The notes below the pieces were generated by a model. It did no database searches. It saw nothing but the letters and a program-made list of their open reading frames with translations, and was not told the DNA's origin. The translations under genes were made by a program, and so were the position numbers. A stretch of DNA of 31,081 bases from a virus. The stretch spans positions 1 to 31,081 of the IMG/VR virus record IMGVR_UViG_3300046171_000006; one strand, 5' to 3'. Positions 1 to 31,081 of this stretch are shown in pieces. Within the stretch, counting starts at the first letter, position 1. Each line of letters begins with the position of its first letter.

Positions 1-48
1 TCGCGAATAACCCACAGTCGTTGCTACAGAAGAACCTACGTTTACCAT
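1..48 (-). CDS. 5' end of a gene cut by the window edge
   Basis: An ATG at 48 opens 16 codons that reach the window edge without a stop (MVNVGSSVATTVGYSR). It has an SD, AGGAG, 9 nt upstream, and it overlaps the end of the HAD-like gene by 7 bp, the arrangement used by many genes here. The product cannot be identified from 16 residues. The well-placed SD is the main support. Confidence 0.5.
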   Translation of the reverse strand, partial: MVNVGSSVATTVGYSR

Positions 49-353
49 CTATTAAATCTCCTATTGATATTATTATTTAATAACCTATATGGATATATGG
101 ATTGAGGTTTATCATCAATCCATACATCTATCTTGATTCCAGCTTCACTAACAGCTTCTAGCTTAGATTTAATAGCATAAATTATAGGTACATTTATATT
201 TGCAAATGCTTCTACAATATCTTGAGCATTATCTTTATATCTTTTAGTGACACAATAAACATTGTTATTTTCTTTCATAAATATTTTTATTATTTGATTC
301 CACAAATTAGGATTGAGGGTATATGTATCGTCATAGTCAATAGCAACATTCAT
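42..353 (-). CDS. Small HAD-like phosphatase
   Basis: The 103-aa product starts MNVAIDYDDT. Asp6, Asp8 and Thr10 form the DxDxT nucleophile motif of the haloacid dehalogenase superfamily, whose members remove phosphate from nucleotides or sugars through an aspartyl-phosphate. A VCVT-type strand end near residue 36, lysines at 62-64 and the VWIDD acidic pair (Asp80, Asp81) fit motifs II, III and IV. It lacks a large cap domain, so it resembles the small phage HAD phosphatases related to 5'-nucleotidases and PNKP. The start overlaps the preceding stop as TAATG, suggesting translational coupling. The substrate is unknown. A role in nucleotide or DNA-end metabolism is inferred from the replication neighbours. 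Confidence 0.7.
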   Translation of the reverse strand: MNVAIDYDDTYTLNPNLWNQIIKIFMKENNNVYCVTKRYKDNAQDIVEAFANINVPIIYAIKSKLEAVSEAGIKIDVWIDDKPQSIYPYRLLNNNINRRFNRW

Positions 354-955
354 TACCTTGCACTCCTAAGAGCTTTCTTTAATGATTCATCAAACTTTTT
401 AGGGAAGGTAAATCCTATATATCTACCAGCAATCTCATAGAAGGGAAATATCTTTTTATAGTTTACAAACTTACTGAACCCTATAATTAATTTAGGACTA
501 CTATCTTTTACCCTTTCAAACACACCTGATGCTTTACCAATCTTTCCAAAGAATTGTGTATTCTTTTTGATTAGACCACCTTTCTTACCTCTTATGTTTC
601 CATAAGCATTTAGATTGGCGTGCTTATATGGTACAGGTATGTTCTTATCGCTTGACCTCATACCACCATGCACTAGATATTGCATAAACTTAGATGCCCA
701 ATCATAAAAACCTAGCGTTGCACTTAAGTTTCGTTTGTTAGACCTATGAAAATAAAAAGCTGTTGTTGTTCGTTTCATAGGTCTATCTAATCTTTTATTC
801 ATCTCTCTACCCATAACTGCTCGCAATCCTTGTTTAGATGTTTTTCCTATTGTCTCGTTAATAGCAACTGATGTAGCAAATGGTATTTGTTTTTTTTCAA
901 TTATACTAAGTTGCTTTGCAACTCTTGCAATATTAGTTTCAATGTTTACTTTCAT
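353..955 (-). CDS. gpZ-like minor tail / morphogenesis protein
   Basis: The 200-aa basic protein begins MKVNIETNIARVAKQL. The ATG at 955 has GGAG 6 nt upstream, better than an in-frame TTG 12 bp earlier. The N-terminal pattern (helix, then IPFATSVAINETIGKTSKQ) resembles lambda gpZ-family minor tail proteins, which also open with 'P.A.a.AiN......' and are needed for tail completion. Conserved-looking blocks follow: LDRPMKRTTTAF, GFYDWASKFMQYLV, LNAYGNI and FPFYEI. It lies far from the other tail genes, among small replication and metabolism genes. It starts in an ATGA overlap with the HTH gene. gpZ-like identity is from pattern memory, not a search. A DNA-associated role is possible given its basic character. 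Confidence 0.5.
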   Translation of the reverse strand: MKVNIETNIARVAKQLSIIEKKQIPFATSVAINETIGKTSKQGLRAVMGREMNKRLDRPMKRTTTAFYFHRSNKRNLSATLGFYDWASKFMQYLVHGGMRSSDKNIPVPYKHANLNAYGNIRGKKGGLIKKNTQFFGKIGKASGVFERVKDSSPKLIIGFSKFVNYKKIFPFYEIAGRYIGFTFPKKFDESLKKALRSAR

Positions 956-1110
956 CCCTTTCTCCAATGCGATTGTGTCTGAAACTTGAGTCCTAATTCT
1001 TTTGCTTTCCTTCTGATAGTAGATGGATGCACATCATAAGTCATAGCAATATCATGTGATGATTTTCCTTCCTTAATCTTTTGTTCTAATTTTTGTTTAT
1101 CTATCTTCAT
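952..1110 (-). CDS. 52-aa helix-turn-helix protein
   Basis: The product starts MKIDKQKLEQKIKEGKSS and is almost entirely one helix-turn-helix: a helix at 6-15, IAMTYDVHP as helix and turn, and STIRRKAKELGL as the recognition helix. This is the resolvase or homeodomain-like type found in site-specific recombinases and small phage regulators. It overlaps the DUF3310 stop (ATGA at 1107-1110) and ends in an ATGA overlap with the gpZ-like gene, so the three genes are probably translationally coupled. There is no catalytic domain, so it could be a free DNA-binding adaptor or regulator. The target is unknown. Confidence 0.7.
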   Translation of the reverse strand: MKIDKQKLEQKIKEGKSSHDIAMTYDVHPSTIRRKAKELGLKFQTQSHWRKG

Positions 1111-1325
1111 AAGTTCTCGTAGTGTTCTATTAACTTATTAATATACCAAACAGATTTCTGTAAGTCTTGTATATTGGCATCTTTGTATTTATGGCGATGC
1201 AAGTATTTAATTGCATTACCTTCAAGATAAGCAGGGAATTCCCTACCTAATTGTTGTTTGATGTAGTCAATACATTCTAATCCACCCTTGTTGTAATGTG
1301 GTGGATGGTTTACTTGGTCACTCAT
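1107..1325 (-). CDS. DUF3310 family protein
   Basis: The 72-aa product has the hallmark of DUF3310: NHPPHYNKGGLECIDYI near the N terminus, then YLEGNAIKYLHRHKYKD, then a helix with W..NKLIEHY. This family is widespread in phages and is sometimes annotated as a nucleotide kinase or SaV-like protein, although its chemistry has not been clearly established. It sits in a run of small coupled genes. The start overlaps the preceding stop by 4 bp. Confidence 0.85.
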   Translation of the reverse strand: MSDQVNHPPHYNKGGLECIDYIKQQLGREFPAYLEGNAIKYLHRHKYKDANIQDLQKSVWYINKLIEHYENL

Positions 1326-1504
1326 TTCTCTCTCCTTATTATTTCATTTTTACATTTTTGTATGACCTTTTTCTTAGAACTTGGTGATTCAATATAATCA
1401 TTCAGTTCTTTTAGTGTCATACACTTTAGATAATAATGCTCAGTAGTTATCTTACCTGTAGCTCTATCTCTAATTTTTGCACTTGGTTTTAGTTTAATTG
1501 GCAT
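1322..1504 (-). CDS. Small conserved-type phage protein, unknown function
   Basis: The 60-aa product starts MPIKLKPSAKIRDRATGK. The ATG at 1504 was chosen because GAGGA lies 6 nt upstream; an in-frame upstream start has no such site and would run deeper into the nuclease gene. The protein is highly basic (about one quarter Lys/Arg) with an HYYLKCMTLKELNDYI segment. It overlaps the end of the upstream PD-(D/E)XK gene by 16 bp and the DUF3310 start by 4 bp. I recognise no domain. A nucleic-acid-binding role is possible from its charge only. Confidence 0.65.
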   Translation of the reverse strand: MPIKLKPSAKIRDRATGKITTEHYYLKCMTLKELNDYIESPSSKKKVIQKCKNEIIRREK

Positions 1505-1950
1505 AGTTGTTCCTCTGTTAATGTATCTATTCGCATACAATAATTTTTAAATGTATCTACTGGTATCAGATAAGCATCAATTATCTTGCCATCAATCATG
1601 TAGTTCTTTCCTTCAGGTATTTCATTCTCTAAAATACATAGCTTTAAATCAAATGATTTTATCCAGTACAACATAGACTTAGTAAGATATGCCCAATAGT
1701 CTGCTGTGCTTGCATTAATACCTGATTCAATCTTATTGCAATAAGTTTCTATAAAAATATTACCTGTTTTATCTGAATGTTTATCTCTTTTAACTTCTAC
1801 TGTTTTATCTATCTCAGGAATCATAATGTCATATTCTATAAAGTAACCCTCCATCTTGTATGCCATTGGATGTTTCCTGTTGATAATATCTAACACAAAC
1901 ATTTCTCCTACTTCTCCATAAGGTAAATCTTCGTTATAAAACTTATTCAC
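1489..1950 (-). CDS. PD-(D/E)XK superfamily nuclease (153 aa)
   Basis: The fold signature is visible: Glu13/Glu16 in the first helix (YGEVGEMFVLDII), Asp41 in EYDIMIPE, and Glu52-Val-Lys54 in TVEVKRD, matching E...D...ExK of restriction-endonuclease-like nucleases. These cleave DNA using divalent metal. The start is GTG at 1950, overlapping the preceding stop as GTGA, with AAGGA upstream. No separate DNA-recognition domain is visible. The small size fits a resolvase-like or end-processing enzyme rather than a full restriction enzyme. Its neighbours are small coupled genes downstream of the helicase. Confidence 0.7.
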   Translation of the reverse strand: MNKFYNEDLPYGEVGEMFVLDIINRKHPMAYKMEGYFIEYDIMIPEIDKTVEVKRDKHSDKTGNIFIETYCNKIESGINASTADYWAYLTKSMLYWIKSFDLKLCILENEIPEGKNYMIDGKIIDAYLIPVDTFKNYCMRIDTLTEEQLCQLN

Positions 1951-2072
1951 TTCTTCTTTTCCTTTTTCTTTTTACCAAATATCTTTTCCCAATTTGCATC
2001 AATCTTTTTCTTATCTTCTTTCCTTCTTTTACTACCCTTCCCACCATCTTTAACATCATTCCATTTAGACAT
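1947..2072 (-). CDS. 41-aa Lys-rich peptide
   Basis: The ORF encodes MSKWNDVKDGGKGSKRRKED, then KKKIDANWEKIFGKKK and a Lys-rich tail. More than a third of the residues are Lys or Arg. The start at 2072 lies inside the end of the 168-aa gene (8-bp overlap) and the stop overlaps the next GTG start (GTGA), so it is embedded in the operon. The two Trp and one Phe spaced among basic residues look like a defined motif rather than random coding. The function is unknown. Binding to nucleic acid or to an acidic protein is inference. Confidence 0.65.
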   Translation of the reverse strand: MSKWNDVKDGGKGSKRRKEDKKKIDANWEKIFGKKKKEKKK

Positions 2073-2571
2073 AATTAACCTTCTGAAAATTAACTGACTT
2101 ATCTAATTTAGATAGCAATACTTTTGCTTGCATAAAATCTTTAGGTAAACATCTTAATAATTCTTCTACGCTAAATATGACTAAATCTTTTTCATCTTTA
2201 TGTATTTTTTCTAAAACAGGTTTATCAGCATCAGTATCACAAATCAAAGCTGTCTTGTTATCAAAGTTAAAACATCTAGCATTAGGTTGTATTTGTATAT
2301 ATCCACTTTCTTCACATTTAATATTTAATTGCTCAAAAGCTCTTATCATCATTTCAACCATTTTTAGTTTCTTTTGAGCAGTATCGTTTTGTAAAGATTC
2401 TTTTAACATTTGTTCTGCTCTACAAAACTTAATCTCAAAATTCACACCTACCATTTTAAAGATACGTTTTCGATTACCCCACTTAACATAAGTATCAACT
2501 TCATAAGTTCTTAATTCTTTTAACTTTTGCTCTAAAGTTTCGTCTAAATATGTTTTTATTGGTTTGGTCAT
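2065..2571 (-). CDS. Unknown 168-aa protein following the repeat region
   Basis: The product starts MTKPIKTYLDETLEQKLKEL. The N-terminal half is mostly charged helix; the C-terminal half has a beta-type segment (YIQIQPNARCFNFDNKTALI) followed by DLVIFSVEELLRCLPKDFM. No catalytic motif, membrane segment or Cys cluster was recognised. It is the first gene after the AAACC repeats and the helicase-primase, so it may be under control of that region. Its SD is poor, so the start may depend on RNA structure or coupling. No function is assigned. Confidence 0.7.
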   Translation of the reverse strand: MTKPIKTYLDETLEQKLKELRTYEVDTYVKWGNRKRIFKMVGVNFEIKFCRAEQMLKESLQNDTAQKKLKMVEMMIRAFEQLNIKCEESGYIQIQPNARCFNFDNKTALICDTDADKPVLEKIHKDEKDLVIFSVEELLRCLPKDFMQAKVLLSKLDKSVNFQKVNYV

Positions 2572-2590
2572 AATACTCGAATCTCATAGT

Positions 2591-2634
2591 GGTTTGGGTT
2601 GGTTGTATTAGAAATACAAACCAAACCAACCAAC
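2591..2634. repeat. Imperfect inverted repeat (hairpin)
   Basis: TTGTAT at 2603-2608 and ATACAA at 2614-2619 pair perfectly around a 5-nt loop. After a one-base bulge the pairing continues between the GGTTTGGGTTGG arm and the ACCAAACCAACC arm. The arms carry the same AAACC/GGTTT words as the adjacent 11-bp repeats, so alternative pairing with the repeats is also possible. The region is non-coding. Confidence 0.55.
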
Positions 2635-2657
2635 TTTTTGATGATTTTGCTAAAAAA

Positions 2658-2701
2658 CCAAACCAAAACCAAACCTAAACCAAACCTAAACCAAACCATA
2701 T
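2658..2701. repeat. Four tandem 11-bp direct repeats (iteron-like)
   Basis: Four contiguous 11-bp units start at 2658, 2669, 2680 and 2691: CCAAACCAAAA, CCAAACCTAAA, CCAAACCTAAA and CCAAACCATAT (consensus CCAAACCWAAA). The period is about one helical turn, so the same face of the DNA repeats, as in iterons bound by replication initiators. The array abuts the stop codon of the primase-helicase gene. An origin or regulator-binding role is inference. Confidence 0.75.
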
Positions 2702-4584
2702 CAAAATACCTCATTATCTAAGTTTTTAGACTGATAACCATATCCTTCTTTGTAATGGACTAGCTCATTATCTTTTAAATCTCTTAATCTTGACTTTAAT
2801 GTACTATCGTTTATCTCCATCTCATTTAAAAGAATAGTATGCTTCACCCAATAACTAACAGGGTCATTTGGTGCTTTTTCTTTTTGTATCTTCTCAATAG
2901 CTTTAATTGTAGCTTCTCTTGCTTTTGATAAACCTATCTTTCTAGGCGATTCGTCAGTCAATGCCAATACACCTGAAGTAACACCCTCATATCCATACAA
3001 TGTAAGCTCTTTGAATTGAAAATATAAATCATCAATAGGCGTACCATCTTTAACTAATGTTTGCTTCAAAGTAACAAGCATAGCTTTATCATCACTGTTC
3101 TTATCTCTATCTACTCTAAATTCATAATCTAAAGCTGCTGGTAATACTGAGCTACCTCTAGCTCTACCATTAGAACCATGACCTGTATGATGCACTATAA
3201 CCATAGATGCTTGGAATTCTTCTTTAAGCTCATCAATACGCTGTATAAACTTATTCATATCCTCTGTGCTGTTCTCATTAAGTCCATAGTTTCTAGCAAG
3301 AGTATCAACAATAATCATGCCTACATTCCCATGCTCTCTTTCTATGTCTCTACAAACTTCTTGCAACATAGCAAATTCAGCATCATCACCTATTCTTGAA
3401 CCTCTATTAGATATTAATAATGGTGCTTCAGATAAACTTCTGCTATAGAACTGCTCATAGCTTTTAATACGTCTAGCAACAGCAGTATGCCCTTCACCAG
3501 CTAAATAAAGCACTGTAGATGGTTTAGTATCAAATCCATAAAAGTCTTTACCTGATGCAATAGAGCAAGCCATAGCAATAGCTATAAACGACTTACCACT
3601 CTTAGGTGCTCCATAAATACTTGTAACTGTAGCTCTTTCTATACACCTATCTACTAACCAGTCAGGCTCAGTCATCTTTTCCATAATCTCATTGACTGTT
3701 TGAAAATATAAAGCACCCTTTGGTCGTTCTACTTCGCTTGTATTTATATAATCTTCTAACTCCTTTGAACTTTTAAAATAACCTGATTCGTATGCATCGT
3801 ATAAATCATCCTTCTCATTAAAGTCTGCTGGTGGTTGTACTACCTTAACCTTGCAGTTATTTTCTTTTAGATACCTAGATAATTCATTTGCACACTTAAT
3901 TCCTGCTTCATCATTATCAGGAAATATAACTACTTCTCTCCCAAATATAGGACTCCAATCTGCTTTCTCCCAACTATTGACTCCACCATGCCAAGTACAG
4001 CTATCACCCTCATAAATTGCTTCACAGCCCCTTAGAGCCTTCTCACCTTCATTTATGATAATAGCCTTATCAGGGTACTTATTTGTATAATAAATAGGTA
4101 GAGAGCCTTCAGGTCGCTTCATAGACCAACTACTATCAGGATTAAGGGTAAATGGTGCATATTTTTGCTTAATAAAATGTCCTTCAGGGAATCTTAAAAC
4201 CATAAAGTTATCAGCATACTTGACCTTCACAATAGCTTGTTTGTAAAGGTCAATCATCTGCTGTCTAGAGAATGACTTAGCACTACTTGCGGTCTTTGTT
4301 TTTAAGGGGGAAAAACCGCTTAATAAGGAGTCATTAGATTGTAATGCTAAGTCATAACCAAACTGTTTTAAAACTGTGTTGACATCTTGATTCATGTGTT
4401 TGATTAAATCTATTAATCCACCACCTAAATCGTTTTCAAAATCCCACCAAGTTCCAGCATCAATATTAACTACTAGTGAACCATGAGTTCCATATCGCCA
4501 TTCATGTGACTTCTTAGAACTAGGCTCACCTAGTAGTTGTAATGCAACTTCAGGTGCAATTCTTTGCCAATCTACTGACTGCAT
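2701..4584 (-). CDS. Primase-helicase (Toprim + RecA-like ATPase)
   Basis: The 627-aa protein combines primer synthesis and DNA unwinding at the phage fork. Residues about 5-65 resemble a primase zinc-binding-type domain (WRYGTHGSLVVNIDAGTWWDF...GGGLIDLI), but the zinc Cys/His set is absent. A Toprim fold follows with INEGEKAL (Glu179, Glu181) and FPDNDEAG (Asp223, Asp225). A RepA/AAA_25-type RecA core has Walker A GAPKSGKS (325-332), Walker B MIIVDT (423-428) and HHTGHG (465-470). The last 70 residues look like a winged helix. The start overlaps the SSB-like stop as TGATG, so the two are coupled. Iteron-like repeats follow its stop. Confidence in the general role is high; hexamer type and priming activity are inferred. 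Confidence 0.9.
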   Translation of the reverse strand: MQSVDWQRIAPEVALQLLGEPSSKKSHEWRYGTHGSLVVNIDAGTWWDFENDLGGGLIDLIKHMNQDVNTVLKQFGYDLALQSNDSLLSGFSPLKTKTASSAKSFSRQQMIDLYKQAIVKVKYADNFMVLRFPEGHFIKQKYAPFTLNPDSSWSMKRPEGSLPIYYTNKYPDKAIIINEGEKALRGCEAIYEGDSCTWHGGVNSWEKADWSPIFGREVVIFPDNDEAGIKCANELSRYLKENNCKVKVVQPPADFNEKDDLYDAYESGYFKSSKELEDYINTSEVERPKGALYFQTVNEIMEKMTEPDWLVDRCIERATVTSIYGAPKSGKSFIAIAMACSIASGKDFYGFDTKPSTVLYLAGEGHTAVARRIKSYEQFYSRSLSEAPLLISNRGSRIGDDAEFAMLQEVCRDIEREHGNVGMIIVDTLARNYGLNENSTEDMNKFIQRIDELKEEFQASMVIVHHTGHGSNGRARGSSVLPAALDYEFRVDRDKNSDDKAMLVTLKQTLVKDGTPIDDLYFQFKELTLYGYEGVTSGVLALTDESPRKIGLSKAREATIKAIEKIQKEKAPNDPVSYWVKHTILLNEMEINDSTLKSRLRDLKDNELVHYKEGYGYQSKNLDNEVF

Positions 4585-5210
4585 CAGAATGGTATATCTT
4601 CATCTGTCAGTAAATCGTTGCTATCGTTTACCTGTTTATTAACTAAATCAGCCAAACCATCATTTGGACTTTTAAATCCATCGTCTGCTTTTGCATCACC
4701 ATCGTTATCATAAAATGGTGGTATTACAAAGTTATCAAATCTAGGTGCAAACTTAGTAAATTCAAAACTCAGTTCACTTGACCTACCCATGCCAACTTGT
4801 ATTTCTTTAGAACCTTTGTATTCAACAACAGGTAAAGAATCACTGCTTGCATCCATTTGATTCCAAAAGCTACTTAGTATCTTATTAAATGCACTGGATT
4901 CAGCAAAAGTGAATCTACTCCATATTAATGCATGGTCATGCCCATGTGGCATTACACAACAACTAAAGGCTCTTTTCCAATCGTCTGCTGGTTTAGGTTC
5001 TGCAACTCCAAACTTAGCATCCCATTGATATTGATATTCACCTGCATATCTTCCCCAACCACTTTTAAAAGTTGCAGGGTCTAATTGCAGATACTTTAGC
5101 TCAAGTTCAGTTTCTCCATTTACAAAGAACTTCTGTTGAGCAGTTTTAAAAGCAAGATAAACTTGCTGACTCTCATTGTTGGAATTACTCATTCCACCTA
5201 GTATATCCAT
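4584..5210 (-). CDS. Single-stranded DNA-binding protein analogue
   Basis: The 208-aa protein ends in DLLTDEDIPF, nearly identical in type to the acidic SSB C-terminal tip (DDDIPF in E. coli SSB) that recruits replication proteins. An acidic, Gly/Asp-rich linker (about 165-200) precedes it. The N-terminal 160 residues are beta-rich (VYLAFKTAQQKFF, YQYQWDAKFGVAEP, FSFEFTKFAPRF-like strands) and could be an OB fold, but I do not recognise the standard SSB sequence. AGGAG lies 5 nt before the ATG at 5210. It is coupled to the primase-helicase, which supports a role at the fork. Confidence 0.7.
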   Translation of the reverse strand: MDILGGMSNSNNESQQVYLAFKTAQQKFFVNGETELELKYLQLDPATFKSGWGRYAGEYQYQWDAKFGVAEPKPADDWKRAFSCCVMPHGHDHALIWSRFTFAESSAFNKILSSFWNQMDASSDSLPVVEYKGSKEIQVGMGRSSELSFEFTKFAPRFDNFVIPPFYDNDGDAKADDGFKSPNDGLADLVNKQVNDSNDLLTDEDIPF

Positions 5211-5222
5211 ATACTCTCCTAG

Positions 5223-5432
5223 TTAATGTATTGTTTTCTCAATACTGTTTAAATAATCTGTTTCAAGTTGGGTATAACACCTTTCCTTAAAACTCTCATA
5301 ATCCTCGTCATTTATAATGCCAAGAAATTCGCAAGCACTTTGTATTTTTTCGTAGGCAAACCTACAATAATCTTCAAAGTCCTGCTCAAGCAGGTAGCTG
5401 TTTAAATCCATCTGCTCTTTGTATGATTTCAT
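5223..5432 (-). CDS. 69-aa acidic helical protein, unknown
   Basis: The product begins MKSYKEQMDLNSYLLEQD and is rich in Glu, Asp, Tyr and Cys with predicted helices throughout (FEDYCRFAYEKIQSACEFLG). Its first 47 bp overlap the end of the resolvase-like gene in another frame, and an AAAGG lies 4 nt before its ATG. It sits between the resolvase-like nuclease and the SSB analogue. No family was recognised. A small partner or inhibitor of the neighbouring nuclease is one possibility, without direct evidence. Confidence 0.6.
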   Translation of the reverse strand: MKSYKEQMDLNSYLLEQDFEDYCRFAYEKIQSACEFLGIINDEDYESFKERCYTQLETDYLNSIEKTIH

Positions 5433-5820
5433 CTAACCTTTCACATATATCTGATAAAGGACACATATATGTGCATTCCCAATTAGCCTTATCAAAGTTG
5501 TTCATTAAAAATAATGGCACTACAGCCATGATGCTTCGTCTATCAAACTTATATATCAATATTGGTATCAAGTTATCACCAGCACTATCTACTGCTTGTT
5601 GCCACCATTCGTTCTTGTAAATGTTCTGCTTACCATTGTTTTTGTATCTTTTACATTCAATGGCAAAGTTTCTGAAATAAATATCAGCCATGCCTTTTGT
5701 TTGATACTGGTCAAGATTTCTTTTTACTCTCTCATCTAAACCTTTTTCTTCTAAAACTGCATTAAGTTTATTAACTATAACTCTCTCAAAAGCTGCACCT
5801 TTATTTCTACCATTTACCAT
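5386..5820 (-). CDS. Holliday junction resolvase-like PD-(D/E)XK nuclease
   Basis: The 144-aa product opens MVNGRNKGAAFERVIVNKLN, with Glu12 in the first helix, Asp46 in GMADIYF, and Glu55-Cys-Lys57 in FAIECKRYK. This is the E..D..ExK arrangement of Hjc/RecU-like and related phage resolvases. The later NEWWQQAV helix and IPILIYKFDRR strand are typical of phage enzymes annotated as Holliday junction resolvases. It would cut branched DNA produced by replication and recombination. The start overlaps the preceding small TM gene as TAATG. Confidence in the fold is high, in the exact substrate moderate. Confidence 0.75.
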   Translation of the reverse strand: MVNGRNKGAAFERVIVNKLNAVLEEKGLDERVKRNLDQYQTKGMADIYFRNFAIECKRYKNNGKQNIYKNEWWQQAVDSAGDNLIPILIYKFDRRSIMAVVPLFLMNNFDKANWECTYMCPLSDICERLDEIIQRADGFKQLPA

Positions 5821-5927
5821 TAATCTAACTCTCTAATTATGTATATAAATGCTAATACACTTATTAATCCACCTATAAATACTAATCCAAATACTGCTGC
5901 AATAAAATATAGAATCCACTCAAGCAT
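5820..5927 (-). CDS. 35-aa single-TM peptide
   Basis: The ORF encodes MLEWILYFIAAVFGLVFIGG, then LISVLAFIYIIRELD. Nearly the whole peptide is one long hydrophobic helix with a charged C-terminal end. It overlaps the upstream 54-aa gene by 8 bp and the resolvase start as TAATG. It is expected in the inner membrane. The function is unknown; tiny membrane peptides in early phage regions can alter host functions, which is inference. Confidence 0.6.
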   Translation of the reverse strand: MLEWILYFIAAVFGLVFIGGLISVLAFIYIIRELD

Positions 5928-6084
5928 TAAAATCAGTCCTTACTACCTTGCCACTCATATAAGTTATTTCCCTGTAATGCTTACCAGCACCTTTTTGAAA
6001 ATAATATGTTTTGATTTGCTTATCTAGTTTTTCTTGTTCTAGTTCTTTTCTACGCTTCTCTACTGCTGCACTATTTTGACCCAT
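5920..6084 (-). CDS. 54-aa basic protein, unknown
   Basis: The product is MGQNSAAVEKRRKELEQEKL followed by DKQIKTYYFQKGAGKHYREITYMSGK-type sequence. The first half is a charged helix; the second half looks like a beta-hairpin. A strong SD, AAGGAG, lies 7 nt before the ATG at 6084. It overlaps the upstream RHH gene by 14 bp and the downstream TM gene by 8 bp. No domain was recognised. Confidence 0.6.
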   Translation of the reverse strand: MGQNSAAVEKRRKELEQEKLDKQIKTYYFQKGAGKHYREITYMSGKVVRTDFNA

Positions 6085-6232
6085 GATTATTCTCCTTATA
6101 AGAAACCATGCCTAGCTTCAGCAAAAGCTGAGTAGCAGATTCGATATTCATATTATTTGTGATTGCAAACACCTTGATATCCTTATGTAATTCTTCAGGA
6201 ATCCAAAGTGCCTTTTTTGTTTTTTCGTCCAT
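6071..6232 (-). CDS. Ribbon-helix-helix-like small protein
   Basis: The 53-aa product starts MDEKTKKALWIPEELHKDIK and continues VFAITNNMNIESATQLLLKLGM. A short beta strand (KALWIP), helix A (EELHKDIKVFAITNN) and helix B (NIESATQLLLKLG) match the MetJ/Arc ribbon-helix-helix layout, in which the dimer's strand pair enters the DNA major groove. GGAG lies 7 nt before the ATG at 6232. It is a candidate repressor for the phage's own promoters or a plasmid-partition-type adaptor. No target is proven. The 18-bp palindrome at 8972-8989 is one candidate site. Confidence 0.65.
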   Translation of the reverse strand: MDEKTKKALWIPEELHKDIKVFAITNNMNIESATQLLLKLGMVSYKENNHGSK

Positions 6233-6259
6233 AATGACTCTCCGTTTTTAATATTAATA

Positions 6260-6364
6260 TTATTTTGATAATAAAGCTAGAACTTTATTACCTACTCTTC
6301 CAAAAACCCTTATACTTAGTTCAAGGGCGTAAGATAAACTCTCCATAAATCTAAATACTCTCAT
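6260..6364 (-). CDS. Possible 34-aa cationic amphipathic peptide
   Basis: The ORF encodes MRVFRFMESLSYALELSIRV and FGRVGNKVLALLSK. Five Arg/Lys are spread along a helix that would be amphipathic. There is no good SD. A 7-bp inverted repeat (AAGGGCG at 6374-6380 in RNA sense, CGCCCTT at 6323-6329) encloses the start. It fills the gap between the 300-aa gene and the RHH gene. It may be a chance ORF. Confidence 0.3.
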   Translation of the reverse strand: MRVFRFMESLSYALELSIRVFGRVGNKVLALLSK

Positions 6365-6378
6365 ATATCTATTCGCCC

Positions 6379-7281
6379 TTACCTTAAATCTAATTTGTAA
6401 TCCTTTGTTATAACACCTAATGATGCATCACCTCTTTTGTATGGATTTACCCAAACTATTTTTCCATTTTGTAATTGTCTTAAATGTCCTCTTACACCAT
6501 GCAATCTTTTCTTATTTTGACTGCCATCACCATTATTTGTGTAATTTTTATTATTAATATTAATATCTAATGTAATGTGCTCATAAACTGGTTTACTAAT
6601 AAATGATGCTAATGAAAATTTTTGATGTGGTTGTTTCTTTAAACCAGCAACTTTTTTTTCTTCAAATATATCTAAATCATTGGATAAATTTATTACAGAA
6701 AAATAAATCATTAATAATTCAAATATTTGATGCATCCTATTTTCTCTCCACTCTTTTGTGGTTTCTACTAAATCTGCATAATCTTGTTTATGAAAATTTA
6801 AATATATTTGTTGAGGAAATTTATCTAGCAGCTCAATAAAAAAGTTTTTACTAAATACAAATGACATAAAAGGATTTATCATTATTTGTTTGGTATCTTT
6901 ATAATTTACAAAGAAATCAACCTGATAATCAGCGTAAGCAAATCCACTAATTTCATTAATAACTATTGTTCTATTCAAATCACTGTATTGTATTAATAAA
7001 GGTTTATCAGTGGGTAATCTAAATTCCTGCTTCATTTTATCCATTTTGCAAATGTCAACAAAATTATCGGTAACAAAATCTCTAACATTATTCGTTAGAA
7101 AAAATTTAGTAGCATCATTAACATTATTTGATATTTGTTTGATTCTATGTGCAAAAGTATTTAGCTCTTTTACTGTGTGGTTTTTAGATTCAACATCAAT
7201 AATAAAATGGTTGCCAAATTTATTCATATCACTTGCCAAATCCAACATATTACTCAATTTTTGTAAAAATATTTTATCCAT
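6379..7281 (-). CDS. Unknown 300-aa protein with C-terminal VRGH...WV...RGD motif
   Basis: The first 250 residues are mostly helical and AT-rich in coding, with many Asn, Phe and Lys and no recognised catalytic motif. The last 44 residues change character: RLHGVRGHLRQL, GKIVWVNPYKRGDASLG, then a KDY end. This His-Arg-His/Trp/Arg-Gly-Asp pattern recurs, in my memory, at the C termini of phage proteins of unknown function. AGGAG lies 6 nt before the ATG at 7281. It follows the RecE-like gene with a 9-bp gap, so the two are probably expressed together. It occupies the slot where an annealing partner of RecE might lie, but I see no RecT/Erf/Rad52 signature. Confidence 0.7.
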   Translation of the reverse strand: MDKIFLQKLSNMLDLASDMNKFGNHFIIDVESKNHTVKELNTFAHRIKQISNNVNDATKFFLTNNVRDFVTDNFVDICKMDKMKQEFRLPTDKPLLIQYSDLNRTIVINEISGFAYADYQVDFFVNYKDTKQIMINPFMSFVFSKNFFIELLDKFPQQIYLNFHKQDYADLVETTKEWRENRMHQIFELLMIYFSVINLSNDLDIFEEKKVAGLKKQPHQKFSLASFISKPVYEHITLDININNKNYTNNGDGSQNKKRLHGVRGHLRQLQNGKIVWVNPYKRGDASLGVITKDYKLDLR

Positions 7282-7290
7282 ATCTCTCTC

Positions 7291-8121
7291 CTATAAAACC
7301 AAATCCACAACATTAGGACTATTGTAAATACTAAGAGGTTTACCCTTTTGATATTCTTTATAATCATTCAGGTATTGTTCCATCATAGTCCAGCCATAAT
7401 CCATTTGTTCTTTTGTGATTCTAAATACCTTAGATGCATAAGGTTGTACTTTCTCTTGAGCTATGAATAAGAAATCAGTAACTTCATATCCAGCCATCTC
7501 AACCCCTCTTCGATAATAAGCAGCTTGCATATCATAGCCATACTTCTTAACTGAATAATTAAAAGCATGAGGTTCGCAAGATATAGTAGTTTTATAATCT
7601 ATAACAACTATCTTATTATCTGAGTTAGGTTTATCTAAAGGTGGACACATTAAATCAGGTCTACATTTACATAGGACATCATCTTCATACCAATAGATAC
7701 TTGCTTCAGGTATCTTGCCTTTTGCATTTAGATAAGCATTACCCTCATATATCATATTCTCTTTCATGCCATTGATAATCTCAGCTTCATCTTCCTTTAG
7801 AACTATGAATCCTTGCTCTTCATACTCAGCTTTCTCTTCTTTATATGCTTTAGTATATGGAGAACCTGTAAGCACTCTGACTTCTTTATCAAATGCTTCT
7901 TGTCCTTCTACTAATAAAGAATGTGCTGCTGTGCCAAACTTAAGTGCTGGAGTAGATTCAGAAGTATGATTGACTGCATGAAGTTGGGATTGACCAAATC
8001 TTCTGACATAACTACTGCTGATACCTACGCTTGCATGATAGTCCTCATTAGGTAAGTCTTTATAAATAAGAGCCTGACCTTTTTGTTTAGATTCAAAGTT
8101 CTTTAGTGATTCTATTTTCAT
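7291..8121 (-). CDS. RecE-like exonuclease (PD-(D/E)XK)
   Basis: The 276-aa protein matches the C-terminal nuclease domain of exonuclease VIII (RecE) and related phage enzymes. KFGTAAHSLLVEG (His67) opens the core, followed by Glu139 in IPEASIYW, CRPDL (Arg154, Asp156), VVIDYKTT (Asp175, Lys177) and the YGYDMQAAYY helix with Gln199. These enzymes degrade one strand from double-strand ends to give 3' overhangs for annealing. GGAG lies 8 nt before the start, which overlaps the preceding stop as ATGA. No recognisable single-strand annealing protein is adjacent; the downstream 300-aa protein is the only sizeable candidate. Confidence 0.85.
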   Translation of the reverse strand: MKIESLKNFESKQKGQALIYKDLPNEDYHASVGISSSYVRRFGQSQLHAVNHTSESTPALKFGTAAHSLLVEGQEAFDKEVRVLTGSPYTKAYKEEKAEYEEQGFIVLKEDEAEIINGMKENMIYEGNAYLNAKGKIPEASIYWYEDDVLCKCRPDLMCPPLDKPNSDNKIVVIDYKTTISCEPHAFNYSVKKYGYDMQAAYYRRGVEMAGYEVTDFLFIAQEKVQPYASKVFRITKEQMDYGWTMMEQYLNDYKEYQKGKPLSIYNSPNVVDLVL

Positions 8122-8336
8122 TCTTTGTACTCCAATATTTTTTGAGCATATTTTTGTAATACTTGAAATCCAGTTACCTTTTTTTCGATGAAATTTTTAA
8201 ATCCTTTCCAGTCAATTTCATATTTTTCTCCTATAGCTTTATATGTACTAATTTTTGTAGCACCAACATCTAAGTATTCATTAACTTCATTTGTAATAAT
8301 ACTTCTAGCTTTTTTTATTTCACTTGCACTTTTCAT
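8118..8336 (-). CDS. 72-aa Lys-rich helical protein, unknown
   Basis: The product starts MKSASEIKKARSIITNEVNE and contains ISTYKAIGEKYEIDWKGFKNF, which could be a helix-turn-helix (a short helix, IGEKYEI, then a second helix). It overlaps its neighbours by 4 bp on both sides (ATGA), directly before the RecE-like gene. The DNA-binding idea rests only on helix spacing and charge. Confidence 0.6.
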   Translation of the reverse strand: MKSASEIKKARSIITNEVNEYLDVGATKISTYKAIGEKYEIDWKGFKNFIEKKVTGFQVLQKYAQKILEYKE

Positions 8337-8509
8337 CTTGCTAATCCTAAAATGTATTTAACTTCATCTAGTGAATCTCTAACTTTGTATTCATCTTCAC
8401 CAACTTCAACAATAACCTCACTGGTGAACTGGTCTTTGTAAAAACCACTGATTGCTCTTGGTGGGATATTTAATTCACCACCACCTAATAAATTAAATGT
8501 TACATTCAT
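8333..8509 (-). CDS. 58-aa acidic small protein, unknown
   Basis: The ORF encodes MNVTFNLLGGGELNIPPRAI, then SGFYKDQFTSEVIVEVGEDE and a YKVRDSLDEVKYILGL end. It looks like a small beta-sheet domain with one C-terminal helix. It overlaps the upstream TM peptide (ATGA) and the downstream 72-aa gene (ATGA), so it belongs to a coupled chain. No family was recognised. Confidence 0.65.
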   Translation of the reverse strand: MNVTFNLLGGGELNIPPRAISGFYKDQFTSEVIVEVGEDEYKVRDSLDEVKYILGLAR

Positions 8510-8604
8510 TTTCTGTTATTCCTGTCGTGGATTAAAAGTGCAACACCATAAGATAGGTAAGCTACAGCAGCTAATAATATTAATGTTTGTGGATTCTCAA
8601 CCAT
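8506..8604 (-). CDS. 32-aa single-TM peptide
   Basis: The ORF encodes MVENPQTLILLAAVAYLSYG followed by VALLIHDRNNRK. One hydrophobic helix (8-25) ends in a basic tail, which predicts a cytoplasmic C terminus. A strong SD, AAGGAG, lies 7 nt before the ATG at 8604. It overlaps the 50-aa gene upstream by 8 bp. Confidence 0.6.
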   Translation of the reverse strand: MVENPQTLILLAAVAYLSYGVALLIHDRNNRK

Positions 8605-8749
8605 GTTTCTTCTCCTTAGTTAATTTAACCTTATGCCCTTGAGCAATTAATCTAGCTCTCTTACTAGCCATATAGAATAAGTCGCTAGTCTTGATAGCAA
8701 CCACCCAGCCTAAGCTAGGTAGTTGAACTTGTAGTGTGTATCTAGTCAT
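8597..8749 (-). CDS. 50-aa basic small protein, unknown
   Basis: The ORF encodes MTRYTLQVQLPSLGWVVAIK, then TSDLFYMASKRARLIAQGHK and a Lys-rich end. The layout is two strands, then a helix with SKRARLIAQG, like many phage proteins of about 50 residues. AAGGGG lies 5 nt before the ATG at 8749. No family was recognised. Confidence 0.6.
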   Translation of the reverse strand: MTRYTLQVQLPSLGWVVAIKTSDLFYMASKRARLIAQGHKVKLTKEKKHG

Positions 8750-8758
8750 TATTTCCCC

Positions 8759-8917
8759 TTATTTAGATTGTTGTAATACAAATTGCACTGCATCTTTTTT
8801 ATAATCAAAATGCCCATAATCCACATAATATGGATAACCCTTAGTGTCATACTTTAAAACTACAACCCACTTTTTTGTGAATGGGTTTTTTAAGATATTC
8901 CAAGATTTGTTTGTCAT
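8759..8917 (-). CDS. 52-aa small protein, first gene after the promoter
   Basis: The product starts MTNKSWNILKNPFTKKWVVV and is rich in Lys, Tyr and Trp. The ATG at 8917 has AAGGAG 9 nt upstream; an in-frame ATG at 8947 lies at the predicted transcription start and has no SD, so the shorter form is preferred. It is the first gene downstream of the promoter at 8955-8982. The pattern (W.I...P...KW.V.L..D..GYP.Y) resembles the neighbouring 50-aa protein in layout but not clearly in sequence. Function unknown. Confidence 0.65.
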   Translation of the reverse strand: MTNKSWNILKNPFTKKWVVVLKYDTKGYPYYVDYGHFDYKKDAVQFVLQQSK

Positions 8918-8954
8918 GTTATTTAACTCCTTATTTTTAATTAACATACTACCT

Positions 8955-8982
8955 ATTATATATAAAAATATATAAATGTAAA
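8955..8982 (-). promoter_or_regulatory. Sigma70-type promoter
   Basis: On the minus strand, TTTACA (8982-8977, five of six consensus bases) and a perfect TATAAT (8960-8955) are 16 bp apart. Transcription would start near 8948, just before the SD of the 52-aa gene. It is the clearest promoter in the window and marks the head of the replication and recombination region. Confidence 0.75.
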
Positions 8983-8989
8983 CATTTAT
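8972..8989. promoter_or_regulatory. Palindromic operator candidate over the -35 box
   Basis: ATAAATGTAAACATTTAT is a perfect 8-bp inverted repeat with a 2-bp centre, and the -35 hexamer lies inside it. A dimeric repressor bound here would block RNA polymerase. Low sequence complexity (AT-rich) makes chance symmetry possible. The same half-site, ATAAATGT, also occurs at 28692-28699. Confidence 0.55.
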
Positions 8990-8999
8990 TTAAAAATAT

Positions 9000-9028
9000 T
9001 TTAATTTATTTTTAGGTGCTAAATTAAA
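9000..9028 (-). terminator. AT-rich terminator-like hairpin after the late genes
   Basis: In RNA sense, TTTAATTTA (9028-9020) and TAAATTAAA (9008-9000) form a perfect 9-bp stem around an 11-nt loop, followed by ATATTTTT. The stem has no GC pairs, so it is weak, and it overlaps the stop codon of the nuclease gene. Its place between the late genes and the promoter at 8955-8982 supports a unit boundary. Confidence 0.35.
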
Positions 9029-9465
9029 GGATTTAGAACTGGTACTGAGCTTAGATTGTCTAGTGTTTCTTTTAGAGAATCTAATTCCATAGATTCAGTG
9101 ATAGCTTTCTTATCAAAAGTAAAATAGTTTTGTGATGATGTATTAGCTTTGAACATGATTCGCTTTTTATCTTCATCAAAAAATACAAAAGCTAGAATAT
9201 CGCAAGTATAGTGTTTATAAGTCTCAGACATTGACCTTGAGTTTTCAGCAGCAAAGATAAACTTCTTTTCTTTAGTAGCTCTTCTGCTTTTTACTTGCAC
9301 TGTATATTTAGCTGAACCAAATTCAACCATTAAATCAGCAGGATGTTTTTCTTGAGTTGGGTAACAAAAGTCAGCGTATTCAAGCAAGAAGGTTTGAACT
9401 AATGATTCGCCTAATGCACCAAGTCTTGAGTTAGCTTGATGTTGGTCTGATGTTTTTCTTGGCAC
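9019..9465 (-). CDS. PD-(D/E)XK-type nuclease (148 aa)
   Basis: The layout is Glu20 in GALGESLVQTFL, Asp44 in HPADLMVEF, and Gln57-Val-Lys59 in YTVQVKSRR, the E..D..QxK variant of the fold seen in small phage and group I-intron-type endonucleases. The start is GTG at 9465, inside the last 35 bp of the lysozyme gene, with no SD; coupling to lysozyme translation is likely. The next in-frame ATG would remove the essential first helix. It closes the late unit, an odd place for a nuclease; it might act on host or superinfecting DNA or on packaging. Confidence 0.65.
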   Translation of the reverse strand: MPRKTSDQHQANSRLGALGESLVQTFLLEYADFCYPTQEKHPADLMVEFGSAKYTVQVKSRRATKEKKFIFAAENSRSMSETYKHYTCDILAFVFFDEDKKRIMFKANTSSQNYFTFDKKAITESMELDSLKETLDNLSSVPVLNPLI

Positions 9466-9874
9466 TTTTACACAAAGCTAGTTTTCTTGAATTCCTAGCT
9501 GCCCTATTTGGAGTTTGAACTGCATACTTACTTCTTAATACTTCCTCTGATGCTTCCAACCAACAACCCATCTCCATCAGAGCTCGTGTTTGTCTAAAAT
9601 TCATAAATCCTGCTATACCCATTTGAAATGCCATATCAACACATACTTCTTGAGCAGGTACAGGGAAACTTCTCCATACTTCCCACATCTTATCTAAATT
9701 AGCTACGACCCTATTGATATCATTTTCTAGAAGATACATAGCTTCATCTTCAGTAATGCCATTGTCTGAGAGATTTCTACCCACACCACAAGTTAATTTA
9801 CCTGCTGAGCAAGTATAAACTCCACATACTAATCCCTCATTCTTAATTAGCATTTCTTTAATGTTGTCGTACAT
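9431..9874 (-). CDS. Endolysin, GH24 lysozyme with Cys-type active site
   Basis: The 147-aa enzyme hydrolyses the glycan strands of peptidoglycan. The T4/P1-lysozyme triad spacing is present: Glu13 (KNEG), eight residues, Cys22, five residues, Thr28 (LTCGVGRNL). Cys replaces the Asp of T4 lysozyme, as in the P1 Lyz and 21-type enzymes. Unlike those signal-anchor-release endolysins, no N-terminal hydrophobic segment is seen, so release should need the holin. The rest, including the FNFRQTRAL-type region (MNFRQTRALMEM) and the PNRAARN end, fits GH24. The SD is weak and the gap to the upstream gene is 1 bp. Confidence 0.85.
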   Translation of the reverse strand: MYDNIKEMLIKNEGLVCGVYTCSAGKLTCGVGRNLSDNGITEDEAMYLLENDINRVVANLDKMWEVWRSFPVPAQEVCVDMAFQMGIAGFMNFRQTRALMEMGCWLEASEEVLRSKYAVQTPNRAARNSRKLALCKSAKKNIRPTSS

Positions 9875-9875
9875 T

Positions 9876-10157
9876 TTATTTTTTAGCCTGTTTCTTATAT
9901 GCTTCTAGTTCTGTTCTTAAAATAATAACTTCTTTTTCTAATTTTATCACCTGTTCTTCTAATACTCTAATATCAGGAAATATATACTTGTTTTGGTTGG
10001 CTCTAAGATTTTGTGTTTCTCTTAGATTAAAGTCTATTCTTTCAGTTGTGTGTGCATAACCCCAAACAGCAAGTGCCGCAACACCTATAATTTGTAAAAG
10101 ATAACTAAGAGATATATTTAAAGTTGATTTATCATCAACCTTGGCTATTCGGCTCAT
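9876..10157 (-). CDS. Single-TM coiled-coil protein in the lysis cluster
   Basis: The 93-aa product has one membrane helix (about 15-36, LSYLLQIIGVAALAVWGY) followed by a coiled coil (about 60-90, LEEQVIKLEKEVIILRTELEAY). Position between holin and lysozyme and the single-TM plus coiled-coil layout are like an inner-membrane spanin (Rz) or an antiholin. No outer-membrane lipoprotein partner was found. Its start overlaps the holin stop as TAATG. Confidence 0.65.
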   Translation of the reverse strand: MSRIAKVDDKSTLNISLSYLLQIIGVAALAVWGYAHTTERIDFNLRETQNLRANQNKYIFPDIRVLEEQVIKLEKEVIILRTELEAYKKQAKK

Positions 10158-10528
10158 TATTTACCTACGCCTTTTATTCTCTCAAAGCTCCTCATACCAC
10201 CTAGTCCTAACATACCCATTAATACAGGTAACATAGTAGAAGTATCAGCTTGAGGTACGTCAATACCAAAAGGTGCTAATAAAGGACTAATTAAAAAATT
10301 GACTGCAAATCCTGCAACACATACCCAAGCTGTTGCTGGTCTCCATGATGATTGAAACCAATTACCTTTAGCTTCTTCTTTGTTTACTTCTATTTGTGCT
10401 TTAGCAATCTCATGGATATGCTTTTGTGACATAGTAGCAAGTTCATAAGCTATTTGTTGTTTGGTATCAGCATCAGGAATGAATTTATCTAGGATTTTAC
10501 TGATAGGTTGAATAAGTTTGTCTATCAT
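10157..10528 (-). CDS. Holin, GTA-type three-TM family
   Basis: The 123-aa product matches the layout of the 3-TM holins described for gene-transfer-agent release: an amphipathic N-terminal region with ADTKQQIAYELA, then SSWRPATAWVCVAGFAVNFL (TM), a second hydrophobic block, and MLPVLMGMLGLGGMRSFERI at the end. It would form the membrane lesion that lets the lysozyme out. No SD is visible before the ATG at 10528. Confidence 0.75.
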   Translation of the reverse strand: MIDKLIQPISKILDKFIPDADTKQQIAYELATMSQKHIHEIAKAQIEVNKEEAKGNWFQSSWRPATAWVCVAGFAVNFLISPLLAPFGIDVPQADTSTMLPVLMGMLGLGGMRSFERIKGVGK

Positions 10529-10541
10529 AAATTGATGTTTG

Positions 10542-10742
10542 TTAGATTAAACCTCTAACGATAATAGTAATTAAGGATGCAACTATTGTGGTAAGACCGC
10601 CTAATAACCAAAGTTTCATACTATTTATTGATGCTTGTAAATCATCAGTTTTTCTATAAATAGTTTTCCATCTTTCTTCGCACATTTTTTCATGAACTCT
10701 TAAATCTGAATGTACGTCATTAGCGGTCTTTCTAGCTGGCAT
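10542..10742 (-). CDS. Small C-terminal-TM protein, XhlA-like layout
   Basis: The 66-aa product has a charged helix (LRVHEKMCEERWKTIYRKTDDL) and one C-terminal TM (44-64, LWLLGGLTTIVASLITII). This layout is that of XhlA-type lysis accessory proteins and small marine-phage holins. GAGGA lies 7 nt before the ATG, and the start overlaps the preceding stop as TAATG. A role in lysis is inferred from layout and place. Confidence 0.6.
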   Translation of the reverse strand: MPARKTANDVHSDLRVHEKMCEERWKTIYRKTDDLQASINSMKLWLLGGLTTIVASLITIIVRGLI

Positions 10743-10999
10743 TATTCTTCCTCTACTACCTCGACTTCTTCAGGATTGATAGCTCTATCAAATGATTCAA
10801 TCACTAAGTTTTTATATTCATTAGTGATGACATAATCATCATAAGCATCTTGAAGTCTAGCTAGTTTTTTCCCAGCAACATTTAGTTTAGCAGCTAAAGC
10901 CATTTGCTCTTCATTTAAATCAGAAGCTCTGTACTCTGTGCCATTATATGTAATTATTACTGGTTCTTGGTTTTCCATCTTATTATCTTCTTTACTCAT
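10742..10999 (-). CDS. 85-aa acidic protein, unknown
   Basis: The product starts MSKEDNKMENQEPVIITYNG. A small beta unit (PVIITYNGTEYRASDLN) is followed by a coiled coil (EEQMALAAKLNVAGKKLARLQDAYDDY) and an acidic tail. This layout, 'short beta hairpin with dLn.eq, then long helix', is common in small phage proteins next to fibre and lysis genes. AGGAG lies 6 nt before the ATG at 10999. It may assist fibre or tail assembly. A lone TATAAT at 11030-11035 lies upstream. Confidence 0.65.
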   Translation of the reverse strand: MSKEDNKMENQEPVIITYNGTEYRASDLNEEQMALAAKLNVAGKKLARLQDAYDDYVITNEYKNLVIESFDRAINPEEVEVVEEE

Positions 11000-11037
11000 T
11001 TAACTCTCCTATAAGTTTATTTTAATTAAATTATATA

Positions 11038-11349
11038 CTAAGAATCTAGTGTTTTTGTAATAGAAGTTGGATTTTTTTGCTCTGCTATTTGTGCATCTAA
11101 ACTTGCTTCTAAATTAGCAACTTCTTCTTCACCCATAGCATCAATAACCCAACCTTTAACCATATCTGCTGTTACCTCAGAAAATGCAGTAAAGTCTGAT
11201 AAATCAGATGTATCTATTGATTGAGTACCATAAGAATGTGCGGAACATTCTCCATCTACTTTGGTTACATACCAATGCACGTTATAGATAACATCATCAT
11301 GTCCTTCTTCGTGTGGATGTACGTCTACTGTGTTTACATTCCATTCCAT
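11038..11349 (-). CDS. 103-aa small protein after the fibre gene
   Basis: The product starts MEWNVNTVDVHPHEEGHDDV and reads as a beta-rich domain (VIYNVHWYVTKVDGE, AHSYGTQSIDTSDL) with a C-terminal helix (VANLEASLDAQIAEQKNP). Similar small proteins with YNVHW and SYGT follow fibre genes in marine cyanophages and other ocean phages (from memory). AAGGAG lies 7 nt before the ATG. It may decorate or help fold the fibre; this is inference. Confidence 0.65.
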   Translation of the reverse strand: MEWNVNTVDVHPHEEGHDDVIYNVHWYVTKVDGECSAHSYGTQSIDTSDLSDFTAFSEVTADMVKGWVIDAMGEEEVANLEASLDAQIAEQKNPTSITKTLDS

Positions 11350-11367
11350 TTTTATTCTCCTTTTAAA

Positions 11368-14300
11368 TTAAATTGCTGCAATAATAAATGCTAAGAGTTC
11401 AGAATATCTAACTCCTAACCTAGTTTTTTCTTCTCCTGTTTCTTCATCAGTCCAAGTGCTTGATACAAACATACCATAATCACTTGCATCCAATCCTTCA
11501 GCAGTAAAAGCATCTTGTAAGTCTTGAGCTATTATACCAAAATGAATCCTAGCTTCTTCACCTTTTTCCTCGACAGCAGACTGCCATCTAAACTTTCTTA
11601 ATAATCCTTTAGCTGCAACAGCTACTCTTGTTTCTGCTTCTGTTAATTCTGCTATATCTTGTTTTTCATTTCTATCAGAAGTATTAATTGTTCCATTGGT
11701 TGCATAGATATTATCAAATCTTGCAGCAGACGAACCTAAATCTATAACATCATCTCTAGTTCCACCTGCGGTATTAAATGGCTGTATACTATCAATAGTA
11801 GAATTAAAAAATAAAGCTGTATCTCCTGTACCGATATACATTCTATCGCCAAAATCAACACCAATACTTCCAACTGTTGAGCCGTCTTTGCGGAACTCTT
11901 GGATAACACCATCTGAGCCTGTTCTATTTGCGTAAATAGCAACTGAGCTTGGTCTTGATGAATATACATATCCTGCTCCAGATAAAGTTACTCCACCTGA
12001 ACCTTGTACAGAAGTAGTACCCACCAACAAGTTGCCTGAATTATCAATACGCATTGCTTCTGCAACAGAGCCACCACCATTTGCAATACTAAAAGTTAAT
12101 GCTCTAGTATTACCATCTCCAACCATTGTAGGAGCAATCGCTGCACCTAATGTTGCACCATTAGAGTTTGCTTTAGCAAAACCTAAAACGCTGTAATAGT
12201 TTCCTTCTGTATAAGTTCCGCTTTGATGGCTAATACTAAATGAAGGATTTACTGATGCTAATGTAGCACTATCGCTTGTATTTTTTGTTTGAAGAGTTGC
12301 TTGTGGATTATCAGTTCCAATTCCAACGTTGCCTGCAGCACTAATACGCATTTTTTCTTGACTACCTATTGTAGCTGAATTATTAAATGTTAGATGACCG
12401 CCTGTTATGTTTGCTACATTCCAATAGGTTGAAGTATTAGAAGGAGTCAATATCAAACCATATTCAGTTCCAGTGTTAAAACCACCAACCATGATGTTAC
12501 CACCACGAACATCTAATTTATTGCCTGAGAAAACTGAAGTTGTACCTATGCCAACATTGCCTGATGAGTCTATTCTCATGCGTTCTGAGCCGCCAGTTTC
12601 AAAAATAGTTGAACCGCTTTCTCTGTTTGTTAGATAAAACTCGCCTGATGTGTTTAAAGTTAAATCAGCACCATCTAAAGTATCTGAACCAAGCGTACTG
12701 TTTGAAATTTTAATCGCACCGTCACCGCTTCCATGTATGTGTAAGTTTCTCTGTGGACTATCAGTTCCAATTCCAACTTTGCCTGATGAGTCTATTCTTA
12801 GGCGTTCTGATGAACCCGTTAAAAAAGCTAATTCTCTAGCAACACCTGCATTATTTACATAAGCTGATTGAATATAACTATAGCCACCTGCATCATAAGT
12901 ACCTATATTAATTGCTGTTCCGCCAGGGCCATTAGAAACAGTTAAACCTGTTGTCATGTTCCCACTAGATGCTGGTTGACCATTAGAATTAATTGATAGC
13001 TTACCAAATGAAGATGTGTGACCAATTCCAACTCGACCTGATGAGTCGATTCTCATGGCTTCTGAGCCATTGACTCCGAAACCCATGTGATTTGTAGTGT
13101 GGCTGTAATTTATATAACCCACATCAGCGTCTTGAGCATCTGAAAATAAGTAACCTGCATTACCTGTGTTAGAAGACCTAATAGATACATAGTTGTATGC
13201 ATCTGAGTCATTTCCAATAGACAATGCAAAGTCAGGCGAATCAGTCCCAATTCCAACATTGCCTGATTCCATTAATGTCATTACTTGAAATTCAGAAGAA
13301 CCATCAGTAAAACCACCTATGTCTAATCTATTATTTGCTGGCGTTTTTAAATAAAATAAATTTCTTCCTACACCCGAACCTTCAGAAGCATTATAGTGTC
13401 TAAGTTCTATAGATTTTTCTTGACCAAATTCACCATCTACATAAACTTTTGTAGCTTCTGCACTTTCTGTATTTATATGAAGTTGACCTTGTGGAGAGCT
13501 TATTCCTATGCCAACTCTTGCATTAGCATCAATTCTCATTACCTCACTTGCTTCAGTTTGAAATCTTATAGACCTAGAACCTGATGAAGTTCCTGTTTTA
13601 ATAAGTAAATCATCATTAGAGTCGTACTCCATAACTGTACGATTAGAGCCACCACTATCTTCAAATTGTAATACTCCATCTATAACTACATTGCCATCAC
13701 TAACCAAACCATCACTTGTAACTGTTCCTGTTACGTCTATGCCTGTTGAGGTTGTGGCTAGTTTGAGTGAACCATTATGATATAAATTTACCTCATTACC
13801 ATCACTACAATAAATTGCTAAATCATCATCCGAGTTATTTCTTATTTGAACATCTGTACCCTTTAAAATTAGACTACCCGTCCCCACATCTTGTACAAAA
13901 CTTTGAGTTCCACTATGATAAATCTGTAAATCTGAACCTGCTCCAAAGATAGCTTTGTCGCTATCTGCAAATAATATGTCATTACCATTAGATGCTAAAT
14001 CACCACCAAGCTGAGGAGTTGTATCTTCTACAACATTGTTAATAGAAACAGCTTGTACTCTTGCATCTGTGTAATAAAGGTTAGTACCTTCAGCTAAATC
14101 ACCAGTATCGTGATTAGATAAGCTAGAAACTGTACCTGTAACATCTCCAGTAACATCACCTTCAATATTAGCAACTAAAGTACCAAGTGAATTAAGAGTA
14201 ATATTACCTGTAGAACTACCATCTGCTGTTGTTAATCCTAGTGTGAATTTATCAGCAGATTCATCCCACATAAAGATACCATTATCAGCAGTACCTCTAT

Positions 14301-16119
14301 TAATAAGCATACCTGAATCATTTACAGGACTACCTGTTAATCCTGCATTAAGTTGGAATAAGTTATCTTCTATATCTAGGTTAGTAGTATCAAGAGAAGT
14401 TAAAGTTCCATTAACTGTTAGATTACCTGCTACTGTTAAGCTATCTGCTATTTGCACATCATCAGGTAATGTTAGCGTTATATCTGCAGACTCACTTCCA
14501 CTACCTGATACTGAAATCTTATTGGCTGTACCTGTTATTGTTGCAACATAGTTGCCAACTGTATCAGTTCCAAGCGTTACTGAATTAGCATCTACGCTTG
14601 ATGCTTGTATTCCTAATGCATCAACAAATGCTTTGGTAACTCTTGCATCTATAGCTGCATTAGCTCTTGTATCTGTATAGTAAAGGTTAGTAGTACCTTC
14701 GCTTAAATCGTCTGTGTCTTTATTACCAAATGCAGAATCAAATCTTGCAGTTGTGTAATATAAATTTGTGCCTTCTGCTAAATCAGATGTAGACTTAGTT
14801 GCAAGTCTTGTATCAAATGCTGAATTAACTCTAGCTGTTGTGTAATAAAGATTAGTACCTTCAGTCAAATCACCTGTATCTTTAGTAGCTAATCTTGTAT
14901 CAAAATCTGTATTTGCTCTTGTAGATGTATAGTAAAGATTAGTAGTTCCTTCACTTAAATCATCAGTATCTTTTGCAGTAAAAGCAGAATCAAATCTTGC
15001 TTGGGTATAGTATAAATTTGTATTCTCTACAACTATAGAAGTATCTAGTGTTGCTGTTGATGATTGATTAGATGCATTACCTATAAATATCTTGCCATCA
15101 TTTAAATTAGGCGTAGCATTACTTCTACCAGCACCACCTACTTTAATAGAACCAGCTGCAGCATGACTTCTAATAACTTTACCTATGTTTTGTATTTGAC
15201 TTGATTCACCTGTTGGAGCTGTAGTTGTATAAGCACCTGCTGTTGTAGACACATAAAGTATTTGCCCTTCAGATACTCCTGAAGTATCTAATTCTTCAAT
15301 AGTACCAAAAGTAACAACTTGTAATGCAGCATTATCATTAGCATCAGACAAAGCTAATCCAAATGCAGGCATTTTAGAAGCATCATCAGCTTTAGCCTGA
15401 GCAACTGTTGGCACATCACCTGATACACCTGATATATAAACTACATCACCTTTTGATAAAGCACCATCAGCTTTAGCATTAAATCTTATACCACCTTCTA
15501 AATCACCTATAAATTCTTCGCTTGCTGTAACAATATTAAAAGTAACATCATCAGTTGTAGCTACAGCTTGTCCTATAGCAATACTAGGAGTAGAACCTTC
15601 ACCAGTTCCACCTGTTACTGTTACACCAGTTCCACCTGAAATGGATTGCACATAATCACCTGTTGTATCTGTGCCTAAAGCAATAGAATCAATTTGTGCT
15701 GTAGTTGTAATAGTAATATCACCACTACCATCAAAAGAAGCTGAACCTGCAACATCTCCTGATAAAGATATAGTTCTTGCAGTTGCAAGTGTAGTAGCTG
15801 TATCTGCATTACCTGTTAAATCACCAGTAACATTACCAGTGACATTACCTGTTACATTACCAGTGACATTACCTGTTAAGTCACCTGTAAGTATGTTTGA
15901 TGTAGTAATACTTATACCTGTAGTAATCCAAGCACTATCAGTACCATTTCTTATCTTTAATACATTACTTGATGTATCTACCCATAATTGATGAGCATAA
16001 GTAGTTGATGGTTCAGTTGCACCGCTATTTGTAGTTGCAATAGCAGATAAAGCATTATTTAAATCTGCTCTAAAGTCTGCACCTGACTGGTTTGCTAAAT
16101 TATAATCGTGTTGTGCCAT
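11368..16119 (-). CDS. Long tail fibre with C-terminal S74 chaperone
   Basis: The 1583-aa protein is a trimer-type host-binding fibre. Residues 1-70 (MAQHDYNLANQSGADFRADL) are the tail-attachment domain. Gly/Asn/Thr repeats (TGNVTGNVT, about 80-105) follow, then six NLYYT-x-AR repeats of about 25 residues between about 355 and 700, then many knot-type repeats of the form RID(S/N)SGNVGIGT. An S74 self-cleaving chaperone ends it: SDRNEKQDI with Ser1481 and Lys1486, the catalytic pair that releases the chaperone after trimer folding. The protein stops at LLAFIIAAI, earlier than the usual C-terminal coiled coil of this domain. AGGA lies 7 nt before the ATG. It is the longest gene here. Confidence 0.9.
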   Translation of the reverse strand: MAQHDYNLANQSGADFRADLNNALSAIATTNSGATEPSTTYAHQLWVDTSSNVLKIRNGTDSAWITTGISITTSNILTGDLTGNVTGNVTGNVTGNVTGDLTGNADTATTLATARTISLSGDVAGSASFDGSGDITITTTAQIDSIALGTDTTGDYVQSISGGTGVTVTGGTGEGSTPSIAIGQAVATTDDVTFNIVTASEEFIGDLEGGIRFNAKADGALSKGDVVYISGVSGDVPTVAQAKADDASKMPAFGLALSDANDNAALQVVTFGTIEELDTSGVSEGQILYVSTTAGAYTTTAPTGESSQIQNIGKVIRSHAAAGSIKVGGAGRSNATPNLNDGKIFIGNASNQSSTATLDTSIVVENTNLYYTQARFDSAFTAKDTDDLSEGTTNLYYTSTRANTDFDTRLATKDTGDLTEGTNLYYTTARVNSAFDTRLATKSTSDLAEGTNLYYTTARFDSAFGNKDTDDLSEGTTNLYYTDTRANAAIDARVTKAFVDALGIQASSVDANSVTLGTDTVGNYVATITGTANKISVSGSGSESADITLTLPDDVQIADSLTVAGNLTVNGTLTSLDTTNLDIEDNLFQLNAGLTGSPVNDSGMLINRGTADNGIFMWDESADKFTLGLTTADGSSTGNITLNSLGTLVANIEGDVTGDVTGTVSSLSNHDTGDLAEGTNLYYTDARVQAVSINNVVEDTTPQLGGDLASNGNDILFADSDKAIFGAGSDLQIYHSGTQSFVQDVGTGSLILKGTDVQIRNNSDDDLAIYCSDGNEVNLYHNGSLKLATTSTGIDVTGTVTSDGLVSDGNVVIDGVLQFEDSGGSNRTVMEYDSNDDLLIKTGTSSGSRSIRFQTEASEVMRIDANARVGIGISSPQGQLHINTESAEATKVYVDGEFGQEKSIELRHYNASEGSGVGRNLFYLKTPANNRLDIGGFTDGSSEFQVMTLMESGNVGIGTDSPDFALSIGNDSDAYNYVSIRSSNTGNAGYLFSDAQDADVGYINYSHTTNHMGFGVNGSEAMRIDSSGRVGIGHTSSFGKLSINSNGQPASSGNMTTGLTVSNGPGGTAINIGTYDAGGYSYIQSAYVNNAGVARELAFLTGSSERLRIDSSGKVGIGTDSPQRNLHIHGSGDGAIKISNSTLGSDTLDGADLTLNTSGEFYLTNRESGSTIFETGGSERMRIDSSGNVGIGTTSVFSGNKLDVRGGNIMVGGFNTGTEYGLILTPSNTSTYWNVANITGGHLTFNNSATIGSQEKMRISAAGNVGIGTDNPQATLQTKNTSDSATLASVNPSFSISHQSGTYTEGNYYSVLGFAKANSNGATLGAAIAPTMVGDGNTRALTFSIANGGGSVAEAMRIDNSGNLLVGTTSVQGSGGVTLSGAGYVYSSRPSSVAIYANRTGSDGVIQEFRKDGSTVGSIGVDFGDRMYIGTGDTALFFNSTIDSIQPFNTAGGTRDDVIDLGSSAARFDNIYATNGTINTSDRNEKQDIAELTEAETRVAVAAKGLLRKFRWQSAVEEKGEEARIHFGIIAQDLQDAFTAEGLDASDYGMFVSSTWTDEETGEEKTRLGVRYSELLAFIIAAI
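15831..15878. repeat. Two perfect 24-bp direct repeats in the fibre gene
   Basis: The unit CATTACCAGTGACATTACCTGTTA occurs back to back at 15831-15854 and 15855-15878, with partial copies on both sides. It encodes part of the GNVTGNVT stretch. Such repeats allow slippage or recombination that changes fibre length. Confidence 0.85.
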
Positions 16120-16148
16120 ATTAAAATCCTATTTTATTAATTCTACTA

Positions 16149-18731
16149 TTACCATGTGCTAATCGCTACCCTTTTCCAAGTGTTTGTAGCAACACAAACA
16201 TATATATAATTTGAATCCCATGTAATAGTTCCTGTTGTACCTGTATCAGTTGCAGATGATGGTGCTGAACCTGCGGCTCCACCTACTATTAATCCTTGTT
16301 TATGGTCTAATGAAATTTTATAGGTTGTAAGTGAGGTATCACCTCTTGAAATTATTGTTTGTCTCCAACCCAATCCTGATGTTTGCGGAAAAAATTTAGC
16401 TATACTTTGGTCAAAATCTAAAACTAAATCACCATTTGCTTGTACTTGGTCATAAGCAGTATATTCTAAATGTGTACCACCTACTAATTCTAATTTGTTT
16501 TTATCATCATAACCTAGAACAACATTACTAGTAGTTCCAGTACCACTTGAATCAAAAACATTACTCAAGGTATTAGTACCAACCTTAACTTCTTCAGCTT
16601 TTACTGGGTCGTCTGCTACTGTAAAAGTTAGTGTTTCAGCAGATGATTCTACATCATTAGAATTAATTGTACTTATGCTTGCAACATAATCTGCTGCCTT
16701 TGGTATAAAAGATAAATCAGCAGAATTAGTATCTACTATTTTACTTATTACATTATTAGAAGAACTATCAACAACATTTACTCTATATTGTTTTATTGGC
16801 GTATCAGTTGGAGCAGTCCATGATAAAGTAGGTCTGCCTGTTGAACTTGCATTAGTATCAGTAAAAGTTGGACTTGTTGGTGGTTTTACTGCATAAGATT
16901 GTGGTACATCTATAGGGTCACCTACTTTTTCTTGCGGTGGTACAGTCCATGTATAGACATCAAAATATTCTAATAAGCTAACTTGTAGTTGACCATTTGG
17001 CATTAATTCTAATGCTTCAACTCTAAATACTTTTCCTGTAAATCCTAATGGAGTATAAGATAGAGTAACAATATCATTTACATTTAATTTATACATTTCA
17101 GCAGTACCAACAAATTGAACTCTTGTTTGATATCTGCTTCTAGTAAGAATGGTTTTAGCCATATTATAGGCTATGTAATAATCTGATATATATGGAAACT
17201 GTGCTTTAATTTCTAATACTTCTCCACCATCATCAGAAGTATAATCACTTGGATTGGTTGTTGCAGAATGATAAACAGTTGCAGTATCCATTTCATAATC
17301 TTTTGCACCATTAAAAAATTCAACAACAACAACATTAGCTTTATCATCTTTATTACCATAATCAACATTAATACCGCCATCAGCTATAATATGTTCATCT
17401 GTGATAGTAAATGTTGATGAGCCTGTATCTTCTATTTCTAGTTCATACTTACCTTCAATATAATTTAGATAACCTCTCATGTTTGCTAATAATGCTTTTG
17501 CATTATCCATAACATTAGAATTAGTATCTAAATAAGCATTACATTGAAACCTTTTAGCATTAGCAATAATAGTATCAGTTGTTGCTGTTACACTATAATT
17601 GTTGGCTAATGGATAACGTGAATCCCAGCTAATTATATTATATCTAAACACGTTATAAAATTGATAAGTGTTTTTACCAGTAATTAATCTATTATCAACA
17701 ACAGTATTACCAAAATTATCTTTTAATGTTAAATATTCTCCTACTTTAAATTTTTTCCATTCAGCAAAACTTGAAATAGAAGCATAGCTATTTCCTGTAT
17801 TTCCACTCCAAGCTATTTGTCTATAAGAACCATTAAAATCAGGATTATTTCTAGCACCATCAGCTAAATCAGCAGCAGATTCAAATGTAGATAAATTAAC
17901 CTGTGCTTCCGCTAAACCCTTACCATATTCATCATTAGTCATATAATCTAATAATGCTAAAGCTGGATTATCTGACCATTCATAAGTAGAAGGAGTACCG
18001 AATGTTTGACCTGAATCTCTTGGGTCAAAAACTTTTTTACCTTGTACTTCTACTGTAAGCTGCGGTACTCCTCTCCATATTTTACCTTGAGCATCAAATT
18101 TAAAAGTAGCAGCTATATAAGCTATACCATTTAATTTATGTGCAGTAGTCCACTTAGAACCTATAGATGCGTTAAGCATTGGGTCTACTGTTTGTGTTGC
18201 AGCACCATGATGTAGATTTAATACAAATCTATATTTATCTGTTGGGTCTGTGCCAAGAGTACCTGCTGTTAATTCTTGTATATTAGGAGAATCTCCTGTT
18301 TGGTCTGCTGTGTTCAAACTGCCATTGCCTGAACTTATTTTATCTGAACCAATATAACCACCATCTCTAAATCTTGCAGAATCAGATATAGATGCACCAT
18401 CTAGTTCTATAGACCGACCATCTATATTTTCTATTTCACCAACAGATAATGCGTAAACTACGAATAAATGTTTTGAATTATTATTAGCAGTATCCATAAA
18501 TACCACCTGTGCTCCAACTCTTCTTGAACCATAAATAACAGGAATCTTACCACCAGCAGAAGTTTTTTGAGCAAGAATAGATTGACCTTGCTGCATCATG
18601 TCTTTTAATTGCAGATAACCCTTTATACCTACTGCAAAAGTTGCAACTGTTAAAGCACCTGTAATAACTGCTACAACACCACTGCCAACACCAACACTAG
18701 CAAAAAATCCAAAAATAGCACCAAAAATCAT
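16149..18731 (-). CDS. Tail tip attachment protein (gpJ-like)
   Basis: The 860-aa protein forms the central tail tip that contacts the receptor and carries the fibre. A hydrophobic N-terminal stretch (about 13-40) followed by QKTSAGGKIPVIYGSRRVGA resembles the gpI/gpJ junction of lambda. LALLDYMTNDEYGKGL is the typical J-family motif, followed by a hub region (ANMRGYLNYIEGKYELEIED). A fibronectin type III-like domain (about 615-705) has RPTLSWTAP and KQYRVNV. The end is beta-rich and may bind the fibre. The start overlaps the gpL-like stop as TAATG. Confidence 0.85.
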   Translation of the reverse strand: MIFGAIFGFFASVGVGSGVVAVITGALTVATFAVGIKGYLQLKDMMQQGQSILAQKTSAGGKIPVIYGSRRVGAQVVFMDTANNNSKHLFVVYALSVGEIENIDGRSIELDGASISDSARFRDGGYIGSDKISSGNGSLNTADQTGDSPNIQELTAGTLGTDPTDKYRFVLNLHHGAATQTVDPMLNASIGSKWTTAHKLNGIAYIAATFKFDAQGKIWRGVPQLTVEVQGKKVFDPRDSGQTFGTPSTYEWSDNPALALLDYMTNDEYGKGLAEAQVNLSTFESAADLADGARNNPDFNGSYRQIAWSGNTGNSYASISSFAEWKKFKVGEYLTLKDNFGNTVVDNRLITGKNTYQFYNVFRYNIISWDSRYPLANNYSVTATTDTIIANAKRFQCNAYLDTNSNVMDNAKALLANMRGYLNYIEGKYELEIEDTGSSTFTITDEHIIADGGINVDYGNKDDKANVVVVEFFNGAKDYEMDTATVYHSATTNPSDYTSDDGGEVLEIKAQFPYISDYYIAYNMAKTILTRSRYQTRVQFVGTAEMYKLNVNDIVTLSYTPLGFTGKVFRVEALELMPNGQLQVSLLEYFDVYTWTVPPQEKVGDPIDVPQSYAVKPPTSPTFTDTNASSTGRPTLSWTAPTDTPIKQYRVNVVDSSSNNVISKIVDTNSADLSFIPKAADYVASISTINSNDVESSAETLTFTVADDPVKAEEVKVGTNTLSNVFDSSGTGTTSNVVLGYDDKNKLELVGGTHLEYTAYDQVQANGDLVLDFDQSIAKFFPQTSGLGWRQTIISRGDTSLTTYKISLDHKQGLIVGGAAGSAPSSATDTGTTGTITWDSNYIYVCVATNTWKRVAISTW

Positions 18732-19282
18732 TAGTCACTACTCCATTTAATATCTTTTTTAGCCTGTGTAGCGTATTCTAATCCTTTATCACCAGCACTA
18801 AAGTTTTGTTGTGATTCATCAGAAAAATGTCTACCCTTTGTTAGATTCCAATTTGCCCAATGTGAAGCAACTGTTAAAACTAAATTTGATGAATCAATAG
18901 TTTCAGAAATAGATACATTTCTTATCTGTCCTGTAAAGTAATTAATAGCACCAACTATGTTTTCATCAGCATCAAAATAAGCAATATAAATTTCTACTGT
19001 TTTATTTGTAAAAGAACCATCTTGTACTAATGACCTAACTTGGTCTGTAACATTAGAAAATTGCAAGTCAATTTCATTAACTTCTAATTTTCCAGTTTCA
19101 GTTGTTGATGCTACTTGTAAAAATGAACCACCAGCTTCGTATAAGTTAGCATCATAAGTAACATTTCTATAATAATCTGTAAGTCTTATAGTCGTTGATA
19201 AATTTAATTCAACCAAAAATGCAATCTTAGTTGCATCTGCTGAAACTTGTGTTTGTAACCCTGCTGATAAACTTCTAGGCAT
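18731..19282 (-). CDS. Minor tail protein, DUF2163/gpL-like
   Basis: The 183-aa protein starts MPRSLSAGLQTQVSADATK and has YYRNVTYDANLYEAGGSFL, then a strand-rich hub, and ends with RHFSDESQQNFSAGDKGLEY and a KKDIKW end. That final 'sDesqq.f.gD.Gle.a..a.k.I.W' pattern is typical of tail-tip proteins encoded just before gpJ-like genes. The Cys cluster that holds the Fe-S centre in lambda gpL is not present. The start overlaps the preceding stop as TAATG. Confidence 0.75.
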   Translation of the reverse strand: MPRSLSAGLQTQVSADATKIAFLVELNLSTTIRLTDYYRNVTYDANLYEAGGSFLQVASTTETGKLEVNEIDLQFSNVTDQVRSLVQDGSFTNKTVEIYIAYFDADENIVGAINYFTGQIRNVSISETIDSSNLVLTVASHWANWNLTKGRHFSDESQQNFSAGDKGLEYATQAKKDIKWSSD

Positions 19283-19881
19283 TAGGTTATAACCTCTCTA
19301 ACATCAAATGAAATACTGTAGAAACCACTTATATCTGTTGAATACATAATTTCATCACTTTCAAGATATACAGTAAATTCAGGTTTATTAACAGTAACAG
19401 CTTCATTATCTGCTAGAGAAGAAACAAGATTTGGTGAAATGGTTACTGTTGCTGCTCCGCCTGAAGCATTAACATCTGATTCAACCATATATACTTTTGA
19501 ATGATTGGCAAATTTAATTAAATCACCTGCTTTTAAAGCACCAGTTGTTTGTGAAAAACCATCCATAGCTATTGTATTATCGCTAACTGAATGAACTCCA
19601 TTTACTAATATATCTGTTTCTGACTTGCTTGCACCTAAGTTATCTAAGGGTGCAGCTATTGTAAAATTTTCAAAAGACCCTTTTTGTTTTTGTAAAAATG
19701 CAAATATTTCTTGAGCTTTTTCTTGTTGTAAAGGTGGCATTTGCACTGTAAAAGAAAAATATTGACTACCTATTTGCCTGACTTGTTTTCTACCTGATAT
19801 TGTTTGATTCAATAATGTAGGTCTATTATCTTTAAAATTTAAAGTTCTAAAATTAGGGTCTGTTGGAAATTGACCTGACAT
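19282..19881 (-). CDS. Distal tail / minor tail protein (gpM-like)
   Basis: The 199-aa protein begins MSGQFPTDPNFRTLNFKDNR. FSFTVQMPPLQQEKAQEIFA and FLQKQKGSFENF match the lambda gpM and distal-tail pattern, in which a beta core carries a helix followed by 'G....F'. An inserted beta domain (about 90-170, with SETDILVNGVHSV and VTISPNLVSSLADNE) makes it longer than lambda gpM, which is near 110 residues. It joins the tube end to the tip. The start overlaps the tape-measure stop as TAATG. Confidence 0.7.
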   Translation of the reverse strand: MSGQFPTDPNFRTLNFKDNRPTLLNQTISGRKQVRQIGSQYFSFTVQMPPLQQEKAQEIFAFLQKQKGSFENFTIAAPLDNLGASKSETDILVNGVHSVSDNTIAMDGFSQTTGALKAGDLIKFANHSKVYMVESDVNASGGAATVTISPNLVSSLADNEAVTVNKPEFTVYLESDEIMYSTDISGFYSISFDVREVIT

Positions 19882-21506
19882 TATACTATCCCCATCTTGC
19901 CTTGATTATTCATGGCATTATTTATTATTTGTGTTATCAATCCTTTTCTTGATGCTAGTAACTGGTCGAATCCAGCAGCGTCTACTGTTGATATATTAAA
20001 GTTTACTGTTGGTGCTGATTGAATAGCCTGTCCTTTTGTATGGTCTATAACAGTTTCTTGCGGATGCACCATAGCTAAACGACCACCTTTACCATCTAAA
20101 CCACCTGCTCTTATACCATTACCTGTATAACCACCACCATCTAAGTCTTGAAGCCCATCTACTACTCCGCCCAAACCACCACTAACAAGTGTGCCTATGT
20201 TAGTGATACCTGTTGTTATACCTTCAACAAGTTTTTGCACTATAAATACTTGTATTAACTCATTAATTACTGCTCTTACGACTGAAGTTGCTAAATCTTT
20301 AAAATCTAAAAATTGTTGATTTGTAGCATCAAAAAATTTAGTAAATGCTGTTGTTAACTCACCCTCTACTGTATCTGCAAAACTTTTAACTAGTTGTATT
20401 GATTCAGTAATTTCTGATTTGATTCCTTGAAAAGTATTTGTAATTTTAGGTAAAGTAATATCTTCTAAACCTGTTGCAGCATCTTCAATACCCTCTAAAC
20501 CCTCAACACTATCATCAAAAAGTTTATTCATTCCAACTATTGCAGCACTAGCTGCTGCTATACCAGCACCGACTTTTGCTATTCCAATACCAGTAACACC
20601 TTGTAATAAAGTACCTGCTGTTGCTGCTGCTTGAAATGCTTTTGCTAAATTAACAACTGTAACTGCTACTGCTGCTATTCTTTGAGCTACCATTACTGAA
20701 AAAGCTACTGCAAACATTTTTGCTAATATTTCTATATTTTGTGCTAAAAATCCAATAGTATTAGCGGTAGCTGCAAATATACCTGTTGATTTTTCAAACT
20801 CACCGACAAGTGTTATAAAGTTTGTTTTTAGCATACTTATTGACTGCCCAATAGTCATATTCATATTACCAACAACTTCAGATGTTTCTGCTGTTGCTGA
20901 TATTAATGTTGGTAAAATATTTTCTGCTGTAATTTTACCTTGAGCACCCATTTCTCTTAATTGACCTGTAGAAACACCTAATCCTTTAGCTAATAATTCA
21001 GCTAATGCAGAGTTTTGTTCCATAACAGAATTAAGCTCATCACCTCTAAGCGTTCCTGAAGCTAAACCTTGAGCTAACTGTCTTGAAGCATTTGCAGCTT
21101 CAATAGCAGAAGCACCTGAGATAATAAATGTGTTTGCAACTGTTTGTGTTGCATCAGCCACTTGTTGTTGAGATAGACCCATCTCTTTAGTAGCAAAAGT
21201 AATTTTTGCAAACAAGTCGCCAACCGCATCAAAATCTGACCTTGATTCTAATGCAATTCTTTTCATGTGTGCCATAGCTTCTGCTGTACCAGCAGCAGTA
21301 CCAGTTAAAGCACCCATTCTGTTTTGAAGATTAACAAAAGTGTCTCCTGCTCTTACAAGCTCTCTGACACCAAAAGCAGCAACAATCTGATTTCTTAGAT
21401 TTCTAACAGCATTTTGCGTAGAATCTATATCTCCTTTAAATTTTCTAAAAGCAGCACCAGTTTTATTTTCTCCTAGTATTCTTACTTTTATATCAGATTT
21501 AGCCAT
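19881..21506 (-). CDS. Tape measure protein
   Basis: The 541-aa protein sets tail length and enters the cell during DNA injection. A tape-measure domain covers about 45-240 (FVNLQNRMGALTGTAAG, FAKITFATKEMGLSQQQVAD, ASRQLAQGLASGTLRGDELN). Hydrophobic helices (about 260-325) may cross the host membrane. The C-terminal GGGYTGNGIRAGGLDGKGG and AMVHPQETVID are typical of the family. At about 0.15 nm per residue it predicts a tail near 80 nm. Its start overlaps the end of the frameshifted chaperone by 8 bp, and SD-like GAGGA is 15 nt away, so coupling is likely. Confidence 0.9.
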   Translation of the reverse strand: MAKSDIKVRILGENKTGAAFRKFKGDIDSTQNAVRNLRNQIVAAFGVRELVRAGDTFVNLQNRMGALTGTAAGTAEAMAHMKRIALESRSDFDAVGDLFAKITFATKEMGLSQQQVADATQTVANTFIISGASAIEAANASRQLAQGLASGTLRGDELNSVMEQNSALAELLAKGLGVSTGQLREMGAQGKITAENILPTLISATAETSEVVGNMNMTIGQSISMLKTNFITLVGEFEKSTGIFAATANTIGFLAQNIEILAKMFAVAFSVMVAQRIAAVAVTVVNLAKAFQAAATAGTLLQGVTGIGIAKVGAGIAAASAAIVGMNKLFDDSVEGLEGIEDAATGLEDITLPKITNTFQGIKSEITESIQLVKSFADTVEGELTTAFTKFFDATNQQFLDFKDLATSVVRAVINELIQVFIVQKLVEGITTGITNIGTLVSGGLGGVVDGLQDLDGGGYTGNGIRAGGLDGKGGRLAMVHPQETVIDHTKGQAIQSAPTVNFNISTVDAAGFDQLLASRKGLITQIINNAMNNQGKMGIV

Positions 21507-21986
21507 TTTGTTTTTGTATTTCCTCTTGTTGTATATTTAGATAAGCAATCCAACCATTAAACTCTTCTAAAGTCATTTCCTCTATTTCAGCAACAGTTTT
21601 GTGCAATCTTTCTGCTAAGGCATACATAGAATATAGCTGCTTATCTTCAGCTACTTTTTTTGCATATCTCCTTGCGATATATTACCCATTATTTCAGTTG
21701 CTACTCTCACTAAAACACTACTATCAACATGATTTAATAATTTATTCTTATGTTCAATAGTAAAGTGCTTGTCTCCATTTTCATCTAATGCTTTATATAT
21801 TAATACATATACAAGCATTTCAACCTCATCATCTTTAGCAAGTTTCATAAACTTTTTCATATCAAATAGGGTGATAGGTTCACAAAATATTTTCATAGGT
21901 TGTTCGCCATCACCCCATTCAGGTACTTCAATAAGTTTTTGTCCTTTGCTTTTATAATGAGCTACTAGATTATCTATTGCTGACAT
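21499..21986 (-). CDS. Tail assembly chaperone GT fusion (-1 frameshift product)
   Basis: Reading to the slippery run A AAA AAG (21660-21654) and then shifting back one base gives 51 more residues: VAEDKQLYSMYALAERLHKT, then VAEIEEMTLEEFNGWIAYLN and QQEE to a stop at 21499. Total length is 162 aa. The MTLEEFNGWIAYLN helix is typical of the T domain, which binds tail tube subunits while the G part coats the tape measure. This mirrors lambda gpG/gpGT. An SD-like AAGGAG lies upstream of the slip and an inverted repeat follows it. Confidence 0.85.
21634..21673 (-). promoter_or_regulatory. Programmed -1 frameshift signal
   Basis: Three parts are visible in RNA sense. AAGGAG (21673-21668) is an SD-like stimulator 7 nt before the slip. 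AAAAAAG (21660-21654) is in the correct phase (CAA AAA AAG TAG), the same heptamer as dnaX of E. coli. TAGCTG (21653-21648) and CAGCTA (21639-21634) form a 6-bp stem with an 8-nt loop. The stem begins directly after the heptamer, closer than usual, so its role is less certain. Confidence 0.8.
21651..21986 (-). CDS. Tail assembly chaperone (gpG-like)
   Basis: The 111-aa product is the unshifted chaperone: MSAIDNLVAHYKSKGQKLIE, then PMKIFCEPITLFDMKKFMKL and a helical C terminus. It lies between tail tube and tape measure, the invariant place for this gene in siphoviruses. It should bind the tape measure and keep it soluble before the tube polymerises. The stop TAG follows directly after the slippery run, so the ratio of G to GT is set there. 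There is no clear SD; it is 4 nt after the tube stop. Confidence 0.85.
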   Translation of the reverse strand: MSAIDNLVAHYKSKGQKLIEVPEWGDGEQPMKIFCEPITLFDMKKFMKLAKDDEVEMLVYVLIYKALDENGDKHFTIEHKNKLLNHVDSSVLVRVATEIMGNISQGDMQKK

Positions 21987-21990
21987 TTTC

Positions 21991-22380
21991 TTATACTGTT
22001 GTTGATGTTAATGCACCAGTACCTTGTACTGAAACACTTGCTTCAACCAATCCATCAAATGATGCACTTCTTGAAACACCAGTAACAATAGCTGAACCAG
22101 TATAATAAGTATCACCTGCTGTATCTCCTTCAGGATATACATTAAGAGTTACTTCTGAGCCAATGGTTAAAGCACCTTGACCGCTAGTATCAGTCTCATC
22201 CCAAAATACATCTAAACTTCCTGAGAAAGAAGTCAATGATGATTTATATGTTCTAGCAGAATCACCCATTGAAGTATCTTCTAAAGTATCAGCAGATTCT
22301 TCAATAGAATAAGACCTAATCTCAGCTACAGCATTAGAACCGACTTTTACAGTTCCTTCACTTCCTTTATGTGTCGCCAT
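21991..22380 (-). CDS. Tail tube (major tail) protein
   Basis: The 129-aa protein starts MATHKGSEGTVKVGSNAVAE and is beta-rich with IRSYSIEESADTLEDTSMGD, the pattern of siphovirus tube subunits (strand, 'D.tsMGD.a..y..sl..fsGsl'). It forms hexameric rings around the tape measure. GAGGT lies 5 nt before the ATG. No Ig-like C-terminal decoration is present. Its start overlaps the 55-aa gene by 14 bp. Confidence 0.9.
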   Translation of the reverse strand: MATHKGSEGTVKVGSNAVAEIRSYSIEESADTLEDTSMGDSARTYKSSLTSFSGSLDVFWDETDTSGQGALTIGSEVTLNVYPEGDTAGDTYYTGSAIVTGVSRSASFDGLVEASVSVQGTGALTSTTV

Positions 22381-22534
22381 TTTCTACCTCGTCTTTCGAC
22401 TTTTTCTTAGAAGAAGATTTAATTTTATCTTGCGAATGGACTGCTTCCTCTTTCCAGCCCTTTTTCTTCATTGACTCAACCTGAGTAGGATGAGCTATTA
22501 CAGAACTTTTGCCATTTGGACTAATTAATTTCAT
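22367..22534 (-). CDS. 55-aa basic protein between tail terminator and tube
   Basis: The ORF encodes MKLISPNGKSSVIAHPTQVE, then SMKKKGWKEEAVHSQDKIKS and a Lys/Ser-rich end. AGGAG lies 6 nt before the ATG at 22534, so it is clearly translated. The N-terminal half, 'MKLi.PnG......t.VE.m...GW', resembles small structural proteins that sit in phage head-tail regions and end each repeat in 'GW'. It overlaps the tube start by 14 bp. The role is unknown; it may bind the capsid or tail end. Confidence 0.7.
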   Translation of the reverse strand: MKLISPNGKSSVIAHPTQVESMKKKGWKEEAVHSQDKIKSSSKKKSKDEVENGDT

Positions 22535-22543
22535 AATTGTCTC

Positions 22544-22984
22544 CTATACTGCTACATCAGGATTAGTTTCCTGAACGTAATAATTTGCTAAGAAGGTTAA
22601 ACTCACATATCCAAGTGGTTTTTCACCTTCACCATTAAACTCTATTTCTGTTGATTCTAAATAGCAATCTTTAGCTAATCCATCTAAAGTTCTATCTGCT
22701 GCTATTGCTTCTTCAACTTCTTTTGATATTGTATCAATAGTATCATCAAAGTCACTAGTAGCTTTTGCATATCCTTCAACGACTACTGACAATTCTCTAC
22801 TCATAACTCTATCAGTACCTATAACAATTGGCTCAGATGTTTCTGACTTAGTATAGATAACTAATGCTGGTACTGTTTCTAATGGATAAACCCTTGACTC
22901 ATAAACTCTTGAACCAGTTGTAGTTAAACCAGTTAAAGTTGTACCAAACTTTTCTCTTATTTGTTGTCTTATATGATTTGCCAT
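22544..22984 (-). CDS. Tail terminator (gpU-like)
   Basis: The 146-aa product starts MANHIRQQIREKFGTTLTGL. The order VYPLETVPALVIYTKSE, RELSVVVEGYAK, then a helix (FDDTIDTISKEVEEAIAADR) and YLESTEIEFNGEGE before YVSLTFLANY matches the lambda gpU family that caps the tail tube and binds the head connector. It starts in a TAATG overlap with the second FII-like gene. Confidence 0.8.
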   Translation of the reverse strand: MANHIRQQIREKFGTTLTGLTTTGSRVYESRVYPLETVPALVIYTKSETSEPIVIGTDRVMSRELSVVVEGYAKATSDFDDTIDTISKEVEEAIAADRTLDGLAKDCYLESTEIEFNGEGEKPLGYVSLTFLANYYVQETNPDVAV

Positions 22985-23334
22985 TATATTTCTTCTAACA
23001 TTAATGCACTAAAACCTGTTCTATCTGCTTGTATATTAACAACAGTATAGCTTTGTGCTGCTTTGAGTATATTACCATTTGTATCTTTAATTGCAGATAC
23101 ATCTAATCTATTGCCAAATGCAATATTAGGAACATCTATAGTTCTGCAATAGGCTATTGGTTTTAATGCTTCTACACCAATGCCTTCTTCTTGTTCTACA
23201 TATTCATTATTTAAAATAATATTAATAGTTGTAGAAGTACCTGAATTTGTATAAACAGCAGATACTCCATGACCAAAATTAATATCTAAATATCCAGCCA
23301 TATCTAATTCAGTTTCTAATCTAAATTGAGACAT
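22984..23334 (-). CDS. FII-like head-tail connector, copy 2
   Basis: The 116-aa product ends with NILKAAQSYTVVNIQADRTG and a FSALMLEE end, matching the lambda gpFII pattern 'gd.l.v......Y.V..i.pD.tG...l.L'. It shares order and ending with the adjacent 134-aa gene (GSVLKPETTFLVKTVEPDNT, then VSLVLEE), so the two are paralogues. It would sit between portal/adaptor and tail terminator. The start is a TAATG overlap. Confidence 0.75.
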   Translation of the reverse strand: MSQFRLETELDMAGYLDINFGHGVSAVYTNSGTSTTINIILNNEYVEQEEGIGVEALKPIAYCRTIDVPNIAFGNRLDVSAIKDTNGNILKAAQSYTVVNIQADRTGFSALMLEEI

Positions 23335-23738
23335 TATTGCTCCTCTAAAACTAATGAAACTAATCCTGTATTATCAGGTTCTACTGTTTTTACTAAGAAT
23401 GTAGTTTCAGGTTTAAGAACACTTCCTTTATCAGTTGTTATTGCATCAACAACTAATTTATCTTCTTGAGATATATAGGGTACATCAGATGATTTAATTA
23501 TTGCTCTAGGTTGATAACCAGCAACAGGAACAGTACCACCTTCAATATTGAAATATTCTTGGTCTATTATGATATTAACACTATAGGCATCTCCTGAATC
23601 AATATCAAACCAAGTATCAATAAATCCTTGTCTTGAATCCCATAGTGAAGATTGGACTTCAAAGAAAGTGGCAGTAACACCATGACCTGTTGTTGTATCA
23701 ACATAGGCGTTAAAATCTAATGCACTCTCTAAAGGCAT
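23334..23738 (-). CDS. FII-like head-tail connector, copy 1
   Basis: The 134-aa product begins MPLESALDFNAYVDTTTGHG and shares the 'DfnaY.D...GHGV.A....' start, a central 'P.a.i...DVP.I......L.V.AI..d.G..LK' block and the 'V..v..D.TG..sLvLEE' ending with the next gene. A short insertion (QSSLWDSRQGFIDTWFDIDS) makes it longer. One copy may be the FII stopper and the other an adaptor; which is which cannot be told here. No SD is visible. Confidence 0.75.
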   Translation of the reverse strand: MPLESALDFNAYVDTTTGHGVTATFFEVQSSLWDSRQGFIDTWFDIDSGDAYSVNIIIDQEYFNIEGGTVPVAGYQPRAIIKSSDVPYISQEDKLVVDAITTDKGSVLKPETTFLVKTVEPDNTGLVSLVLEEQ

Positions 23739-23741
23739 GAT

Positions 23742-23957
23742 TTATTTTTTAGCTCTTGTTTTTGGAGCTTTTGTTTTTGAAGTTTTTAAACCTACGCTTC
23801 TATCTTGTTTTTCAGCTTTAGGCTTACCTACATGAACTTCAGCTTTACCATATCCACATAAAGCATGACCTTCATGTTCAGGTAATTCAACTATATCGCC
23901 AGCATTAACTTTAGAACCGCCAGCCATTGTATCTGTTAATATTTTATATTTTTTCAT
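23742..23957 (-). CDS. Small head-region protein, 71 aa
   Basis: The product starts MKKYKILTDTMAGGSKVNAG and continues DIVELPEHEGHALCGYGKAE, then a Lys-rich tail. The 'ki.t....gG..v.aGdivelpe.ea..L...G.ae' pattern matches small proteins found after capsid genes in many phages. An earlier in-frame ATG at 23999 would translate through the GNRA hairpin; the ATG at 23957 begins at the conserved part, 9 nt after the hairpin. Neither has an SD, so the true start is uncertain. Confidence 0.65.
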   Translation of the reverse strand: MKKYKILTDTMAGGSKVNAGDIVELPEHEGHALCGYGKAEVHVGKPKAEKQDRSVGLKTSKTKAPKTRAKK

Positions 23958-23966
23958 TTCTAAGTT

Positions 23967-23984
23967 GGGGGTATTGCTACCCCC
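23967..23984 (-). promoter_or_regulatory. Stable GNRA hairpin after the capsid gene
   Basis: In RNA sense GGGGGUAGCAAUACCCCC forms a perfect 7-bp stem with five G-C pairs and a GCAA tetraloop. It lies 22 nt after the capsid stop in an otherwise AT-rich genome. No U-tract follows, so it is not a classic terminator. It could protect the 3' end of capsid mRNA or control the next start. Confidence 0.75.
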
Positions 23985-24006
23985 ATTCCATTTAAGCATC
24001 AGTTAA

Positions 24007-25263
24007 TTAGTCGCTTGATTTACAGAAAGATACTGCATGTCTTACAGCAACATCAACAGTTTGTAGAGCAACAATTCTTACTCCACCTGAAGTTGATAAT
24101 GCATAAGGGTCAACAGTAATATCTAGTCCACCATACATACCAATCAATAAGTCTGCAAAGTTACCAAAGTAGAAATCACCACTTGTTACTTGATTACTTC
24201 TAACAACATTATAACCATTCATAGTGTTATCAGGAGAAACAACAAACTGAGCAGTACCAGTAGCCTTTTCAGTTGTTTTTAAAGTACCAAAATCAGCAGG
24301 TCTACAGATGTAAGCTAAAGAACCAGTTAAAGCATTGTCGTTAGCAACAGCACTTTCCATAGCTACTATTTCAGCCCATGTTGGGTTAGCAGCAGCAAAA
24401 GTTGTAGTGTTAATACCTGAAGTACTAGCAATACCTGTTGGTTGACCACTTGAACCTGAACCAGCTAAAGCACCTAAATCAATAGCAGTAGCTATAGATT
24501 TTGTTAGGTCGTCTCTGATTAAGTTCTCAACATCTAATGATGATTGTTGTAATAAGAGTCTTGTTGCATCAGTAAAAGCACCAATTACTTTTGGTGACAT
24601 AGTAACTGAACCTGAAGTGAATTCACTTTCAGAAGCAGCAGTACCTTCAGTTGCAATCCAACCAGCAGATGAAGCAGCAGTTTTCTTAGGAATTACAACA
24701 TTACCTTGTAATCCTCTAAGCATTGTTGCTCCAGCTTGCATTACTGAAGATTCGTTTCTTAATACATCAATAAAATCGCCACCTCTGTAATCTTCAGCTA
24801 TTAAAGTTGAATCATCAGAAGAGTTGATGTCTCTTTTGCCCCAAGTTCTTAGGACTTCAGCAGGCAACATGATACCTTGAGCATCTTTACCATACTGTCT
24901 AGCAGCTTCAGCAGAACATTCAAATTCAAATTCTGCATCTCTTTGTGCTTGTCTGTCAGATGGGTTAGCCATAGCTCTAATAGCTTTTACTAGACTGAAC
25001 TCTCTAACTTCTTCTTTAGTCATGCCAATTTCTGAAGGAGTTTCTAAAGGAGTATTGTTAGAAATGTTTTCTAATAAAATTCCTCTAAATTCTGCAACAG
25101 AGATACCATCAGCAATCGCTTTGTCAGCTAAATCTCTTTTGTTGTGCTTAACAGCTAAATCAATAATTTCTTTTGAATTTCTTTTGAATTCAGCTTTAGC
25201 ATCTTCAACAGTTTGAGCTCTAACTTCGTCAAGATTAATATCTTGTTTCTTTTCGTTTTCCAT
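24007..25263 (-). CDS. Major capsid protein, internal-start form (HK97 fold)
   Basis: The ATG at 25263 is in frame with the long ORF and has GAGGT (25275-25271) 7 nt upstream. It gives a 418-aa protein, the usual size of an HK97-type capsid precursor. The first 100 residues are charged and helical (EVRAQTVEDAKAEFKR), matching the delta scaffold domain. The shell domain has SSAGWIATEGTAASESEFTS (E-loop/P-domain), RDDLTKSIATAIDLGALAGS (spine helix region), and FADLLIGMYGGLDITVDPYA. The internal start would supply capsid subunits in excess over the protease fusion. The independent form is predicted, not shown. Confidence 0.8.
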   Translation of the reverse strand: MENEKKQDINLDEVRAQTVEDAKAEFKRNSKEIIDLAVKHNKRDLADKAIADGISVAEFRGILLENISNNTPLETPSEIGMTKEEVREFSLVKAIRAMANPSDRQAQRDAEFEFECSAEAARQYGKDAQGIMLPAEVLRTWGKRDINSSDDSTLIAEDYRGGDFIDVLRNESSVMQAGATMLRGLQGNVVIPKKTAASSAGWIATEGTAASESEFTSGSVTMSPKVIGAFTDATRLLLQQSSLDVENLIRDDLTKSIATAIDLGALAGSGSSGQPTGIASTSGINTTTFAAANPTWAEIVAMESAVANDNALTGSLAYICRPADFGTLKTTEKATGTAQFVVSPDNTMNGYNVVRSNQVTSGDFYFGNFADLLIGMYGGLDITVDPYALSTSGGVRIVALQTVDVAVRHAVSFCKSSD

Positions 25264-25941
25264 TAGTTTTACCTCAATGTTATTATTTTGTTTATCTTTA
25301 CTACGACCAACACCAACAAGTCTTGACTGGTCAGCAGGAACACTTACAGAAGAAACTTCCATAGGAGTCCATTGAGCTTTGTAGTAAGTCTCATTGTCTT
25401 GTTCATAGCGTTCTAGTTTATCGATTCGATATCCGACTGATATATTCATGCGTATACCATCTTTTACATCTTCAAATACTTCACGAGCTAAAGCAGATTT
25501 TCCAAATCTAACTACAGCAGTTGTCCTCTTTGCTGTCTCATCTAATTTGAATTCTTCAATCACACCAATTTGCTTAGTCATATCATGGTCAAGCAATAAT
25601 GGTGCTCTTCCTGAATTTATAAACTCCATGTTTATATCTCCAGCAGAATGTCCTAGCACTTCCATGCCAAAACTTCTTTCAACAGGTTCTTCAGAAGAAA
25701 CACCTACACGAACCATTCTTTTGTCCTCATCAAGATAAGAATGTTTAGATAAATCGATAGTTCTATATTTCATAGGCATATCAATTACCTTTCTTTCCTC
25801 ATCTGATTCAGACATAGAAACTTCGTCAGTCATTTCTACTTCTTCACCTTCATGTTCTACATCCTCATGCTTTGCAAATTCAACGATAACTTTATCATCA
25901 GTTTCACTCACATTAAGGATATGTCTATCTTCTTTATTCAT
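24007..25941 (-). CDS. Prohead protease-capsid form from a second internal start
   Basis: The ATG at 25941 is in frame and has GAGGAG (25953-25948) 6 nt upstream, the strongest SD of the ORF. Translation gives 644 aa: a protease domain of about 226 aa, then the capsid. The protease belongs to the HK97-type serine group: His330 in APLLLDHD and Ser379 in MNISVGYR (full-length numbering), then WTPMEVSSVSVPAD. The protease would trim the delta domain and free itself. The start position, right at the domain edge, supports a real second start. Confidence 0.65.
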   Translation of the reverse strand: MNKEDRHILNVSETDDKVIVEFAKHEDVEHEGEEVEMTDEVSMSESDEERKVIDMPMKYRTIDLSKHSYLDEDKRMVRVGVSSEEPVERSFGMEVLGHSAGDINMEFINSGRAPLLLDHDMTKQIGVIEEFKLDETAKRTTAVVRFGKSALAREVFEDVKDGIRMNISVGYRIDKLERYEQDNETYYKAQWTPMEVSSVSVPADQSRLVGVGRSKDKQNNNIEVKLMENEKKQDINLDEVRAQTVEDAKAEFKRNSKEIIDLAVKHNKRDLADKAIADGISVAEFRGILLENISNNTPLETPSEIGMTKEEVREFSLVKAIRAMANPSDRQAQRDAEFEFECSAEAARQYGKDAQGIMLPAEVLRTWGKRDINSSDDSTLIAEDYRGGDFIDVLRNESSVMQAGATMLRGLQGNVVIPKKTAASSAGWIATEGTAASESEFTSGSVTMSPKVIGAFTDATRLLLQQSSLDVENLIRDDLTKSIATAIDLGALAGSGSSGQPTGIASTSGINTTTFAAANPTWAEIVAMESAVANDNALTGSLAYICRPADFGTLKTTEKATGTAQFVVSPDNTMNGYNVVRSNQVTSGDFYFGNFADLLIGMYGGLDITVDPYALSTSGGVRIVALQTVDVAVRHAVSFCKSSD

Positions 25942-26574
25942 AGCTTTCTCCTCTTTATTTTTAGTTGATAAAGGATGTCCTTCAGGTAGTAGGTCTGTAT
26001 CATGTTTGCCACTTCTGAACTTACCATTTCTTAAAGCAAATAAGAAACTGTTAATTCTAGCAGTTGCCCATTGTTCAGGACTACTCACTGTTGGTCTGAC
26101 TGAAGCTGGATTAGTTTTATATGCACCAATCCCTCTTTCATAAACTTTTGATAGTGTTGATACGTTAGTTCTCTTTGACTTAACATCACCAACTTCTTCA
26201 TTATGTTCTTCTACTTTATTCTTAATCATCTTAAGAGCCTTACCTGATACTGCTCTTTCTTCTTCTTTTTTCATTTGATTTACTTTTGTTTCTGACCATT
26301 TATAACCAGCATCACCACCCCATAATGCCCAAGCTATTCTGCCATTAGAAGGATAGCCTTCTTCACCAGCATTAAAACCTTCTGCTTTCTTATCTACTTC
26401 ATGTCTTGAGAAGAAACTAAACATTCTTTTGATAGTTTCATCAGATAGATTTTCATCAGCTACTATTTGTCTTGCTCTTACAGCACCAACTCTAGTACCA
26501 CCACGACCAAACTCTTCTCTCCAGTCTAAACCCTTTTGAGCTTCGACTTTCATGCCTTCTGTTGGTCTAGCCAT
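24007..26574 (-). CDS. Fusion: unknown N-terminal domain, prohead protease, capsid
   Basis: The 855-aa ORF begins at ATG 26574, with GAGGA 5-6 nt upstream; an in-frame GTG at 26592 is weaker. Residues 1-211 hold two conserved-looking blocks: GLDWREEFGRGGTRVGAVRA with RHEVDKK and GRIAWALWGGDAG, then YERGIGAYKTNPASVRPT with WATARINSFL and HDTDLLPEGHP. Residues 212-437 are the protease and 438-855 the capsid. Most phages encode these separately. The start lies in an 8-bp overlap with the portal. The N-terminal blocks are known to me only as parts of phage head proteins without a settled role. Confidence 0.85.
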   Translation of the reverse strand: MARPTEGMKVEAQKGLDWREEFGRGGTRVGAVRARQIVADENLSDETIKRMFSFFSRHEVDKKAEGFNAGEEGYPSNGRIAWALWGGDAGYKWSETKVNQMKKEEERAVSGKALKMIKNKVEEHNEEVGDVKSKRTNVSTLSKVYERGIGAYKTNPASVRPTVSSPEQWATARINSFLFALRNGKFRSGKHDTDLLPEGHPLSTKNKEEKAMNKEDRHILNVSETDDKVIVEFAKHEDVEHEGEEVEMTDEVSMSESDEERKVIDMPMKYRTIDLSKHSYLDEDKRMVRVGVSSEEPVERSFGMEVLGHSAGDINMEFINSGRAPLLLDHDMTKQIGVIEEFKLDETAKRTTAVVRFGKSALAREVFEDVKDGIRMNISVGYRIDKLERYEQDNETYYKAQWTPMEVSSVSVPADQSRLVGVGRSKDKQNNNIEVKLMENEKKQDINLDEVRAQTVEDAKAEFKRNSKEIIDLAVKHNKRDLADKAIADGISVAEFRGILLENISNNTPLETPSEIGMTKEEVREFSLVKAIRAMANPSDRQAQRDAEFEFECSAEAARQYGKDAQGIMLPAEVLRTWGKRDINSSDDSTLIAEDYRGGDFIDVLRNESSVMQAGATMLRGLQGNVVIPKKTAASSAGWIATEGTAASESEFTSGSVTMSPKVIGAFTDATRLLLQQSSLDVENLIRDDLTKSIATAIDLGALAGSGSSGQPTGIASTSGINTTTFAAANPTWAEIVAMESAVANDNALTGSLAYICRPADFGTLKTTEKATGTAQFVVSPDNTMNGYNVVRSNQVTSGDFYFGNFADLLIGMYGGLDITVDPYALSTSGGVRIVALQTVDVAVRHAVSFCKSSD

Positions 26575-28063
26575 CTTCTTCCTCTTCGCCACCTGATATC
26601 TTAGGTTCTACAGGTAGTTTTTGACCAAATGGTTGATAAGCTAATTCAATATCATATTGTTTAGCTAGTTCTATTTCTTTTTGATGTTGTTCGAATAACT
26701 CTTCAGTATCTCTACCATAAGAAGCAGAAATATCAGAATAAGTAAGTGTTCCATTTTGTAAACCTATTACATTAGCTTGCATTTCTTTTAATGGGTCAAT
26801 CCAAGCAAAACTTCTTGGAATGTAATTTACTGACCTAGCAAACTTATCATATTTACCCATTGGTAAATTAATATATCCAGTTGATATAGCCATTTCTAGC
26901 CATGATTGGAATACTGGATTTACAAAATGCTCAATTACAAATTGTTGATATATTTGATACATACTTCTATCTTCTAAAGCACCCTGTCTTATTGAAGAAT
27001 AATTGACTGAAGTTAAATCATTAGATAATGAATGATAAGAAATATTTAAACCTGATGCGATACTTCTTAAAACACTAGTTGTAAAAGAATCAAAAGCAGA
27101 TGTTGGATGGGTAGGGTCAAATGCTTTAAAGTCCATACCACTTGGTAGTTGTTCAAATACACCAGCTTGAGCATTCATTGTAGGATTAAAGGTATCTTCA
27201 TATTCACCATCACCAACATAGCCATCACCATCAGGTGAAGTAAAGAAACCCATTTTAGATGCACCAACTCTTGCTGCAACTATTTCTGCTTCTAAATAAC
27301 CATTTAACATTTTCACATTAGCCATAGCTGTAGCAACCAAAGAAACACCTCTAGTTTGTTCTGCCCTAGAAGGTAGGTAAGCATGGATAATCTCATCAGC
27401 AGGCACTCTAATGTGTTGTGCTTGACTTAAATAAACTCTATCGTAGGGATGGTCTTTATATAAATGATAAGCAACTGGTCTGTCATACTTATCTACCTCA
27501 ACACCCATTTTAACTTTGTTACCAGTAGCTTTATAAACATCATTTTTATTTTCATCTAAATGGTCTGCTTCTAAAAACTGTAACTGGAAACCAAAAGGTG
27601 AATTGCTATCCTTTATTTTCCTGATTAATACTTCACCATCTCTACATAGTGATTCAACAAATATTTTCTGACAATCTAAGAATGATAGTCTGCCATTAGT
27701 TGTACAACTTCCGACTTGACCCCATTCTCTCCAAGCACGTTCAATGAGCAGGTTAGCTCCAATGTCTAAAGAACCATTATCGTTCCTAGCCTTAGAGCTA
27801 ACTCTTATGCCATGCTTACCGATAACATTAGATACCATCAGGTTTAAGTATCTAGCAATATAGCTATCGTTTCTTGCTAATTCTCTTGCTCTATCTCTTA
27901 GAATTCTTATGTTATCTTTTATTTCAGCATCAGCACTTGTAGATGTGGTAACAAAATCTGCAAACAATCTGCCAGTGTTAGCACCTGTATAGCTTCTTCT
28001 ATATGCTTGTCTTTTCTTTTTCTTAGGTTCGTTAATACCTAATATTCTGTTATACCATGCCAT
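26567..28063 (-). CDS. Portal protein (lambda gpB family)
   Basis: The 498-aa protein forms the dodecameric ring for DNA entry and exit. The order matches lambda-type portals: LARNDSYIARYLNLMVSNVI, GKHGIRVSSKA, CRDGEVLIR, LQFLEADHLD, RAEQTRGVSLVATAMANVKM, and NISYHSLSNDLTSVNYSS, the typical 'iSY..Ls.D.t..NYSs.R' motif. The C terminus ends acidic (GGEEEEDG). Its start overlaps the gpW-like stop as TAATG. Confidence 0.95.
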   Translation of the reverse strand: MAWYNRILGINEPKKKKRQAYRRSYTGANTGRLFADFVTTSTSADAEIKDNIRILRDRARELARNDSYIARYLNLMVSNVIGKHGIRVSSKARNDNGSLDIGANLLIERAWREWGQVGSCTTNGRLSFLDCQKIFVESLCRDGEVLIRKIKDSNSPFGFQLQFLEADHLDENKNDVYKATGNKVKMGVEVDKYDRPVAYHLYKDHPYDRVYLSQAQHIRVPADEIIHAYLPSRAEQTRGVSLVATAMANVKMLNGYLEAEIVAARVGASKMGFFTSPDGDGYVGDGEYEDTFNPTMNAQAGVFEQLPSGMDFKAFDPTHPTSAFDSFTTSVLRSIASGLNISYHSLSNDLTSVNYSSIRQGALEDRSMYQIYQQFVIEHFVNPVFQSWLEMAISTGYINLPMGKYDKFARSVNYIPRSFAWIDPLKEMQANVIGLQNGTLTYSDISASYGRDTEELFEQHQKEIELAKQYDIELAYQPFGQKLPVEPKISGGEEEEDG

Positions 28064-28680
28064 TATGTGTAACTCTTAGGAGTTGAGCCAGCAACTTTAC
28101 CAAAATTAACTTTGATAGTATTTCCTGACCCACGTTTATTTTTAATTCTTTGTATTTTAACTTCTTTAAGATATTCAGCTTTGTATCTATCTCTAAAAGT
28201 TAATAGTTCGTCTATAGACATTCTTGATAAAGACCTACCAGCTATAGACATAGATGATTGGTCAATATTTGCTCTATTCTCAATTACTGCTTCAATACTA
28301 TCTAAAACAATTTTTGCATGACTTCTAACTGAAGCAGATGTAGTTGCATAATTATCTTGAATCTCTACAAAACCCTCTTCTAATTTGACTCTTGCAGAAT
28401 CAGAAGTTCTAGTAATGTAAGATACCCAATTATAATTACCTTTTGCATAAGAAGTTGTATTACTAGCTTCGATTAGGTAAGTATCACCTGACTCAGTTGC
28501 AGTTAGTGTGAAGTTAGAAGCAGTGCTTCCATCTACAAGATTAAATTCATAAGATAATGAATAATCTGCTACTGGATAATCGTTAGCTAAATCCTCTCTT
28601 TTCCATGCCCAATAGTCTCCCAACTGAAGTTCAGTAGGAACTTGGGGTGGATAATTTGTTGAATCAAATTTGTTGCTCAA
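28063..28680 (-). CDS. gpW-like protein with an extra N-terminal beta domain
   Basis: The 205-aa protein starts at TTG 28680 (GAGG 8 nt upstream). Residues about 20-105 form a beta-sandwich-like domain (YSLSYEFNLVDGSTASNFTL, DTYLIEASNTTSY). After a helix, SIAGRSLSRMSIDELLTFRD and RYKAEYLKEVKIQR match the gpW/head-completion pattern 'si.grs.s..sidEL...r..ye.e'. In lambda, W also lies between terminase and portal. Lambda gpW is only about 68 aa, so the N-terminal domain is an addition. Confidence 0.7.
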   Translation of the reverse strand: MSNKFDSTNYPPQVPTELQLGDYWAWKREDLANDYPVADYSLSYEFNLVDGSTASNFTLTATESGDTYLIEASNTTSYAKGNYNWVSYITRTSDSARVKLEEGFVEIQDNYATTSASVRSHAKIVLDSIEAVIENRANIDQSSMSIAGRSLSRMSIDELLTFRDRYKAEYLKEVKIQRIKNKRGSGNTIKVNFGKVAGSTPKSYT

Positions 28681-28767
28681 GCAAAAACCTCATAAATGTT
28701 TTAGATATATCTACATCTAACACTAATGTGCAATAGGTTATTGTCAATATTAAAACTAAAGTTTCTT
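28681..28767. other. Non-coding gap with a perfect 12-bp palindrome
   Basis: The 87-bp gap holds TAGATATATCTA at 28702-28713, an ATAAATGT word at 28692-28699 that equals one half of the operator candidate at 8972-8989, and a minus-strand TTGACA without a convincing -10 box. Regulation at this gap is possible but weakly supported. Confidence 0.35.
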
Positions 28768-30588
28768 CTATTTCCAAGAAGTAGCGAAATTTCCTCTATT
28801 TATACCTCTTTGCGGTCTATTTTGTGGTTTTTCTCTTGGTTTTGATTCTTGGGTAAGTATTTTGTTTTCAATAGAATCATAATTAGGATTTAAGATATAA
28901 ATAGCAGCAAAGTTATAAACCAATGTATCTAATGCTTCGTTTCTTGGTCTTACCTGCTTCCAAACAAGTGATTTTCTACCTCTAACAAACTTTGTGATTC
29001 TTTTTTCTGCTGTAAGCTGTTTAAAGTATTCTTCATCTAGGTCTGAGCAGAAATGTAGAGTAGTATTCTCAGGCTCAGCAGCTAATCTAGCAAATATAGC
29101 TTCTTTAGCACTATCAGAACCAACACCATAAAGAACAGCTTTATTCTTGCCAACAAATGTAGGTCTATTAGCTATTGGTTTACCAGCTTGAGATAAACCT
29201 TTTATTGCAAATATTCTTCTTGCTTGTCGTGGTTTAGTAAATTGATAAACCATATTGGTATGGTGACCACCTGAGTCAATCGTGCAACAAGATATAGGTA
29301 TTAATCTTTCAGATTCAGTTTTAAATCTTTTCTTTAGATAAGCATCCAAGTCATTCCAAACATTCATAGCATTTGGGTCACCCCAAAATATCTTGTAATC
29401 ACAAACCCATGCTTCATAGTTTTTACCCCAACCTACTAGCTGTAATTCTAATCTGTCTTTTTGTGTATCAACACCAGCAGTTAAAACTAAAACATCTTCA
29501 GGTATAGTTGTGTAATCATAATTTAATCTACGTTCTAGTAATGTTTCGTATTCAACAGCTTCGCCTTGTTCTTCCCAAGATTCGCCAAGAGCAGTATTAA
29601 TCCAAGTCTTTAACATCTCAGGATTCTTTTTAGCTTCAAGAAATGATTTAGCCATATCTGCCCAAGTAGACCAAACTGAATATAGCTCTGATATATGAAA
29701 TCCTGCTGTATCTGATTTAGATTCTGATGCAATCCATTCACCATGTTTTAACATCCATTGTTTTTTAGACTCATCTATAACTGAACCACAATTTTCGCAA
29801 GCATAAGAAGCTGTCTCAGGTTTATCTTCATCCCAAACTACATTCTTCCATTTAAGAACTTGGCTCTCATTACATTCAGGACATGGAACATGGTAGTAGC
29901 GTTTATCTGATTCTTCAAAAGCAGTTTCTATTCTTGATAGTCCTTTTATTGTAGGAGTAGAACACATATATATCTTTTTATTCCAAAAGGTAGTAGTTCT
30001 TTTAGTTGCAAGAGATATTGGGTCACCCTCTGCTCCTGCTGATTGCTCATATCTATCAACCTCATCAGCTAATACAATTCTTATTGGTCTTGATGCTAGT
30101 CCTGATGCAGAATTAGAACCAACTATGTTTAGATTACCACCTGCAAACTTTTTAGATAAAACTGTATTACCTGAATCACGACTTCTTGGGTCTTTTACAC
30201 AATCTCTTATCTTTTCAGAGTCTCGAATCATCATAGCAAGTCTATCTTTACTAAATGCTTGAGCCATTTGTAAGGTTGGTTGCATGATTAACATTGGAGC
30301 AGGGTCTTGGTCTATGTAATATCCAATAACATTTAGTAGTATTTCAGTAGCACCAACCTGAGCAGATTTCATAAATACTATTCTTTGAATATCAGGGTCA
30401 TTAAATGAATTCATTATCTCACGTTGAAATGGTGCTCTGTCACTTTTCCATTGACCTGATTCTGCTGAAGATTCAGGAGATAAACGTCTGTAGTTATCTG
30501 CCCAGTCGCTAATCTTCAGATTGGGTGGTGGAGTCCATGTCTGATTCGTCTCCTGTATCACCTTTTCTATATTTTTGAGGTATTCCAT
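28768..30588 (-). CDS. Terminase large subunit (lambda gpA family)
   Basis: The 606-aa motor packages DNA and cuts it. The ATPase has a Walker A-type KSAQVGAT (74-81) and Walker B IVLADEVD (171-178). A zinc finger with two CxxC pairs (CPECN and CENCG) lies near residues 235-265, as in many GpA-type enzymes. The nuclease domain shows AGVDTQKDRLE, CTIDSGGHHT and NEALDTLVYN. The C terminus is Arg/Pro-rich. It overlaps the small subunit by 80 bp, and no SD is visible, so coupling or an inner GTG at codon 10 may set its start. GpA family enzymes usually cut at cos sites, which suggests defined ends. Confidence 0.95.
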   Translation of the reverse strand: MEYLKNIEKVIQETNQTWTPPPNLKISDWADNYRRLSPESSAESGQWKSDRAPFQREIMNSFNDPDIQRIVFMKSAQVGATEILLNVIGYYIDQDPAPMLIMQPTLQMAQAFSKDRLAMMIRDSEKIRDCVKDPRSRDSGNTVLSKKFAGGNLNIVGSNSASGLASRPIRIVLADEVDRYEQSAGAEGDPISLATKRTTTFWNKKIYMCSTPTIKGLSRIETAFEESDKRYYHVPCPECNESQVLKWKNVVWDEDKPETASYACENCGSVIDESKKQWMLKHGEWIASESKSDTAGFHISELYSVWSTWADMAKSFLEAKKNPEMLKTWINTALGESWEEQGEAVEYETLLERRLNYDYTTIPEDVLVLTAGVDTQKDRLELQLVGWGKNYEAWVCDYKIFWGDPNAMNVWNDLDAYLKKRFKTESERLIPISCCTIDSGGHHTNMVYQFTKPRQARRIFAIKGLSQAGKPIANRPTFVGKNKAVLYGVGSDSAKEAIFARLAAEPENTTLHFCSDLDEEYFKQLTAEKRITKFVRGRKSLVWKQVRPRNEALDTLVYNFAAIYILNPNYDSIENKILTQESKPREKPQNRPQRGINRGNFATSWK

Positions 30589-31033
30589 TTTGAGCTAACT
30601 CGTTTAGTGCTTCATGCACTTGTTCTTTTATTATTAATTCTGCTTCAGCATACTTATCTACAGTAATTACCTGATGTGCGATTCTTGAAGGTAATCCTAA
30701 TAGCTTTGCTCTTGCATTGGCTACATAATCAACCCAAGTATCTTCAACCAATTGTGCTGGTATTAAGTTGCCTTCTAATTCTTCGACTTCTAATTCTGCT
30801 TTTCTAGCTTGAGCAGCAGTAAGTTTAGTTTTTTCTTCTGCAATATCACCTGTACCGCTTCTTTTATGATATCCACCTAGTTTTCTAAGGTACGAGATGT
30901 ATGCAACTCTGCAAACATCTATATTTAAAGGACTTCTACCCTGTTTTGAGGGTAATATGCCATCTCTAATGAGTTCTGAGACTCTTTTGACCGATAAGTC
31001 CAAATGGTCTGCAACTTCTCTTTGTGTAGCCAT
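30509..31033 (-). CDS. Terminase small subunit (Nu1-like)
   Basis: The 174-aa protein starts MATQREVADHLDLSVKRVSE and has a winged helix-turn-helix (1-35) for DNA recognition, a linker, a helical dimer domain with AAQARKAELEVEELEGNLIP (the typical 'l..aqA...ele....G.lip' of Nu1-like subunits), and an acidic C-terminal end that would bind the large subunit. It begins 48 bp from the window edge and overlaps TerL by 80 bp. The SD is weak. Confidence 0.85.
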   Translation of the reverse strand: MATQREVADHLDLSVKRVSELIRDGILPSKQGRSPLNIDVCRVAYISYLRKLGGYHKRSGTGDIAEEKTKLTAAQARKAELEVEELEGNLIPAQLVEDTWVDYVANARAKLLGLPSRIAHQVITVDKYAEAELIIKEQVHEALNELAQNGIPQKYRKGDTGDESDMDSTTQSED

Positions 31034-31081
31034 ACAGTGCGTTTATTACCTTATTAGATTTGGACTGTCGCTAAAAAAAAA
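31034..31081. other. Sequence upstream of the terminase, ending in an A-run
   Basis: No gene or clear promoter is visible in these 48 bp. The plus strand ends in nine A residues, read as a U-tract in the minus direction before TerS. It could be the tail of a terminator or part of a cos region, but the window ends here. Confidence 0.3.

Follow-up and report, generated by a model that had tools for sequence, protein, structure and literature searches.

The control of phage early promoters by repressors of the Arc/omega-type RHH or CI type is a known system. In T4-type phages, 'promoter early stem-loop' (PeSL) elements have been described as mobile regulatory cassettes (Arbiol 2010; Comeau 2014, as summarised in PMC4503421), and cluster K mycobacteriophages carry the SAS/ESAS sequences, of which the 13-bp SAS (GGGATAGGAGCCC) is present in many copies per genome, its promoter status being unknown (PMC3203893). 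At the level of translation, E. coli mRNAs that combine a 5′-AUG with a Shine–Dalgarno (SD) start are translated, and 70S ribosomes bind them at the 5′ AUG (PMC4965119).

Here we describe an early promoter and leader in the 31,081-base virus record IMGVR_UViG_3300046171_000006, analysed over its whole length (hereafter the window), whose minus strand carries almost all of the genes. The large terminase (terL) shares 48–49% identity with those of the Roseobacter phages CRP-821/822/823/831 and CRP-406, and the modules follow the order seen in the roseophages CRP-406/CRP-821; this related terminase and shared gene order place the window phage in the CRP-822-type family. Low-GC members of this family have SAR86, SAR11 or NAC11-7 roseobacters as predicted hosts, and an integrase is absent from almost all CRP-822-type phages (PMC12629253). 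Blast found no isolated phage with the promoter–leader cassette described below or with the window's RHH protein. A search of bacterial genomes with the leader gave as its sole match a 3.9-kb contig (L204) in a Winogradskyella MAG, probably a stray viral contig, and this single contig was not counted as evidence of Winogradskyella as host. Elsewhere in the window an 861-aa ORF (24007–26592, minus strand) resembles a fusion of a prohead protease with the major capsid protein, the capsid genes of CRP-406 and CRP-821 being likewise unusually long, and GGTTTGGTTTAGG-type repeats (2572–2700, minus strand) adjoin the primase/helicase gene as a possible replication-related element.

Relatives were assembled independently of the promoter, as 80 viral loci fetched with the window's exonuclease VIII-like protein (7291–8121); 53 homologous promoters from these loci had full upstream sequence and could be scored. 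The reference genes on either side are:

7291–8121, minus strand: exonuclease VIII-like gene, used to pick relatives without promoter bias
9019–9465, minus strand: upstream gene (phrog_5018), the last lysis-end gene, flanking the cassette and conserved in 76/80 loci

The early promoter, its leader and the cargo slot

The promoter lies in a 101-nt intergenic region of 13% GC, with the following features:

8955–8960, minus strand: −10 hexamer TATAAT, with a promoter match of 10–12/12 in 53/53 homologous cassettes
8977–8982, minus strand: −35 hexamer TTTACA, with a 16-bp spacer to −10, kept in relatives
8972–8989, no strand: palindrome ATAAATGT-AA-ACATTTAT with 8-bp arms, centred on −35, a minority promoter variant
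8956–8975, no strand: second, AT-only dyad TTATATAT-AAAA-ATATATAA in the −35/−10 spacer, from the sequence
8991–9014, no strand: A/T-rich tract 5′ of −35, UP-element-like, variable in relatives

TTTACA-16-TATAAT (8982–8955, minus strand) matches the consensus at 11/12 positions and is the top-scoring site of a scan of the 6–12 kb region. An initial annotation of the sequence had it heading the replication region, and it does stand at the head of the replication/early region, directly behind the lysis-end genes. In the homologues the two hexamers are conserved at a spacing of 15–18 bp, with 10–12 of 12 positions matching the sigma70 pattern in every one of the 53, and we read the site as a host sigma70-type early promoter, predicted from its sequence to be strong. 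The AT-rich hairpin that had been thought to mark a late/early switch did not hold up: the dyad at 8991–9014 (TAAAAATA-8-TATTTTTA) has zero G-C pairs, is missing from several close relatives (L001, L003) and was not listed as terminator-like, which ruled it out as a terminator, and the stretch is better described as A/T-rich DNA preceding the −35 than as a hairpin.

Two further promoter regions were noted. A second promoter-like site in the window (TATAAT, 11030–11035, minus strand) stands before ORF 10742–10999, together with a stretch TTCTTAGTATATAATTTAATT...CTTATAGGAGAG that is conserved in relatives; the site may serve the lysis genes. The clade comprising L026–L041, L044, L057 and others has neither cassette nor cargo slot; its promoter region is different, and an inverted repeat, ATATAAATATAATTTAATATATTTATAT (11-bp arms), lies about 300 bases before the exonuclease.

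Directly after the −10 hexamer follows the leader TATGTTAATTAAAAATAAGGAGTTAAATAACATG, and behind it a small gene that we term the cargo:

8915–8948, minus strand: near-invariant leader/RBS, 32/34 positions invariant before 24 non-homologous downstream genes
8945–8947, minus strand: ATG at the predicted transcript 5′ end, about 7–8 nt after −10, in frame with the SD start
8927–8932, minus strand: Shine–Dalgarno AAGGAG, from the sequence and relatives
8759–8917, minus strand: cargo ORF, 52 aa from the SD start and 62 aa from the 5′ ATG
8597–8749, minus strand: anchor gene (MTRYTLQVQLPS...), next after slot 1 in most relatives

Amongst the exonuclease-selected loci, 54 cassettes precede 24 non-homologous cargo clusters. 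The mean majority frequency is 0.985 over leader positions −31 to +2 and only 0.51 and 0.59 on the downstream and upstream sides, respectively, and the leader is identical to that of the window at 32/34 positions where third-codon-position identity of the exonuclease gene to the window is 0.47–0.52. Presence in these loci is bimodal, with either 0–2 mismatches or no leader at all, the exception being two extra sites with six mismatches. A wider, pattern-selected set together with other loci brings the total to at least 112 distinct leader occurrences before at least 52 unrelated small-gene clusters; the selecting pattern itself accounts for part of the invariance in that wider set, and the claim of invariance is based on the exonuclease-selected set. 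Such conservation exceeds the usual need of an RBS, and an unrecognised function of the leader is possible. An RNA hairpin in the leader (ATGTTA...TAACAT) was tried and rejected as weak and no better than shuffles (z −1.1, +0.6, 0.0 and −1.8).

Neither a family match nor a homologue among the other cargo genes was found for the cargo ORF of the window, and comparison of the cargo genes with Pfam and PHROGs recognised almost none of them. The region behind the cassette is an alternation of conserved anchor genes and variable slots. The anchors in window positions 8333–8917 and in the early regions of L001–L080 are MTRYTLQVQLPS, MNLMCNTKHG, MIESPQTL and MNVTFN, alternating with small-gene slots, and anchors and slots each stand behind their own conserved RBS context. 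One or two cassettes are present in 16/18 whole related records; the window has one, and L004, L008, L054 and others have two, approximately 800–1050 bp apart. In L240, two copies lie about 9.7 kb apart in opposite orientation on one contig.

Two possible translation starts behind one promoter

The SD-led ATG (8917–8915, minus strand) is 30 nt downstream of the 5′ ATG and in the same frame. Throughout the family the AUG stands 5–7 nt after −10, placing it at the predicted 5′ end, and the SD start 21–32 nt further on. Distinct leaders with a 5′ ATG number 37, and in 26 of these the 5′ ATG and the SD start share one frame with no stop between them; the scan was restricted to ORFs of at least 25–30 aa, a filter biased towards in-frame cases in which translation of the real gene begins at the 5′ ATG. 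When distinct SD geometries are counted instead, 8/13 are in frame, with indels on the two sides of the SD compensating one another, a signal that reaches only P 0.035 across geometries from cassettes that share ancestry and are not independent. In all five out-of-frame geometries the short frame ends no more than 5 nt before, or overlapping, the main ATG, and the few frame counterexamples look unrelated to the cassette family. In L273 a member of the p8597 anchor family follows the cassette directly, and its N-terminus falls close to the usual position, in support of the SD ATG being a true start. A different phage group (L310, L350, L375) also has promoter-led leaders with a 5′ ATG that shares the frame of an SD start (ATGTTAACAAAGGAGCGAACG, ATGAACAAGCAAGGAGCGACT), alongside others without.

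We consider it probable that the locus is a plug-in early-expression cassette, in which a promoter and a 34-nt leader with a 5′-AUG plus SD dual start sit beside a cargo slot. RNA polymerase would start at about 8948, so that the 5′ end of the transcript would fall at or within 1–2 nt of the AUG (8947–8945), and ribosomes would load both at this 5′-terminal AUG, in leaderless mode, and at the SD start (AAGGAG, ATG 8917–8915). The two starts would be read in one frame, and in other variants the short frame would stop at the main ATG; dual or coupled initiation at the 5′ AUG and the SD start is the reading that we favour. Cargo genes would be exchanged behind an unchanged promoter and leader, we infer by recombination at the leader. 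Comparison between loci provides the conservation of promoter and leader, the unrelated cargo, the two copies in some genomes and the frame relation on which this reading draws, whilst start site, promoter strength, dual initiation and the route of exchange are predicted. Counting against it is the one clade (L026–L041 and others) without the cassette and with a different promoter.

Operators, recombination and chance as alternatives

The regulator proposed by the initial annotation is encoded on the far side of the exonuclease gene:

6071–6232, minus strand: RHH-like protein, with profile and structure matches, in 75/80 loci

Its description as a small RHH protein is moderately well borne out. 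Sequence profiles relate it to known RHH families and structures, with Pfam Omega_Repress matching 18/38 homologues (best 3e-4) and PDB matches to RHH regulators (2kel, 1e-4), all of these individually weak. The structural model contains two helices (13–25 and 30–40), the strand not being formed in the monomer, and Foldseek returned no match below E 0.18, RHH proteins being among the top matches of a model that is weak for fold matching.

According to the same annotation, a perfect 18-bp palindrome over the −35 could be bound by this RHH protein or an HTH protein (952–1110); the corresponding model is a dimeric repressor that blocks RNA polymerase. The palindrome does cover the −35, with 8-bp arms exactly over it, but it is not perfect, since the plus strand of 8972–8989 (ATAAATGTAAACATTTAT) is symmetric at 16/18 positions and the central AA is not self-complementary. 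Palindromes with arms of at least 8 and a spacer of 0–2 occur once in the window and 2.5 times on average (sd 1.5) in 30 dinucleotide shuffles; for the 101-nt intergenic region the probability of one or more is 0.14, or 0.017 where a G-C pair is required, and three dyads with spacers of up to 8 are found there (P 0.007). The palindrome alone is not unusual, and its coincidence with the promoter is mildly unusual. In favour of a repressor, variants with 7–8 of 8 pairs recur, the arms are kept around two independent centres, TT and AT (L054b, ATAAATGT-AT-ACATTTAT), and the RHH-like protein is conserved in 75/80 loci. Arm pairing across the 53 homologous promoters, however, is 8/8 in five, 7/8 in 12 and at most 6/8 in 36, so that the symmetry of the site is not conserved along with the RHH protein, the one candidate regulator encoded inside the flanks of these loci, an outcome that comes close to what the annotation itself had named as refuting it. 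Five phages whose RHH protein is identical to that of the window over 53/53 residues (L003, L006, L023, L049, L061) have only 5–6/8 pairs in their promoters, and the palindrome therefore cannot be a required RHH operator. Nor would a lysogenic repressor circuit be expected, since almost all CRP-822-type phages are without an integrase (PMC12629253). Shuffles and relatives together ruled out the palindrome as a significant feature by itself, and we read it as variant-specific, incidental to a minority variant and apart from the conserved functional portion; repressor control through it is improbable. The lesson is to check a promoter palindrome in relatives before naming an operator. Less probable still is that the promoter itself is a chance match in A/T-rich DNA. 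The surrounding 13% GC would favour such matches, and promoter-like sites in the 6–12 kb region are not in excess over shuffles (17 found, 31 expected), but this one scores 11/12, its 28-nt core has no other close match (≤3 mismatches) in the window and none in shuffles, and it is kept in 53/53 homologous cassettes.

Two other readings, both of which we regard as unlikely though less so than a repressor on the palindrome, bear on the spacer and on the leader. Where the window has the 8956–8975 dyad, other promoter variants have ACAT-N12-ATGY or other 20-bp dyads, and a regulator, possibly the RHH protein, might read this spacer dyad or ACATTTAT half-sites in varying combinations. A gap of 12 between ACAT and ATGY occurs in 33/94 unique promoters and in 7/22 promoter types defined at 80% identity, compared with an expectation of 0.09 for shuffled spacers, any other gap occurring in at most four. 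The 20-bp length of the dyad is constant despite a 2-bp difference in its offset to −10, and other types have perfect 18–20-bp spacer dyads, such as CATAAATATATATTTATG and ATACTAATATATATTAGTAT. The GTATACAATTATAT promoter type goes with a divergent RHH protein (KAVWVKPETHK...; L125, L129, L150, L217, L228, L259, L265, L270, L279), a pairing that possibly reflects promoter–regulator co-variation or plain phylogeny. Against a spacer-centred operator, the promoter types share common descent; promoter constraint may contribute as well, with ACAT overlapping the −35 consensus and ATGT adjoining the −10; and the right half-site is missing from the window and several types. The window would then hold a reduced version, with left and centre half-sites; an operator of this kind is possible and is compatible with the cassette reading that we prefer. 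The leader, for its part, might be a plain 5′ UTR with an incidental +1 ATG, its identity kept as a homologous-recombination junction for cargo exchange. Homology does end abruptly at the ATG before unrelated genes, a frameshifted leader exists (the second copy of L023), and gene exchange at conserved regulatory junctions has been reported for T4-type phages (PMC4503421; PMC4177764). An incidental ATG fits less well with its position 5–7 nt after −10 throughout the family, with the compensating indels on either side of the SD that keep the frame and with the short frames of the out-of-frame variants, which end no more than 5 nt from the main start; moreover, exchange would have to be continual to keep distant leaders identical.

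Comparison with known regulatory cassettes

We put forward, tentatively, the broader proposal of an uncultured marine phage lineage with a standardised promoter and 34-nt leader cassette, two in-frame starts and unrelated small early genes behind it. If this is true, each cargo protein could be translated in two start modes from a single transcript, beginning in the first minutes of infection. The invariant leader is a sequence tag that retrieves the gene opening the early region of these marine phages, in at least 52 unrelated families, nearly all with no known family match. Genes in the slot are good candidates for roles in host take-over or anti-defence, and the cassette provides a natural, repeated test of dual leaderless and SD initiation in streamlined marine bacteria, the predicted hosts.

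Like early promoters under RHH or CI-type repressors, the locus has a strong sigma70-type promoter with a dyad, in a genome that also encodes an RHH-like protein; it differs in that the −35 dyad is not conserved with the RHH protein, in a lineage that is nearly integrase-free. We class the cassette as a variant of known phage regulatory cassettes, nearest in kind to PeSL and SAS/ESAS. As in a mobile cassette, the same regulatory sequence stands before non-homologous genes (24 clusters in the unbiased set, at least 52 in all), with several copies per genome in L004, L008, L054 and others. As far as the summary of PeSL in PMC4503421 goes, both systems repeat an early host-type promoter motif before small genes of unknown function and are linked to gene shuffling. 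PeSL has a conserved terminator stem-loop and many copies per genome, whereas here the conserved unit is the promoter with a 34-nt leader/RBS, in 1–2 copies per genome, and the phages have genomes of approximately 31–35 kb and are unrelated to T4. No terminator-like site was found at the cassette when an attached intrinsic terminator stem-loop was looked for, and the upstream AT dyad is not conserved.

SAS/ESAS likewise places a short, conserved, RBS-containing sequence right before the starts of genes from different families, with an upstream inverted repeat at about half of the sites (PMC3203893). Unlike SAS, the cassette is longer, is tied to a clear sigma70 promoter and has a second AUG, predicted to be 5′-terminal. 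In this last respect it would resemble the E. coli 5′-uAUG mRNAs, which carry an AUG at the transcript 5′ end followed, on one mRNA, by an ordinary SD start, and among which some uORFs stop at the main start or close to it (PMC4965119). Those mRNAs come from scattered individual host genes, the tested ones being out of frame by choice (PMC4965119), whereas the phage leader is one standardised sequence, mostly in frame and common to many unrelated genes.
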